From Thomasclavelia ramosa DSM 1402 (GTDB lineage Bacteria > Bacillota_I > Bacilli_A > Erysipelotrichales > Coprobacillaceae): DNA of 64,000 nt. Location of the stretch: NCBI RefSeq assembly GCF_014131695.1, contig NZ_CP036346.1, forward strand, positions 248,001 to 312,000, in the 5' to 3' direction. Below are positions 1 to 64,000 of the stretch, piece after piece. The notes beneath the pieces are model-generated. The model saw only the letters and a list, made by a program, of their open reading frames with translations. It searched no databases and had not been told where the DNA came from. The position numbers and the translations under genes were made by a program. How positions within the stretch are numbered: position 1 is the first letter of the stretch; each line of letters starts with the position of its first letter.

Positions 1-1
1 T

Positions 2-418
2 ACTATAGTTGATTCACTAACAAAAAGAATCACATTCTTAAATCATTTATTTAAAGAGTTAAATTTAAGTAATTGTCAAGCTATTAGCGCAAGAGCAGAA
101 GATTATGCTAAAGATCATCGCCAAAAATGTGATATTGTTATGGCGCGCGCAGTAGCCCGTTTAAATATTCTTGATGAGCTGTGCTTACCTTTAGTGAAAG
201 TAGGAGGATACTTTTTAGCCCTTAAAGGGTTAAAGGCTACGGAAGAATTAGAGGAAGCTGGTAAGGGCATTGTTTTGTTAGGTGGTCAAGTGGAAAAATC
301 AATTGATTTTACTTTAACAAATGATAATCATCGAAGTAATATCATTATAAAAAAGGTAAGGGATACTCCAGCCAAATATCCACGAATGTTTGGAAAAATA
401 AAAAAACAACCCCTATAG
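2..418 (+). CDS. rsmG: 16S rRNA (guanine-N7) methyltransferase RsmG, C-terminal part
   Basis: The reading frame is open from the left edge of the window, so the gene starts upstream and only its last 138 residues are present. The visible part has the RsmG/GidB signature VMARAVARLNILDE followed by the LxxGGYFLALKG strand. RsmG methylates a guanine of 16S rRNA (G527 in E. coli numbering) with S-adenosylmethionine, in the cytoplasm. The SAM-binding loop lies outside the window. The next gene, a noc/parB paralogue, starts 8 bases after the stop, the order seen near the origin in many Bacillota, so the two are probably co-transcribed. Confidence 0.9.
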   Translation, partial: TIVDSLTKRITFLNHLFKELNLSNCQAISARAEDYAKDHRQKCDIVMARAVARLNILDELCLPLVKVGGYFLALKGLKATEELEEAGKGIVLLGGQVEKSIDFTLTNDNHRSNIIIKKVRDTPAKYPRMFGKIKKQPL

Positions 419-426
419 GAGAAGTT

Positions 427-1194
427 ATGTTAGAGAAAGTATATAAACAAATTGATATTGAAAAAATTTCAGCGAATGAAAATCAACCAAGAACTGTTTT
501 TGATGATGAAAAGATTGAGGAATTAGCAGCTTCAATCAAAGAGAATGGTTTGATCCAGCCGATTATTGTACGTAAATATAATCGTGGATATCAAATTGTT
601 GCAGGAGAACGTCGTTATCGAGCAAGTAAGTTAGCAGGATTAAAAACAGTGCCTTGCGTTATTAAAGATATTGATGATAAACAAGTTGATACATTAGCGA
701 TCATTGAAAATATTCAGCGTGAAAACTTATCACCGATCGAGGAAGCCAATGCATATAAAACATTGATTGATACATATGATATGAATCAAACCGAATTAGC
801 TAATAAAGTAGGGAAAAAACAGTCGACGATTGCTAATAAATTACGGTTATTAAAGTTATCAGATGATGTTAAACATGCTTTAAAATCAAAACAGATTACA
901 GAGCGCCATGCCCGTGCAATGATTGGCTTGGAAGCTGATAAACAGCAAACGGTATTGCAAGAAGTCTTAAAAAAATCATTAAATGTAAAACAAACAGAGT
1001 CTTTGATTAGTAAACCAGTTAAAACAAAACCTAAAAATAAAAAAGGTCCAACTAAAGTATCTCGTAATTTTAAAATCGCAATCAATACAATCAATCAAGC
1101 TACAGAATTGATTCAAAAATCGGGAATTGAAGTTATTAGTGAAACTGAAGAAGCTGACGATGAATATATTATTACATTAAGGGTAAAAAAATAA
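427..1194 (+). CDS. noc: ParB/Noc-family DNA-binding protein
   Basis: A 255-residue ParB-type protein. The N-terminal ParB/sulfiredoxin domain carries the NQPR motif (near residue 20) and the CTP-binding motif GERRYRASKLAG (about 60-71). The central helix-turn-helix (about 120-145) is followed by a short dimerisation tail. Position next to rsmG is typical of Noc, the nucleoid-occlusion paralogue of ParB that keeps Z-rings off the chromosome. A separate parA-parB pair at about 48 kb makes the Noc assignment more likely. However, the N-terminus lacks an obvious membrane-binding amphipathic helix like that of B. subtilis Noc. An AGGAG ribosome site precedes the ATG. The stop overlaps the next start by one base. 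Confidence 0.8.
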   Translation: MLEKVYKQIDIEKISANENQPRTVFDDEKIEELAASIKENGLIQPIIVRKYNRGYQIVAGERRYRASKLAGLKTVPCVIKDIDDKQVDTLAIIENIQRENLSPIEEANAYKTLIDTYDMNQTELANKVGKKQSTIANKLRLLKLSDDVKHALKSKQITERHARAMIGLEADKQQTVLQEVLKKSLNVKQTESLISKPVKTKPKNKKGPTKVSRNFKIAINTINQATELIQKSGIEVISETEEADDEYIITLRVKK

Positions 1195-1685
1195 TGAAGA
1201 TAAATGATTTAATATTAGCGATGATTGATTTTTATCAAGGGCACCCTAAACAAATTCAGCATTTGATTAAAGTCCACAGCTTTGCTAGAGTAATCGGAAT
1301 TGATGAGGGGTTATCTACACAAGAACAAGAAAGATTGGAAGTTGCCGCAATTGTTCATGATATTGGAATTAAACCTGCTTGGGAAAAATATAATAGTTCT
1401 AATGGTAAGTATCAAGAAGAGTTAGGACCGGCAGAAGCGATTAAGCTGCTAAATCGTTTAAATTATGATGAAGCTTTAATAGAACGAGTTGCTTATCTTG
1501 TTGGTCATCATCATACTTATAGTGAAATAGATGGTTTAGATTATCAAATTTTGGTTGAAGCAGATTTTTTAGTTAATCTTTTTGAAAGCGAAAGTGAAGA
1601 AATGGCGATTAACAGTGCTTATCAAAAAATCTTTAAAACAAATATGGGAAAAAGAATTTGTAGGACAATGTTTATGAAGGGCTAG
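1194..1685 (+). CDS. HD-domain phosphohydrolase-like protein
   Basis: A 163-residue single-domain HD protein. Metal-binding residues are visible: an early His in the HSFAR segment, the HD pair in AAIVHDIG (about residue 56) and the HHHTYS segment (about 103-108), followed by a conserved Asp in EADFL. HD proteins of this size usually hydrolyse phosphate esters of nucleotides or similar small molecules in the cytoplasm; the substrate cannot be read from the sequence. The start codon overlaps the noc-like stop (TAATG), which implies translational coupling. Nothing links it functionally to chromosome segregation beyond this position. Confidence 0.75.
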   Translation: MKINDLILAMIDFYQGHPKQIQHLIKVHSFARVIGIDEGLSTQEQERLEVAAIVHDIGIKPAWEKYNSSNGKYQEELGPAEAIKLLNRLNYDEALIERVAYLVGHHHTYSEIDGLDYQILVEADFLVNLFESESEEMAINSAYQKIFKTNMGKRICRTMFMKG

Positions 1686-1718
1686 TAATAGTCCTTATTT
1701 TATAGATGGAGGATTATT

Positions 1719-2081
1719 ATGATTCGAGTATATACAGCTCCAGGAAGTCAGTCATGTCGAAAAGTTATTGCCTGGTTAAAAGAGCATAATTTGAGTTTTA
1801 TTGAAAAAAATATTTTTTCGTCTGATTTGCATGCTAATGAATTACGTGAAATTTTAGAGCGCTGTGAAAACGGAACAGATGATATTCTTTCTAAAAATAG
1901 TAAAATAATTAAATCAAATAAAATTGATTTTGATAATATGAAAATGGATGAATTAATCGCCTTCATTAAAGCCAATCCTTCAATTTTAAAAAGACCAATT
2001 CTAATGGATGAGCATCGTTTTCAAGTTGGATACAATGAAGAAGAAATAAGAACATTCATTCCTCGTCATCAAAGAGGATAG
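1719..2081 (+). CDS. Spx/ArsC-family transcription regulator lacking the first redox cysteine
   Basis: A 120-residue Spx-type thioredoxin-fold protein. Spx binds the RNA polymerase alpha C-terminal domain and redirects transcription under thiol stress. The RNAP-contact segment is present (ENGTDD, matching the EDGTDE/Gly52 region of B. subtilis Spx), as are the RRPI-like KRPILMDEHRFQVGYNE segment and the final IPR. The usual Cys10-x-x-Cys13 switch reads Ser10-Gln-Ser-Cys13 here, so a CxxC disulfide cannot form. The C-terminus stops about 10 residues earlier than B. subtilis Spx. It could act as a redox-independent regulator or respond through Cys13 alone. An AGATGGAGG ribosome site precedes the ATG, and a terminator follows. 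Confidence 0.8.
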   Translation: MIRVYTAPGSQSCRKVIAWLKEHNLSFIEKNIFSSDLHANELREILERCENGTDDILSKNSKIIKSNKIDFDNMKMDELIAFIKANPSILKRPILMDEHRFQVGYNEEEIRTFIPRHQRG

Positions 2082-2084
2082 TTA

Positions 2085-2112
2085 GTCTAGATATTAAAAT
2101 CTAGACTTTTTA
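2085..2112 (+). terminator. Intrinsic terminator after the Spx-like gene
   Basis: Perfect 8-bp stem GTCTAGAT/ATCTAGAC with a 6-base loop, followed by five T residues. Confidence 0.85.
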
Positions 2113-2321
2113 CTTTATGTAAAAAGAGCATGGTTATAATTTTTTTAAATATTTATAGAAACTGATTAAGGGAGATAATAAGAGGATTTTTGAAGAAATT
2201 AATTTGAAAGTATTATAATTTAGTAAAAAAGTAGTATAATTAATAGTTGATAAATGAAAATAAGTCTATAGGTATTATGAAGGATAATATTAAGAATTGA
2301 GGGTTATTTAAGGAGGCAGTC

Positions 2322-2801
2322 ATGTTAATTCGTAGAGCAGAAAATAGAGATATTACTCAGATCAATAATTTGTTGAAACAAGTTTGTCTTGTGCATCATA
2401 AGGGAAGACCGGATTTATTTAAAAAAGGGGCAAGAAAATATAGTGATGATCAGCTTATGCAAATAATCAAAGATGATAATAGACCAATCTTCGTTGCAGT
2501 TGATAATAATGAAGTTGTTTTAGGCTATGTATTTTGTATTTTTGAACAATATTTAGATAGCAATATTTTAACAGATGTAAAAACATTATATATTGATGAT
2601 CTATGTGTTGATGAAAATTCAAGAGGGCAACATATAGGTAAGCAGCTTTATGAATATTCCAAAGATTTTGCCCAAAAGAGCGGATGTTATAATTTAACAC
2701 TCAATGTTTGGAGCTGTAATGCATCAGCGATGAAATTTTATGAATCATGTGGACTTAAACCACAGAAAGTTCATATGGAAACAATTTTTGATAAATCGTA
2801 A
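2322..2801 (+). CDS. GNAT-family N-acetyltransferase
   Basis: A 159-residue GNAT protein. The acetyl-CoA pyrophosphate loop is seen as RGQHIGKQLY (about residues 107-116), preceded by the beta-4 strand LYIDDLCVDE and followed by the LNVWSCNASAMKFYESCGL segment typical of motif B. GNAT enzymes transfer an acetyl group from acetyl-CoA to an amine; the acceptor is not predictable here. The gene stands alone: about 240 bases of AT-rich DNA with a terminator separate it from the Spx-like gene, and a strong convergent terminator follows. The start is supported by AAGGAGGCAGTC just before ATG. Confidence 0.85.
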   Translation: MLIRRAENRDITQINNLLKQVCLVHHKGRPDLFKKGARKYSDDQLMQIIKDDNRPIFVAVDNNEVVLGYVFCIFEQYLDSNILTDVKTLYIDDLCVDENSRGQHIGKQLYEYSKDFAQKSGCYNLTLNVWSCNASAMKFYESCGLKPQKVHMETIFDKS

Positions 2802-2839
2802 TATGATAATTAGTAGTTTTTAAGAAAATGACATTAATT

Positions 2840-2880
2840 AAGAATAAAACATCCTCCTAATAAGGGGATGTTTTATTCTT
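2840..2880. terminator. Bidirectional terminator between the acetyltransferase and LytTR genes
   Basis: Perfect 15-bp inverted repeat (AAGAATAAAACATCC and its complement) with an 11-base loop. T-rich arms on both strands suit two convergent transcripts. Confidence 0.9.
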
Positions 2881-2907
2881 AAAGAGATAACTTACAATAT
2901 AGGAAGA

Positions 2908-3537
2908 TTAATGATTCTTTAGAGCCTGCTTATATTTTTTTCCAATAGGAATGATAGTTTCATCAGATAACGTAATATTATCAGTATCTATTTTTTTAAT
3001 CCGGTCATGATTAATGACATATGATCGATGTACTTGGATAAAACCCAAGGGTTCAAGTTTTTGTAAAGCCACTGATATTTTTTCTCTAACCTTAACCGTT
3101 GAATTTAATGTGTGAATTAAAAGATAATGAGCATATGATTCAACATAAGTAATATTTTTTACATTCATTCTAACTGTTTGATAACCACATTGAAATTCAA
3201 GCATTACCCCTAGGCCTTTATTGAGGTACTCAATCCGGTTGATTAATTCATCAAGATCGGCATTAATATTGGCACTTCGAATAAAGGCAAGTGGGTTAAA
3301 TTCTAAAAGCTCAAACATAAATAAACCACTGTCAATTAGACAAACAATATTAGCGTTTGAAATACTTTTAATATTTTTAATGTTTTCAATGTCTTCAAGG
3401 TTTTTTACTTCTTTAATAAATAATGATAGATCATTACCCGTAAATGAATCTAAATAAGTTATTTGCTCTAAATGTGCATTAAGTTTTCGCTTTATTGTGT
3501 TGATATATTGATGAGAACATTCTAAAATAACTTTCAT
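2908..3537 (-). CDS. LytTR-domain transcription regulator with degenerate receiver
   Basis: 209 residues. The C-terminal half (about 110-209) is a LytTR DNA-binding domain: VRMNVKNITYVESYAHYLLI, then FIQVHRSYVINHDRIKKI and IPIGKKYKQAL. The N-terminal half resembles a response-regulator receiver only at its end (LLEFNPLAFIRSA). It lacks the acidic DD pocket near residue 8 and a clear phospho-Asp, so it is probably not controlled by a kinase. It overlaps the upstream membrane-protein gene by 4 bases (ATGA). A LytTR-type direct repeat sits in the operon promoter, so autoregulation is likely. The pairing resembles LytTR regulatory systems in which an adjacent membrane protein controls the regulator. 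Confidence 0.85.
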   Translation of the reverse strand: MKVILECSHQYINTIKRKLNAHLEQITYLDSFTGNDLSLFIKEVKNLEDIENIKNIKSISNANIVCLIDSGLFMFELLEFNPLAFIRSANINADLDELINRIEYLNKGLGVMLEFQCGYQTVRMNVKNITYVESYAHYLLIHTLNSTVKVREKISVALQKLEPLGFIQVHRSYVINHDRIKKIDTDNITLSDETIIPIGKKYKQALKNH

Positions 3538-4163
3538 TTTTTATTACGTCCTTTTTCAATCGTATTAACATATTGATAAAAATCATTCTTATTCATCTTC
3601 AATGCTTTTCTAAGCATTAATTTATCAACAATTTCTACACCATTTGTTTCTAAAATCTTAAATGCAGATTCATAATCTCCTTTTTCCATTTGATCAATAG
3701 TACTTGGTAAAAATGCTAGAGTAGTTCCATCTTTCATTAGGAAAGTTATTTTAATTTGATAACCTTGTTGAGCATACATCATTAAAAATGGTACATATGA
3801 TAAATTAACTTGTTCAATGTCCTTTGTTTTTAAAGTAATATCAGGGACTGCTTGTTTACCTGTAAGAATTCTAATAACTTCAGCAAATTGTTGGAAATAT
3901 CCCTTAGTGTGGAAGTAGCGGACTTCATTATGATTGAATTCAATTATTTCACTAGAGCCGATGATTGGGGTTAAGAATAGCAAAACCGCAATAAAGATAA
4001 ATATCATGATTAGAATATTAAGCTGATTATTTAGATGAAGATATTTAGAAATTAATCCATTATAGCCAACTACCGCAATAATTCCAAAAAATACTAAACC
4101 TAAATAGTTAAGGAACACTCCTTTTTTCGTCATTTTTTCACCAATTAAAATTTTGTCTTTCAT
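3534..4163 (-). CDS. Membrane protein paired with LytTR regulator
   Basis: A 209-residue protein not recognised as a named family. Two hydrophobic helices near the N-terminus (about residues 17-37 and 47-68) are followed by a soluble domain of about 140 residues, probably cytoplasmic. The start at 4163 follows GGAGGAATTAAAA; an internal ATG eleven codons on (MTKKGVF) is a weaker alternative. It is translationally coupled to the LytTR gene by a 4-base overlap. By analogy with LytTR regulator/inhibitor pairs it may sense membrane state and restrain or activate the regulator; this is inference from context only. Confidence 0.7.
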   Translation of the reverse strand: MKDKILIGEKMTKKGVFLNYLGLVFFGIIAVVGYNGLISKYLHLNNQLNILIMIFIFIAVLLFLTPIIGSSEIIEFNHNEVRYFHTKGYFQQFAEVIRILTGKQAVPDITLKTKDIEQVNLSYVPFLMMYAQQGYQIKITFLMKDGTTLAFLPSTIDQMEKGDYESAFKILETNGVEIVDKLMLRKALKMNKNDFYQYVNTIEKGRNKK

Positions 4164-4187
4164 TTTTAATTCCTCCTTACATCTATC

Positions 4188-4260
4188 ATTATATGAATAA
4201 TCATAAGATAGAAAATGAGTATGGCACGAATGTATTTTTTTATGGCATTAATGTTTTTAA
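4188..4260 (-). promoter_or_regulatory. Promoter with LytTR-type direct repeat
   Basis: On the minus strand, a TATAAT -10 box (4193-4188) has no good -35 box. Directly upstream lie two direct repeats (plus-strand text TATGGCACGAATGT at 4220 and TATGGCATTAATGT at 4241) offset by exactly 21 bp. Two repeats one to two helical turns apart next to a weak -35 is the arrangement known for LytTR regulators such as AgrA and ComE. Confidence 0.65.
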
Positions 4261-4261
4261 G

Positions 4262-4294
4262 AAAAAAAGTGAGAGTATTATTTGATACGCTCAC
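4262..4294 (-). terminator. Terminator of the M17 aminopeptidase gene
   Basis: Read on the minus strand, a stem formed by GTGAGCGTA and TACTCTCAC is followed by seven T residues. The stem overlaps the last codons of the aminopeptidase gene. Confidence 0.8.
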
Positions 4295-5705
4295 TTTTTG
4301 ACGATTGTTTTAAGTTAATCATATTTACAACACTACGAATCATCGCACCAGTAGCTCCGGTTCCATCATTGTCAGCACTACCGGCGATATCAAGATGTAA
4401 CCATTGTGTTCCTTCTTCGATAAAAGCTTCTAAAAAGTTCGCTGCAACACTAGCTCCGCCTCCAGGTTTACCAGCTGAGTTTTTGAAATCAGCACTAGTT
4501 GATTTTAATTTTTCAAAATATTCAGAATCAAGCGGAAGGCGCCAACCTTTTTCATCACTAATCTGTAACGCTTGGACAAATTCATCATAGTATTCATCAC
4601 AATTACTGAAAACACCGGTATATACATCACCAAGTGCTGAAACACAAGCGCCGGTAAGGGTTGCAAGATCAATGATTTTCTTCACTCCAAGTTGTTGGAC
4701 ATATGTAATAGCATCACATAAAATTAATCGTCCCTCTGCATCAGTGCTAACGATTTCGACTGTTTTTTTAGAGAGGGTTGTAATAACATCTTGAGGTTTG
4801 TAAGCTTTGTCACTAACAAGATTTTCTGTTGTTGGAATGATTCCATAGACATTTGCTTTGGCCTGACTAGCTGCTAAGATTTGCATTACTCCTAAAACAT
4901 CAGCACCACCACACATATCATATTTCATACCATAACTGTCACTTTTAAGATTATAACCACCGGAATCAAATGTTAAGCCTTTACCAATTACAGCAGTATA
5001 AGGATCGTCACTATTATTATATTTTAAACAAATCATATAAGCAGGAATATTGCTGCCTTGATTAACTGATAAAATTCCTCCAGCTTCCATTTTTTCTAAA
5101 TTACTTTTATTTAAGATTGTGCATTCTAGTTGTGGATATTTTTGACTAAGCTTTATCGCTTCATCAACCAGGGTATCAGGTGTCATTAAATTTGATGGTG
5201 TATCGCTAAGCATCCGCGCATAATTAATTCCCTCACCATAAACTTTCCCTAATTGGATATCATTTTCAAGTTCAGCCTGGCTAAATATTATATCAAATTC
5301 ATGAATTACTTTTGGCTCATGACCAATTTTATGTTCTTGATATGAATTTTGTAAATAACTTTCGATAAAAGCTCTTGTAATTGTATGAATATCAAGATGA
5401 TCAGTGTTTATCCCTTCAAGATAAATAGTAGCATGTTCATCTAATTTAATTAAAGCAGCAATATCTCTTATTTGTTTGCTTGTTATTTTTTTTGAAGAAC
5501 CTAAACCAATAAATGTAATTGTTTCAAATTTATATTTTCCTAAAGTATGAATTACAGTTAGTTCTTTAAACTTCTTATTAACAAGTTTATCAAGATTGTA
5601 ATCTAGAACTTTATTTAATTGTGGATCAATTAGTTGATCTTCATAGATTGGATAAATTAAATTATTTTCTAAAGTTTCAATATTTATATTTTTTATTTGT
5701 TTCAT
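4278..5705 (-). CDS. pepA: Leucyl aminopeptidase (M17 family)
   Basis: About 475 residues. The M17 catalytic domain is clear: GKGLTFDSGGYNLKS (metal and catalytic Lys region), DMCGGADVLG, and the hallmark STDAEGRL (NTDAEGRL in most members). LHLDIAGSAD lies near the C-terminus. These enzymes use two metal ions to remove N-terminal residues from peptides in the cytoplasm. The start at 5705 is chosen because GGAGG lies 7 bases upstream; an upstream in-frame extension to 5927 would overlap the divergent PTS gene and encodes no family sequence. The gene is monocistronic and ends in its own terminator. Confidence 0.92.
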   Translation of the reverse strand: MKQIKNINIETLENNLIYPIYEDQLIDPQLNKVLDYNLDKLVNKKFKELTVIHTLGKYKFETITFIGLGSSKKITSKQIRDIAALIKLDEHATIYLEGINTDHLDIHTITRAFIESYLQNSYQEHKIGHEPKVIHEFDIIFSQAELENDIQLGKVYGEGINYARMLSDTPSNLMTPDTLVDEAIKLSQKYPQLECTILNKSNLEKMEAGGILSVNQGSNIPAYMICLKYNNSDDPYTAVIGKGLTFDSGGYNLKSDSYGMKYDMCGGADVLGVMQILAASQAKANVYGIIPTTENLVSDKAYKPQDVITTLSKKTVEIVSTDAEGRLILCDAITYVQQLGVKKIIDLATLTGACVSALGDVYTGVFSNCDEYYDEFVQALQISDEKGWRLPLDSEYFEKLKSTSADFKNSAGKPGGGASVAANFLEAFIEEGTQWLHLDIAGSADNDGTGATGAMIRSVVNMINLKQSSKSERIK

Positions 5706-5811
5706 GTATGTTACCTCCGTACTTATAAGATTATCATTTTTTCTTAATAAATGAAAGGTAAACTGCTTGTTTCTTGGTATCATTAAAATAATTACTAAAA
5801 GTTCTTTGTCA

Positions 5812-5835
5812 ATATTTCCGCCTAAGTGGAAATAT
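5812..5835. promoter_or_regulatory. Inverted repeat upstream of the PTS EIIA gene
   Basis: Perfect 8-bp arms ATATTTCC and GGAAATAT with an 8-base spacer, in the divergent region between pepA and the EIIA gene. It is a candidate operator for the PRD activator encoded downstream. Confidence 0.4.
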
Positions 5836-5889
5836 CCTGTCTTTAGATACAAATGAAGGTTTTGTATGATAAAAGCAGGAGTTGATAAT

Positions 5890-6183
5890 ATGATAAATAA
5901 TACCGAGCAGGAAACAATATCAATCATACAATTAACCCAGCAAAGCAGTCTAGCTTATCAAAAGGTCTTAGCATATGTCAAAGATCAAAACTTTGTCAAG
6001 GCTAATGAATACTTAATTAAGGGTAACGAAACATTACTTGAAGCAAGTAAGATTCATGCTGGATGTTTAACAGTTTCAAGTGATTTAGATTTATTATTAG
6101 TGCATGCCGAAGATATGTTAATTTCAGTTCAGTTATATAAATCACTGATTAAAGAATTTATCGATATTTATAAGAAAATATAA
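5890..6183 (+). CDS. PTS lactose/cellobiose-type EIIA component
   Basis: A 97-residue helical EIIA of the Lac/Chb family. The phospho-accepting histidine lies in LLLVHAEDMLIS (family pattern LVHAxDHL), although the second His of the pattern is Met here. EIIA carries phosphate from HPr to EIIB during uptake of disaccharides such as cellobiose or diacetylchitobiose. The start at 5890 is preferred because AGGAG lies 8 bases upstream; an in-frame ATG 24 bases earlier has no ribosome site. It is the first gene of a unit with EIIC, a PRD regulator, EIIB and a ChbG-like deacetylase, and it is the only free-standing EIIA in the window. Confidence 0.85.
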   Translation: MINNTEQETISIIQLTQQSSLAYQKVLAYVKDQNFVKANEYLIKGNETLLEASKIHAGCLTVSSDLDLLLVHAEDMLISVQLYKSLIKEFIDIYKKI

Positions 6184-6184
6184 T

Positions 6185-6241
6185 TTTCCTACAATAACAG
6201 GAAATTAACAGACTTCTAGTTTTATTAGGGTATTATATAAT
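6185..6241 (+). promoter_or_regulatory. Inverted repeat and -10 box before the EIIC gene
   Basis: TTTCCT and AGGAAA arms (6185-6190 and 6199-6204) follow the EIIA stop. A TATAAT box (6236-6241) with no clear -35 precedes the EIIC ribosome site. The half-site matches the repeat at 5812-5835, but the spacer is 2 bases longer. Confidence 0.35.
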
Positions 6242-6272
6242 GATATTGTAAATATGAAAGGGGATAGTTTTA

Positions 6273-7556
6273 ATGCAAAAATTAATGGACAAGATGGAGA
6301 ATGTTTTAGCACCATTAGCAACAAAGATAGGGAGTAATAAAATTTTAAAAGCAATATCAACAGCTTTTAATTTAATAATGCCACTAATTATTTTAGGAGC
6401 AATATTTACTCTGCTGAGTACTTTATCACTAGATGCATATCAACAATTTTTAGCTGACTCGGGGGTCGGAACAGTTTTAAGTTTAGTGGGTAAATTTACA
6501 ACTGATATGTTAGCAGTATATGTATCTTTTACTGCTGCGTATGCCTTTATAAGAAATGAAGGCATGAATACAGATGCCATACCTGCCGGTTTGTTGTCAA
6601 TTTTAGCTTTCTTTATTATGACACCACTAGCAAATATTGTCGTTGAAGAAACAACTACAAGTTATATTGCTTTTGACTATTTAGGTTCAAAGGGATTATT
6701 TACGGCCTTGATCGTAGGAATCTTAGTTGGCTATATTTATACGTTTGTTGTTAAACGTGGCTGGATCATCAAAATGCCCGAGGGTGTACCACCAACAGTT
6801 GCCAAATCGTTTAATGCATTAATTCCTGGCTTTGTTATAACGACAGTATTTCTAATCATTAACGGAGCTTTTGCTTCATTAACAGGGGTAACGTTTAGTG
6901 AATGGTTCTATGGTATTATTGCGACTCCATTATCAGCATTATCAGGTAGCCTAATTACTTATATGGTCTTAACTTTGTTAGCGTCTGTTTTTTGGTTCTT
7001 TGGTATTCATGGTGGTCAAGTAACGATACCATTCTCAATGATGCTATTTATGCAGGCTGGAGTTGAAAATCAAGCAGCCTTTGCATCAGGGGCACCAATG
7101 CAAAATATTATTACTGTTGGGTTGTTATATTTCTTAATGTTAGGTGGTATTGGTAATACGCTTGGATTATCTATTGATATGTTACTTGCTAAAAGTAATC
7201 GCTATAAAACGTTAGGACGGTTAGCAATTTTACCATCTTGTTGTAGTATCAATGAACCAATAGTTTTTGGATTACCGCTGATTTTAAATCCAATTATGGC
7301 TTTACCATATTTCTTAGTACCACAAATTAATATTTTAATTACTTATTTTGCAATGAAGAGTGGTCTGGTTTCATTACCAAGAATTGCAATGGGAGCGACA
7401 GGAACACCGGTATTATTAGATGGCTGGTTAATTTGCGGAGTATCAGGAATTATTTTAGAAATTGTTTTAATTATTGTATCTGCAATTTTATATTATCCAT
7501 TTTTTAAAACACAAGATAACATCGCTCTTAAAGAAGAAGCACAGATCAAGGAATAA
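6273..7556 (+). CDS. PTS cellobiose/chitobiose-type EIIC permease
   Basis: A 427-residue integral membrane permease of the Lac/Chb EIIC family with about ten hydrophobic helices. The family loop WFFGIHGGQV is at about residue 246 and the substrate-loop NEPIVFGLPLILNP at about 328-341. It moves the sugar across the membrane while EIIB phosphorylates it. GGGGATAGTTTTA precedes the ATG. Its partners are the EIIA upstream and the EIIB at 9457. With a ChbG-like deacetylase in the same unit, diacetylchitobiose or a related acetylated sugar is a plausible substrate, but a plain beta-glucoside cannot be excluded. Confidence 0.88.
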   Translation: MQKLMDKMENVLAPLATKIGSNKILKAISTAFNLIMPLIILGAIFTLLSTLSLDAYQQFLADSGVGTVLSLVGKFTTDMLAVYVSFTAAYAFIRNEGMNTDAIPAGLLSILAFFIMTPLANIVVEETTTSYIAFDYLGSKGLFTALIVGILVGYIYTFVVKRGWIIKMPEGVPPTVAKSFNALIPGFVITTVFLIINGAFASLTGVTFSEWFYGIIATPLSALSGSLITYMVLTLLASVFWFFGIHGGQVTIPFSMMLFMQAGVENQAAFASGAPMQNIITVGLLYFLMLGGIGNTLGLSIDMLLAKSNRYKTLGRLAILPSCCSINEPIVFGLPLILNPIMALPYFLVPQINILITYFAMKSGLVSLPRIAMGATGTPVLLDGWLICGVSGIILEIVLIIVSAILYYPFFKTQDNIALKEEAQIKE

Positions 7557-7561
7557 AATTA

Positions 7562-7583
7562 GGCTGGATTTCCAGCCTCTTTA
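7562..7583 (+). terminator. Hairpin after the EIIC gene
   Basis: A perfect GGCTGGA/TCCAGCC stem with a 2-base loop, followed by a mixed T-rich tract (TCTTTATC). It is probably a leaky terminator that lowers expression of the regulator gene downstream. Confidence 0.55.
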
Positions 7584-7618
7584 TCATACTTTATGATAAA
7601 ATATAAACGGAGGTGCGG

Positions 7619-9460
7619 ATGATGGATAAGAATCAAAAGATGATAATTTTGGAACTAATGAATCATGAAACTGTCAGTGGTTCAAATTTATCAAGCGTAA
7701 TTAAAATGAGTACTCGTTCGGTTCGCACTATTATTAAGAATATTAATGAAGATATCTGCGGTGCTAAAATAGAATCAGGAAGTTTTGGTTATCGTTTAAC
7801 AATTGAAACACCAGAAACTTTTTTAGCATATCTACAAAGAGATCAAAATGGTAAAGAGGAATCACGATTAGCTTATTTGTTTAATCGATTTATTGATTGT
7901 AATAATTATCTTAAAATCGATGATCTATGTGATGAACTTTATTTATCTCGAACACAATTAAAACAAAGTTTAAAAGAATTAAGAGAATATTTACATGATT
8001 TTGATCTTACAATTGCAACTAAAGCATATTATGGTATGTACTTAGAAGGTGATGAAATTAATAAACGACGTGCAATTGCTCATTTCGAAGAGTATCAAAT
8101 GGACTTTGATATTCTTCAGCGAATTAGAGATATTGTAATTTCATCTATTGCAAATGCTGATTATGTAATTAGTGATGATGTATTAGATAACCTAGTTGCG
8201 CATTTATATATTGCTTATTATCGGGTCATGAAAAAAGAATATGCTAATATTGATTCTGAATGGCTTGAGGAAATTAAAGAAGAGAAAGAATATTCATTAG
8301 GTTGTGCAATTATGGAGTTGATGAATAAAATAATGGCAATGGAGTATCGAATTGAAGAGGTTGCCTATCTAACTATGCATCTTTGTGGTAAAAACAGTAA
8401 ACAACTTTCTAATAATTATATAAATCAAGAAATCTTAGATATTGTAAAAGAAATGTTAATGATAATTGAAAAAGTTGCTAATATTCCATTTCAAGCAGAT
8501 TTAAATCTCCAATTAGCATTATCTTTGCATTTGATTCCATTAGTAAAACGGATTCAGTACGGTACCTTTATGCATAATCCATTAAAGGATGAGATTAAAA
8601 GTAAGCTGATTATGGCTTATGAATTAGCGGTTAAAGCTTGTGTTGTAATCAATCAACGTTTTAACTGTACTTTATCAGAAGATGAAATAGCTTATTTTGC
8701 TTTACATATTAATTTGTCTCTAGAACAAAAAAAGTATAATTTTCATCGTAATAATATTTTGGTCGTTTGTTCTAGCGGGGTGGGGAGCGCGCGTCTATTA
8801 GAATATTTCTTTAAAGAAAATTTCAATGATTATATTGAACATCTTGAAGTATGCTCATTGCATGAGCTGGAAAACATTAGTTTAACTAAGTTTGATTGTA
8901 TCTTTACGACAGTTCCTTTAGCAATTAAAGTAAATATTCCAATCTTTTTAATTAATAATCTTATTAATCAAAGGGATACAATTAAAATAACAAATAATTT
9001 AAAGCAGTTAAATCAGGCTAATATACTAGATTATTTTCCAGAACAGCTCTTTTTTACATATGAATCATTTAGTTCCAAAGAAGAGGCAATTCATGAAATA
9101 ATTAATGAGTGCAAAAAAAGTTATGATCTACCTGCAGATTTTGAACAGTATGTGCTTCAAAGAGAGGCGTTGGCAACAACTGAATTCAATGATTTAATTG
9201 CTTTTCCGCATTCTAATAAACCGGTTTCTAATGCTACTTTTGTAGCTGTTACGATTTTAAAGAAACCATTATTATGGAAGAAACATAAAATTAGAATAAT
9301 TTTATTATCTGCAATTGAAAATAAAGCAATTAAAGAATTAGATGACTTTTATAAAATAATTTCCAATATTATTAGCGATAGTACAATTCAGTGGAATTTA
9401 ATCAATAATCCTAATTATCAGTATTTTAAAGAAATCATTGAAAGGTTAGAGAGGCTATGA
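7619..9460 (+). CDS. PRD-containing transcription activator with EIIB and EIIA domains (MtlR/LicR type)
   Basis: About 613 residues. Domains in order: an N-terminal winged helix (MSTRSVRTIIKNI, about 25-40) and a second helix-turn-helix (DELYLSRTQLKQS, about 105); two PTS regulation domains (about 170-385) with conserved His residues in LVAHLYIAYYR, LTMHLCG and ALHINLS; an EIIB-like domain with VVCSSGVGSARLLEYF (about 380); and a mannitol-type EIIA domain with the phospho-His in DLIAFPHSNKP. Such regulators activate their PTS operon, gated by phosphorylation from HPr and EIIB. A GTG six bases upstream lies inside the GGAGG site, so ATG 7619 is chosen. It overlaps the EIIB gene by 4 bases. Confidence 0.88.
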   Translation: MMDKNQKMIILELMNHETVSGSNLSSVIKMSTRSVRTIIKNINEDICGAKIESGSFGYRLTIETPETFLAYLQRDQNGKEESRLAYLFNRFIDCNNYLKIDDLCDELYLSRTQLKQSLKELREYLHDFDLTIATKAYYGMYLEGDEINKRRAIAHFEEYQMDFDILQRIRDIVISSIANADYVISDDVLDNLVAHLYIAYYRVMKKEYANIDSEWLEEIKEEKEYSLGCAIMELMNKIMAMEYRIEEVAYLTMHLCGKNSKQLSNNYINQEILDIVKEMLMIIEKVANIPFQADLNLQLALSLHLIPLVKRIQYGTFMHNPLKDEIKSKLIMAYELAVKACVVINQRFNCTLSEDEIAYFALHINLSLEQKKYNFHRNNILVVCSSGVGSARLLEYFFKENFNDYIEHLEVCSLHELENISLTKFDCIFTTVPLAIKVNIPIFLINNLINQRDTIKITNNLKQLNQANILDYFPEQLFFTYESFSSKEEAIHEIINECKKSYDLPADFEQYVLQREALATTEFNDLIAFPHSNKPVSNATFVAVTILKKPLLWKKHKIRIILLSAIENKAIKELDDFYKIISNIISDSTIQWNLINNPNYQYFKEIIERLERL

Positions 9461-10143
9461 AAAAAATTCTTTTGGTTTGTGGTGGTGGGATGTCGACTAG
9501 TCTTTTGGTAAAAAAAATGGAAGCAGCAGACATTTATAACGAATATCAAATTAAATGTAGTGATGTTGTCAGTGGCCAAGTTTTGCTGGTAGATTATGAT
9601 ATTATTTTATTGGCTCCACATATTGCATATTTACAAAATGAATTTGTGCCGCTCTGTCAAAAAGTTAATATTCCATTAATGCTGATTGATAGTTATGATT
9701 ATACTAAGATGGCAGGTAAAATTGTGTTAGATAAAGCAATTATGTTATTAAATGAGTTTACTAAAGAACATCCGTTTAAAGTTTTATTATTACATAGTGT
9801 TGCTGGAGCAATGTCTGATTTGATTGTTCTAGATATGAAGAAAAAAGTAATTGGTGATGAAAAGGATTGGCAGATTGAATCGCTAACTACAGAGCAGTTT
9901 GAGGATAAAAATTATGACATTATTTTATTGGAGCCTCAAATTCGTTATGAAGAAGTAAATCTTGAGCGACGTTTAAAAGAGAATCTGACAATTATAACAG
10001 TTCCGCCTATTAGTTTATATGCTTCGTTTGACGGACGAAAAGTATTGGATTATATCAAACGAGTTTATAATCAGGAAATAGATAAAAAAAGAAAAAAAGT
10101 AAAGGAGAGTATTGAGAAATATGAAATTAATAATGAGAGCTGA
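9457..10143 (+). CDS. Tandem PTS EIIB protein with degenerate second domain
   Basis: 228 residues made of two Lac/Chb EIIB-like halves. The first (1-100) starts KKILLVCGGGMSTSLLV, with the phospho-Cys at residue 8, and ends with the usual MLIDSYDYTKM strand. The second (about 107-210) starts FKVLLLHSVAGAMSDLI: the cysteine position reads His or Ser, so it cannot carry a cysteinyl phosphate. Single EIIBs of this family are about 100 residues, so the gene probably arose by duplication. The second half may bind EIIC or the regulator instead of transferring phosphate. It overlaps the regulator gene upstream by 4 bases and the deacetylase gene downstream. Confidence 0.8.
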   Translation: MKKILLVCGGGMSTSLLVKKMEAADIYNEYQIKCSDVVSGQVLLVDYDIILLAPHIAYLQNEFVPLCQKVNIPLMLIDSYDYTKMAGKIVLDKAIMLLNEFTKEHPFKVLLLHSVAGAMSDLIVLDMKKKVIGDEKDWQIESLTTEQFEDKNYDIILLEPQIRYEEVNLERRLKENLTIITVPPISLYASFDGRKVLDYIKRVYNQEIDKKRKKVKESIEKYEINNES

Positions 10144-10873
10144 TGACCTCGGGTTTAGCGAGGGCGTAAATTATGGTATTTATAAAAGTGTAGTAGATGG
10201 TGTAATCACTAGTGTTGGAATGATGCCTAATATGGCAAGTGCTAAGCATGGGTATGAGTTGGTTAAAGATTTAGATATCGCATTAGGACAGCACAGTAAT
10301 ATTTGTGTTGGAAAACCGTTGAGTGATCCTAAATTGATTCCGTCGTTAGTCCAGAAAAATGGTAATTTTTGTTCCAGTAAAGAGATTCGGGCTCGTCAAG
10401 TAGATACGATCAATGTTGCTGAATGTGAAATTGAGCTGGAAGCTCAATTAGCGAAGTTTCGAGCAATCACAGGTAGAGACCCAGATTATTTTGAAGGTCA
10501 TGCAGTATTTTCTAATAATTTCTTTATTGCTTTAAAAAATGTTGCTCAAAGAAATAATTTATTCTTTGAAAATCCTAGCTTGGATAAAGAGTGGGAAAAA
10601 GAATTTGGAATTACTGGATTAGGATTTATGAGCCTAGATGAACATGGATTGTATGATCCTCGTACATATATGGAAGAGCATTTAGATATTATTAAAAATA
10701 ATCCTTGTGCAGTAGCTATTTTCCATCCTGGGTTTTTAGATCAGTATATTTTGGAACATTCGTCTTTTACTCTTATTAGACCTATGGAATGTGATTTTCT
10801 TTGTTCCGATTGGTTAAGTGAATGGTTAAATAAAAATAAGATAGAATTAGTAAATTTTAAAAATTATAAGTAA
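10121..10873 (+). CDS. ChbG/YdjC-family carbohydrate deacetylase
   Basis: 250 residues with the YdjC/ChbG signature MRADDLGFSEGVNYGI at the N-terminus (metal-binding Asp pair) and metal-ligand histidines in LGQHSNI and in EGHAVF. FHPGFLD is near the C-terminus. ChbG removes one acetyl group from chitobiose or its 6-phosphate so that downstream glycosidases and regulators can use it. The start at 10121 places the first strand as in homologues; a TTG nine bases earlier sits too close to the GGAGAG site. It overlaps the EIIB gene. The presence of this enzyme suggests the operon handles an N-acetylated disaccharide. No glycosidase is in this operon. Confidence 0.85.
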   Translation: MKLIMRADDLGFSEGVNYGIYKSVVDGVITSVGMMPNMASAKHGYELVKDLDIALGQHSNICVGKPLSDPKLIPSLVQKNGNFCSSKEIRARQVDTINVAECEIELEAQLAKFRAITGRDPDYFEGHAVFSNNFFIALKNVAQRNNLFFENPSLDKEWEKEFGITGLGFMSLDEHGLYDPRTYMEEHLDIIKNNPCAVAIFHPGFLDQYILEHSSFTLIRPMECDFLCSDWLSEWLNKNKIELVNFKNYK

Positions 10874-10940
10874 AAGTAGGTAATTTAAGATCTTCCTGCC
10901 CATTGGTTATTTAACTTGGGAGTCTTATACCTACTTTTTT
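10872..10940. terminator. Convergent terminator after the ChbG-like gene
   Basis: An 11-bp outer stem AAAAGTAGGTA/TACCTACTTTT encloses a long loop that can pair further, and is followed by a T run. It lies between convergent genes and touches the stop codon of the MerR gene. Confidence 0.7.
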
Positions 10941-11748
10941 ATTCTGCTATTTCAATTGTAATACGAGTTAAGTATTCATCTTTGGAAGCTTCACAAATAT
11001 CAAAAATAATATATTCTTCAAAAGCATATTTACCTAATTTAATTTTATGAAGCTCTGCATAATCGAGGATTCTTTGATATGAGTCACGGAGACCATCATA
11101 ACTTCCATGATGATAGCCACATAAATAATTACCACCCTTTTTAACAAATATTTGTTCACTCAGATTATTAGTTGTTGTAAATAAATAAGAGTAGTTAGAT
11201 AATTGATTTTTACGAATATTTTCGACATTCATCATTACCCCAACGAATTCGCCAGTAATAATATGATTATTTTCAATAAAAGATGTGTAATCATTCATAA
11301 AGTCAGCGAAGCCTTTAGAGGTAGTGTTTTCGAGATTAGCAGATAATAATAATTTAGTTTCTTTTAAATAAGTTACTTTGATTTCATCATAATTAGCATT
11401 TAAAGCATCAGTTGTAAATGTTTGAAAATTTTTGATCATTTCGTGAATCTGCTGCATTTCATTAATATACTCAAGCAATTTAGCTTCTTGTTGATTCAAT
11501 AACTCTAAAAATAATTGGGGATTGCGCTGATCAAGATATATTTGAATATCTTTTAACGACATTCCGAGTTTTTTTAAAGCAATAATTACTTTAAATGTAT
11601 CATATTGACGATACGAGTAATAGCGGTAACCTTTATCATTCACATATGCTGGTTTAAATAAATTAATCTCGTCATAATGAAAAAGAACATGTTTTTCAAC
11701 ACCGCATATTTTAGCAAAAGTTCCACATGTTAATAATTTTTCTTTCAT
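10939..11748 (-). CDS. MerR-family regulator with effector-binding domain
   Basis: 269 residues. The MerR winged helix-turn-helix is at the N-terminus ([21 protein letters not shown], then [16 protein letters not shown]), followed by the antiparallel coiled coil (about 80-115) and a C-terminal GyrI-like effector domain (about 120-269, including [13 protein letters not shown]). The layout matches BmrR-type drug sensors. It is divergent from a two-gene ABC exporter, and a classical MerR promoter lies between them. The likely role is drug-dependent activation of the exporter by DNA untwisting. Confidence 0.88.
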
Positions 11749-11760
11749 TTAAATAACTCC

Positions 11761-11791
11761 TTGACTATAAGGTTACCTTATAGTTTATCAT
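11761..11791 (+). promoter_or_regulatory. MerR-type promoter with 19-bp spacer and central palindrome
   Basis: TTGACT (11761-11766) and TATCAT (11786-11791) are separated by 19 bp, the overlong spacing that MerR activators correct. A perfect 21-bp palindrome (ACTATAAGGT, central T, ACCTTATAGT; 11764-11784) fills the spacer. It drives the ABC exporter genes. Confidence 0.8.
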
Positions 11792-11830
11792 ATGATATGT
11801 TGCTTCACAATACAATGAAAGGAGAAAAAT

Positions 11831-13561
11831 ATGAAATTAATCTTAAAGTATTTAAAAAACTACAAATTACTATTCTTTTTTAATGTAATTTCAGTTTTTG
11901 GATTTATTTTAGTTGAATTAGGAATTCCGACCATTGTAGCAACAATGATAGATGTTGGGGTTACTAATAAAGACGTTAGCTTCATCTATATGATGGGTGG
12001 CTGTATTGCCTTAGTTTCACTTATCGGTGTGGGTGGAACCATTGCCCTAGGATATTGTTGTTCAAAAATATCAACTGCAATTACTCGTGATATTAGAAAT
12101 GATATCTTTGCTAAAGTACAACAATTTACAGCTAATGAATTTAATCAGATTGGGACATCATCAATGATTACAAGGACGAATAATGACGCTTTTCAAATTC
12201 AACAATTTGTTAACGTATTGCTTCGGACAGCTTTGATGACACCAATTATGTTTATTTTTAGTTTTATTATGACAGCGCGGGCTTCGTTACCGTTATCATA
12301 TATTATTGCTGCTACAATTCCGTTGATTATCCTTGGGGTTGTCGTAGTAGCGAAGATTACTAAACCAATTTCAGAAAATCAACAAAGTTCATTAGATGAC
12401 TTGAATCGTATTTCGAGAGAAAATCTTAGCGGGATTCGAGTAATTAGAGCTTTTAATAATGATCAATATGAACAAAAACGGTTTAAAGAAACAAATCATC
12501 GCTTTACTAAATATTCAAAAAAATTATTTAAAATTATGACCATGACACAGCCAATTTTCTTTATGCTGATGAATGTTGCTGGTTTGTCAATATATTGGGT
12601 AGCAGCTCATCTAATTTCTACTGGTTCTTTAGAAATTGGACAGCTTGTTGCTTTCATGGATTATTTATTCCATGCGATGTTTTCGATTATGCTTTTCTGT
12701 ACGGTGTTTATGATGTATCCTCGGGCTGAAGTGTCAGCGAAACGAATTGAAGAAGTCTTCAATTTAGATCCAATAATTAAAAATAAACCTGCAGATAGCG
12801 ATTTTGATGAAAAAGTAAGTATTGAGTTTGATCATGTAACTTTTGTTTATCCTGATGGTGAGGAGCCGGTTCTTCAGGATGTTTCTTTTAAAGCGAACAA
12901 AGGCGAAATGATTGCTTTTATTGGAAGTACTGGTTCTGGTAAAAGTACATTAGTGAATTTAGTACCAAGATTTTATGATGTTAGTAGTGGAAGTATTAAA
13001 ATCAATGGGAAAGATATTCGTGATTATGATGTATTAGAATTACGAGATAAATTAGGTGTGATTCCTCAAAAAGCAGTATTATTTAGTGGGACAATTGCTG
13101 ATAATATTCGTTTTGGGAAAAAGGATGCTAGTGATGAAGAAGTAGAATATGCTGCTAAAGTTGCGCAGGCTTATCCATTTATAATGGAAAAAGAAAATGG
13201 CTTTGATGAAGAAATCAGTGAAGGAGCGACAAATGTTTCGGGTGGTCAAAAACAACGATTAAGTATTGCTCGGGCATTAGTTCGTAAAGCTCAAATTTAT
13301 ATCTTTGATGATTCTTTTTCAGCATTGGATTTTAAAACAGATGCAATTTTAAGGAAAGAGTTAAAAAAAGAAATGACCGAATCAATCATGCTAGTTGTAG
13401 CTCAAAGAATTTCTAGTATTATGGAGGCAGATCAGATCATTGTTTTAAATGAAGGTAAGGTCGTAGGAAAAGGAACACATCATCAATTATTAAAGGAATG
13501 TCAAATTTATCATGAGATTGCAACTTCTCAATTAAGTGAGGAGGAATTAGCAAATGCATAA
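11831..13561 (+). CDS. ABC exporter half-transporter, degenerate ATP-site subunit
   Basis: A 576-residue fused membrane domain (six helices, about 15-310) and ATPase domain. Walker A is GSTGSGKST (about 368-376) and the signature is the canonical VSGGQKQR. The Walker B segment reads IFDDSFSALD, with Asp in place of the catalytic Glu, and the H-loop reads VVAQRIS, with Gln in place of His. This matches the degenerate-site partner of heterodimeric exporters such as BmrC/BmrD and TM287/288. It starts after AAAGGAG and overlaps the second subunit gene by 8 bases. Probable function: ATP-driven export of drugs or lipids, induced through the MerR regulator. Confidence 0.9.
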   Translation: MKLILKYLKNYKLLFFFNVISVFGFILVELGIPTIVATMIDVGVTNKDVSFIYMMGGCIALVSLIGVGGTIALGYCCSKISTAITRDIRNDIFAKVQQFTANEFNQIGTSSMITRTNNDAFQIQQFVNVLLRTALMTPIMFIFSFIMTARASLPLSYIIAATIPLIILGVVVVAKITKPISENQQSSLDDLNRISRENLSGIRVIRAFNNDQYEQKRFKETNHRFTKYSKKLFKIMTMTQPIFFMLMNVAGLSIYWVAAHLISTGSLEIGQLVAFMDYLFHAMFSIMLFCTVFMMYPRAEVSAKRIEEVFNLDPIIKNKPADSDFDEKVSIEFDHVTFVYPDGEEPVLQDVSFKANKGEMIAFIGSTGSGKSTLVNLVPRFYDVSSGSIKINGKDIRDYDVLELRDKLGVIPQKAVLFSGTIADNIRFGKKDASDEEVEYAAKVAQAYPFIMEKENGFDEEISEGATNVSGGQKQRLSIARALVRKAQIYIFDDSFSALDFKTDAILRKELKKEMTESIMLVVAQRISSIMEADQIIVLNEGKVVGKGTHHQLLKECQIYHEIATSQLSEEELANA

Positions 13562-15332
13562 AAAATATAGTTTTAAAAAAAGTTTAAAGGGTTTAATACC
13601 ATTTATTAAGCCGTATAAATGGCAATTTATTATTGCTATCCTAATGATTTTTGCTTTCAATATTTCAATGGTTTTAGCACCAACATTTGAAGGAATGATC
13701 ACTACTCAATTAGCGAGCGATGTTGCTAAAAGCAGTAGTTTAACAAGTGTGGATATTAGCTTTGGGGCAATTATTAAAATTGTACTTAGTTTAGTAGTCA
13801 TTTATATTATTAAAACAGTTGCTCAAATGATTTCAGTAGTTTATTTGACGAATGCAATTCAGCAAGCAATGGAAGATCTTCGAAATGCTTTACAAAATAA
13901 GATTCGTAAATTACCAGTAAGATATTTTGATAATCATCATTTTGGAGATGTTTTAAGTCGAATTACTAATGATGTTGATGCTATTTCTAACGCTCTACAA
14001 CAAAGTTTTACGCAGATCGTCAGTGGAGTATTAACTGTTACTTTAGCGTTAACAATGATGTATATGATTAATCCTAAGATGGCAATTATTGGAACGATGA
14101 TTATTCCATTATCGCTATTAGTAACTAAGCTAGTTGTAGGAAAAAGTCAAAAATTATTTAAAAAGCAACAAGATGCGCTTGGTGAATTAAATAGTACTGT
14201 AACTGAAATGTATACAGGATATAATGAAATTTTATTATATAATCAACAAGTGGAATCAGTTGAAAAATTTAAAAAAATTAATGAAAATTTAAAAGAAAAT
14301 GCCTTTAAAGCACAATTCGTTTCGTCAACGATTGCACCTTTAAATGCATTAGTTACTTATTTAGCAATTGGGGCAGTTGCTGTAGTGGGAACTGCTGATG
14401 TAATTGCAGGAACATTTTTAGTTGGGCAGTTACAAGCTTTTATTCGTTATATTTGGCAAATTAATGATCCTTTATCGCAAATATCTAACTTATCATCACA
14501 AATTCAGTCTGCTTTTGCAGCACTAGGAAGGGTGATTGAGTTATTGGAAGAACCGGAAGAAGTACCGGAAGCTAATCCGCCTAAACATTTGAGCGAAGTG
14601 GCTGGAAATGTTGATTTTGAACATGTTAAGTTTGGTTATTATGAAGAAAACTTAATGAAAGATTTGAATGTTAATGTTAAAAGTGGTCAGATGGTTGCAA
14701 TTGTTGGACCGACTGGAGCAGGAAAAACAACAATTATTAATTTACTATTACGTTTTTACGATGTTAAAGGTGGTAGTATTAAAATAGACGGCGTTGATAT
14801 TCGTGATTTACCACGGGAAGAGTTACGTTCTATGTTTGGAATGGTTTTACAGGATACATGGCTATATTCTGGAACAATTTATGATAACATTCGTTATGGT
14901 CGTTTGGATGCTCGCAAAGATGAGATTATTAATGCTGCTAAAATGGCCAATGTTCATCATTTTATTAGAACTCTGCCAGATGGATATAATTCACATATAA
15001 ATGAAGAAGCCAATAACATCTCGCAAGGGGAGAAACAATTATTAACGATTGCCCGAGCAATCTTAAAAGATCCTCAAATCTTGATTCTTGATGAGGCGAC
15101 TTCATCGGTTGATACCCGTTTAGAAAAAATGCTGCAAGAAGCAATGCAGCGGGTTATGAAAGGGCGGACAAGTTTTGTTATTGCCCATCGTCTATCAACT
15201 ATTAAGAGTGCTGACTTGATTTTAGTAATCAATAATGGTGATATCGTCGAACAAGGAACACACGAAGAATTATTAGCAAAACAAGGTGAGTATGAAAAAT
15301 TGTATAATTCACAATTTGCTCATAATTCATAA
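13554..15332 (+). CDS. ABC exporter half-transporter, catalytic ATP-site subunit
   Basis: A 592-residue fused membrane and ATPase subunit, about 40% of it hydrophobic helices. Walker A is GPTGAGKTT, Walker B ends with the canonical ILDEATSSVD, and the H-loop is VIAHRLS, so the catalytic residues are intact. Its signature motif is altered to ISQGEKQ. Combined with the first subunit this gives one competent and one degenerate ATP site, as is usual in heterodimeric multidrug exporters. An 8-base overlap with the first gene indicates translational coupling, and a terminator follows. Confidence 0.9.
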   Translation: MHKKYSFKKSLKGLIPFIKPYKWQFIIAILMIFAFNISMVLAPTFEGMITTQLASDVAKSSSLTSVDISFGAIIKIVLSLVVIYIIKTVAQMISVVYLTNAIQQAMEDLRNALQNKIRKLPVRYFDNHHFGDVLSRITNDVDAISNALQQSFTQIVSGVLTVTLALTMMYMINPKMAIIGTMIIPLSLLVTKLVVGKSQKLFKKQQDALGELNSTVTEMYTGYNEILLYNQQVESVEKFKKINENLKENAFKAQFVSSTIAPLNALVTYLAIGAVAVVGTADVIAGTFLVGQLQAFIRYIWQINDPLSQISNLSSQIQSAFAALGRVIELLEEPEEVPEANPPKHLSEVAGNVDFEHVKFGYYEENLMKDLNVNVKSGQMVAIVGPTGAGKTTIINLLLRFYDVKGGSIKIDGVDIRDLPREELRSMFGMVLQDTWLYSGTIYDNIRYGRLDARKDEIINAAKMANVHHFIRTLPDGYNSHINEEANNISQGEKQLLTIARAILKDPQILILDEATSSVDTRLEKMLQEAMQRVMKGRTSFVIAHRLSTIKSADLILVINNGDIVEQGTHEELLAKQGEYEKLYNSQFAHNS

Positions 15333-15336
15333 TCCA

Positions 15337-15366
15337 GAAGTATCTAAACTTAGATACTTCTTTTTC
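15337..15366 (+). terminator. Terminator of the ABC exporter operon
   Basis: An 11-bp stem GAAGTATCTAA/TTAGATACTTC followed by a T run. Confidence 0.88.
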
Positions 15367-15465
15367 TTATTAGAAATACAAAGATAAGCTCTTAAAACCA
15401 ATATGTCTTGGAGAGGTATATTGTGTTATACTATCACTGTGTAAGTGAAGGAATGTAGTATAACA

Positions 15466-16137
15466 ATGGTAAAAATATTGATCGTAGAAGATGACAATGA
15501 TATTAATAATATGATTCATGATCTATTAAGATTAAATTGTATCGAAAGTGTTAGTGCTTATTCTGGGACAGAGGCATTACTTTTATTAGATGAACATGTA
15601 GATTTAGTACTTTTGGATTTGATGTTACCGGGTCTTAGTGGTCAGGAAGTAATTAAGGAAATCAAAAAGAAGAAAGATTTACCGGTGATTATTTTAACTG
15701 CAATCGATAAAATGGATACAAAACTTGACCTATTTACTTTGGGAGCTGATGACTATTTGATCAAACCATTTGATAATAATGAACTTTTAGCAAGAGTAAA
15801 GATACAATTAAAGCATCGGCAAGTAGCTTTTTCATCAGCTCTAATTACTTATAAAGATATTATTCTTGATGAAAATAGTTATAAAGTGACTTGTAATGAG
15901 ATAAAAATAAATTTATCTAAAATTGAGTTTAAACTATTAAAAATATTATTAGAAAGTCCAACTCGTGTTTTTACAAAAGATATTTTATTTGAAATGGTTT
16001 GGGACCACGAAGATTCAGGTGATGATAATACGCTAAATGTTCATATTAGTAAGATTCGTAGTAAGTTAAAACAAGCTAATCCAAATCAAGAGTATATAGA
16101 AACAGTCTGGGGAATTGGTTATAAAATAAAAGGATAA
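15466..16137 (+). CDS. OmpR-family response regulator of a bacitracin-type module
   Basis: About 223 residues. The receiver domain has EDDND, the phospho-Asp in LVLLDLMLPGLSG and the Lys in LIKPFDN. The C-terminal winged helix has TLNVHISKIRSKL and ETVWGIGYKIKG. The start at 15466 (MVKILIVEDD) fits the family better than the upstream non-ATG start. It stands first in a cluster with an ABC ATPase, a permease and a sensor kinase, an order seen in antimicrobial-peptide resistance modules. It is intact, but its kinase partner is a pseudogene, so its signalling role is probably lost or taken over. Confidence 0.88.
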   Translation: MVKILIVEDDNDINNMIHDLLRLNCIESVSAYSGTEALLLLDEHVDLVLLDLMLPGLSGQEVIKEIKKKKDLPVIILTAIDKMDTKLDLFTLGADDYLIKPFDNNELLARVKIQLKHRQVAFSSALITYKDIILDENSYKVTCNEIKINLSKIEFKLLKILLESPTRVFTKDILFEMVWDHEDSGDDNTLNVHISKIRSKLKQANPNQEYIETVWGIGYKIKG

Positions 16138-16225
16138 CGGAATTAAGACTTATTTAAGAATTGATTAAGAGTTATTTAACTCTTTTTTTATACAGTAAAA
16201 GGGTAGGAGGGATAGTAAAAATAGG

Positions 16226-16903
16226 ATGGGATGTATGATTGAAAGTCCAGCGTTTTATCCTAATTTATCAGCATATGATAATTTAAAGTATTACTGTATT
16301 TTAAAAGGAATTATTAATCGTCACAAGATTGAGGAAGTACTAGAAAAGGTTAAATTAAATAATACTGGTAAAAAGAAATTTAAACAGTTTTCATTAGGAA
16401 TGAAGCAGCGTTTAGGAATTGCTTTAGCAATTTTAAATAATCTTGATTTTATAATTTTAGATGAACCAATCAATGGTTTAGATCCATTAGGAATTAGTGA
16501 GATTAGAGAAATGTTATTGCAATTACAACAAGAAAATATAACGATTTTGATTTCTAGTCATATTTTATCAGAACTGTATTTAGTAGCAAATAAGTTTGGA
16601 ATTCTTGAAGGTGGTAAGATCGTTAAAGAATTATCAAAAGAACAGTTAGATAATGAGTGTAGTCATTGTTTATTACTTAAGGTAAATGATATAAAAAAAG
16701 CTAGTGTCTTATTAGAAGAAGAACTAAAGACAGCTAATTACAAAGTCTTAAATGATCAAGAAATTCGTCTATATGATTATTTAGATGCACAACACATTGT
16801 TAGTAAGGCAATAGTTGAAAAGGGAATTGAACTTTATGCAATTAGTGAAATTGGAGTATCGTTAGAAGAGTATTTTAAAAATATTATTAGGGATGGTGAA
16901 TAG
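16226..16903 (+). pseudogene. ABC transporter ATPase lacking its N-terminus and Walker A
   Basis: A 225-codon frame starting MGCMIESPAFYPNL, which corresponds to about residue 85 of bacitracin-type ABC ATPases. The signature FSLGMKQRLG, Walker B FIILDEPINGLDP and H-loop ISSHILSEL are intact. The P-loop region is absent from the 88 bases upstream, which contain stops in the matching frame. Without Walker A it cannot bind ATP normally. An AGGAGG-like site at 16205 could still allow translation. The best reading is a gene truncated by an internal deletion between the response regulator and this point. Confidence 0.8.
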
Positions 16904-16904
16904 A

Positions 16905-17729
16905 ATGTTGAATATCATTAAAGCTGATTTATTTAGGATTTTTAAAGGAAAAGGAATTTATGTTTGTCTTCTAGCAATCATCGCACTGTGCAGTGTTTCA
17001 ATTTATTTAAGATCGCCAGGTCATATTGGAATAAGTGGCGGGTTAACGAGTAATTCAGAAGTAACTAAAGAAGATGATTTAGCAACTCCAGAAGATGTAA
17101 GAAAGGTAGCTGGTGAGAGTAATGAGCTATTAGATGAAGGGATGATGAAAGTTAATGGGAATCTGTACTATGTACTGATTTTTGTAGTCTTTGCAGTTAT
17201 TTGTGTTGATTTAGCTAATCATACTGCTAAAAATGTTATCTCTACAGATGTTTCACGGACGACATACTATTTCGCTAAGCTCCTTTTGACATGGGGATTA
17301 GGGATAGCAATAATAGCAATCAGTACTTATTTAGGTTATTTTGGTAATATTATCTTTAATGCACCGAGTCATTATTCTAGCTTTTTAGATATAACAATAA
17401 TTATGCTGCGACAGTTGCCGATCTTTTGTGGTATAATGAGCGTACTAGTGATGATTGCCGCAATAACACAAAAAACATCACGATATAATGCAATCGCAAT
17501 CGTGTTAGTTATGGTATCACAGATGCTATTAATGACAATTATTACTGTTTTTAATATTGATGGTAGTATAATCATGCAATTTGAGTTTGAAACAATTCTT
17601 CGGGACATGGCAGTTATTGGACAGATAGAAATAAAGACATTGTTAACAGGAATTTTAACAGGAATTGGATTGATCATCGCTTCAAGTATGATAGGAGTAA
17701 CGTATTTTAAACGATACAATATTAAATAA
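16905..17729 (+). CDS. ABC-2 type permease of a bacitracin-type exporter
   Basis: About 274 residues with six hydrophobic segments: one at about 18-36, a hydrophilic external loop (about 45-90), then five helices to the C-terminus. The fold and the start, LNIIKADLFRIFKGKGIY, are typical of permeases paired with BcrA-like ATPases. The reading frame is intact, although the ATPase upstream has lost its P-loop and the kinase downstream is broken, so the permease is probably no longer driven. An alternative ATG lies 12 bases upstream and overlaps the ATPase stop. Confidence 0.75.
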   Translation: MLNIIKADLFRIFKGKGIYVCLLAIIALCSVSIYLRSPGHIGISGGLTSNSEVTKEDDLATPEDVRKVAGESNELLDEGMMKVNGNLYYVLIFVVFAVICVDLANHTAKNVISTDVSRTTYYFAKLLLTWGLGIAIIAISTYLGYFGNIIFNAPSHYSSFLDITIIMLRQLPIFCGIMSVLVMIAAITQKTSRYNAIAIVLVMVSQMLLMTIITVFNIDGSIIMQFEFETILRDMAVIGQIEIKTLLTGILTGIGLIIASSMIGVTYFKRYNIK

Positions 17730-17744
17730 TCAGGAGGTAGCTGA

Positions 17745-18632
17745 ATGTTAGTAATAGTGATAATTTTGATCATTTTACTGCTTATTGCTACCTGTTATAT
17801 TTTTAATTTAAAAAAAGTATTAGAAAAGCGGCTAATGATATTAATAAAATAAGTGGGCTTGATACTAATGCTTTGATTACAACAACTAACGGGAATCTTG
17901 AACTTAGAGAATTATTACAAGAAGTAAATGAAATGATGCTAACGTTTAGAAAATTAGAGATTGATATTGAAAAGAAAAATAATAGTTTGCAAAAAACAAT
18001 TGTAAATATTTCTCATGATTTAAAAACGCCATTAACTTCGGCCTTGGCTATGTCGAATTGTTGCAAAAATATGAGCTAAGTGGAGAAGAACAGCATAAAT
18101 ATGAATCAATTATTATTGATAAGTTAAAACAGCTATCGTAATTGATAGAAGATTTTTTTACTTTTACTAAAATCATTTCCAATGAAGAAAAATTTGAATT
18201 AAAGTTATTAGATATTAATCGTATTTTTGAAGAAGAGTTAGTTTGTTATTATCAAGATTTTAATAGTCAAGGGCGGATGATCTATATTAAAGGTAATAAA
18301 AAAATAGAGATGCTTAGTAATGAACGGATCTTACGGAGAATTTTTGATAATTTAATTATTAATGCTTTGAAGCATAGCCGTGGAGATATTTATATTTCTA
18401 TTAATACGGGAGCAGAAATTTGTTTTCAATTCAAAAATCGATTAGATGAGCCAATCATAGTTGAACAAATATTCGATGAGTTTTATACTTCTGATATTTC
18501 TCGTACAAAACAAAATACTGGCTTAGGATTAGCTATTGTTAAAGAATTTACTGAGATGGAAGTGTAACTGCTAAGATAAGTGAAAATAATTTAATAATCA
18601 GTTTGATTTGGAATAAAAAAACCACTTCTTAA
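17745..18632 (+). pseudogene. Sensor histidine kinase, broken by frameshifts and a stop
   Basis: The gene starts after CAGGAGG with one transmembrane helix (LVIVIILIILLLIA), then loses frame near 17825. It resumes with INKISGLDTNALITTT and the H-box NISHDLKTPLT (about 18005-18040). A second frameshift follows near 18045. An in-frame TAA stands at 18139-18141, the N and G2 boxes (LIINALKHSRG, GLGLAIVKEF) are on the third segment, and a last frameshift near 18558 separates the tail GSVTAKISENNL. Joining the pieces gives a complete bacitracin-sensor-type kinase, so this is a recent decay, not a fragment. Confidence 0.88.
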
Positions 18633-18660
18633 ATATTTTAAAAAGTGGTTTTAGTTTTTT
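18618..18660. terminator. Bidirectional terminator after the kinase pseudogene
   Basis: A 10-bp stem AAAACCACTT/AAGTGGTTTT with T-rich flanks on both strands, between convergent genes. Confidence 0.85.
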
Positions 18661-20188
18661 ATTTGATTAATTCTAAAGTTTGATCATCAAATTTTTCTTT
18701 TAAAGCAGTTTCCAATGCATTTAGATCTGATAATTCTTTACCATCACTGCCATATAAAGAAGCCCCATACCAATAATGTGACTTTTCATCTAAATAGGCA
18801 GAATCAACATCATCGACATAGATTGCGGCATAGTAAGTTTCAACGTCTTGTTGGCCACTGAATGATGAGGTATATGTTTCGTCAATTTTATATATAGCAA
18901 TAACACTGTCGTTATCATCATCTTCCCCTTTGGCAAACCAAAGAGAATTAAATTCATGATTATAAGTAAAAGAATAACCATCTTTATAGCGATTCTTTAT
19001 GTTTTTGTCAGCTTCTTTTTTTAATTGAGTAATAACTTTTTCTGGTATTTTACTGCTATCTTTAAATTTTTCAATTAGACCTTTAACAGTAAAAGTTTTA
19101 GAATCATTAGTTACTTTGATTTTATTTGCTTTAGCCAATTCTTCTGAGTATTTAATCGTTACAGTTATTTTATCACCATTAGATAGATCTCCAGAAAAAT
19201 CATAGTCAGTATAAGTGCTGCTAACAAAGTTAGATAAATCAGAATTATTTTTGTCATAATCGATATTGCTTTCAACATCTTTTATATAACCACTTCCGTC
19301 TTTCCCGGTAAATTCAACAGTAATATTTTTACCTAGATCAATACTAGTATAATTAAAGAATGTATCATATATTTTATAACCACCAAAGCAAACAATAAGA
19401 GCAGCAGCAACACCAATCGTTATTTTTCCGTTTTTTGTTTTAAAGAAGTCTTTGATTTTTTGTGTATTGATAGTTGCCGGTTTAGTTTCAGAAGCATTAG
19501 GTTCAACCGTGTTAGTTTCAGTTTCTCCGTTTTCTTGTGTTAACTCATTATCAGCTATCGTAGAATCGTCTTCGACAGTTGTAGAATCTTCATGAACAGG
19601 TTCTTGAGCTGGAACAGCAGTTACAACTGGTTCATCAAAATTGAAATGAAACCCTTCAATATTAATAATTTTTTTAACAATTAATAATAAAACAATATTG
19701 ATAATAAATACAAAAATTGATAAATACATAAAATATTTAAGGTTGCTTGCAGCGCTAGTTACGGAACTAAGTAATCGTGCTGAATCCATAGTCATAAGTG
19801 ATGAATAATCACCACTAATTGCAACTCTAAGAATCTTACAAATAACATTGATTCCGGACATTGATAATAGTAATAATATTGAGTTGATACATGAAACGAT
19901 GAATTCCCCTAGCATCACGTATTCTTGCTTATTTTTTTTGAAAAAATAAACTCCACTAAGAATGGCGGTTACAATGGCCAATATAATAAATAGATAAAAT
20001 ATAATTTGAATAATTGTAACCATTGATCCAATCGTTCCAGCTAATTCATTAATATCATTGATATTAACATTAGATGATGTTGTTGGACCGAATTTTGAGA
20101 TTAAATACAATAATGTAACTATCCCTGACAAAACTGTCGATAAAATAAAAACAGTTTTCTTTTTAGCATATTTCATTAAAATATCCAT
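18659..20188 (-). CDS. Multi-pass membrane protein with C-terminal external domain, unknown function
   Basis: A 509-residue protein not recognised as a named family. Four hydrophobic helices (about 12-30, 55-80, 92-112 and 145-175) are followed by an acidic, Glu/Thr-rich linker of about 60 residues (TTVEDDSTIADNE and following). A fifth helix comes next (about 253-272), then a C-terminal domain of about 230 residues rich in Asp, Lys and Tyr, which would face the cell surface or wall. The linker-helix-domain layout recalls TcaA/YvbJ-like envelope proteins, but no signature confirms that. The start is supported by AGGAGGGAATTATT. It is monocistronic and has its own terminator. Confidence 0.75.
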   Translation of the reverse strand: MDILMKYAKKKTVFILSTVLSGIVTLLYLISKFGPTTSSNVNINDINELAGTIGSMVTIIQIIFYLFIILAIVTAILSGVYFFKKNKQEYVMLGEFIVSCINSILLLLSMSGINVICKILRVAISGDYSSLMTMDSARLLSSVTSAASNLKYFMYLSIFVFIINIVLLLIVKKIINIEGFHFNFDEPVVTAVPAQEPVHEDSTTVEDDSTIADNELTQENGETETNTVEPNASETKPATINTQKIKDFFKTKNGKITIGVAAALIVCFGGYKIYDTFFNYTSIDLGKNITVEFTGKDGSGYIKDVESNIDYDKNNSDLSNFVSSTYTDYDFSGDLSNGDKITVTIKYSEELAKANKIKVTNDSKTFTVKGLIEKFKDSSKIPEKVITQLKKEADKNIKNRYKDGYSFTYNHEFNSLWFAKGEDDDNDSVIAIYKIDETYTSSFSGQQDVETYYAAIYVDDVDSAYLDEKSHYWYGASLYGSDGKELSDLNALETALKEKFDDQTLELIK

Positions 20189-20348
20189 AATAATTCCCTC
20201 CTATACTAATATATTATCAAAAAGATAACATATTACTAAAGATTTTGTAAATAAATAGGGAATCATGGGAATTGATAAAAAATACTATGTTATAATGATA
20301 AAAGAAGGAATAAATGAATCATAACAAAGTCATATGGAGGTGGATGAA

Positions 20349-20585
20349 ATGAAATTTTATCAGTATATGTATTATAGTTTTTTGGGGTTGACTTTATTTT
20401 TATCACATTTATTATGTATTGTTGTGGCATATCAATATTGTTTGATTGAACATCATAAAACGACTAGTTTTCCACCGTACGTTGCCTTTTTTTCAGCGAT
20501 TCCATTTTTAATAGGAATTATTGTTTGTTTAATAATAGCAATTAAATTTAAACAACATTATCAAGAAAATAAAAATAACTTATAA
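20349..20585 (+). CDS. Small two-helix membrane protein, unknown function
   Basis: 78 residues with two hydrophobic segments (about 7-30 and 48-68) joined by a short loop and ending in a charged tail (KFKQHYQENKNNL). The start at 20349 is preferred because GGAGG lies 8 bases upstream; an in-frame ATG at 20334 precedes the ribosome site. No family is recognised. A TATAATG box near 20290 could be its promoter. It is convergent with dut and shares the terminator. Confidence 0.6.
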   Translation: MKFYQYMYYSFLGLTLFLSHLLCIVVAYQYCLIEHHKTTSFPPYVAFFSAIPFLIGIIVCLIIAIKFKQHYQENKNNL

Positions 20586-20587
20586 AA

Positions 20588-20627
20588 AAATCAGATGGTT
20601 CACTATAATCAACCATCTGATTTTTTT
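20588..20627. terminator. Bidirectional terminator between the small membrane protein and dut
   Basis: A 13-bp stem AAATCAGATGGTT/AACCATCTGATTT with a 10-base loop and T/A runs on both sides. Confidence 0.9.
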
Positions 20628-21138
20628 ATTTAGTTGTTGAACCAAAACCGCCATTACGTTCATCAGTCGTATTGTCATCTTCAACAATACCGTATTGTAG
20701 GAAGATTCCTTGTCCAAAACCTTGACCAGCTTTTAATTCAACTGTTTTATCTTCATTACTGTCATTAGTTATTTTAATAAAAATATGACCTTCGTTGTCA
20801 CTATTGAAATAATCACTATCAATGATTCCAACTGTATTGTTTAATTGTAAACGATATTTAAAACCAAGTCCGCTTCTTGGAAAGATAGCAAGAACCCACC
20901 CATCGTTGATAGAAACTCTAATTCCAGTAGGAATTTTAATTGTTTCATGAGGTTTTAAAATGAAATCGATAGGGGTATAAAAGTCATAACCCGCAGAACC
21001 GATAGTAGCGCGCTTAGGTAATTTAATTGAAGCATATATATCATTAATGGCTGCCTCATCATATTTAGGAAAACTGTCCTTGAAATCAATTATAAATTGT
21101 TCTTTAGATACTTTATGAAATTTTGCTATTGCCTGCAT
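20626..21138 (-). CDS. dut: dUTP diphosphatase (trimeric dUTPase)
   Basis: 170 residues with the five trimeric dUTPase motifs in order: AGYDFYTP (about 48-55), PRSGLGFK, the uracil-binding NNTVGIIDSDYF, AGQGFGQGIF, and the flexible C-terminal arm RNGGFGSTTK. The enzyme hydrolyses dUTP to dUMP and pyrophosphate, keeping uracil out of DNA and feeding thymidylate synthesis. It is somewhat longer than the usual 145-150 residues because of an N-terminal extension of about 35 residues. The gene is alone; AAGGAGATATT precedes the start. Confidence 0.92.
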   Translation of the reverse strand: MQAIAKFHKVSKEQFIIDFKDSFPKYDEAAINDIYASIKLPKRATIGSAGYDFYTPIDFILKPHETIKIPTGIRVSINDGWVLAIFPRSGLGFKYRLQLNNTVGIIDSDYFNSDNEGHIFIKITNDSNEDKTVELKAGQGFGQGIFLQYGIVEDDNTTDERNGGFGSTTK

Positions 21139-21181
21139 AATATCTCCTTTTAATTAAAATTATAGCAACATTATACACTAA

Positions 21182-22510
21182 TTATTGCATTAAAGGAATT
21201 GTAATTGATACTGTGAAAGTACTTTCTTCATCAAGGACTGTAAAAGTACCATCGTGAATCTTGATCATTTGTTGGACACTTTTAAGACCGATTTGATTAC
21301 TTTCAATATAGTTAGCACTATGTTTTTTTGTATTTTTAATCGTTAAGCCTAGATTTTCAATATCTTCATCGATCAATAAAGTGATATAAACGGGCTGTTT
21401 AATATCTGCGTATTTTAAGACATTGGAAAAAACATTATTAATAATTCGTTTGACTAAATTAATATTACCGCGAATAAAGTAATCAGAATGCTTAATGTTT
21501 TTGATTACTTCAAAACCATTTTCTTCTAAGACACCAATATTTTCTAAAATATATTCGTAAATTACGCCGAGTGACATCTTAGATAATTCAGTATCTTGAT
21601 CTTTACTAAAGACGAGAAAGTATTCAAACATTTTATTTGCTAGTTCATTAATTTGATTTACTTTATCAATTGAATTTTTCAAATATAAATTATATTGATC
21701 TTCATTTTTAAATTTCTTTAGTCTAATAATATCTAAATATCCCATTAAAGAAGTTAAAGGAGTTCGCAAATCATGAGAAAGTGCTGTAACTAATTCATAA
21801 TTAGCTTTGCGATTAGCTTCTTCAGTAGCAAAGTTGTCTTTTAAGGTTAGGCGAAGATTATCAATTTGATTAGATAATTCTGCAATTTCATCATTACTAT
21901 TAATTTTGATTGTATGGTCTAAATCACCTTGTGACATAATTGTAACTTCATTTTTTAATGTTGTCATATAATTTACTTTACGTCGAATAAATAAAAAGGT
22001 TGGAAGTAAAAAGGTAAATAAGGCAATGACAATTGAGGCAACGATGTAAGGAACGACTAATTTAGCTAAAGCATATGAGTAAACATACATTTCAATGGTT
22101 CCATCTTTTAACTCAATTTCTGTACTATAATCGTCACCGTTATAAATTGCTTCAGTATCATATACTGTTGAACCGATGATAAAATTGTCAAGCATGGTAG
22201 CAAAAGAACCAGTAATGGCAAGGTTATCAGCCTTATTATATAGATTGACACTATAAATATCGCTAGTACCTAAGATCTTATCTAGAGTATCGACATCAGT
22301 AATTGATACATTTTGATCAATAATTTGATTTTCAATATTATTTGCATAAGCTTCAGTATTTTCAGAGATGACTCCTAAGTTTTGGGTAAATTCAAAGAAA
22401 CTTTCTTTACCGGCATAAAGTAGACAAAAAGTTGCCACCCCTAAGGTTCCACAAATAATGATAATGGCACTAATTTGAATACTTAATTTATTAAAGAAAT
22501 TTTTAATCAC
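21182..22510 (-). CDS. Membrane sensor histidine kinase
   Basis: 442 residues. Two transmembrane helices (about 13-33 and 155-178) flank an external sensor region of about 120 residues. A HAMP-like linker follows (about 180-230), then the H-box TALSHDLRTPLTSLMGYLD (His near 246), N-box NNVFSNVLKYA and a weak G-box (IESNQIGLKSVQQMI). The layout resembles VanS/PhoR-type kinases. Its start overlaps the end of the response-regulator gene by 8 bases, so the pair is co-translated. It is divergent from a cell-wall glycosylation operon, which may be its target. Confidence 0.88.
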   Translation of the reverse strand: MIKNFFNKLSIQISAIIIICGTLGVATFCLLYAGKESFFEFTQNLGVISENTEAYANNIENQIIDQNVSITDVDTLDKILGTSDIYSVNLYNKADNLAITGSFATMLDNFIIGSTVYDTEAIYNGDDYSTEIELKDGTIEMYVYSYALAKLVVPYIVASIVIALFTFLLPTFLFIRRKVNYMTTLKNEVTIMSQGDLDHTIKINSNDEIAELSNQIDNLRLTLKDNFATEEANRKANYELVTALSHDLRTPLTSLMGYLDIIRLKKFKNEDQYNLYLKNSIDKVNQINELANKMFEYFLVFSKDQDTELSKMSLGVIYEYILENIGVLEENGFEVIKNIKHSDYFIRGNINLVKRIINNVFSNVLKYADIKQPVYITLLIDEDIENLGLTIKNTKKHSANYIESNQIGLKSVQQMIKIHDGTFTVLDEESTFTVSITIPLMQ

Positions 22511-23204
22511 AACGATAACCCTTACCCCAAATTGTTTTAATTATTTTTGGATTTTGAGGATCACTCTCTATTTTTTTACGAAGATTTCGAATATGAACCA
22601 TAATTGTGTTATTAGCACTATAATAATAAGGTTCATTCCAAATACTCTCATACAATGTTTGCGTTGAAAAAATTCTTTTACGATTACTTAATAAAAGATA
22701 AAGAATTTGGTATTCTAGGTAAGTTAATTCAATTTGTTCTCCGTTTAGATACACTGCTTCACTGTTAGGATTAATAGTAATATTATTGTAAACAATGTTG
22801 TCATCATTATTTTCTTCTTTTTCCATTTTACCTTGATAAACATAGTATCGACGCAACAATGCCTTCACTCTTGTCGTTAATTCATTATAAGAGAATGGTT
22901 TTGATAAATAATCATCCCCACCACTAGAAAAACCAAGTGTTTTGTCACTTTCTTGACCTTTTGCTGTTAAAAATAAGATTGGGGCGTTAGATTTTTTTCT
23001 AATTTCAACACAGGCTTGGTAACCATTGATTATAGGCATCATAATATCGAGAATATATAAATCGATATCATCACTAACCATATCAATTGCTTCTTGGCCA
23101 TCTTTAGCCTCAATCACATCATAACCTTCACTTGAGAGCAAAACATTTAATACTTCTCTAATTTCAGGATTGTCATCGACAATTAAAATTTTATTGTTCG
23201 TCAT
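22503..23204 (-). CDS. OmpR-family response regulator
   Basis: 233 residues. The receiver has DDN at 10-12, the phospho-Asp in LYILDIMMPIING and the Lys in YLSKPFSY. The winged-helix domain ends NNTIMVHIRNLRKKIE and IKTIWGKGYRCD. Co-transcribed with the kinase at 21182. The divergent promoter region of about 140 bases contains repeated TTAAGAA blocks, the kind of half-site OmpR-family dimers bind, so it may control both itself and the YfhO operon. Confidence 0.9.
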   Translation of the reverse strand: MTNNKILIVDDNPEIREVLNVLLSSEGYDVIEAKDGQEAIDMVSDDIDLYILDIMMPIINGYQACVEIRKKSNAPILFLTAKGQESDKTLGFSSGGDDYLSKPFSYNELTTRVKALLRRYYVYQGKMEKEENNDDNIVYNNITINPNSEAVYLNGEQIELTYLEYQILYLLLSNRKRIFSTQTLYESIWNEPYYYSANNTIMVHIRNLRKKIESDPQNPKIIKTIWGKGYRCD

Positions 23205-23240
23205 ATATTCACCAACTTTCGTATTTATTATACATCATAA

Positions 23241-23310
23241 TGGAAATTAAGAAGATAGTAAAATGAAAATTAAGAAATATTTAGATGTTCTTTAGGTGAT
23301 TCTTAAGGAA
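23241..23310. promoter_or_regulatory. Repeated TTAAGAA blocks in the divergent promoter
   Basis: TGGAAATTAAGAA (23241) and TGAAAATTAAGAA (23264) are direct repeats 23 bp apart, about two helical turns. An inverted copy, TTCTTAA, lies near 23300 just before the YfhO gene. Candidate binding sites for the adjacent response regulator. Confidence 0.45.
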
Positions 23311-23344
23311 TATATACGATAATGTGAGCAGGAGAATGATAGTA

Positions 23345-25786
23345 ATGAAAAAAAAGCAGTTTTACCCAATTATATTTTTAACATGTTTAACCTTAGTGAT
23401 GATCATAGTCATCACGCCTTCTTCTAGTATCTTTGGAGCTAATACTGATTGGCTATCGCAACATGTCAATCTAGCTGATTATATTCGGAAGACGATGTTA
23501 GAGACAAAATCATTTTTCCCCGATTTTGCATTTAATATCGGCGGTGGTCAAAATATTTATAATATATCTTATTATGGATTGTTTCGACCTGACATATTAA
23601 TTGGCTGTCTTATTCCTGGAATAGCAATGAAAGATATTATAATTACCTATATGATAATAAATTTAGTTTTAAGTGTTAACCTGACCTATATATGGTTGAA
23701 ACGCAAACAGTTTAGCACAACGCTATGTATAGTTGGAGCTGTATTATTATTATCTTCTTCTGTATTATTCCAAAGTCACCGCCAAATCATGTTTGTTGAT
23801 TATATGCCTGGAGTGCTTTTGGCATTGATCGCGGTAGATACATATATTAAAAATCAAAAGCAAGGGTTATTAATTGGAGCAGTGGTTCTAATAATTGCAA
23901 ATAGTTATTTTTTTGCAATTTCAGCTTTACTAACAATTTTTACATATTATTGTTTTGAAATGTATCGATTGAAAAACCTAATTACTTTTAAAAAGTTATG
24001 TTTATTTATTCAGCCGTTATTGATCGGAGTGCTTATTTGTGGAATTCTTTTAATTCCAACTGCCTATGTTATGCTGGAAAACCATCAAAGTAGTGGCGGC
24101 TCACTTGATTTGATGTCGTTAGTAGTGCCACGAGGTGATTTTAAAGCCCTATTGTATAATGCTTATGGTTGTGGATTAGGCTTTGTTGCATGGGCAGGTT
24201 TAGTTCTAAGCTTAAAATTAAAAGAAACGAGAAAATTATCGATCTGGCTATTATTGTTATTATTTATCCCGATCTTTAGTTTTGTCTTAAATGGTTTTTT
24301 ATATCCTCGGGCCAAGATTTTGCTTCCTTTTACACCATTGATTATTTATGTAGTAATTCAAACAATCAATGAGTATAAACAATCACAAATTAAATTGGAT
24401 TTAAAATTAATTGTGCTACTTATTTTACCAATTGTCTTATTTTATAAAGAGCCATTAGTTATTTTAGATATTATAATTTGTTTGGTTGGGATATTATTGT
24501 ATCTAAGAATAACTGAACGAACTTTATATTTATTGTTGGTAATGCCTTTAATAATTAGCTATGTTAATAATCAAAAAGAGAGTTTTGTTACAAAAGACAC
24601 TTATCAACAAGTTTCGAATTTAAAAAATATTAAAGTAGAAAAAGATGGTCGATATGATATTTTTAAACAGTCATTGAACACTGTCAATCAAGTTAGTAAT
24701 AACGAGCTTAGAAGTTCAATCTATAGTTCCGTTAGTAATAGGCTCTATAATCATTTTTATTACGATATTATTAAAAATCCTATTAGTATTAAAAATCGTG
24801 TCGCTTGTCTATCAAATTCAAATATTTTCTTTCAAGGAATGATGGGAGTGAAGACGCTCTATAGTGAAAATGTAGTACCGATGGGATATCAAGCAATTGG
24901 TAATAATCTATATCAAAATGATAAAGTATTGCCGCTTGTTTATGCAACTAGTAATAGCTATGATGTTGTGCAGTTTGATCGTCTAGATTACCCACAAACA
25001 TTAGACACTATTTATAATAATGTGGTTGTTGCAGGCGGTCAGAGTAATTATCAAAGTAAGGCAGCTACGGTTGCACTAGAAACAGTTGTAAAAGAAAAAA
25101 GCGATAATTTACAAATAACTAAATTAAATGATGGCTATCGTATTAACACTAAAAAGACGGGTAAATTAGAATTAGGGATCAATCAAGATTTAACTAATAA
25201 GATTTTAATTGTGGAATTTGATTTAGCTAAAGTTAAATTAATTAAGCGTAAAGATACGAGTATTACGATTAATGGGGTAAAAAATAAGTTATCTAGTTCA
25301 AGTGCTGCTTATCCAAATCATAATACGCATTTTACATATGTTTTAAGTCAAAATGAATTGCTTGACCAACTTAGTATTAGTTTCAGTAATGGACGTTATG
25401 ATTTAAAGAATATAAAAGTTTCTACGATTGACTATGATGTAATCAAAAACCGTAATCAAGAAATTGATGCATTAGTTGGCTCGTATAATCAAGATGGCAA
25501 TCTTGTAGAAGGAACAATCAATGTTAGTAATGATGGCTATTTAGTTACTTCATTACCGTATCAAAATGGCTATACGGTATTAATTGATGGCAAAGAAGTT
25601 GCTAAGGAGTGTGTAAATAAAGCATTTTTAGGAGCAAAGATTTCTAAAGGACAACACCAGATTAGAATTATATTTAAAGCTCCAATGAAAAATGTTGGTT
25701 ATGTTTGTAGTGGTGTGGGTTTTATATGGTTAGTATTTCAAGGGAGAAGGAAAAAGAATGAAAAAGGATTTGAAAGAATTAATTAG
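23345..25786 (+). CDS. YfhO-family membrane glycosyltransferase
   Basis: About 813 residues. A large N-terminal membrane part (about 12 helices to residue 400) includes the GT-C-type first loop NTDWLSQHVNL and a Tyr/Gly-rich loop. A C-terminal external domain ends with the YfhO hallmark LPYQNGYTVLIDGK, then FLGAKISKGQHQI and a last helix. In B. subtilis, YfhO moves glucose from an undecaprenyl-phosphate carrier onto lipoteichoic acid outside the membrane. The start at 23345 (MKKKQFYP) has GGAG 10 bases upstream. Operon partners are a GtrA-like flippase and a GT2 enzyme, completing the three-component system. Confidence 0.82.
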   Translation: MKKKQFYPIIFLTCLTLVMIIVITPSSSIFGANTDWLSQHVNLADYIRKTMLETKSFFPDFAFNIGGGQNIYNISYYGLFRPDILIGCLIPGIAMKDIIITYMIINLVLSVNLTYIWLKRKQFSTTLCIVGAVLLLSSSVLFQSHRQIMFVDYMPGVLLALIAVDTYIKNQKQGLLIGAVVLIIANSYFFAISALLTIFTYYCFEMYRLKNLITFKKLCLFIQPLLIGVLICGILLIPTAYVMLENHQSSGGSLDLMSLVVPRGDFKALLYNAYGCGLGFVAWAGLVLSLKLKETRKLSIWLLLLLFIPIFSFVLNGFLYPRAKILLPFTPLIIYVVIQTINEYKQSQIKLDLKLIVLLILPIVLFYKEPLVILDIIICLVGILLYLRITERTLYLLLVMPLIISYVNNQKESFVTKDTYQQVSNLKNIKVEKDGRYDIFKQSLNTVNQVSNNELRSSIYSSVSNRLYNHFYYDIIKNPISIKNRVACLSNSNIFFQGMMGVKTLYSENVVPMGYQAIGNNLYQNDKVLPLVYATSNSYDVVQFDRLDYPQTLDTIYNNVVVAGGQSNYQSKAATVALETVVKEKSDNLQITKLNDGYRINTKKTGKLELGINQDLTNKILIVEFDLAKVKLIKRKDTSITINGVKNKLSSSSAAYPNHNTHFTYVLSQNELLDQLSISFSNGRYDLKNIKVSTIDYDVIKNRNQEIDALVGSYNQDGNLVEGTINVSNDGYLVTSLPYQNGYTVLIDGKEVAKECVNKAFLGAKISKGQHQIRIIFKAPMKNVGYVCSGVGFIWLVFQGRRKKNEKGFERIN

Positions 25787-26165
25787 TTATGTATTTGTAG
25801 GTGGATGCACAACGCTAATTAACTTTGTAATTTATTGGTTTGTGATTACAATGATGGATCAGGGCTGGCTTTTTGCAAATGTAATCTCTTGGGTTGGTGC
25901 TGTTATCTTCGCTTTTTGGGCTAATAAACATTTTGTTTTTAAAAGTGCTAATGAAACTGGAAAAGAAGCTTATCAATTCTTTATTTTAAGATTAGGGACA
26001 TTATTAGTTGAAAGCGGATTATTATTTATTTTTATTCAGTTATTATCTGCAAATGAGATGTTATCAAAAGTAGTAGTTAGTGTAATTACAGTAGTTTCAA
26101 ATTATGGGCTATGCAAGTTTAAGATTTTTGCTGCCAAAGGAGGACATGAATATGGACAAAATTAG
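25758..26165 (+). CDS. GtrA-family membrane protein (probable lipid-linked sugar flippase)
   Basis: 135 residues with four hydrophobic helices and the GtrA/GtcA pattern: SYVFVGGCTTLINFVIYW at the N-terminus, WANKHFVFK in the middle loop, and NYGLCKFKIF at the end. GtrA-like proteins are thought to flip undecaprenyl-phosphate sugars across the membrane. It overlaps the YfhO gene by 29 bases and is followed at once by the glycosyltransferase gene, so translation is coupled. Confidence 0.88.
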   Translation: MKKDLKELISYVFVGGCTTLINFVIYWFVITMMDQGWLFANVISWVGAVIFAFWANKHFVFKSANETGKEAYQFFILRLGTLLVESGLLFIFIQLLSANEMLSKVVVSVITVVSNYGLCKFKIFAAKGGHEYGQN

Positions 26166-27096
26166 TGTAATCGTACCTTGTTATAATGAAGAGGAAGTAC
26201 TTCCATTATTCCATAAGGAAGTGACTAAAGAACTTGAAACGATTGAAAATATTGATTATGAAATCTTATTTATTGATGATGGTAGTCATGATCATACAAT
26301 TGATTTATTAAAGATGATCTGTGCTAAAGATCACCATTGTGACTATTATTCATTTTCTCGCAACTTTGGAAAAGAAGCAGCGATGTTCGCTGGCTTGGAA
26401 AAATCAACCGGTGATTATTGTGTAATCATGGATGCAGATCTTCAACATCCCCCAAAATTGCTGGCACCGATGTATCAGGCAGTAAGTCAAGAAGGTTACG
26501 ATTGTTGTGCTGGAAAAAGAATGGATCGTGAGGGTGAAGGTAGATTAAGAAATTTCTTAAGTAAGTCATTTTATAAGGTGATGCAAAAATTATCAAAATT
26601 GGATATGAGTGATGGTGCAGGAGATTTTAGAATGATGAGTCGTCTTATGGTTGATTCAATTTTAGAAATTAGAGAGTATAATCGTTATATGAAAGGTTTA
26701 TTTTCATATGTTGGTTTTGAGACAAAGTGGTTACCATTTAATAATGTAGAAAGGGCTGCTGGTTCTACTAAATGGAATTTTAAAAGCTTATTTTCTTATG
26801 CTTTAGAAGGAATTTTCTCATTTTCTACTGCTCCACTAAAGATAGCAGGAATATTTGGTGTTATCCTATTTGTTGGTTCAATTATTTTATCGTTATATAC
26901 AGCGATTTCAACATTGATGTTTGGAAATAGCGTAGGTGGATATACTACGATTGTCTGTTTAATTTTATTTTTAAGTGGAACACAAATGTTATTAATTGCA
27001 ATATTAGGAGAATATGTGTCTAAAGATTATATGGAAAATAAAGCTCGACCAATTTATATTGTTAAAGATACAAACCGCAGAAAACGGTATAATTAG
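26152..27096 (+). CDS. GT2-family glycosyltransferase (GtrB/CsbB-like)
   Basis: About 314 residues. The catalytic domain shows SVIVPCYNEEEVLP, the FIDDGSHDHT nucleotide-binding motif, MDADLQHPP (the DxD metal site) and GDFRMMSR. Two C-terminal transmembrane helices follow (about 235-257 and 268-292). Such enzymes load a sugar from UDP or a similar donor onto undecaprenyl phosphate on the inner face of the membrane. The start at 26152 sits 8 bases after AAAGGAGG; a GtrA-overlapping upstream start is unlikely. Last gene of the YfhO operon; a terminator follows. Confidence 0.88.
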   Translation: MDKISVIVPCYNEEEVLPLFHKEVTKELETIENIDYEILFIDDGSHDHTIDLLKMICAKDHHCDYYSFSRNFGKEAAMFAGLEKSTGDYCVIMDADLQHPPKLLAPMYQAVSQEGYDCCAGKRMDREGEGRLRNFLSKSFYKVMQKLSKLDMSDGAGDFRMMSRLMVDSILEIREYNRYMKGLFSYVGFETKWLPFNNVERAAGSTKWNFKSLFSYALEGIFSFSTAPLKIAGIFGVILFVGSIILSLYTAISTLMFGNSVGGYTTIVCLILFLSGTQMLLIAILGEYVSKDYMENKARPIYIVKDTNRRKRYN

Positions 27097-27119
27097 AGTG
27101 TGATTTGGCACTCTTTTTG
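27095..27119 (+). terminator. Terminator of the YfhO operon
   Basis: AGAGTG/CACTCT stem, 8-base loop and five T residues directly after the stop codon. Confidence 0.8.
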
Positions 27120-27212
27120 ACTTAAGAGATAAAAAAAACTATAATAAATACATTAGAAAAGATATCTTATAGTTTAGAAATTGGAACAAGGCATCTTATT
27201 GAGGAGAAAGAA

Positions 27213-28058
27213 ATGAAGAAATTTGGAAATGTAGTATTAACAATTGTCATGTTATGTTTGATTATGCTCCTATGTGTTAATCTATCAATTAAGACAATGT
27301 CAACTAAAGCAATTACAAATGCTGTCGTTGTTCAAGAGGCAAGTAACGGGATTGAAGAAGTACTTAATCAAGCATTTCCTGATGTAAGTAATGAAAATAT
27401 CAAGAAAGTTGAGGAAGCAGTAAAAAATAATAGTGCTTTAAATGATGTGACGAGCGATTTATTAGATCAAATTACAGCAGCTGTAGCAAATGGTAGTGAT
27501 GTTGATACTGCTGCGATTGCTGCACAATTATCTAAAGCTGTTGATGAAAATATTCCTGCAATCGAAGAAGCAATTGGTAAAAAAATCACTACAGAGCAGC
27601 GTGAACAAATTCAAAGTAAGATTACTGATGAAAATGGTGCCTTACAAAATAAAATTGTAAGTACCGTTGAAAAGGTCCAAAAAACAACACCAGGAACACA
27701 AAAATTTATTAAAACTTATAAAACTTTAAGTGATACTCCAACGAGAATTATTTGTGTGGTGGGAATTATTTTAACAGCAGTTTTACTTGGTTTGATTAAT
27801 AAATCATTTTATAAATGGACTTTATTTAGTGGAATCGCTGCTGTTATTTCAGGTATTGTAGTTGGTTTATTTATGCCATTAGTTGTTAGTGCAATGGAGT
27901 TTACTATTGGAAATCGTCTATTAGGAATGAGCATTGATATTCCGGTAGGGAGTTTACGTTTAGATGGTGCTATTTGTGCTGGTGCTGGAATTATCTTGAT
28001 TGTTGCATATATCATTTTAAATAAGAAATATGCTACATTTGAACGTCATTATTATTAA
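27213..28058 (+). CDS. Membrane protein with external helical domain, unknown function
   Basis: 281 residues. One N-terminal helix (about 7-25) is followed by an extracytoplasmic stretch of about 140 residues that is acidic, Ala/Glu/Val-rich and probably helical (VEEAVKNN, VDTAAIAAQL, ITTEQREQIQ). Three further hydrophobic helices follow (about 173-193, 203-226 and 248-270) and a short charged tail. No family is recognised. The start after GAGGAGAAAGAA is secure. A terminator precedes and another follows, so it is a single-gene unit. Confidence 0.7.
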   Translation: MKKFGNVVLTIVMLCLIMLLCVNLSIKTMSTKAITNAVVVQEASNGIEEVLNQAFPDVSNENIKKVEEAVKNNSALNDVTSDLLDQITAAVANGSDVDTAAIAAQLSKAVDENIPAIEEAIGKKITTEQREQIQSKITDENGALQNKIVSTVEKVQKTTPGTQKFIKTYKTLSDTPTRIICVVGIILTAVLLGLINKSFYKWTLFSGIAAVISGIVVGLFMPLVVSAMEFTIGNRLLGMSIDIPVGSLRLDGAICAGAGIILIVAYIILNKKYATFERHYY

Positions 28059-28079
28059 GATATAGATTAGGAATTCAGG

Positions 28080-28106
28080 GGAAGGTAGCAGTATCTTCTC
28101 TTTTTT
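28080..28106 (+). terminator. Terminator after the 27.2 kb membrane-protein gene
   Basis: A 7-bp stem GAAGGTA/TATCTTC with one G-T pair, followed by TCTTTTTT. Confidence 0.7.
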
Positions 28107-28130
28107 ATGTAATTTATTTTGGTTTGATAT

Positions 28131-28170
28131 TAAGATATAACTATTAGAACTGGTAGTTATTCTTATAATG
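28131..28170 (+). promoter_or_regulatory. Inverted repeat overlapping a TATAAT box, upstream of the EIIB genes
   Basis: Arms AAGATATAACTA and TAGTTATTCTT, about 10 bases apart, run into TATAAT at about 28165. Candidate operator and promoter for the EIIB unit. Confidence 0.4.
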
Positions 28171-28221
28171 ATGAAATAAATTTCTCATAATTTTTATGTA
28201 AATAGGGCAATATATTAAAAG

Positions 28222-28253
28222 AAAAATTCGTTTTAATAGAAAACGATTTTTTT
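28222..28253 (+). terminator. Leader hairpin with T run before the EIIB genes
   Basis: CGTTTT/AAAACG core stem extended by A-T pairs, a 5-base loop, and seven T residues. It lies downstream of the putative promoter and 44 bases before the first EIIB gene, so it may act as an attenuator. Confidence 0.5.
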
Positions 28254-28296
28254 ATATCCAAATAGTTTTTACAATGGAGTCAAGGAGGAAAAGAAA

Positions 28297-28614
28297 ATGA
28301 TTAGAATTATGTTAGCATGTGCTGGAGGGATGTCTACCAGCTTATTAATGAACAAGATGAAAGAGGAAGCCGATAATAGAGGACTGGAAGTCAGTGTTGA
28401 AGCGATTGGTGAAAAAACATTGGAACAGCATTTAGGCGAATTTGATGTATTACTGTTAGGACCGCAAGTTCGTTATGTTATTCCTAATGTTAAGAAAATA
28501 TTAGCAGGGAAGATTCCGTTTGATGTTATTGATATGCGTGATTACGGATTGATGAATGGAGAGAAAGTATTAGCTGCAGCGCTTAAAATGTACGATGATT
28601 TTTATAATAAATAG
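28297..28614 (+). CDS. PTS EIIB component, Lac/cellobiose type (first of pair)
   Basis: A 105-residue EIIB with the phospho-Cys in IMLACAGGMSTSLLMNKM (Cys8) and the family segments LLLGPQVRY and VIDMRDYGLMNG. It takes phosphate from EIIA and passes it to the sugar bound in EIIC. It starts after AAGGAGGAAAAGAAA. A second, similar EIIB follows 11 bases later. No EIIC or EIIA is encoded nearby, so its permease must be elsewhere, possibly one of the EIICs at 56 or 60 kb. Confidence 0.9.
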   Translation: MIRIMLACAGGMSTSLLMNKMKEEADNRGLEVSVEAIGEKTLEQHLGEFDVLLLGPQVRYVIPNVKKILAGKIPFDVIDMRDYGLMNGEKVLAAALKMYDDFYNK

Positions 28615-28625
28615 GGGTGAATGAG

Positions 28626-28928
28626 ATGAAAATATTGTTAGTATGTAATGCTGGTATGTCAACGAGTATACTTGTTCGAGAGATGGAAAAAGCGGCAAAA
28701 GAACAACAGCTTGAATTAGAAGTCACAGCAATGGGGTTTACGCAGGCGGAAAAAGTTTTATTAGATTGGGATATTGTTATGTTGGGGCCACAAGTTAGGC
28801 ACCAGTTAACAGGTCTGCAAAAAGCCGCTGAGGGTAAAGTTCCCGTAGAAGTAATTAATATGCGTGATTATGGAATGATGAATGGTGCCAATGTGCTAAA
28901 ACGAGCGCTTGAAATCATTAACGAATAG
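28626..28928 (+). CDS. PTS EIIB component, Lac/cellobiose type (second of pair)
   Basis: About 100 residues, starting MKILLVCNAGMSTSILV with the phospho-Cys at residue 7, and with MLGPQVRHQL and VINMRDYGMMNG later. It is clearly paralogous to the EIIB just upstream. The ATG at 28626 is preferred to a GTG nine bases earlier because GGGGTGA then lies at a normal distance. The pair may serve two permeases or two substrates. Confidence 0.88.
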   Translation: MKILLVCNAGMSTSILVREMEKAAKEQQLELEVTAMGFTQAEKVLLDWDIVMLGPQVRHQLTGLQKAAEGKVPVEVINMRDYGMMNGANVLKRALEIINE

Positions 28929-28950
28929 CTTGTCTCTAGGAGATAATTTT

Positions 28951-29595
28951 ATGGATGAATTTTTAAGCGAGCTTTATGTAGAGTATTTAAAAAAATGGAT
29001 CTTACTACAAACTAGTAAGGATTATAAATTGTATTTCAATGATAATGATTCCAATATTATACTTATTGAAGCTGAAAATAGTTTAAGTCGTGTAACCTTT
29101 AATCGTTTTAATATTATTGAGCTTTGTGTCATGAATAATAATGACAATAAATTAGAATTTTATATTCATTTTCAAATGCAAAATTTAGGACACGCTAAAA
29201 GACTTTTTGAAGAGATGATAGAATGTATTTATAACACGATCAAACAACCTGTTTTAAAAATTTTATTATCATGCTCTAGCGGTTTGACGACTAGTTATTT
29301 TGCTGAAAAACTTAGCCAAACGGCAGAATTATTAGAATTGAATTATCAATTTCAAGCAGTTGGCTGGGAAAAGGTCTTGGCAGCAGCATTGGATTTTGAT
29401 GTTCTGCTCTTAGCTCCACAAATATCTTACCAATGTGCAAGGATACAAAAAATACTACCTAATAAATTAGTTTTAAAAATTCCAACGCTAATATTTGCAA
29501 GCTATGATTGTTTAAAATTATTTGAGTTTATCAAAGAATCACTATTATTAGATAAGGTAAATAACAATAAAACAATAATAAAATTATCACCGTAA
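28951..29595 (+). CDS. EIIB-like domain fused to an unknown N-terminal domain
   Basis: About 214 residues. The first 105 residues (from MDEFLSELYVEYLKKW) match no family I recognise; they look like a mixed alpha/beta domain with FYIHFQMQNLGHAKRLFEEM near the end. The second half is a Lac/Chb-type EIIB fold: KILLSCSSGLTTSYFAEKL (cysteine in the phospho-Cys position), then LLLAPQISY and LIFASYDCLKL. The cysteine is kept, so it may be phosphorylated and act as a sensor of PTS flux rather than a transport subunit. It starts after TAGGAGATAATTTT, 22 bases after the second EIIB. A ROK pseudogene follows. Confidence 0.7.
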   Translation: MDEFLSELYVEYLKKWILLQTSKDYKLYFNDNDSNIILIEAENSLSRVTFNRFNIIELCVMNNNDNKLEFYIHFQMQNLGHAKRLFEEMIECIYNTIKQPVLKILLSCSSGLTTSYFAEKLSQTAELLELNYQFQAVGWEKVLAAALDFDVLLLAPQISYQCARIQKILPNKLVLKIPTLIFASYDCLKLFEFIKESLLLDKVNNNKTIIKLSP

Positions 29596-29631
29596 ATTAT
29601 TAATAAAAACACTAATAATCTTACCTTATAT

Positions 29632-30240
29632 TTATTAGTATATCAGGATAATAATAAGAATTTTATTGATTACCATCTATATGGGAAAGAGTTATTGATG
29701 ATTTATGAAAAGCGGATTATTAAGGATAGTATTATAATTCAAGGTATTTATGATGTTTTAAATATAGTACTGTTACATTTTTTAGAAATTGATTGTATAG
29801 CGATTTCTATATTTGGAGTGTTTGATAATGGCTATGTCTATTCATCCTTTATTGAGGGGGATAAGTGGTATAAACTTTAAACAAATTTTAAAATGCAAAT
29901 ACAATAAACATATTGTAAAATATTAATCATTAGTATTTTTATTTTAGCTACAGGGTTTAAATGTGGGAATAGGGACAGTTATTAACAGGTTGTAATAACT
30001 TTGCTGGTGAAGTAAAATTTTTATCATTACCACTTGCTGAACGTGTACATTTGAGTCGTATTCCTGAAGGAACACAAAAAACGCTTAGCTTTATTGATAC
30101 AAGCTATCATGAGTATTCTTTCATCACCAGTAATTGTAATTTATAATGATTTGTTGCTTAATTATGAACTATTAAAAACAGGTAATAAAATCGTTTGGTC
30201 AAGAGCTACAGTACCTTAATTTTAAAATCATTAAAGTTGA
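29632..30240 (+). pseudogene. Degenerate ROK-family kinase/regulator remnant
   Basis: Pieces in different frames resemble a ROK protein. An N-terminal half (29695-29880) has IDCIAISIFGVFDNGYVYSS, like the ROK segment IGIATPGVVD. A middle piece (about 29965-30020) has GIGTVIN, then, after a frameshift, CNNFAGEVKFL, like the ROK GxGxGI...GAxGEIGH region. A tail follows with several stops. ROK proteins are sugar kinases or sugar-responsive repressors. The remnant sits between an EIIB-like gene and an RpiR regulator, so the broken gene probably belonged to the same sugar unit. Confidence 0.6.
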
Positions 30241-30306
30241 ACAAACTTAAGAATATGTTTTATTAGAATTATTAGCTTTAAGAATTAAAAATAGTGATAA
30301 TAAAAG

Positions 30307-30332
30307 AAACTAAGTATTAAATTTAGTTTTTT
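30307..30332 (+). terminator. Terminator after the ROK remnant
   Basis: AAACTAA/TTAGTTT stem followed by a T run. It would end the EIIB-ROK transcript. Confidence 0.6.
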
Positions 30333-30404
30333 AGCATCATATTAAAACATAAATAATACTGTTTTTTGGTATTGTTTATTGTAAAATAAAAGTGGTGAAT
30401 AAAG

Positions 30405-31262
30405 ATGAATATATTAATGAAATTAAAGAATAGTAAAGTTCTATCGAATAATGAAAAAATCATTGCAGACTATATTTTAGAGCATCCAGATCGTATTTTA
30501 AAAATGACTGCAAAAGATTTAAGCACAGTTTGTTATGTCTCAACAGCAACGATTTATCGCTTATGTGATAAGCTTGAATTATCAGGGTTTGCTGATCTGA
30601 AGCTAAAAATCACTAGTTCTTTAGAAGAGTATTTAAAAAGTACAGAGAATTTTGACTTTAATTTTCCTGTTAAGCAATTTCAGACACATTATGAAATTAT
30701 TCATAAGCTAAAAGAAGATTATGAACAAACCTTAAGTTCTACTGCTAACTTATTTAGTTTAGACCAGCTTAAGCGAGTCGTTTCAACAATGAAAAAGGCT
30801 CAAGTCATTGATGTATATACATCAGCTGGAAATATTTACTTTGCACAAAACTTTCAATTTCAAATGCAGGAAATTGGTGTGAGTATAAATGTGCCGATTG
30901 ATGAATATCAACAACGACTTCAGGCTGCTTCTAGTGATAACTCACATCTAGCGATTATTGTTTCATATAGCGGTAGAGGAATTATTTCAGATATCTTATT
31001 TAGAATCTTGAAGGAACGGAAAACACCAATTATTTTAATTTCCTCATATAATTATCCTATAAAAGAAGTGAAACCAGATCATCACCTATATATTAGCTCT
31101 GGTGAAAATCATTATAAAAAAATTTCATCTTTTTCAACTAGATTATCAATTTTATATATTTTTGATATTTTATATACCTGTTACTTTGAATTAAATTATG
31201 AAGAGAATCTTGAACGAAAGTTAGATTACTATCGTTTGATTGATAAAACAAATATTAGATAA
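30405..31262 (+). CDS. RpiR-family transcription regulator
   Basis: 285 residues. The N-terminal RpiR helix-turn-helix (about 1-75) contains VLSNNEKIIADYILEHP, VSTATIYRLCDKLELSGFADLK. The C-terminal SIS domain (about 115-240) carries VIDVYTSAGNIYFA and IIVSYSGRGIISDIL, the sugar-phosphate-binding loop. RpiR proteins repress or activate sugar genes in response to phosphosugars. It follows the EIIB/EIIB-fusion/ROK unit, separated by a terminator, so it may control that unit. Promoter elements are unclear; AAAGTGGTGAATAAAG precedes the ATG. Confidence 0.88.
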   Translation: MNILMKLKNSKVLSNNEKIIADYILEHPDRILKMTAKDLSTVCYVSTATIYRLCDKLELSGFADLKLKITSSLEEYLKSTENFDFNFPVKQFQTHYEIIHKLKEDYEQTLSSTANLFSLDQLKRVVSTMKKAQVIDVYTSAGNIYFAQNFQFQMQEIGVSINVPIDEYQQRLQAASSDNSHLAIIVSYSGRGIISDILFRILKERKTPIILISSYNYPIKEVKPDHHLYISSGENHYKKISSFSTRLSILYIFDILYTCYFELNYEENLERKLDYYRLIDKTNIR

Positions 31263-31303
31263 AAAACTGGATCAATGCCACTCATCGTAGCTGATCCAGT
31301 TTT
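31263..31303. terminator. Convergent terminator, RpiR and PIG-L genes
   Basis: A perfect 12-bp stem AAAACTGGATCA/TGATCCAGTTTT with a 17-base loop that includes the last codons of the PIG-L gene. Confidence 0.85.
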
Positions 31304-31952
31304 CATATGGGAACATATGTCCTAAGTTATGGCAGACTTTCTTTTGAGAGGAGTAACAATCTGCTAATTCTAATTTTTGTTTGGTAAGATCATCATCAAA
31401 GGTTGGTTTCATTGGCAAGATAGGGTTAGTTTTTCGATAATAAAGACCAAAATATTTTAAATTATTAGTAATTGCTAGATCTTTAGCAATACTTGTAACA
31501 ATTGCACTTGTCATCTTGTGATGCTGATGGCCGTATTCACCTTTAGGATTGTGAGTAACAACGAGATTAAAATGTTGTTTCGATAAAAGATAATTTAAAT
31601 CGTCTTCAATTTTTTGATATGATGATTTCCAATTATCCCGCTTACCATTTGTCTTATCAGGATAATTTAAAATAAGTCCGGTATTCTGTGTTTTTTTCAT
31701 CACCTCTTTAAATTCTTTAGAACGTATTTCGTTATCACCATTAGTTAGGCAGACAACCAAGTATTTATCTTTTAGTAAATGCATTCCACCCCAAATAGTT
31801 TCATCATCAGGATGAGCTACGATCATAACATTTTGATAATCACTTAATTGGACTTGATCAAAAATATCTTGATGTTCGATTTTATTTATTTTTGCGTTTG
31901 CGTTAGTACATCCTGTTAGGAGGACTAAACAGATTATTAGTAGTTTCTTCAT
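31272..31952 (-). CDS. PIG-L/LmbE-family deacetylase lipoprotein
   Basis: 226 residues. A signal peptide ends in a lipobox LLTGC (Cys15), so the protein is predicted to be lipid-anchored on the outer face of the membrane. The PIG-L domain starts with VMIVAHPDDETIWGG (metal-binding AHPDDE, about residues 46-51) and has the second metal site EYGHQHHKM. The family removes N-acetyl groups from amino sugars; a surface lipoprotein version may act on extracellular glycans. Single-gene unit, convergent with the RpiR gene and divergent from the MATE gene. Confidence 0.85.
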   Translation of the reverse strand: MKKLLIICLVLLTGCTNANAKINKIEHQDIFDQVQLSDYQNVMIVAHPDDETIWGGMHLLKDKYLVVCLTNGDNEIRSKEFKEVMKKTQNTGLILNYPDKTNGKRDNWKSSYQKIEDDLNYLLSKQHFNLVVTHNPKGEYGHQHHKMTSAIVTSIAKDLAITNNLKYFGLYYRKTNPILPMKPTFDDDLTKQKLELADCYSSQKKVCHNLGHMFPYENWISYDEWH

Positions 31953-32034
31953 ACTTGAATTGTACCACTTTATTCAATTAATAAAATTAAACCTTTCTTA
32001 ATATTGCTTAAGAGAAACTAAATAAATAAAAAGT

Positions 32035-32063
32035 TTGACAGTTAAGGGCAAACTTGGTAAAAT
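32035..32063 (+). promoter_or_regulatory. Near-consensus promoter for the MATE leader RNA
   Basis: A perfect TTGACA -35 (32035-32040), 17-bp spacer and TAAAAT -10 (32058-32063). Transcription should start near 32070, about 24 bases before the leader-peptide start codon. Confidence 0.85.
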
Positions 32064-32093
32064 CTTCTTGCTTACCGGAGGGTATAAGAAATT

Positions 32094-32144
32094 ATGCTGG
32101 ATAAGGTAGTGGGTCAAACCACTATTTTATCCAGCTTTTTTTAG
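32094..32144 (+). CDS. Leader peptide of the MATE pump gene (16 codons)
   Basis: A short frame encoding MLDKVVGQTTILSSFF, then TAG. It has its own ribosome site, GGAGGG at 32077-32082, 11 bases before the ATG, and a strong promoter just upstream. Its codons run exactly through both arms of the terminator hairpin, and its stop codon TAG is the first part of the MATE gene's own AGGAGG site. This is the layout of ribosome-mediated attenuation: a ribosome stalled early, for example by an antibiotic, would cover the 5' arm and block termination. It has not been matched to a known leader peptide. Confidence 0.65.
   Translation: MLDKVVGQTTILSSFF
32096..32142 (+). terminator. Attenuator terminator inside the leader-peptide frame
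   Basis: Outer stem GCTGGATAA/TTATCCAGC and inner stem TAGTGG/CCACTA, separated by a 2x2 internal loop, with a 6-base apical loop and seven T residues. The T run ends at the MATE ribosome site, so the default outcome is termination just before the pump gene. Confidence 0.85.
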
Positions 32145-32153
32145 GAGGAAAAT

Positions 32154-33485
32154 ATGAATGATGAATTATTAAATGGAAGTGTTTTTAAAAGTTTGATGCT
32201 CTTTGCAATTCCCTTCATGTTATCAAACTTATTACAAGTATTATACGGAGCTGCTGATTTATTTGTGGTGGGGCATTTCGCTACAACAAGTGATGTTTCA
32301 GCAGTTTCTATCGGTAGTCAAACAATGGCGATGCTAACTAACCTGATCCTTGGGTTTACAACAGGGATCACAGTATTATTAGGACAATTTTTTGGAGCTA
32401 AAAAGGAAAAAGAATTAGCTGCAACAGTGGGTTCTTCAGTTGTGTTGTTTACTATGATTGCTGTGACTATTTCAATTATATTATTTTTGACTAATCATCA
32501 GATTGTAGGATTAATGCATACACCTAACGATGCAATCAGTGCAACTAGAAGTTATTTATATATTTGTAGTTTAGGAACTGTTTTTATTGTAGGATATAAT
32601 GCAGTTAGTGCTATTTTAAGAGGTTTAGGTGATAGTAAGACACCTCTTTTATTTGTTGCAATTGCGTGTGTAATAAATGTTATTGTAGATTTTATTTTGG
32701 TAGATAGCTATCAAATGGGAGCAGTGGGAGCTGCTATTGCAACGGTATTAGCACAAGCAGGAGCTTTTATTTTTTCATTGATCTATCTAAAATATAAAGG
32801 ATTAGGTTTTAAGTTTAATCGCCAAGATATTAGTTTTAATCTTCCGATGATTGCGAAAATCACAAAAGTTGGGTTACCAATCGGCTTGCAAAGTGCTTTA
32901 GTTGGTATTTCTTTTTTGTTGATTACGGTAATCGTCAATGGTATGGGGTTAGTTGCTAGTGCTTCTGTTGGAGTTGTTGAAAAATTGATTGAATTTTTAA
33001 TGTTACCAGCAATTGCCTTAGGTAATGCTGTTGCAACGATGACAGCTCAAAATTTTGGGGCCGAGCAGTATTCACGAGCGTATAAATCAATGCGTTATGG
33101 GATTGCTTTTTGTCTTTCGATTTCATTGATTGTGACAGTTGTTTGTCAATTTGATGGAAGTATTTTCACACGAATTTTTTCTAGTGACCAGGCAGTAATT
33201 AAAAATGCGGCTTTATATTTACAAACATATTCTTTTGATTGTTTATGTACAAGTTTTATCTTTTGTTATAATGGTTATTTAAATGGTGGTGGATATACTG
33301 TTTTTACGATGCTTCATAGTTTGCTGGCAACCTTTATTTTAAGAATTCCATTAACTTTAGTAATTAGTAAATTGAGCGGAATTACTTTATTTCATATGGG
33401 GATTGCATCGCCTATTGCTTCTATGGCATCGATTATCATGTGTGTCATTTATATTCGTTATTTAAATAAGAAATTATTATTTTAA
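32154..33485 (+). CDS. MATE-family efflux transporter
   Basis: 443 residues with twelve predicted transmembrane helices in two halves. N-terminal MATE signature segments are seen (SLMLFAIPFMLSNLLQVLYG, then ADLFVVGHF and GFTTGITVLLGQFFGAKK), with the matching second-half AIALGNAVATMTAQNFGA. MATE proteins export cationic drugs and similar compounds using a sodium or proton gradient. The gene sits directly behind a promoter, leader peptide and terminator, which suggests induction by translation inhibitors or another signal that stalls ribosomes. Confidence 0.9.
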   Translation: MNDELLNGSVFKSLMLFAIPFMLSNLLQVLYGAADLFVVGHFATTSDVSAVSIGSQTMAMLTNLILGFTTGITVLLGQFFGAKKEKELAATVGSSVVLFTMIAVTISIILFLTNHQIVGLMHTPNDAISATRSYLYICSLGTVFIVGYNAVSAILRGLGDSKTPLLFVAIACVINVIVDFILVDSYQMGAVGAAIATVLAQAGAFIFSLIYLKYKGLGFKFNRQDISFNLPMIAKITKVGLPIGLQSALVGISFLLITVIVNGMGLVASASVGVVEKLIEFLMLPAIALGNAVATMTAQNFGAEQYSRAYKSMRYGIAFCLSISLIVTVVCQFDGSIFTRIFSSDQAVIKNAALYLQTYSFDCLCTSFIFCYNGYLNGGGYTVFTMLHSLLATFILRIPLTLVISKLSGITLFHMGIASPIASMASIIMCVIYIRYLNKKLLF

Positions 33486-33530
33486 TTTTTTTGCTTATCT
33501 TTACAAAATATACTATATGAGGTGAGAGAA

Positions 33531-33614
33531 ATGATAAAAAGAGATAGCTATTTAATTTATAGGAGAATGAAGTACAAAGGAAAATATAAGCGAACGGTAT
33601 GTTATTACTTGTAG
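33531..33614 (+). CDS. Possible 27-residue basic peptide
   Basis: In the roughly 300 bases between the MATE gene and the YdcZ pair, the only frame with a ribosome site (GAGGTGAG, 5 bases before ATG) encodes a short Lys/Arg/Tyr-rich peptide starting MIKRDSYLIYRRMKYKG. No homology is recognised. It may be a chance frame or a remnant. The rest of this gap shows nothing but the YdcZ terminator. Confidence 0.2.
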   Translation: MIKRDSYLIYRRMKYKGKYKRTVCYYL

Positions 33615-33740
33615 TTATCATTTTGAATTTTTTATAAGGAAATTATGAGGATTTTATGATCTCAATATAGTAATGGTCTGTTTTTTACAAATGTGTTAGA
33701 TATATGAAAAAGCTAAGTTAGAATATTTGAATAAAATCAT

Positions 33741-33764
33741 GAAAAAGATTGTCAACGACAATCT
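33741..33764 (-). terminator. Terminator of the YdcZ pair
   Basis: On the minus strand, AGATTGTC/GACAATCT with a 3-base loop is followed by five T residues. Confidence 0.8.
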
Positions 33765-33783
33765 AAAATAATTAGGAAAATTA

Positions 33784-34242
33784 TTAGATAGAATTAATTT
33801 CTTCATTTGAAATGACTTTTATATCAGCAGATTGATATATAATTAATCCAATAATGACGATAATACAACCAATCAATTTGTTAAGGGTGAAGACGTGATA
33901 GATATAATAGTCTAGTATCATTCCACTAAGTAATTGAGAGATAAAAGTAATTAGAGTTAGCTTGATTGGAGTAACTTTGGAAACGACGATGTTTAAAATT
34001 AGAACATTAAAGACACCAATTATTCCTCCAACTAACATTATTAGATCTATCTTTGTAAATGAAATGTTTTTGAATGCTGGTAACAGGGTAAAAAATAAGA
34101 GAATTGAACTAGTAAGCAAACCAGTAAAGTAATTAAAGAAAGTGCTTTGATAAGGACCGATTTTTTTTGCTAAATATCCATTTATGGAACGGCTTAAAAC
34201 AATAGTCATACCGCTAGCTATTGCACATATTATTGCAATCAT
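33784..34242 (-). CDS. YdcZ-type DMT-superfamily membrane protein (second of pair)
   Basis: 152 residues, almost wholly hydrophobic, with five predicted helices. It resembles the DMT/YdcZ (DUF606) family: an early SGMTIVLSRSINGYLAKKIG, then GPYQSTFFNYFTGL and a conserved TPIKLTLITFISQLLSGMI in the fourth helix. Half-size DMT proteins often work as heterodimers encoded by adjacent genes; here the partner gene overlaps by 4 bases. The substrate is unknown. Confidence 0.75.
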   Translation of the reverse strand: MIAIICAIASGMTIVLSRSINGYLAKKIGPYQSTFFNYFTGLLTSSILLFFTLLPAFKNISFTKIDLIMLVGGIIGVFNVLILNIVVSKVTPIKLTLITFISQLLSGMILDYYIYHVFTLNKLIGCIIVIIGLIIYQSADIKVISNEEINSI

Positions 34243-34658
34243 TTAACCATCACTCCAATTCCAATTGTGACAATTATTAAACTTAACCATTTAAGTGGTG
34301 TTAGTTTTCTTTTTAATGACCCTAGCCAGCCTTTAGATTCTAGGATGATAGAAATAATCATTTGACCCAGTAAGCCTAATGCTGTTAACAAAGCTGCACC
34401 GATATTATTGACAGCGATAATATTAAAAATTACAGTTAGTACACCAATTACTCCGCCGGTGTATAAAATAAAGGGTAAATGATGTTTAAAGGAAATTTCT
34501 TGCTTTTTTAAAAACATGATCAAGGTAAAAGTAATTAAACCAATCAAATGAATAATAACGGTTGCTAGATAAACACCACAGTGGGCAGATAGTTGACCAT
34601 TAAAAATATTCATGGTCGATACGATTAAACCACATAAAAAAGATAATAATAAATACAT
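34239..34658 (-). CDS. YdcZ-type DMT-superfamily membrane protein (first of pair)
   Basis: 139 residues with five predicted helices and the YdcZ/DUF606 look: STMNIFNGQLSAHCGVYLAT near the N-terminus and AALLTALGLLGQMIISIILE in the fourth helix. The start at 34658 (MYLLLSFLCG) has GGAGGTG six bases upstream, which rules out an upstream TTG. It is paired by overlap with the 33784 gene and divergent from a Crp/Fnr-type regulator, which likely controls it through the shared palindrome. Confidence 0.78.
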   Translation of the reverse strand: MYLLLSFLCGLIVSTMNIFNGQLSAHCGVYLATVIIHLIGLITFTLIMFLKKQEISFKHHLPFILYTGGVIGVLTVIFNIIAVNNIGAALLTALGLLGQMIISIILESKGWLGSLKRKLTPLKWLSLIIVTIGIGVMVK

Positions 34659-34700
34659 AGTTAACACCTCCAAATTTATTATAAAGAAAAGATATTGCTT

Positions 34701-34726
34701 TTAAATACGACATATGTCATATTTAA
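34701..34726. promoter_or_regulatory. 26-bp palindrome between the YdcZ pair and the Crp/Fnr gene
   Basis: TTAAATACGACAT and ATGTCATATTTAA form an inverted repeat with a single mismatched position, centred in the 81-base divergent region. Likely operator of the adjacent Crp/Fnr-type regulator. Confidence 0.65.
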
Positions 34727-34739
34727 GGTGGTGATATAT

Positions 34740-35399
34740 ATGAAAAATCGAGAGTATTATATCAATTTGCTTAAAGTTGAGCAGATGATGAGTGATGATA
34801 ATTATCAGTATCTTGAATTATGTGAGTTTTCTAAGGCTGAACATCTATTACATCAAGGGCAGATATTAGAATATTTATATATTCTTGTATCTGGAAGAAT
34901 TAAAAGCTGTCGAACGACTGCGAATGGAACAACAGTTTTATCAGCTTTTTCTAATCCAATCACAGTTACTGGAGAAGTTGAATTTCTAAATCATCATGAA
35001 GTCACTAATGATGTTTACGCACTCAAAAATACAGTTTGTTTTAGAATATCAGTGGCGCAATATGAAGATATTTTATTACATGATTTAATATTTATGCGTT
35101 ATTTAGCACGAACACTTTCAAATCGGCTATATCATGCTAATCATAATACTGCTATTTCAATTAATTATCCAGTTGAAAATCGTTTAGCTTCATATCTTAT
35201 TTCGAGTGCTCAACAATTGATCATTAAGGATAATTTTGTTCAAGTAGCAGAAATGATCGGGTGCAGTTATCGTCAGTTACAGCGAGTCTTAAATGACTTT
35301 TGTCAGTGTGGGTATCTTTGTAAGGTTAAACGAGGCAATTACTTGATTACGGATGAAAGTGCATTAAAAGCATTAGGTCAGGATTTGTATTATATATAA
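34740..35399 (+). CDS. Crp/Fnr-family transcription regulator
   Basis: About 219 residues. The N-terminal cyclic-nucleotide-binding-like beta roll (about 20-125) includes LLHQGQILEYLYILVSGRIK, and the C-terminal winged helix (about 145-215) includes VAEMIGCSYRQLQRVLNDF. No cysteine cluster of the Fnr type is seen, so an iron-sulfur sensor is unlikely. The start at 34740 follows AAGGTGGTGATAT. It is divergent from the YdcZ pair, and a long palindrome lies between them; it resembles YeiL-like members. Confidence 0.82.
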   Translation: MKNREYYINLLKVEQMMSDDNYQYLELCEFSKAEHLLHQGQILEYLYILVSGRIKSCRTTANGTTVLSAFSNPITVTGEVEFLNHHEVTNDVYALKNTVCFRISVAQYEDILLHDLIFMRYLARTLSNRLYHANHNTAISINYPVENRLASYLISSAQQLIIKDNFVQVAEMIGCSYRQLQRVLNDFCQCGYLCKVKRGNYLITDESALKALGQDLYYI

Positions 35400-35427
35400 A
35401 AACTAGGGTGGCTATGGCCATCCTAGT
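35396..35427 (-). terminator. Terminator of nrdD-nrdG (minus strand)
   Basis: Minus strand: AACTAGGATGGC pairs with GCCACCCTAGTT around a short loop, then TTTAT. The stem includes the nrdG stop codon. Confidence 0.7.
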
Positions 35428-35917
35428 TATCGTCATGAAGAATAATTGTATTAAAAGCAAGTGTTGGGCCTACTGCAATTACACGTTGATTTGCAGAACC
35501 TTTCCAATGTAATTGAGGATCTAATTGGGTAATTTCAAAGCGCCCATCAACGATTACATCAATATTTTTGATAAAATCAATCGTTTTAATATCATCAAAT
35601 TGGAAACCGGTATATAGCCAAATTGTTTTATCAGGATAACGTTCTTTAATTTCTTTAATCAATTGACCAACTTCATTAATTGAGGAAGGGTGGAGCGGAT
35701 CACCACCACTGAAAGTAATTCCAGAAATGTAATCTTTATCAAGTTCTGTAAAGATTTCAGCTTTAGCTTCAGCATCAAAAGGAATACCGCTAGTGACATC
35801 CCATGTTTGAGGGTTGTGACATCCCGGACATCGATGGGTACATCCTGAAAGCCAAAGAACTACTCGGAGCCCTTCACCATTTAACATATCATCTTTTGTT
35901 ATATTATGATAATTCAT
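35423..35917 (-). CDS. nrdG: Anaerobic ribonucleotide reductase activating protein (set 1)
   Basis: A 164-residue radical-SAM activase. The iron-sulfur cluster motif is CTHRCPGC (Cys-x3-Cys-x2-Cys, about residues 26-33), preceded by NGEGLRVVLWLSG and followed by FSGGDPL, the SAM-binding GGxP-type segment. NrdG uses a 4Fe-4S cluster and S-adenosylmethionine to generate the glycyl radical on NrdD. Its start overlaps the nrdD stop, so the pair is translated together. A second, distinct NrdG is encoded at 40539. Confidence 0.93.
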   Translation of the reverse strand: MNYHNITKDDMLNGEGLRVVLWLSGCTHRCPGCHNPQTWDVTSGIPFDAEAKAEIFTELDKDYISGITFSGGDPLHPSSINEVGQLIKEIKERYPDKTIWLYTGFQFDDIKTIDFIKNIDVIVDGRFEITQLDPQLHWKGSANQRVIAVGPTLAFNTIILHDDN

Positions 35918-38034
35918 TACATTGATTTCCGATCTGCAATTTCTGCCATTTTTGCATCATTTAAACGCGTATCCCCTTTAACTCGTGAATATGATAAATA
36001 ACCGTTCATCCGATCTATCTTTGTTAAGTTTTTACTTCCACATTTTGGGCAAACATCCATATTTAATTCTTCATGGCCACAATCATCGCAATAGGATAAT
36101 GATAGATTTACACCTTCATAAAAGCCTAATCTCATTGCACGTTTAAGTAAGGTTTTAAAAGCTTGCATGTTGTAATCGATTGGATATTTGACATATTGAA
36201 TCTTACCGCCATTACATAAGTCCCAAAAACGTTTTTCTTTATCTTGTTTTTCAATAGGACTAATTTCTTCAGAAACATGACAATGGAAAGAGTTGCTGAC
36301 ATAATCACGGTCACTAACGTTTTCAATTACACCATGTTTTTTTCGGAATTGTTGCACTTGAAGACCACAGAGGTTTTCTGCTGGGGTCCCATAAATAGCA
36401 TATAAACGACCATCTTCCTCTTTGAATTTTTCAACCATTTGATTAATATGTTCCATTGTTTTTAAAGCAAATGAACCATCTTCAACTAATGATTTTTTAT
36501 GTGCTAACTGTTCTAATTCATTTAAAGCAGTTATTCCAAAAGAAGCAGTAGCAGATTTTAAAATAGGTTTGATTTTATCATGTAGACCAAGATGCCCACC
36601 ATAGAAGCCTCCTTCACAATAAGCAAGAGGATTAACAGAGGCTTTCATCTCACCAAGATAATCATATGTTCGTAAATGTAACTTTCTAATTAAGTTTAAA
36701 TAATAATCTAATACATCAAAGAAAGGTTTACTTTCTTGTTTTGCTTTAGCATAAATAAGAGGCAAGTGGAGACTGATCGCTCCAATATTAAAGCGTCCTA
36801 CAAATACGGGAGTATCATTTTCATCAGCAGGATGCATTCCTCCTCGACGATACCAAGGTGATAAAAAGGCCCGGCATCCCATTGGAGAGATGATTTCTCC
36901 ATATTTTTTGTAGATTGAAGCTACATATCCTTCACCTGATAAGCTGAGCCAGTCAGGATACATTGTTTTGCTTGAACATAATACTGCTGCTTCAAATAAT
37001 TCTTCAAGTTCTTTACCCTCGCCATGGAGTTCTTCATCATATAAGAAAACAATCTTAGGAAATAAAACCGGTTTTTTATTTCCTTTTTTTCCTTGTCCAC
37101 GTCGACGAACATGAAGCATTTCAATTGAAGCCATTTTCGCAAATTTGCCAGTTCCTGTTCCTGTCGTCATTGTAATAAAAGGGTAGTCACCTCGGCTGGA
37201 TGAAACTGAATTAAATTTATATTCCCATCCTTGGAACCCTTGTCTAAATTCATTTAAAACATCACCCTCAGCTACTTTTGAAGCAGTTTCTGGATCTAAT
37301 CCTAAACTTAGATATTTTTCATAAAATAAATCAAAAGTCTTGATGGCATATGGTTCTAATAATAAATCAACGCTAGGAACAGTAAAACCACCATATTGTT
37401 GACTAGCTGCTGATAAAGTAATATCACCAATTACATCGAAAGCTACGTCTAGAGTTTTAGGTTCATTATACCAAAGATTTCCCATTTCAAATCCACCTTC
37501 AAGAACGCTTTTAACATCAAAAAGGCAGCAGTTCATTGTATCACGGCGGGCAGACATATCATGAATATAGATATAACCATCACGAATAGCTTGTAGTTCT
37601 TCAGTCGTAAGGAAGAATTTTTTATATAACTCTTTATTTAATTCATTAAAAATCAAACTTCGTTTGGTCGATACTAAAGCACTATCAGTATTACTGTTTT
37701 CTTTATCTCCAATATACATGATTGATTGTGATTTTTTATAGACCTCATCTAACATTGCCACGAAGTCTTGTTTGTAGTTCCGGTAATCACGATAGCTTTT
37801 TGCTACTTTAGGGTTGATTGCATCTAAAGCACCTTCAACAACATTGTGCATTTGAGAGATAGTAATTTCATTGCTATTGAAATCTTTAACTCGGGCTTCA
37901 ACAAAATCACAAATTTGTGCTTCTTCACCTTCTTTGAATTTATATAAACAGCGTGTCGCAGATTTATTGATTGCTGTTACAACTTTTTGTATATTAAAAA
38001 GCTCTTTAGTATTATCTTTCTTGATTACGTACAT
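35917..38034 (-). CDS. nrdD: Class III (anaerobic) ribonucleoside-triphosphate reductase (set 1)
   Basis: About 705 residues. An N-terminal ATP-cone (about 1-90) is followed by the ten-stranded barrel with MNCCLFDVKSVL and the conserved SPMGCRAFLSPW. The C-terminal zinc ribbon is CDDCGHEELNMDVCPKCG. The glycyl-radical site is in RMNGYLSYSR (Gly about 678). It makes dNTPs from NTPs without oxygen. The start at 38034 has GGAGG 8 bases upstream. It belongs to a different NrdD lineage from the copy at 38377, judging by the different sequence around the active-site cysteines and radical loop. Confidence 0.92.
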   Translation of the reverse strand: MYVIKKDNTKELFNIQKVVTAINKSATRCLYKFKEGEEAQICDFVEARVKDFNSNEITISQMHNVVEGALDAINPKVAKSYRDYRNYKQDFVAMLDEVYKKSQSIMYIGDKENSNTDSALVSTKRSLIFNELNKELYKKFFLTTEELQAIRDGYIYIHDMSARRDTMNCCLFDVKSVLEGGFEMGNLWYNEPKTLDVAFDVIGDITLSAASQQYGGFTVPSVDLLLEPYAIKTFDLFYEKYLSLGLDPETASKVAEGDVLNEFRQGFQGWEYKFNSVSSSRGDYPFITMTTGTGTGKFAKMASIEMLHVRRRGQGKKGNKKPVLFPKIVFLYDEELHGEGKELEELFEAAVLCSSKTMYPDWLSLSGEGYVASIYKKYGEIISPMGCRAFLSPWYRRGGMHPADENDTPVFVGRFNIGAISLHLPLIYAKAKQESKPFFDVLDYYLNLIRKLHLRTYDYLGEMKASVNPLAYCEGGFYGGHLGLHDKIKPILKSATASFGITALNELEQLAHKKSLVEDGSFALKTMEHINQMVEKFKEEDGRLYAIYGTPAENLCGLQVQQFRKKHGVIENVSDRDYVSNSFHCHVSEEISPIEKQDKEKRFWDLCNGGKIQYVKYPIDYNMQAFKTLLKRAMRLGFYEGVNLSLSYCDDCGHEELNMDVCPKCGSKNLTKIDRMNGYLSYSRVKGDTRLNDAKMAEIADRKSM

Positions 38035-38376
38035 TCTTTTGTCCTCCATAATAAGTTTCGTAAATTAGTATATTAGAGAATTATCGACTTGAAAAGTAAA
38101 ATGCTCTATTAGTAGTAAACAAATATTTTTTGTTGATATTTTAGGAAAATAGCAATTATTTTTGTTAGATGATGATAGTACTAGATGTATCAAAATAGAT
38201 AATTTACTAATTTTCTAAAATTGAAAAAAACTAGAGAAATTAATATAAATATCAGTTATAATTAATATTTGTGTGCATTGCCAATTGAATATTTTAATGA
38301 GGTGATGATGCGTATTATTTTTATAAAAAAAGTTTTAGTGTTAACATAATAAAAGAGATTTTTAGGAGGGAACAGA
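38035..38376. promoter_or_regulatory. Divergent promoter region of the two nrd units
   Basis: 342 AT-rich bases without a gene of convincing quality. Features seen: AACAAA-TATTT-TTTGTT inverted repeat (38118-38134) and a GAGGTGATG-preceded 13-codon frame from 38308 that I do not trust. I searched by eye for NrdR boxes (ACACTATATATTGT type) and found none. Confidence 0.4.
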
Positions 38377-40536
38377 ATGAAAGTTATTAAAAGAGATGGG
38401 CAAAGCGTTGAGTTTGATGCTTCAAAAATTGAAAAAGCAATTTTAAAAGCAATGCAGTGCGGAAGCGGGATCGTTGATTCTAAATGTGCTCATGATATTG
38501 CTGTAGAGATAGAAAACTGGCATCAATTCAGTGATAATAATATTTCGATATATCGAATTGAGGGACAAGTTTTTGAAAAATTAATTGAAAAAGGACAAAT
38601 CTTAACTGCTAAAGCATATGAAGGATATCGTAAAGTTCGGGAGTTTCAAAGAGAAACAAATACGATTGACAAAGAGATATATGGAATTGTAAACCAAACT
38701 AATAAAGAAGCAATGGAAGAAAATTCAAATAAAGATGCTACAGTTTTAGCAACTCAAAGAGATTTGATTGCTGGTGAATTTTCAAAAGATTATTGTCGGC
38801 GGCTATTATTACCACCTAAAATTGTTCAGGCACATGATGATGGAATCATTCATTTCCATGATATGGATTACTATATCCAAAAAATGCATAATTGCGATCT
38901 TGTCAATTTAAAGGATATGTTTGCTAAAGGAACAGTTATTAATGATAAGTTGATTGAAACACCTAAATCATTACAAACAGCTTGTACTGTGGCAACTCAA
39001 ATCGTACAACAAGTAGCTAATGGTCAATATGGTGGACAAACTATCTCATTAGCTCATTTATCACCATATGTGCGTTTAAGTTATGAGAAGCACCAACGAA
39101 ATGTTCGTAATGAAGGTCGTTTGATTGGAATTGACTATAGTGAAGAACAAATTATTAAGATTGCTAAATCACGCCTACAAGATGAAATTAAAGCCGGAAT
39201 TCAAACGATTCAATATCAAATTAATACTTTCTCAACTACTAATGGACAAGCACCATTTTTATCAGTGTTTATGTATTTAAGAGAAGAACCTGAATATATT
39301 GAAGAAACAGCAATGCTAATTGAAGAAACATTAAAACAACGATTTATTGGAATGAAAAATCCTGTTGGGGCTTATGTGACACCAGCTTTCCCAAAACTTT
39401 TATATGTTCTTGATGATAATAATGTACCGCAAGATAGTAAGTATCGTTATTTAACGGATTTAGCAGTTAAATGTGTCTCAAAGAGAATGATGCCAGATTT
39501 TATTTCTGCTAAGATCATGCGTGAAAACTATGAGGGACAAGTATTCCCTTGCATGGGATGCCGTAGTTTCTTATCACCATGGAAAGATGAAAATGGTGAA
39601 TACAAGTGGTATGGTCGTTTTAATCAAGGAGTAGTGACATTGAATCTTGCTGATGCTGGTCTGTCAGCTAATCATAAATTAGATAACTTTTGGAAAATCT
39701 TAGATGAACGTTTAGAATTATGTAAAGAGGCCTTGATGTTACGTCATGAAAGTTTAAAAGGAACACTAGCAGATGTTAGCCCGATTCATTGGCGTTATGG
39801 AGCTTTAGCTCGTTTAGAGTCAGGGAAACCAATTGATAAGCTTTTGGAAAATGGGTATTCAACAATTTCCTTAGGGTATATTGGTTTATATGAATGTGTT
39901 GTAGCTTTAATTGGTCAAACTCATACTTCTAAAGAAGGAAATGAGTTAGCAACAAAGATCATGGAACGTTTAAGAAGTGCTTGTGACAGCTGGAAAGAAG
40001 AAACAGGATTAGGTTTTGGTTTATATGGAACTCCAGCAGAATCAACTACATATACATTCGCTAGAGCATTAAAGAAACGTTTTGGAATTGTTGAAGGAAT
40101 TACTGATAAGGATTATTTAACAAATTCATACCATGTTAATGTTAAAGAACATATTGATGCTTTTGATAAACTGCAAGTTGAAGCAAAATTCCAAAAAGTA
40201 TCTTCTGGCGGAGCAATCAGTTATGTTGAAGTCACTAATATGTCAGAAAATTTAGATGCTTTATCAGCGTTGATTGACTATATGTATAACACAATTCAAT
40301 ATGCAGAGATTAATACAAAATCAGATTATTGTCAGGAATGCGGATTTGACGGCGAAATCTTACTAGATGAAAATCGGGAATGGTATTGTCCAAATTGTGG
40401 AAATCGTAATCATAAAACTTTAAATGTTTGTCGTCGTACTTGTGGTTATTTAGGTGATAATTTCTGGAATCAAGGTAGAACACAAGAAATTGCTGAACGT
40501 TTTGTTCACTTAGATAATCATCTTTATGGTGAGTAA
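38377..40536 (+). CDS. nrdD: Class III (anaerobic) ribonucleoside-triphosphate reductase (set 2)
   Basis: 719 residues. ATP-cone at the N-terminus (VIKRDGQSVEFDASKIEKAI), active-site cysteines in MHNCDLVNLKDMF and FPCMGCRSFLSPW, a zinc ribbon CQECG...CPNCG, and the glycyl-radical motif RRTCGYLG (Gly about 690) near the C-terminus. HNCDLVNLKDM is the form known from the E. coli/T4-type class III enzymes. Complete and apparently functional. It starts after TTTTAGGAGGGAACAGA, 2 bases separate it from its nrdG, and it is divergent from the other nrdD. Confidence 0.92.
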   Translation: MKVIKRDGQSVEFDASKIEKAILKAMQCGSGIVDSKCAHDIAVEIENWHQFSDNNISIYRIEGQVFEKLIEKGQILTAKAYEGYRKVREFQRETNTIDKEIYGIVNQTNKEAMEENSNKDATVLATQRDLIAGEFSKDYCRRLLLPPKIVQAHDDGIIHFHDMDYYIQKMHNCDLVNLKDMFAKGTVINDKLIETPKSLQTACTVATQIVQQVANGQYGGQTISLAHLSPYVRLSYEKHQRNVRNEGRLIGIDYSEEQIIKIAKSRLQDEIKAGIQTIQYQINTFSTTNGQAPFLSVFMYLREEPEYIEETAMLIEETLKQRFIGMKNPVGAYVTPAFPKLLYVLDDNNVPQDSKYRYLTDLAVKCVSKRMMPDFISAKIMRENYEGQVFPCMGCRSFLSPWKDENGEYKWYGRFNQGVVTLNLADAGLSANHKLDNFWKILDERLELCKEALMLRHESLKGTLADVSPIHWRYGALARLESGKPIDKLLENGYSTISLGYIGLYECVVALIGQTHTSKEGNELATKIMERLRSACDSWKEETGLGFGLYGTPAESTTYTFARALKKRFGIVEGITDKDYLTNSYHVNVKEHIDAFDKLQVEAKFQKVSSGGAISYVEVTNMSENLDALSALIDYMYNTIQYAEINTKSDYCQECGFDGEILLDENREWYCPNCGNRNHKTLNVCRRTCGYLGDNFWNQGRTQEIAERFVHLDNHLYGE

Positions 40537-40538
40537 CG

Positions 40539-41066
40539 ATGAGATATGCTCAAATTCGAAAAACGGATATTGCTAACGGAGAAGGAATTAGGGTATCTTT
40601 ATATGTTCAAGGTTGTAAACGACATTGTCCAAACTGTTTTAATCCCGAAACTTGGGATTTTACTGGCGGGAATAAATTTGATTTAAAAACTGAAAATATT
40701 TTAATTAAATTAGTAAATCAGCCGCATATCGTAGGAATCACGATTCTTGGTGGTGAACCATTAGAGTTGGAAAATCGCCAGGATGTTTCCATTTTATTAA
40801 AACATCTTAAGGAACAATGTCCTAATAAGACAATCTGGTTATATTCTTCTTTCTTATATGAAGAAATCAAAGATTTTGATGTTGAGATTTTATCATATTT
40901 AGATGTTTTAATTGATGGACCGTTTGTTGAAGCATTGAAGGATCGTAAATTAAGATTCCGTGGATCCTCAAATCAACGATTAATAGATGTAAAAAAATCA
41001 TTAGCTAATGATGAGGTTATTTTATATCAAGATAGCCGTTATTATAAAAATGATAAAGAGGTATGA
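40539..41066 (+). CDS. nrdG: Anaerobic ribonucleotide reductase activating protein (set 2)
   Basis: A 175-residue radical-SAM activase with CKRHCPNC (about residues 26-33), NGEGIRVSLYVQG before it and LGGEPLE after it. It is similar in size to the set 1 protein but clearly diverged in sequence. It should install the glycyl radical on the NrdD encoded 2 bases upstream. A terminator overlaps its stop codon. Confidence 0.92.
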   Translation: MRYAQIRKTDIANGEGIRVSLYVQGCKRHCPNCFNPETWDFTGGNKFDLKTENILIKLVNQPHIVGITILGGEPLELENRQDVSILLKHLKEQCPNKTIWLYSSFLYEEIKDFDVEILSYLDVLIDGPFVEALKDRKLRFRGSSNQRLIDVKKSLANDEVILYQDSRYYKNDKEV

Positions 41067-41084
41067 CCATATCATACCTTTTTT
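41059..41084 (+). terminator. Terminator of nrd set 2
   Basis: AGGTATGA/TCATACCT stem, 5-base loop, then a T run; it starts inside the last nrdG codons. Confidence 0.88.
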
Positions 41085-41229
41085 ACATAAGTAATATTTT
41101 TAAGTGTTGAAGACATATCTACGAGATATTTAAATAGATGATTTCAAGAAAAAATGAAACTCAAATTTTTCTTTCTAGTAATTAGAATCAAGATATCTTA
41201 TAATATAAGGAAAGGTTAAGGGATATTTT

Positions 41230-42012
41230 ATGAGTAATATAAGGATTCAATTATTAAATGTAATCAATAGAGAATCATCAAATTCAATGAATTTTATTAT
41301 CGCACAGTATATTTTAGAAAATCTTGATAGGCGAAAGGTAATTACTACTAAAGAATTAGCTGATAATTGTAATGTATCAAAGTCTTCAATTAGCCGCTTC
41401 TGTCGTAAAATCGGGTATGAGGATTTTATGGAGCTTCAATATGCGATTGCAACATATAACTCATTTATTGCAGAAAGATTTTCTCATATTGATGGTGTTA
41501 CAACCAAAGATTATGTTGTGAACTATTTCGAACGTTCTAAAGAAATAATTAATTATTTAAATCAAAATATGGATACGGACACTCTCGAAGAGTTAGTTAA
41601 AGATATTCATGACTATAAGAGAGTAGTTTTAATGGGACATGTTCAATCTAGTTTTCCGGCTATTTCCCTTCAATATTATTTAACGATTTTACATAAATTC
41701 ATTTATTCAACACAGGATCCAAATGAACAAAGAGAAATGCTGGAGACTTTAGATGATCAAAATCTGATTATTATTTTTAGTGCCGGGGGAAGATTTTTAG
41801 AAAGAGTGCTGGATCGTTTGAGTGTTATGGATAGAGAAAATGGTCCTAAAATATATATGATAACTGCAAATAAGTTAAAACATTTTCCTTTTGTTCATAA
41901 ATATATTGAATTATCTGAAGAATTTAGTTATTCATCGTCCGTTATATTAGAGATGTATTCTAATCTTATTTCGCTTATTTATCATAAAAAATATACTGAT
42001 AATTATTATTGA
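41230..42012 (+). CDS. RpiR-family transcription regulator of the beta-glucoside unit
   Basis: 260 residues. The RpiR helix-turn-helix shows ADNCNVSKSSISRFCRKIG (about 50-68). The C-terminal SIS domain (about 110-230) is divergent but keeps VVLMGHVQSS and LIIIFSAGGRFLERVL. It lies just upstream of a GH1 enzyme and EIIBCA permease on the same strand, separated by a terminator and a palindrome-bearing leader, so it probably controls those genes in response to a phosphosugar. Confidence 0.87.
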   Translation: MSNIRIQLLNVINRESSNSMNFIIAQYILENLDRRKVITTKELADNCNVSKSSISRFCRKIGYEDFMELQYAIATYNSFIAERFSHIDGVTTKDYVVNYFERSKEIINYLNQNMDTDTLEELVKDIHDYKRVVLMGHVQSSFPAISLQYYLTILHKFIYSTQDPNEQREMLETLDDQNLIIIFSAGGRFLERVLDRLSVMDRENGPKIYMITANKLKHFPFVHKYIELSEEFSYSSSVILEMYSNLISLIYHKKYTDNYY

Positions 42013-42064
42013 TGATAAAGTAAGAGATTTAAGCAAGAGTAGTTAAATGTGTTTCATAAATAAC

Positions 42065-42097
42065 AAAATCCAAGGCTTAAAAGCCTTGATTTTATTT
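42065..42097 (+). terminator. Terminator of the RpiR gene
   Basis: AAGGCTT/AAGCCTT stem with flanking A/T pairs and the T-rich tract ATTTTATTTT. Confidence 0.8.
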
Positions 42098-42172
42098 TCC
42101 TGTTCATATGAGAATCAGTGGAATAGTCTAAGAAAATATAAGTCTTTTAAAAGAGAGTGAGGATATAATAGT

Positions 42173-42232
42173 ATGACGATCAAGCGCTCAATAGCTAAGG
42201 ACTTGATCAACATATTCTTATCTCTTTTTTAA
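42173..42232 (+). CDS. Possible 19-residue leader peptide upstream of the GH1 gene
   Basis: Frame MTIKRSIAKDLINIFLSLF, then TAA, with GAGG 10 bases before the ATG. The frame overlaps an inverted repeat GATCAAG (42178-42184)/CTTGATC (42202-42208) and ends in TCTCTTTTTT. A TATAAT at 42164-42169, between the ribosome-like site and the ATG, could instead be a promoter, in which case the transcript would start inside this frame. Uncertain. Confidence 0.25.
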   Translation: MTIKRSIAKDLINIFLSLF

Positions 42233-42264
42233 TAAATGACAAATAGTTATTAAAGGTAAGCTTT

Positions 42265-42283
42265 TGTTTCATGTTTTGAAACA
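42265..42283. promoter_or_regulatory. Palindrome upstream of the beta-glucoside genes
   Basis: TGTTTCA and TGAAACA arms separated by 5 bases. Candidate RpiR operator. The inner pattern TTTCA-N5-TGAAA recurs upstream of the MATE gene at 52971 and the GH1 gene at 58240. Confidence 0.5.
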
Positions 42284-42300
42284 GTGTGCCAGCTTGTGAA

Positions 42301-42326
42301 AAATCACAGATTAAGTGATTTTTTTT
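42301..42326 (+). terminator. Leader hairpin with T run before the GH1 gene
   Basis: AAATCAC/GTGATTT stem, 7-base loop, followed by TTTTT. It lies 44 bases upstream of the GH1 start and may attenuate the operon; a TATACT box just after it (42329-42334) could give a second start. Confidence 0.6.
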
Positions 42327-42336
42327 ATTATACTAA

Positions 42337-45639
<3,303 letters not shown>

Positions 45640-45668
45640 AACTAAATAAACACATCTAGATAAAAAGC

Positions 45669-45772
45669 AGGTAAAGAGTTGTTCTGAACTGCTCCCTCCT
45701 AGGTGACAAGTCATTAATTTACTTGTCTACTTAGAAGGGAGCATATCATTCATCAGTTTACCTATTTTTTCT
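45669..45772 (+). terminator. Branched terminator after the beta-glucoside operon
   Basis: Nested pairings: outer AGGTAAA/TTTACCT (45669-45675 with 45757-45763), middle GCTCCCT/AGGGAGC (45691-45697 with 45736-45742) and inner ACAAGT/ACTTGT. A run of six T follows. More elaborate than the other terminators here. Confidence 0.6.
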
Positions 45773-46130
45773 TTTATAATAATATAAATAAAATCACTTC
45801 ATAAATATATAGGAAAAGTTTGGAAATGAGACTAAATCTATAGTATAAAAATTATAACTCATAATAATAAAGATTGTTTAAAAAGAAAATTTTGATATAA
45901 TGCATAGAAGTAACTAAATATTAAGAGGTGCAAGATTGATAGGGCAATTAAAAATTGGTTAGAATAATTAAAAAATATGTTTAATTAGCGAACTGCTCAA
46001 TTGCTTTATTTTATATCAATTAATCAAATAAATTTAGATTTATTAAGAGACAAAAGATAGATTAATGTACCTTATTAGTTAAATATGTGCTATACTGTTT
46101 TTGTTGAAAATTTTATTAGGGAGTAGAAAA
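45773..46130. other. AT-rich intergenic stretch before pssA
   Basis: About 360 bases without a supported gene. A possible promoter (TTGATATAAT near 45890) and the TATACT box at about 46091 upstream of pssA are visible. No DnaA boxes or parS-like sites were found by eye. Confidence 0.5.
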
Positions 46131-46745
46131 ATGATCGGTTATTATAGTTATACGGTTATTCTTACATATTTGTCATTGATATTTGCAATGGCAGGGATTC
46201 ATTTATCTTTTAATGGGATGTATCAATGGGCATTTATTTGCTTAATTATGTGTGGTATTTGTGATACTTTTGATGGTATGGTAGCACGTAGTAAGAAAAA
46301 TCGTACAGATGAAGAAAAGCGTTTTGGAATCCAGATAGATTCTTTATGTGATTTAGTGGCGTTTGGAGTTTTTCCGGCTATTTTAGGGTATAATGTTGGA
46401 TTAAGTTCAATTGGATGGCTAGCAATAGAGATATTTTATGTTCTAGCTGCGGTTATTAGACTTGCATATTTTAATGTTAAAGAAGAGACAAGACAAAAAG
46501 AAACAACAGAAAAGAGAAAGTATTATCAAGGCTTGCCAGTGACAACATCATCATTTATTTTGCCGATGGCATATGCTTTGCGATATGTTATTTTTCAGTT
46601 GGATTATCTTTATGGTGCTTTGATGTTGATTACAGGGATTTTATTTATTGTTGATTTTAAAGTTCCTAAAGTACAGTCAAAAGGCTTAGCGGCTTTAGGG
46701 GTATTAGTTATTGTAGAGTTGATTCAAATCGTGGTGACAAAATGA
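46131..46745 (+). CDS. pssA: CDP-diacylglycerol--serine O-phosphatidyltransferase
   Basis: 204 residues with five or six helices and the CDP-alcohol phosphatidyltransferase motif spelled DGMVARSKK...FGIQIDSLCD (Asp-Gly-x2-Ala-Arg-x8-Gly-x3-Asp-x3-Asp pattern, about residues 47-72). It makes phosphatidylserine from CDP-diacylglycerol and serine in the membrane. The phosphatidylserine decarboxylase gene overlaps its stop by 4 bases, giving a two-step route to phosphatidylethanolamine. The start at 46131 follows GGGAGTAGAAAA; an earlier in-frame ATG at 46101 lacks a ribosome site. Confidence 0.9.
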   Translation: MIGYYSYTVILTYLSLIFAMAGIHLSFNGMYQWAFICLIMCGICDTFDGMVARSKKNRTDEEKRFGIQIDSLCDLVAFGVFPAILGYNVGLSSIGWLAIEIFYVLAAVIRLAYFNVKEETRQKETTEKRKYYQGLPVTTSSFILPMAYALRYVIFQLDYLYGALMLITGILFIVDFKVPKVQSKGLAALGVLVIVELIQIVVTK

Positions 46746-47602
46746 TAGTCGTTGATCGTTTAGGGAATGTTCAAACTAACGGTGAGGGCCAAAATAACTT
46801 ATTAAAGAAACTTTATGGCACATTTCTTGGTAGATGTGCTTTAAAAATCCTTGTATGCAAGTTTGTTAGTGATTTAGGTGGCTGGTATATGAATTCTAGT
46901 TTATCAAAACGAAGAATTGCACCGTTTATTAAAGAAAATAAAATAGATATGTCGCAGTATGAACAAAGAGAGTTTAAGAGTTATAATGACTTTTTTACTC
47001 GTAAAATAGTTGATGGAAAACGCCCTTTTTTAGCTGATGATAATGTTTTGATTAGCCCAGCTGATTCTAAGTTATCATGTTATAAAATTGATCAAGATAG
47101 CCGTTTTATGATTAAAGATACAAGGTATTCATTGGGGGAATTATTAGAAGACGATGAGTTAGCTAAGGAATATATGAATGGTTATTGGATGATTTTTAGA
47201 TTGACAGTAGATGATTATCATCGTTATAGTTTTATTGATGATGGGAAAATTATAGGAAATAAATATATTAAAGGTAGATTTCATACAGTTAATCCTATTG
47301 CTAATGATTATTATCCGATTTATAAGCAGAATAGTCGCAGCTATACGATAATTGAATCTAAAAATTTTGGTAAAATGATTCAAATGGAAGTTGGTGCGAT
47401 GATGGTTGGTAGAATCGTTAACCATGATAAGAAACAATGTTTTAAAGGTGAAGAAAAAGGTTACTTTGAATTTGGCGGTTCAACAGTAATTATTTTATTA
47501 AAAGAAAATCAAGTTGTTATTGATAACGATATAATTGAAAATAGTATGAATGATAAAGAGACCGTAGTTAAACTAGGTGAAACTATTGGGAAGAAATATT
47601 AA
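46742..47602 (+). CDS. psd: Phosphatidylserine decarboxylase
   Basis: A 286-residue proenzyme. The self-cleavage site is the GGST in YFEFGGSTVIILL (Ser about 247), where the chain splits to create the pyruvoyl group. Upstream are the family segments FNDFFTRK-like YNDFFTRKI, SPADSKLS and DDYHRYSF. It converts phosphatidylserine to phosphatidylethanolamine in the membrane. It overlaps pssA by 4 bases and ends 16 bases before parA, with no terminator between, so lipid and partition genes may share a transcript. Confidence 0.92.
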   Translation: MIVVDRLGNVQTNGEGQNNLLKKLYGTFLGRCALKILVCKFVSDLGGWYMNSSLSKRRIAPFIKENKIDMSQYEQREFKSYNDFFTRKIVDGKRPFLADDNVLISPADSKLSCYKIDQDSRFMIKDTRYSLGELLEDDELAKEYMNGYWMIFRLTVDDYHRYSFIDDGKIIGNKYIKGRFHTVNPIANDYYPIYKQNSRSYTIIESKNFGKMIQMEVGAMMVGRIVNHDKKQCFKGEEKGYFEFGGSTVIILLKENQVVIDNDIIENSMNDKETVVKLGETIGKKY

Positions 47603-47618
47603 TGAGGGAGGCTAAATA

Positions 47619-48389
47619 ATGACAAAGATAATTGCGATTACAAACCAAAAAGGTGGCGTTGGTAAGACTACGACGAGTATTAATTTAGCGGCCGCTCTAG
47701 CAAATGCTAAAAATCGGGTTCTTCTTGTGGACATGGATCCACAGGCTAACGCAACTCAAGGGATTGGAATTGACCGCGATCATATTGAATTATCAACATA
47801 CAATATAATTGTTGAAGAGTGTAATATTAATGATGTTATCGTTCCTTCATATATTGCTAAATTAGATGTAGCACCAGGTAGTATTGATCTAGCAGGGGCG
47901 GATCTTGAATTAGCGAACGTAAAAAAAGGTCGTGAACAACGCTTAAAAAAAGCGCTTGATAAAATAAAGGATAGATACGATTATATTATTATTGATTGTC
48001 CACCAGCATTAGGTTTATTAAATACAAATGCACTTACTGCGTGTAATTCGGTTTTAATACCAGTTCAGTGTGAGTATTATGCATTAGAAGGATTGACACA
48101 ATTATTAAATACTGTTTTATTAACTCAAAGTGTTTTCAACCCACAATTAACAATTGAAGGAGTATTACTAACAATGCTTGATCAAAGAACCAATTTAGGG
48201 GTTGAAGTATCACAGGAAGTACGCAAATATTTTAAAGAAAAAGTTTATAAAACAGCGATTCCAAGAAATATTAAATTATCAGAGGCCCCTTCTGAAGGAC
48301 TAGCTATTTTTGATTATGATAATAATTCTGAAGGAGCTCGCGCTTATCGAGATTTTGCAAAGGAAGTGTGTAAACGAAATGCCAAATAA
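47619..48389 (+). CDS. parA: Chromosome-partitioning ATPase ParA/Soj
   Basis: 256 residues. The deviant Walker A is KGGVGKTT (residues 11-18), Walker A' is VDMDPQANAT, and Walker B is YIIIDCPPALGLL. A short N-terminus without a DNA-binding extension marks it as the chromosomal Soj type. ATP-bound dimers bind DNA and work with ParB to segregate origins and, in some species, to control DnaA. AGGGAGGCTAAATA precedes the ATG. It overlaps parB by 11 bases. Confidence 0.93.
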   Translation: MTKIIAITNQKGGVGKTTTSINLAAALANAKNRVLLVDMDPQANATQGIGIDRDHIELSTYNIIVEECNINDVIVPSYIAKLDVAPGSIDLAGADLELANVKKGREQRLKKALDKIKDRYDYIIIDCPPALGLLNTNALTACNSVLIPVQCEYYALEGLTQLLNTVLLTQSVFNPQLTIEGVLLTMLDQRTNLGVEVSQEVRKYFKEKVYKTAIPRNIKLSEAPSEGLAIFDYDNNSEGARAYRDFAKEVCKRNAK

Positions 48390-49356
48390 TACAACAAAAA
48401 GTGCCCCAGCAAAGATGGCGGCTAAAAAAACAGCAACTAAGAAAACAGTAACTACAACTAAAAAGCCTGCTGCTCGTAAGCCGGCAACAACTAAAAATAA
48501 AAAGTTAGGTAAAGGGTTAGATGCTATTTTTGGTGGAGATATTAGTACTTTGATTGATGATATTGAAAAAAATACACCTGAATCAAAACAGATAACAGTT
48601 TCTTTAGAAGAAATTCGTCCTAATCCTTATCAGCCTCGTAAATTATTTGATGAAGAAAAGCTACAAGAACTTGCAATTTCGATTAAAGAACACGGTGTTT
48701 TTCAACCGGTGATTTTAAAGAAATCAATCCAGGGATATGAAATTGTGGCTGGTGAAAGAAGATGTCGGGCGGCTAAAATTGCGGGATTAGTAGAAATACC
48801 TGCAATTATTGTAGATTTTACAGATCAACAAATGATGGAAATTGCATTATTGGAAAATATTCAAAGAGAGAATTTAAATTCTATTGAAGAAGCTAAAGCC
48901 TACCAAATGATGATGGAGAGATTGAATCTTAAGCAAGATGAATTAGCTAAAAGAATTGGTAAATCAAGAAGTTATATTGCAAATACGTTAAGATTATTAC
49001 AATTACCTGAAATGATTCAAAATTATGTACTTGAAGGAAAAATTACAATGGGGCATGCTCGTTGTTTAATTACTCTTCCTCAAGAAAAAGCCGAAAGTTT
49101 AGCTGCTCGTTGTATTGAAGAAGGCTTATCAGTTCGTGATGTTGAAAACATTGTTAAGGGAATTGAATTAGGCAATAGTCGTAAAGATCGTCCTAAAGTT
49201 GAAAAACCAAAGGAATATGTCTATGTTGAAGGGTTATTAAGAAAGAAATTTAGAACTAAGATCAAGGTTGATGAAAAGGCTGTAACAATCAAATATACTG
49301 ATACTAAAGATTTAAATCGGATTTTAGAGTTAATGGGAGTAATTGAGGAAAGTTAA
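48379..49356 (+). CDS. parB: Chromosome-partitioning protein ParB/Spo0J with basic N-terminal tail
   Basis: 325 residues. An unusual N-terminal stretch (about 5-45) is rich in Lys, Ala and Thr (AAKKTATKKTVTTTKKPAA), like histone H1 tails. It is followed by the LGKGLDAIFGGD motif that usually opens Spo0J and stimulates ParA. Then come the CTPase/ParB domain (NPYQPRK, GERRCRAAKIAG), the helix-turn-helix (LAKRIGKSRSYIANTLRLL) and the dimerisation domain. ParB loads at parS sites and spreads as a CTP-dependent clamp. The start is set at 48379 (MPNNTT); the frame stays open upstream inside parA, but without family sequence. Confidence 0.92.
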   Translation: MPNNTTKSAPAKMAAKKTATKKTVTTTKKPAARKPATTKNKKLGKGLDAIFGGDISTLIDDIEKNTPESKQITVSLEEIRPNPYQPRKLFDEEKLQELAISIKEHGVFQPVILKKSIQGYEIVAGERRCRAAKIAGLVEIPAIIVDFTDQQMMEIALLENIQRENLNSIEEAKAYQMMMERLNLKQDELAKRIGKSRSYIANTLRLLQLPEMIQNYVLEGKITMGHARCLITLPQEKAESLAARCIEEGLSVRDVENIVKGIELGNSRKDRPKVEKPKEYVYVEGLLRKKFRTKIKVDEKAVTIKYTDTKDLNRILELMGVIEES

Positions 49357-49393
49357 GCTTCGATATCATTAAGTTAAGTATTTGATGACACGT

Positions 49394-49427
49394 GAGGAGT
49401 TCATAAAAACATGAGCCCCTCTTTTTC
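49394..49427 (+). terminator. Terminator of the pssA-psd-parA-parB unit
   Basis: GAGGAGTTCAT/ATGAGCCCCTC imperfect stem with a 6-base loop and five T residues. Confidence 0.75.
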
Positions 49428-49519
49428 TGTGTTTGAAAGAATACTATCAAAATTAGTTAATTTGGTTATACTTATAATTAAGAATTCTAAAAGTAGTAAA
49501 GTATTTATAGGGGGTTAAT

Positions 49520-50293
49520 ATGAAGACAGGAATCTATTATTTTTCAGCAACCGGCAATAGTTTGACAACAGCAAAACTATTAGCAGCATCTCTTGATGGG
49601 CAATGTGATGTTATATCGCTTGCAGCACTTCACAATAAACAAGATATCGAAGTTGATTATGAGCGAGTGGGGTTTGTTTTTCCAATATACTATGGGGATA
49701 TGCCATATCTTATAAGGGATACTATTAGAAAAATGAAATTTAAGCAGAATACTTATATTTTTATATTCACAACATATAGAGGACATCCCGGAGATGTAGC
49801 AAAAAGATTTGATAATCTTTTACAAGAAAAAAATTTAAGTTTAGCACTAAGTAAGGGAATCCCAATGCCTGGTAATAGTTATTTGAGTACTGTTGAACAA
49901 ATAAAAGACACATTAGCTAATCAAAAGACAAATATCAAAAAACTTGTAAAATCAATAATAGAACAAGATAAGATAGATTATTCATTATTACCTGAAGTTG
50001 AAAATTCTGCAGTATATAAAGCTTGTAATATGCGTGGAATTAAAGTTGACGAGAAGTGTATCGGGTGCCAAACATGTATAAAAGTTTGTCCAATGAATAA
50101 TATTGAGTTGATTGAAGGAAAAATTAAAATTAAAGATAATTGTATGACCTGTTTAGCGTGTTTTCATTGGTGTCCAACAGCAGCGATATATATGTCTAAA
50201 GAAAAAGAAATTGAAAGAAGAGAGAAATATCATCATCCAGATGTCCGTTTAACAGATATTATCAAGCAAAAGTATAATGAATTTGTAGAGTAA
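49520..50293 (+). CDS. Flavodoxin/ferredoxin fusion protein (EFR1-type)
   Basis: 257 residues. The N-terminal flavodoxin-like domain (about 1-165) starts YYFSATGNSLTTAKLLA, the FMN phosphate loop. The C-terminal part has two 4Fe-4S motifs, CIGCQTCIKVCP and CMTCLACFHWCP (about 180-230). Such proteins pass electrons between soluble donors and unknown reductases in anaerobes. TAGGGGGTTAAT precedes the ATG. Single-gene unit; partner enzymes are not evident from the neighbours. Confidence 0.85.
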   Translation: MKTGIYYFSATGNSLTTAKLLAASLDGQCDVISLAALHNKQDIEVDYERVGFVFPIYYGDMPYLIRDTIRKMKFKQNTYIFIFTTYRGHPGDVAKRFDNLLQEKNLSLALSKGIPMPGNSYLSTVEQIKDTLANQKTNIKKLVKSIIEQDKIDYSLLPEVENSAVYKACNMRGIKVDEKCIGCQTCIKVCPMNNIELIEGKIKIKDNCMTCLACFHWCPTAAIYMSKEKEIERREKYHHPDVRLTDIIKQKYNEFVE

Positions 50294-50411
50294 GCTTCTT
50301 ATTGTTGATATTTAAAATAGCTGTTTATTATATTTAAGCACAATAATTTATTTGGTGAGTATAGCTATTTAGTGCCATTTTCTTAAAAAGTATTAATTAT
50401 TGCATGAATGG

Positions 50412-50442
50412 TTGACAGTGCCCTAGGTCGTTAGAGTATAGT
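50412..50442 (+). promoter_or_regulatory. Promoter-like elements with a 19-bp spacer before the ABC exporter
   Basis: TTGACA (50412-50417) and TATAGT (50437-50442) are 19 bp apart. This is longer than optimal and suggests a helper regulator, but unlike the promoter at 11761 there is no clear central palindrome. Confidence 0.4.
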
Positions 50443-50469
50443 GAATATATAGACTAGGGGGAATTTGAA

Positions 50470-51162
50470 ATGATTGAAGTAAATGGTTTAACAAAAATTT
50501 ATGATGGCTTTAGAGCTGTTGATAATGTTGATTTAGTTGCTAAAGGGGGAAAAGTCACAATCTTACTTGGACCAAATGGGGCTGGTAAATCAACAACGAT
50601 CAAAAGTATTGCTAATCTTTTGAAATTTGATGGAGAGATTAAAATTTGTGGTTATCCTAATGATAGTATTGAGGCTAAACGTTGTTTTGGATATGTTCCA
50701 GAAACACCGATTTTGTATGATCTGCTTACTATTGATGAGCATATTGATTTTATTGGAAATGCGTATCGAGTAGACAATTATCACGAGATTGCGAATAAAT
50801 ATCTTGAATTATTTAAATTAACAGGGAAAAGGAAAAGCATGGCTAAAGAGTTATCCAAAGGGATGACACAGAAGCTGAGTATGTTATTAGCACTTTTAAT
50901 CCAGCCACAAGCTTTATTAGTCGATGAACCGATGGTGGGATTAGATCCAGCTAGTATTGAAGATGTTTTAAAAATTTTTACGTTGCTAAAGGAAGAAGGT
51001 TGTGCAGTTTTTGTTAGTACCCATATCATTGATATTATTAAGGATATTTATGATGAAGCTTATATTATGAATAAAGGTAAAATTATTAAACACGTTTTAC
51101 GTGATGAATTAGAAGATGAATCGTTAAAACAATATTTCTTTGAGTTAACGGATGGTGAGTAA
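50470..51162 (+). CDS. ABC transporter ATP-binding protein
   Basis: A 230-residue ATPase with Walker A LGPNGAGKST (about residues 33-42), signature ELSKGMTQKLSML, Walker B ALLVDEPMVGLDP and H-loop STHIIDII, all intact. It is followed two bases after its stop by a large membrane protein gene, forming an ABC-2-type exporter. The substrate is unknown. TAGGGGGAATTTGAA precedes the ATG. Confidence 0.92.
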   Translation: MIEVNGLTKIYDGFRAVDNVDLVAKGGKVTILLGPNGAGKSTTIKSIANLLKFDGEIKICGYPNDSIEAKRCFGYVPETPILYDLLTIDEHIDFIGNAYRVDNYHEIANKYLELFKLTGKRKSMAKELSKGMTQKLSMLLALLIQPQALLVDEPMVGLDPASIEDVLKIFTLLKEEGCAVFVSTHIIDIIKDIYDEAYIMNKGKIIKHVLRDELEDESLKQYFFELTDGE

Positions 51163-51163
51163 G

Positions 51164-52723
51164 ATGAAACCGTTATTAAAACTATGGTTATTAAAAATCA
51201 AAGGGACAATCAGAAACTTATTTAAACGTAAAGCAAGTGGAGTATTTGTTATTATTATGATTCTATTCTATGGTGCAATGATCGTTAGTTTATTCAATGT
51301 GGATGCAGGTCAAATTATGGCTGTTAATAATATAGATTTGCACATGGGAATTTTATTATTAATTGGTTTTCAAGCAATTATGCTATTTGCAACATTGATG
51401 CAGTCAAAAAAAGCTTTATTTACAGGTGAGGATGCATTCTATCTTTTTACAGGTCCTTTTACTAGAAGACAAGTAATGAGCTATTTAACTTTCCAAACAA
51501 TTATTCAGGCCTTTCTACTTGCTTTGATTAGTTTAGTATTTTTAGCTGCATTTAGCGGTGGTGCCGGATTTAATTTTATTTTTATTGTGCTAGCTTACTT
51601 AGCATCTGTTATCACTGTTTTGTTTTTCTTATTATTAACAGATTATCTTTATGTTTTATCAATTGGGGATAAGAAATATCGTAAGTATTCGAAAATCATT
51701 CCTGGTATTATTATTGCTTTTGTTGTAATTATCGTTTTGGTTTTATATCTTCAAACGGGTAATTATCATACTTTGTTTATGGATTTTGTGCAATCAAATT
51801 TATTTTATGTAGTTCCTATTTTTGGGTGGATGAAGTTAGCTTTGATTGCTTATGTTGAGCATAACTATTTGTTAGTAACATTAGGATATCTTTTGTTGTG
51901 TGGAGCTGTAATCTTAGTATATGTTTTATTTATTGGTTATCGAGGTAATTTTTATGAACAGGCTTTACAAGATTCTCTAGATTTATCAAAACGAATGAAA
52001 GCGGCCAAAGCCGGAGATCAGGAGGCTTTAAGAAATAAGAAAGTAAAGCTTGGGATTAAGGGGGAGTTTCGCCAAGGGGCTTATGCTGTAATGTCAAAAA
52101 ATATTTTATTAATGCGTAAAACTAATAGTTTTATTAGTGTTAGTGATTTGATTTCAATTGGAATATATATTGCAGTAACAATAGCAGTTGACGTTGGGTT
52201 TGGAATGTTTATTTATATGATGGTAATTTGGATTTTTTCTTCTTTACAAAATTCAGATTTATCTAAAGAATTAAAAAATTATCAAATTTATTTAATTCCT
52301 GATAAGCCGTTTAGTAAATTGATTGCGGTAATCATTCCAACATTTATAAAGATATTTGTTGTTGCAGCTGTTTCTTTTATTGCAATGGGCCTATATTATC
52401 ATCAAAGTCTAATGATGATCATTGTCTATCTATTAAATGTTATTGGTTATACTAGTATCTTTATTAGTGGAAGTGTACTATCTGTTAGACTTTTAAAGAG
52501 TCGAACTTCACCAATGATGGAGAATTTTATGCGAATGATAGTGATGTTGATTGGTGCGATTCCAAGTGCTGTAATCACTACTGCCATCTTGTTGAATAGC
52601 GGCACTACCGTGGCGATGATGGCAGCTAGCTATGTTGCACTATTTGTAAACTTTGCAATATCGTTTTTGATTTTATATGGATGTCGTAATATGATGAATG
52701 GACGAGAATTAAAAAGTGAATAA
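51164..52723 (+). CDS. ABC exporter membrane protein
   Basis: About 519 residues with some twelve hydrophobic helices in two halves, separated by a charged cytoplasmic stretch (about 275-310, LDLSKRMKAAKAGDQEAL). This resembles the putative ABC exporter family found next to BcrA-like ATPases in clostridia. The ATG at 51164 is preferred to a GTG at 51152, which overlaps the ATPase stop. It is probably the permease for the ATPase upstream. A terminator follows. Confidence 0.82.
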   Translation: MKPLLKLWLLKIKGTIRNLFKRKASGVFVIIMILFYGAMIVSLFNVDAGQIMAVNNIDLHMGILLLIGFQAIMLFATLMQSKKALFTGEDAFYLFTGPFTRRQVMSYLTFQTIIQAFLLALISLVFLAAFSGGAGFNFIFIVLAYLASVITVLFFLLLTDYLYVLSIGDKKYRKYSKIIPGIIIAFVVIIVLVLYLQTGNYHTLFMDFVQSNLFYVVPIFGWMKLALIAYVEHNYLLVTLGYLLLCGAVILVYVLFIGYRGNFYEQALQDSLDLSKRMKAAKAGDQEALRNKKVKLGIKGEFRQGAYAVMSKNILLMRKTNSFISVSDLISIGIYIAVTIAVDVGFGMFIYMMVIWIFSSLQNSDLSKELKNYQIYLIPDKPFSKLIAVIIPTFIKIFVVAAVSFIAMGLYYHQSLMMIIVYLLNVIGYTSIFISGSVLSVRLLKSRTSPMMENFMRMIVMLIGAIPSAVITTAILLNSGTTVAMMAASYVALFVNFAISFLILYGCRNMMNGRELKSE

Positions 52724-52730
52724 ATAATAT

Positions 52731-52763
52731 GGGTATTGATTAGTTTTGATCAATACCTTTTTA
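52731..52763 (+). terminator. Terminator of the ABC exporter
   Basis: GGTATTGAT/ATCAATACC stem with an 8-base loop and five T residues. Confidence 0.85.
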
Positions 52764-52828
52764 ATTTTGATATTACAGATATATTAACTATTTACTGTTA
52801 TTAAAATTGTATATAATGAAGTATTCAT

Positions 52829-52865
52829 AAAACGTAGTTGAATAAGTGCTACGTTTTATTTTTAG
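52829..52865 (+). terminator. Leader hairpin upstream of the second MATE gene
   Basis: AAAACGTAG/CTACGTTTT stem with an 11-base loop and an ATTTTTA tract, starting 12 bases after a TATAAT box (52812-52817) and 114 bases before the MATE gene. Possible attenuator, though no leader peptide was found in it. Confidence 0.5.
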
Positions 52866-52893
52866 ATAAAGTAAAACTTGGAAAATAAGCTTC

Positions 52894-52942
52894 TTTTCAG
52901 TTTTTGAAAATCCCTTGCCTTAAAGTATAGTAGAAGATTTAT
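52894..52942 (+). promoter_or_regulatory. Palindrome and promoter of the second MATE gene
   Basis: TTTTCA-GTTTT-TGAAAA (52894-52910) overlaps a TTGAAA -35-like box. TATAGT follows 16 bp later, about 45 bases before the MATE start. A regulator bound to the palindrome would block the promoter. Confidence 0.4.
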
Positions 52943-52970
52943 AATAAGTGAGAAAATTGGGGGATTTATT

Positions 52971-54323
52971 ATGGAAAAAAAGAGAATTGATATTTTGAAC
53001 GGAAGTATTTGGGATAAAATACTGGCATTTGCATTACCGTTGGCAGCAACAAGTGTGTTGCAGCAGTTATTTAATTCTGCAGATGTTGCTGTTGTAGGAC
53101 ATTTTTCAGGAAGTAATGCTTTGGCAGCGGTTGGGAGTACTAGCCCGATTACTAATTTATTTATTACAATATTTGTTGGTTTATCAATCGGAGCAAATGT
53201 TGTTATTTCGCGGTTTTTAGGGGCTCAAAATGAAAAAGATACTAGTAAAGCAGTGCATACTTCAATATTACTTTCGATTATTAGTGGGATTGTCATTGCT
53301 TTAATTGGTGAAGTTATTGCAGTCTGGCTATTGAAAATTATGTCAACACCAAAAGAAGTACTCGATCAAGCTGCTTTGTTTTTACGAATTACGTTTATTG
53401 GAATGATTTTTTTAACGATTTATAATTTTGAAGCAGCAATACTAAGGGCCGGTGGAGATACAAAACGACCACTATACTGCTTATTGATTTCTGGTGTTGT
53501 AAATGTTACTTTAGGACTATTTTTCGTTGTTGTTTGTAAATTAGATGTTGCAGGAGTAGCATTAGCAACACTGATTGCAGATGCAACTAGTGCTTTATTA
53601 TTATTTTATATCTTAACTAAAGAACAGGGACCATTGAAATTATCGTTAGAAAAACTAAAAATAGATAAGACTATTACTAAAGATATCTTATTTACTGGGA
53701 TTCCTGCAGCTATTCAAGGGATGTTATTTAATGTTTCTAATATTATTATTCAATCAGGAATAAACAGTTTAGGAGCTGATGTTGTTGCGGCTTCAACAGT
53801 TGGTTTGAATTTTGAAATTTATGTATACTATTTAATAACTGGATTTTCACAAGCTAGTATTACATTCAATAGTCAAAATTATGGAGCAGGCAACTATAAA
53901 AGATGTATCAAATCTACTCGAGGCTGTATGATCTTAGGGACTATTTTTACAGTCTCATTAAGTATGATATTTATTGTTTTTGATCGGTTCTTTGCAGGTA
54001 TATTTACCTCAAATCCTAAAATTGTCGAGTTGGCGACAATCAGAATGACATATATATTAATTTTTGAAGTTTTAAATATGACAATAGAAATTATGTCAGG
54101 TAGTCTAAGGGGGTTAGGCAGTCCTATGATTTCAACATTATTATGTGTTATTTTTACTTGCGGGGTTCGGTTAGGTTATATGTTTTTAGTCTTCCCGCAT
54201 TTCAATACATATAATATGTTATTGATTATTTATCCAATTAGCTGGGCTTTAACAGCTTCATCAATTATAATTGCATATTTTGTTACTAAGAAAAAGAAAT
54301 TTAATAATTTAGTGGGAGTTTAA
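52971..54323 (+). CDS. MATE-family efflux transporter
   Basis: 450 residues, twelve predicted helices in two related halves. Signature regions are seen in the N-terminal half (LPLAATSVLQQLFNSADVAV and GLSIGANVVISRFLGAQN) and in the second half (GFSQASITFNSQNYGAGN). It exports drugs or metabolites using an ion gradient. It belongs to a different MATE subgroup from the protein at 32154, as the motif regions differ throughout. The ATG follows TTGGGGGATTTATT, and a terminator overlaps the stop. Confidence 0.9.
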   Translation: MEKKRIDILNGSIWDKILAFALPLAATSVLQQLFNSADVAVVGHFSGSNALAAVGSTSPITNLFITIFVGLSIGANVVISRFLGAQNEKDTSKAVHTSILLSIISGIVIALIGEVIAVWLLKIMSTPKEVLDQAALFLRITFIGMIFLTIYNFEAAILRAGGDTKRPLYCLLISGVVNVTLGLFFVVVCKLDVAGVALATLIADATSALLLFYILTKEQGPLKLSLEKLKIDKTITKDILFTGIPAAIQGMLFNVSNIIIQSGINSLGADVVAASTVGLNFEIYVYYLITGFSQASITFNSQNYGAGNYKRCIKSTRGCMILGTIFTVSLSMIFIVFDRFFAGIFTSNPKIVELATIRMTYILIFEVLNMTIEIMSGSLRGLGSPMISTLLCVIFTCGVRLGYMFLVFPHFNTYNMLLIIYPISWALTASSIIIAYFVTKKKKFNNLVGV

Positions 54324-54337
54324 TTAAACTCCTTTTT
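54315..54337 (+). terminator. Terminator of the second MATE gene
   Basis: GGAGTTT/AAACTCC stem with the MATE stop codon at the stem-loop junction, followed by five T residues. Confidence 0.85.
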
Positions 54338-54459
54338 ATTTAGGTCTAAAGGTACTTATAAATTGTTATTTATGGTTTTAAAATAGAACTTTAGATACTA
54401 AATAAGGGGAATAAACAAAACCTCTAAATATTTATGATATAAATAAATGGGGTGATAAA

Positions 54460-54888
54460 ATGGAAAAACTAATTGCTTTTAATAAGTTTGATAATGAAGA
54501 TGCTTTTTTGCTTGGTTGTAATTTAGTTGAAAAAGTAAAAAAAGAAAACTTAAAAAATATTAGAATCAGAATTGTTTTAAATCAAGATATTGTTTTTCAA
54601 TATTTGATGAATGGCAAAAAAGGTGATCAATGGTTAAATCGTAAACAAAACACAGTAGAACTATTTAAATTGCCAACTTATCAAATTTGGCAAGAGAATG
54701 AACGAAGTCATTGTTATCAGCAATACACTAATGATGAAAGATATGTGATATGTGGTGGTGCTTATCCTATTATTGTTGGTAAAGGGATGATTGGAAGTGT
54801 TATTGTATCTGGATTAGCTCATAATGAGGATCACCAAATAATTGTTGATGTTTTATCAAAATATCATGATGAGAAAAATAAAATATAA
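54460..54888 (+). CDS. Heme-binding-fold (GlcG/HbpS, UPF0303-like) protein
   Basis: 142 residues. The sequence fits the GlcG/HbpS-like family: GCNLVEKVKKENLKNIRIRI, WLNRKQNTVELF and a conserved end GGAYPIIVGKGMIGSVIVSGL. Members are small cytoplasmic proteins of uncertain role, sometimes linked to heme or sugar-acid metabolism. It is followed 35 bases later by a Gfo/Idh/MocA oxidoreductase on the same strand, so the two probably act together, perhaps on a sugar derivative. Confidence 0.78.
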   Translation: MEKLIAFNKFDNEDAFLLGCNLVEKVKKENLKNIRIRIVLNQDIVFQYLMNGKKGDQWLNRKQNTVELFKLPTYQIWQENERSHCYQQYTNDERYVICGGAYPIIVGKGMIGSVIVSGLAHNEDHQIIVDVLSKYHDEKNKI

Positions 54889-54923
54889 ATATTATGAATA
54901 ATAGAAAGGAGTAGTATCTGAAA

Positions 54924-55955
54924 ATGATTAATAATAGATTAGTTTTAGCTTATATTGGGAATGGCAAAAGTGCTAATCGTTACCATTTACCTTTTGTCTT
55001 ACAAAGATCAGATAAGTTTATTGTTAAAAAGATATTTGATATTAGGATTAGACATGATTTATGGAAAACTATTGATGGAGTTGAGTATGTTGAGGATGTT
55101 AATAAGATATTGAATGATCCTAAAATAGATATGGTCGTTATTTGTACAGCTCATCACTTACACTATGATTATGCAAAAATGGTCTTAAATGCTGGAAAGC
55201 ATTGTTTAGTTGAGAAACCATTCATGGAAAATAGTGCACAGGCTAAAGAGATTTTTGCTCTTGCTGATGAGAAAGGGCTGTATTGCTCAGCATATCAAAA
55301 TAGGCGCTATGACAGTGATTTTTTAACGGTACAAAAAGTAATAGAGAGTGGGAAATTAGGAGATTTATTAGAATTAGAAATGCATTTTGATTATTATCGT
55401 CCGGAGGTTCCAGAAAAAATCAATCATTTTGATCCTGCAATGTCATATTTATATGGGCATGGTTGCCATACATTAGATCAGGTTATTAGTTATTTTGGAA
55501 AACCTGATACAATTAATTATGATGTTCGTCAATTATTAGGAGAGGGGCGTTTTAATGATTATTTTGATCTAGATATGTATTATGGAACGTTGAAAGTGTC
55601 TGTTAAATCAAGTTATTTTAGAGTTAAAGAAAGACCTAGTTTTGTTGTATATGGTAAGAAGGGAATGTTTATTAAACAGAGCAAGGATCGTCAAGAAGAA
55701 CATTTAAAATTATTTTATATGCCGACGAATAAAGATTTTGGAGTTGATACACCGGAGCATTATGGTACCCTTATCTATTATGATCAAGATGGTTTTTATC
55801 ACGAAGAAAAAGTGGTTAGTGTAACAGGGGACTATGCCCGAGTGTATGATGGTATCTATGATTGTATTGTTAAGCATCAGCCTCAGATTATTACTCATGA
55901 ACAAACATTATTACAAATGGAAATATTGGAAACAGGTATTTCAAAGTTAAAATAA
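54924..55955 (+). CDS. Gfo/Idh/MocA-family oxidoreductase
   Basis: 343 residues. The NAD(P)-binding Rossmann start is YIGNGKSANRYHLPFV, followed by MVVICTAHHLHYDYAKMVL and the family's EKP motif in CLVEKPFMENSAQAKEIF (catalytic Lys region, about residues 94-100). The C-terminal beta-sheet domain includes YLYGHGCHTLDQVISYFG. These enzymes oxidise or reduce sugars and inositols; the substrate is not predictable. Co-transcription with the upstream HbpS-like gene is likely. A strong terminator follows. Confidence 0.9.
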   Translation: MINNRLVLAYIGNGKSANRYHLPFVLQRSDKFIVKKIFDIRIRHDLWKTIDGVEYVEDVNKILNDPKIDMVVICTAHHLHYDYAKMVLNAGKHCLVEKPFMENSAQAKEIFALADEKGLYCSAYQNRRYDSDFLTVQKVIESGKLGDLLELEMHFDYYRPEVPEKINHFDPAMSYLYGHGCHTLDQVISYFGKPDTINYDVRQLLGEGRFNDYFDLDMYYGTLKVSVKSSYFRVKERPSFVVYGKKGMFIKQSKDRQEEHLKLFYMPTNKDFGVDTPEHYGTLIYYDQDGFYHEEKVVSVTGDYARVYDGIYDCIVKHQPQIITHEQTLLQMEILETGISKLK

Positions 55956-55978
55956 TAATTTATTTGTTTTTAGGTTGT

Positions 55979-56007
55979 AAAGATTACTCAGTCGAGTAAT
56001 CTTTTTT
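55979..56007 (+). terminator. Terminator of the oxidoreductase unit
   Basis: AAGATTACTC/GAGTAATCTT stem with a 4-base loop and a T run. Confidence 0.9.
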
Positions 56008-56271
56008 ATTTTATACGATTTTAATAGTACATTACAATTTGTGTAAAACTAATTGAGTATCTAATTATTTACTAAAGATTTGAAAACTTAAATAGGACTA
56101 AAAGTACGAAATATTTTACTGATAAATCTAAATAATTGAACTTTTATTCCTGTATCTAGACAATTTATTATTTATGATTATTTTTTTGCTAAGATGAATA
56201 TGGCTTGAAAAAACTTAATTATCTGCTAGCGAAGATTAAGTACAATGTTTTTAAAAGAGGAGAAGAATTTT

Positions 56272-57576
56272 ATGGATAAATTTCAAGATATATTGATGAA
56301 AGTAGGCGTTTTTGCTGCTGAAAATCGTTATCTTTCATCAATCAAGAATGCATTTCAGACTTTTGTTCCATTTACTATTATTGGAGCAATTGGTGTATTA
56401 TGGTCAAATGTTATTTGTAATGATACCACGGGATTAGGGGCCTTAGTACCAGCGGTAATGAATTTAAGTTTTTTAAATCCAGCTTTTAATGCACTAAATT
56501 TTGCGACAATTGGATGTATCAGTGTTGCAATCACATTTTTAGTTGGTGGTGAAATTGGAACAAGTCGAAAAAGCAGTCCAATGTTTTGTGGTTTATTAGC
56601 AGTCGTTTCATTATTAACTGTAACTCAAACATCATTAGATATTAAAGCGGGAGGTGAATTAATTCAAACTGTGAGTGGAATCTTTACTAGTTCATTAGGG
56701 AGTCAAGGACTATTTACAGGAATGATCGTAGCGATAGTGGCAGTAGAATTATTTTGTGGATTATTTAAACTTGATAAGTTAAAAATCAAATTACCAGATC
56801 AAGTACCACCACAAATTGCTAAATCATTTGAATATTTAGTACCTGCATTTATTGAAATTTTGATTATTTCTTTAGTTGGTTTGGGGGTAAATGCGGTATC
56901 GGGAGTCTACATTAATGATGTTATTTTTAATGTTATTCAAAAGCCATTACTATATATAGGTGGTTCTTTACCGGGTGTACTAACATTTATGTTTATTAGT
57001 TTAGTATTTTGGTCAATTGGATTACATGGTGATAACATGATTGGTGGTGTTTTCAATCCTATTTTAACAACTTTAGCTGTTGAAAATCTTGATGCAATTA
57101 AAGCAGGGTTGGAGCCAAGTAATATTGTCAATAATACATTTCATCGGGCTTTCTTCGCCACTGGTGGAACAGGATGTATGTTAGGTTTGACGATAGCTAT
57201 GTTAATAGTTTGTAAACGTCCAGAAAATAAATCAATTGCACGAATTGCTTTAGTACCTGAATTATTTAATATTGGTGAAGTTAGTATGTTTGGGGTTCCT
57301 ATTGTAATGAATCCAACTTTAATCATCCCATTTATTTTAGCACCGCTAGTTACTGTTATTTTTGGTTATGTTCTTACAATGCTTCATATTTGTCCAATTA
57401 TGTATGTCGATTTACCGTGGACAATGCCACCGTTGTTAATTGCATTTTTAGGATCTGGGGGTAATTTTATGGCGCCAATTTGTCAATTAGCAGGAATCAT
57501 TTTATCTGCATTGATCTATTTACCTTTTGTTAAGCTATATGAAAAACAACAGGCACAAATTGAACAAACAGCATAG
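56272..57576 (+). CDS. PTS cellobiose-type EIIC permease
   Basis: About 434 residues, Lac/Chb-type EIIC with about ten helices. WSIGLHGDNMIGG replaces the usual IHGGQV-type loop, and NIGEVSMFGVPIVMNP takes the place of the NEPxxFGxP substrate loop (Glu kept, Pro replaced by Val), so specificity may differ from classical cellobiose permeases. The start at 56272 follows AGAGGAGAAGAATTT; an upstream ATG at 56245 precedes that ribosome site. It is followed by a flavodoxin and a GH1 gene. No EIIA or EIIB is nearby. Confidence 0.88.
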   Translation: MDKFQDILMKVGVFAAENRYLSSIKNAFQTFVPFTIIGAIGVLWSNVICNDTTGLGALVPAVMNLSFLNPAFNALNFATIGCISVAITFLVGGEIGTSRKSSPMFCGLLAVVSLLTVTQTSLDIKAGGELIQTVSGIFTSSLGSQGLFTGMIVAIVAVELFCGLFKLDKLKIKLPDQVPPQIAKSFEYLVPAFIEILIISLVGLGVNAVSGVYINDVIFNVIQKPLLYIGGSLPGVLTFMFISLVFWSIGLHGDNMIGGVFNPILTTLAVENLDAIKAGLEPSNIVNNTFHRAFFATGGTGCMLGLTIAMLIVCKRPENKSIARIALVPELFNIGEVSMFGVPIVMNPTLIIPFILAPLVTVIFGYVLTMLHICPIMYVDLPWTMPPLLIAFLGSGGNFMAPICQLAGIILSALIYLPFVKLYEKQQAQIEQTA

Positions 57577-57638
57577 ATGCTTAATAAGCATTACTACTAA
57601 TAAAAACTAAGTATTAGACTTTATTTAAAGTCATCTTA

Positions 57639-57671
57639 TAATAAAGGTATAGAGATATACCTTTATTATTG
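57639..57671 (+). terminator. Hairpin between the EIIC and flavodoxin genes
   Basis: A 12-bp stem TAATAAAGGTAT/ATACCTTTATTA with a 6-base loop, immediately before the flavodoxin ribosome site. The T tract is weak (TTGTTT), so it could terminate, attenuate, or protect the mRNA. Confidence 0.5.
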
Positions 57672-57686
57672 TTTAGGAGGAAATGT

Positions 57687-58127
57687 ATGAGTAAGAAATT
57701 AGTTGCGTATTTTAGTGCTAGTGGTGTTACAAAAAAAGTCGCACTTAGACTGGCTCAAGAAGAATTAGCGGAATTATTTGAAATTTGTCCAAAGATCGAG
57801 TATACAAGTGCTGATTTAAATTGGATGGATGATAATAGTCGCAGTTCTTTAGAAATGAAGGCGCAAAGCTGTAGACCAGAGATTTTAAACAAATTGGATA
57901 ATCTTGATCAATATGAGATAATCTATCTAGGTTTTCCAATCTGGTGGTATGTTGAACCTCGAATTATTGATACCTTTTTGGAAAGTTATAATTTTTCTAA
58001 AAAACAAATTGTACCTTTCGCTACATCTGGAGGTAGCGGTATCAGTAATGTTGTAGAAAATTTAAAAGCTCATTATCCGGAGCTTAATTTTGCTGATGGC
58101 AGATTATTAAATAATTATATTGATTAA
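57687..58127 (+). CDS. Flavodoxin-fold protein
   Basis: About 146 residues. The N-terminal FMN loop is YFSASGVTKKVALRLAQ and the later isoalloxazine-contacting segments are GFPIWWYVEPRIIDTF and FATSGGSGISNV, as in the single-domain flavodoxins common in anaerobes. It probably serves as an electron carrier or quinone-like reductase. ATG 57687 is used because AGGAGG ends 6 bases upstream. It lies between an EIIC and a GH1 gene, but a terminator separates it from the latter. Confidence 0.85.
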   Translation: MSKKLVAYFSASGVTKKVALRLAQEELAELFEICPKIEYTSADLNWMDDNSRSSLEMKAQSCRPEILNKLDNLDQYEIIYLGFPIWWYVEPRIIDTFLESYNFSKKQIVPFATSGGSGISNVVENLKAHYPELNFADGRLLNNYID

Positions 58128-58129
58128 CG

Positions 58130-58174
58130 AAAGTGGTAGAAAAATCTACTGCTTTTGTTTTTCATAAGATGAAA
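58130..58174 (+). promoter_or_regulatory. Flavodoxin terminator followed by a palindromic operator candidate
   Basis: An imperfect stem around GTAGA/TCTAC (58130-58156) runs into TTTTG. Directly after it, TTTCA-TAAGA-TGAAA (58160-58174) matches the palindrome pattern at 42267 and 52895, upstream of the GH1 gene. Confidence 0.5.
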
Positions 58175-58221
58175 CAAATAAGAAATTAATAATCAATAGT
58201 GCTAACATTAAAATAAATTAG

Positions 58222-59730
<1,509 letters not shown>

Positions 59731-60124
59731 TTATTTTATGATTCAAGTTGTTTATAAAAAATGATTACAATTAAAGATAAGCATCATGATAATGGATTCA
59801 AAGAGGTATAACTGAAGGTATGAGGATTGGACTCAAATTAGGAAAAGTAATCGGCTTAGAATAAGATATTTTAAAACAGGTAATTGTGAAGGATAGTAAA
59901 TAAATTTAGATTGAGTTGGCTGTTAGAGAGAAAGTTTTAATAGTTTTTATTTATTAAATTTTGAACGAAATTTTCAAAAAGTAAAACTAAATATTGAATA
60001 TCTTGACGTTTTTCAACCAAAGCAATTTTCTACGGTAGAACTAAAATTTGTTAGCGGTTACAATCATTCTATAAATTAAATTTTGTGCACAATAAAATTT
60101 TAATTGATAAAAGGAGAAAGAGTT
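59731..60124. other. Gap with degenerate coding remnants before the EIIC gene
   Basis: About 390 bases without an intact gene. A frame near 59800-59880 reads RGITEGMRIGLKLGKVIGLE before a stop, with the GxxxGxxxG spacing seen at the ends of Rpn-type nucleases. A second frame (about 59940-60078) reads NFQKVKLNIEYLDVFQ and more, without a start codon. A 10-bp palindrome TTGTGCACAA lies at 60083-60092, just before the EIIC gene. The remnants are too short to assign. Confidence 0.35.
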
Positions 60125-61432
60125 ATGAGTATGACTGATCGTCTTACCGAGGGGCTATTAAAGGTCGCTTCAAAAATTTCTAATCAACGTCATATGACAG
60201 CGATTAAAAATGCATTTACTGCTTTGCTGCCAATTATTATTACGGGAGCATTTTGTACGCTGTTTAGTAATGTTGTGTGTAGTACAACTACTACAGGAAT
60301 CAGCTTAGCTAAAATTGATGGATTTGCTTGGCTTGAAGAATTGACACCATTATTTACCGCAGCTAATTACGCTACTTTAAATTTCTTTACGATTGGTACA
60401 GTAGTGTTAATAGCAATTGAAATGGCTAAACAATTAGGACATAAAGAGACAGTGGCACCAGTTGTTGCAATTTCTGCATATGTATCTTTGTGCGATTCGT
60501 TTACTAAAGTTGCAGTTGAGGGAGTAACTGATTTAGTTGAAGTAGTCAATGTATTGCCGCGTGAGTTTACTAATGCACAAGGATTATTTTTAGGAATGAT
60601 CGTAGCTATTGTTTCAATGGAAATATATTGTCGCTTAGCAGATAGTGGAAAATTAGCAATTAAAATGCCCGAATCAGTGCCATCAAATGTTTCATCAGCA
60701 TTTAATGCATTATTTCCGGCAGTACTTACAATTTTGATTATTTCGGCCTTTGGACTTTTATTTACAAAAGTAACAGGGAATTCAATTTACAATATGATTT
60801 CAACATGGATTCAAGCGCCGTTAAGAGGTATTTTGACAGGATTACCGGGATATTTATTAATATTCTTCCTTTCAACTTGTTTCTGGGTTATTGGTATCCA
60901 TGGTACTCAAGTATTAAAACCGGTTTATCAAGCAACCATGTTAGAAGCTGTTATCGCAAATACTGATGCTGCAGCTAATGGTCAAACCCCACAATTTATT
61001 TTAAATGAAACATTTATTAGTTGTTTTACAACAATGGGTGGAGCAGGCTGTACGATTGGACTATTATTTGCTATGCTGCTGGCATCAAAACGTTCCGACC
61101 ATCGAACAATTGCTAAACTATCTTTAGCCCCTGGGCTATTTAATATTAATGAAACAATGACTTTTGGATTGCCAATTGTATTAAATCCAATTTTTATGAT
61201 TCCATTTATTTTAACACCTGTCATTACCGCAACATTTGCATATTTTATGACAGTAATTGGTTTCTGTGGAAAAATGATTTATGCAGTTCCGTGGACTACT
61301 CCACCATTACTAATTGCCTGGTTAGGTTCGGGAGGAAGTATTGGGGCAGTTATTACTCAAGCCCTTTGTGTAGTATTATCATTTATCGTTTATTTACCAT
61401 TTGTTTTTGCTGCAAATAAGCAAGAAAATTAA
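60125..61432 (+). CDS. PTS cellobiose-type EIIC permease
   Basis: About 435 residues, about ten helices. Family segments: FWVIGIHGTQVLKPV (loop) and FNINETMTFGLPIVLNP (substrate loop; the E of NEP is kept, Pro is Thr). Clearly related to the EIIC at 56272: the N-termini (KNAFxxxxP, then VxCxTTG) are alike, so the two modules look like a duplication. ATG 60125 follows AAAGGAGAAAGAGTT. It is followed by a small membrane protein, an RpiR regulator and a GH1 gene on the same strand. Confidence 0.88.
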   Translation: MSMTDRLTEGLLKVASKISNQRHMTAIKNAFTALLPIIITGAFCTLFSNVVCSTTTTGISLAKIDGFAWLEELTPLFTAANYATLNFFTIGTVVLIAIEMAKQLGHKETVAPVVAISAYVSLCDSFTKVAVEGVTDLVEVVNVLPREFTNAQGLFLGMIVAIVSMEIYCRLADSGKLAIKMPESVPSNVSSAFNALFPAVLTILIISAFGLLFTKVTGNSIYNMISTWIQAPLRGILTGLPGYLLIFFLSTCFWVIGIHGTQVLKPVYQATMLEAVIANTDAAANGQTPQFILNETFISCFTTMGGAGCTIGLLFAMLLASKRSDHRTIAKLSLAPGLFNINETMTFGLPIVLNPIFMIPFILTPVITATFAYFMTVIGFCGKMIYAVPWTTPPLLIAWLGSGGSIGAVITQALCVVLSFIVYLPFVFAANKQEN

Positions 61433-61447
61433 TCAAGGAGAATAGAG

Positions 61448-61723
61448 ATGGCAACAAAAGTAATCAAACAGAACAATCGGGGATTGACTCTACGACAACA
61501 AAATATTTTAAGGATGAAAGAGGAGCTCAATAAACCAGATGAAAAAGCATTACATCCTTTCACTAAATATAAAATCATCACATATTTTTTAGTTATTTTA
61601 TTTCCACCTATTGCGATGTATCGTGTTTGGAAAAAGGATTCTACTTTTGATATCACAGAAAAAATTGGGCAAACTTTGACTTGTGTGCTCTATGTTTGCT
61701 ATCTAATTCAATTAATTTTTTAA
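61448..61723 (+). CDS. Small membrane protein in the PTS/GH1 unit, unknown function
   Basis: 91 residues. A basic N-terminal region (about 1-45, KQNNRGLTLRQQNILRMKEE) precedes two hydrophobic segments (about 46-62, YFLVILFPPIAMYRVW, and 73-91). It has AAGGAGAATAGAG before the ATG and begins 15 bases after the EIIC stop, so it is co-transcribed with it. No family is recognised; a role as EIIC accessory subunit is conceivable but unsupported. A terminator follows. Confidence 0.65.
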   Translation: MATKVIKQNNRGLTLRQQNILRMKEELNKPDEKALHPFTKYKIITYFLVILFPPIAMYRVWKKDSTFDITEKIGQTLTCVLYVCYLIQLIF

Positions 61724-61750
61724 ATCTCCAGTTAAAACTGGGGATTTTTA
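61722..61750 (+). terminator. Terminator after the small membrane protein
   Basis: AAATCTCCAGTT/AACTGGGGATTT stem (one G-T pair) with a 2-base spacer and a T-rich tail. Confidence 0.85.
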
Positions 61751-61838
61751 ATTAGTAATTTTTAGAAAATGAAAAAAATGTTGCTTCGTCAATAAAAATA
61801 TTATAATGAAGAAAAATAAGATACGCGAGGATAGAGAG

Positions 61839-62690
61839 ATGATTATTGATAAAATGAATACCCTAGAAAATCTTACTAATCAAGAAAAAGCAGTTGTCGA
61901 CTACATTATTGCTAATCCTAAAGCTTTATTGGAAATGAGTGTTAATGAGTTAGCTAATGCAAGTTATACTAGTGCATCGACAATTACAAGATTATGTAAA
62001 AAATTAGGTACTAAAGGATATGCTGATATGAAATTTATTTATGTATCAGAATATCCTGAAATGATGAAATTAAAGGATTCATTAAAAGTAGTACCATTCA
62101 GTCGAAATAGTGGAATTGACGATATTATTCATACTATGCCGTTAATTTATTCACGTGCTATTGATCATACTCGCAGCATGCTCGATCGTAATACGGTTAT
62201 TCGCGTAAGCAACTTAATGAAGCGAGCACAAGTAATTGATTTATACGGTGATGGAATCAATTTTGAAATTGCTCGTAATATTTGTTACAAACTTGACGAA
62301 ATCGGAATTTCAGCAAATGCTTATAACAGTATCCAGTGGAATCACTGTAAAAGATTGCAGCAAGATAAAATTCCTTCATTTTCAATCTTATTATCACATA
62401 CTGGTAAAAATCCGAGTATGGTTGATGCTGCGAAACGTTTAAAACAATATAATATCCCTAGTTTATCAATAACCGGGAATGTTGATAAGCGGTTATTGAA
62501 TCTAACAGATTATAATTTTCAAATTATGATAACAGAAAATACCTTTGAATTTTCAACAGTAATTTTTACTATGTCATCACTATATATTTTAGATATCTTA
62601 GTAGCATCTTTAATTGTTCATAATTACGATAAAATAGAACGGCATCTTGAAGAATTGATTGGGCAGCGCTATGATTGGCAAAATGACTAA
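61839..62690 (+). CDS. RpiR-family transcription regulator
   Basis: About 283 residues. The helix-turn-helix domain includes LTNQEKAVVDYIIANP and YTSASTITRLCKKLG (about 45-60). The SIS domain includes VIDLYGDGINFEIA and SILLSHTGKNPSMVDAAKRL. GAGG lies 8 bases before the chosen ATG. It stands between the EIIC unit and a GH1 gene and probably controls both. A near-match to the TTTCA-N5-TGAAA pattern (TTTTA-GAAAA-TGAAA, 61760-61774) lies upstream. Confidence 0.87.
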   Translation: MIIDKMNTLENLTNQEKAVVDYIIANPKALLEMSVNELANASYTSASTITRLCKKLGTKGYADMKFIYVSEYPEMMKLKDSLKVVPFSRNSGIDDIIHTMPLIYSRAIDHTRSMLDRNTVIRVSNLMKRAQVIDLYGDGINFEIARNICYKLDEIGISANAYNSIQWNHCKRLQQDKIPSFSILLSHTGKNPSMVDAAKRLKQYNIPSLSITGNVDKRLLNLTDYNFQIMITENTFEFSTVIFTMSSLYILDILVASLIVHNYDKIERHLEELIGQRYDWQND

Positions 62691-62794
62691 TGGTTGATAA
62701 TTTCAAAAAAGCTTAAAACAAATTATAATATTTGATAATTCTAACCGAAACAATATATCGATATGGGCAACTGCTGATTAAAAACTTATAATAA

Positions 62795-64000
<1,206 letters not shown>

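Follow-up and report, generated by a model that had tools for sequence, protein, structure and literature searches.

What determines whether a gene for a MATE family efflux transporter in Thomasclavelia ramosa DSM 1402 is transcribed past the terminator in its own leader? We analyzed this locus within a window of 64,000 nt (NZ_CP036346.1, positions 248,001-312,000, forward strand), "the window" denoting that whole stretch of DNA. An earlier note on it had proposed a leader peptide as the controlling element, and its individual claims are taken up below beside the results that bear on them.

The leader and the regulated gene

The features of the leader and of the gene behind it, in window coordinates, are as follows.

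32035..32063, + strand: sigma-70-type promoter of the form TTGACA-17-TAAAAT, its -10 preceded by TG; transcription predicted to begin at about 32070
32070..32076, + strand: X, the 5' strand of helix P1 (UUACC), the partner of X', placed where the transcript is predicted to begin
32077..32080, + strand: GGAG, conserved 5' side of the internal loop (columns 16-19 of alignment A4)
32081..32098, + strand: hairpin P2, GGUAUAA-GAAA-UUAUGCU, in its short form (RNAfold)
32094..32144, + strand: 16-codon frame MLDKVVGQTTILSSFF, the proposed leader peptide, judged not to be a gene (start, frame and length unconserved)
32096..32135, + strand: intrinsic terminator hairpin of 17 pairs with a 6-nt loop
32099..32104, + strand: GGAUAA, 3' side of the internal loop and part of the terminator 5' arm (conservation in A4)
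32105..32109, + strand: X' (GGUAG), 3' strand of P1 and part of the terminator 5' arm (pairing, covariation and fold)
32136..32142, + strand: seven-U tract of the terminator (T7 in the DNA), read from the sequence
32143-32148, + strand: AGGAGG of the pump gene, read from the sequence
32154..33485, + strand: MATE family efflux transporter of 443 aa, the regulated gene (TIGR00797, PF01554)

The product of 32154-33485 matched TIGR00797 (matE) at 207 bits against a cut-off of 147 and also matched Pfam MatE, in agreement with the earlier identification of the gene as a MATE pump. The near-consensus promoter that had been described (TTGACA, 17 bp, TAAAAT) was recovered with 11 of 12 consensus matches and was the best of the 8 sites in the region. 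The strong terminator hairpin followed by seven T was borne out as well: the leader RNA folded at -35.8 kcal/mol compared to -18.5 ± 3.2 kcal/mol for shuffled sequences (z = -5.3; 0 of 200 shuffles were as good). Furthermore, T7 reaches the AGGAGG of the pump and the leader stop codon overlaps that site, all as described before, and the proposal that premature termination takes part in the control of the MATE pump is supported.

In the window leader, the 5' arm of the terminator overlaps the 3' strand of P2, GGAUAA and X'. When folded with RNAfold, a truncated 51-nt transcript adopted P1, the internal loop and P2, and the full transcript adopted the terminator. The predicted aptamer fold and the terminator are mutually exclusive, with X' and GGAUAA common to both, an arrangement by which riboswitches are recognized. 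Beyond the pump gene, at 33784-34673 (- strand) and 34695-35399 (+ strand), the window holds a YdcZ-type DMT transporter gene pair and, adjoining it, a divergent Crp-like regulator resembling YeiL.

Conserved architecture of the leader RNA

Upstream of the nearest MATE relatives lies the core GGAGGGU...GCUGGAUAAG together with a terminator (L004, L005, L009). In this core, X lies just before CGGAGG and X' just after GGAUAA, and GCYGGAUAAG is also in the 5' arm of the terminator. X and X' read CAUC/GAUG, GC(U)C/GGC, AC(U)C/GGU, CCUC/GAGA and GUUC/GACC in different copies, and UACC/GGUA in the window. Across 120 relatives, X and X' formed 4.29 pairs on average compared to 2.97 ± 0.10 when the partners were permuted, a difference of 13 SD that 0 of 300 permutations reached, and P2 pairing was likewise above that of shuffles. 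In alignment A4, 90.5% of all cells were paired compared to 75.2 ± 0.8% after shuffling, and the covariation score was 0.470 (0.219 ± 0.011 in shuffled alignments, 0 of 500 reaching it, and at most 0.148 in slid controls); A4 was fitted to the structure of covariance model R1, so that its pair counts lean to that structure, and the X/X' permutation is independent of the fit. All six pairs of the long-form P2 covaried, with 95.5% of cells paired.

Both sides of the internal loop were nearly invariant in A4 (GGAG, 99-100% per column; GGAUAA, 99-100%), a conservation that is partly built in, since GGAGG and GCYGGAUAAG were fixed in the search patterns of many copies; R1 matches found without requiring either motif nevertheless retained both. 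The pair that closes P1 was present in the minimum-free-energy fold of 57 of the 120 truncated relatives, compared to 7.3 for shuffles. A promoter -10 element ended 9-17 nt before the C of the core in 88 of 120 relatives (2.25 expected) and 13 nt before it in the window, and this fixed distance places X at the 5' end of the RNA. The 5' leader thus holds a conserved, covarying, aptamer-like structure, as riboswitches do.

Two further sets of pairs were considered. A local hairpin X:Y (UUGC-NCGGAGG-GCAA) exceeded its permutation by 2.6 SD (3.48 vs 3.25 ± 0.09), compared to 13 SD for X:X', and was rejected as the conserved pairing; we retain it only as a possible hairpin of the OFF state. A third set, P2a (GGC/GCY), appeared in folds and is fixed by the search patterns, which makes its covariation uninformative. 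Most copies carry a longer P2 with UCAUUC..GAAAUGA, whereas P2 of the window is without the AUUC..GAAAU element. Similarly, a hairpin with the near-fixed loop UGARAU tops the terminator in most long forms (for example L104 and L117), and the short-form terminator loop of the window is without this hexamer. Judged from these sequences, the predicted ligand-binding behaviour of the short-form window copy could differ from that of the long forms.

Distribution, downstream genes and the proposed signal

The pattern GGAGGGTN{6,36}CTGGATAAG was present in 16 of 43 genomes of the family and its reversed control in 0, and those family matches that were read lie before MATE-like genes. Model R1, built from nine long-form leaders with the window left out, returned a single match (E = 6.5e-4) in the 3.25-Mb genome of the window, the window copy itself. 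Across the order it matched 50 of 295 genomes, and we regard five of these as false (L091-L093, L095 and L096, which are without a terminator or a MATE gene). Among 150 Lachnospiraceae genomes, 28 were matched by a second model, R2. With each species represented by one genome, a strict pattern search found the element on at least 120 contigs, a lower bound that leaves out sub-threshold homologues, where we estimate a chance expectation of about seven in the whole collection. Among the matches listed, carriers in Bacillota were Lachnospiraceae, Oscillospiraceae, Clostridium, Lactobacillales and Erysipelotrichaceae, the last with relatives of the window copy (L151, L173); those in Bacteroidales were Parabacteroides, Alistipes, Bacteroides and Paramuribaculum; and further carriers were Spirochaetota (Brachyspira, Treponema), Eggerthellaceae and Gastranaerophilales MAGs. 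The element therefore appears, as far as sequence matches can tell, to be widespread and to occur mainly in gut bacteria. A match in Nitrospirales (L160) was set aside as likely due to chance, and the viral contigs searched gave no match to the element.

A MATE gene came next in 68 of 80 pattern loci. Of the 25 Lachnospiraceae model matches that were parsed, 23 precede a MATE gene, and the two others lie at a contig end and before a ThrRS-like frame. The MATE proteins associated with the element belong to several subfamilies. Other downstream genes encoded ABC exporters (L146, L167), MFS transporters (L170, L187), a GNAT protein (L118), a B3/4 domain protein (L124) and nucleotidyltransferase-like proteins (L102, L154; no Pfam match, named by eye). 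This profile of downstream genes would be that expected of a sensor of toxic compounds. Tandem copies of the element were observed at L102 (3815-3873 and 5136-5194) and, as L255 and L269, in G587; in tandem arrangements the first copy precedes a nucleotidyltransferase-like gene (named by eye) and the next precedes a MATE gene.

What we computed was conservation, covariation, exclusive folds, promoter position and gene association; ligand binding is what we infer from them, and the leader probably belongs to a conserved class of structured RNAs, which we take to be, most likely, transcriptional ON-riboswitches. In such a switch, the first ~40-50 nt leaving the promoter would fold as P1 (X:X'), closing the GGAG/GGAUAA loop and topped by P2. 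A ligand bound in the internal loop would lock X' and GGAUAA and thereby block the 5' arm of the terminator, and the pump would be transcribed. When no ligand is present, the terminator would take X' and GCUGGAUAAG, X would be limited to a weak local hairpin, and transcription would stop at the U tract. The anatomy of the leader and the efflux genes behind it suggest this ON logic, in which the signal would be a small molecule, its binding would turn expression on, and the pump would export the ligand or a related compound.

An RNA-binding protein could play the part of the small molecule, stabilizing the P1/P2 form and so causing antitermination: many terminator-overlapping leaders are protein-controlled. 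We nevertheless consider a protein factor unlikely and favour a small molecule, because the element occurs in several phyla, beside unrelated transporters, and because no regulator gene recurs beside it among the adjacent genes of the loci that were read. Moreover, the internal loop is closed and carries near-invariant purines on each of its sides, and in this it resembles a binding pocket.

For the class as a whole, we lean towards a new riboswitch class of several phyla that would directly sense a xenobiotic or toxic small molecule common in the guts of animals and, by antitermination, switch on exporters of the MATE and sometimes of the ABC or MFS type. The single B3/4 (L124) and GNAT (L118) associations hint weakly at a ligand of guanidino type, and the molecule sensed is possibly a guanidino compound. 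To our knowledge, most MATE pumps have no known substrate. If the element is a riboswitch, its ligand, once found, would point to the natural substrate of several MATE subfamilies of gut bacteria; the element would also show how MATE pumps are induced and would be a widespread addition to the metabolite-sensing RNAs. With its consensus, covariation and exclusive folds, the element lends itself to direct tests in vitro.

Relation to known RNA classes and attenuators

We also considered whether the element belongs to, or is a close variant of, a class already described, with guanidine-IV (mepA motif) and its variant Gd4v as the main candidates; we hold this reading to be improbable. Guanidine-IV and Gd4v share gene type, length and terminator-based ON logic with the element, and guanidine-IV riboswitches also precede MATE genes (PMC7736828, PMC12186494). 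Gd4v, which has been described as almost identical in structure to guanidine-IV and as mostly found before transaminases, is enriched in the gut and carries a hairpin atop the terminator (PMC9788692), as the long forms do here, and the single B3/4 and GNAT genes after the element recall those found with guanidine riboswitches (PMC11477304, PMC9788692). However, the models of the two RNAs do not detect each other. Guanidine-IV-type leaders were recovered before SugE and aligned, and model R3 was built from eight SugE leaders. R3 found the held-out guanidine-IV leaders L223 and L235 at 77.6 and 57.5 bits, respectively, and matched none of the new element's leaders up to E = 5, the window copy (L047) included; R1, in turn, did not find guanidine-IV leaders. 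Guanidine-IV carries RCCGRG in loop 1 and AGGYC in loop 2, with loop-loop pairing (PMC7736828), and identity with it was rejected by the two-way model tests and the comparison of consensus sequences. In the order to which G592 belongs, 112 of 392 genomes had R3 matches, which show loops GCCGGG and AGGYC and precede SugE, another MATE subfamily and other genes; PnuC- and pyridoxamine-oxidase-like genes (named by eye) were also observed behind R3 matches in that order. A search of plasmids with E. coli SugE returned mainly enterobacterial SMR genes.

The downstream genes examined for the new element included neither SugE, the main guanidine-IV gene, nor a transaminase, the main Gd4v gene. The element is apparently an undescribed class of terminator-type riboswitch candidate, its comparison with Gd4v covering the published description of that motif. 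Rfam 15 gave no family at gathering score in the window or in the loci of 21 relatives, and nothing above sub-threshold noise at the window leader; it missed the guanidine-IV leaders L224 and L228 too, and its silence is therefore weak evidence of novelty. In the open-access literature that was searched, we found no MATE-linked orphan motif other than guanidine-IV and Gd4v, and it is possible that the element has already been published as a motif.

The leader-peptide attenuator of the earlier note, in which a ribosome stalled by a drug while translating the 16-codon frame would mask the terminator 5' arm and let polymerase read into the pump, fared poorly. Attenuators with short leader peptides regulate other resistance genes (bmrCD, erm-type), and the complete frame (ATG 32094-32096 to TAG 32142-32144) and the GGAGGG upstream of it (32077-32082) are both present in the window, as claimed. 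As the ribosome site of that frame, however, GGAGGG did not hold up: no start codon is kept with it, and it belongs to the conserved RNA motif. A start codon (ATG, GTG or TTG) occupied the position of the window ATG in 25 of 120 non-redundant relatives, AAG or GAG being commonest there, and starts 4-12 nt past GGAGG were not enriched (43 of 120 relatives, compared to 50.7 with the intervening sequence shuffled). In relatives with a start, frame length ranged from 1 to about 120 codons; L045 and L046 are without ATG at that place, and the frame of L037/L038 is five codons long. Core length across the 120 relatives was spread over the three frames (32, 40 and 48). An unconserved frame beside a conserved hairpin had been named beforehand as grounds for refuting the proposal, and in relatives the hairpin was conserved and the frame was not, which makes a stalled ribosome covering the 5' arm unlikely; compensatory base changes, furthermore, follow the RNA pairing. 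An aptamer that is stabilized by a ligand and takes up the 5' arm would fit the conserved parts. With neither start, frame nor length conserved in 120 relatives, we reject a translated leader peptide as the control of the pump and give it very little chance. It is about as hard to credit that the Shine-Dalgarno-like GGAGGG loop responds to translation status or to free 30S subunits and not to a metabolite: GGAGG is complementary to the 3' end of 16S rRNA and nearly invariant in the element, but no start codon is kept at Shine-Dalgarno distance, and P1, P2 and GGAUAA, needless for a decoy, are conserved too.

The preferred reading, a terminator-type riboswitch, can be set beside known systems. 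The bmrCD and erm-type attenuators resemble the element in having a terminator or hairpin ahead of a resistance gene, but need a translated, conserved leader frame, which the element does without. The ykkC/guanidine-I and yjdF (azaaromatic) riboswitches are alike in controlling detoxification or export genes and differ in that neither the window nor the loci of 21 relatives score at the gathering cut-off of any Rfam family. Guanidine-IV (GGAM-1 or mepA motif; PMC7736828, PMC11611296) is likewise a short RNA of 5' leaders, found with MATE and exporter genes in Bacillota, in which the sensor is overlapped by a terminator and turns expression on by competing with it. In contrast to guanidine-IV, which has a loop pseudoknot and mostly lies before SugE, the element is built of nested P1 and P2 with GGAGG and GCYGGAUAAG and, with no SugE among the downstream genes examined, lies mostly before other MATE subfamilies.
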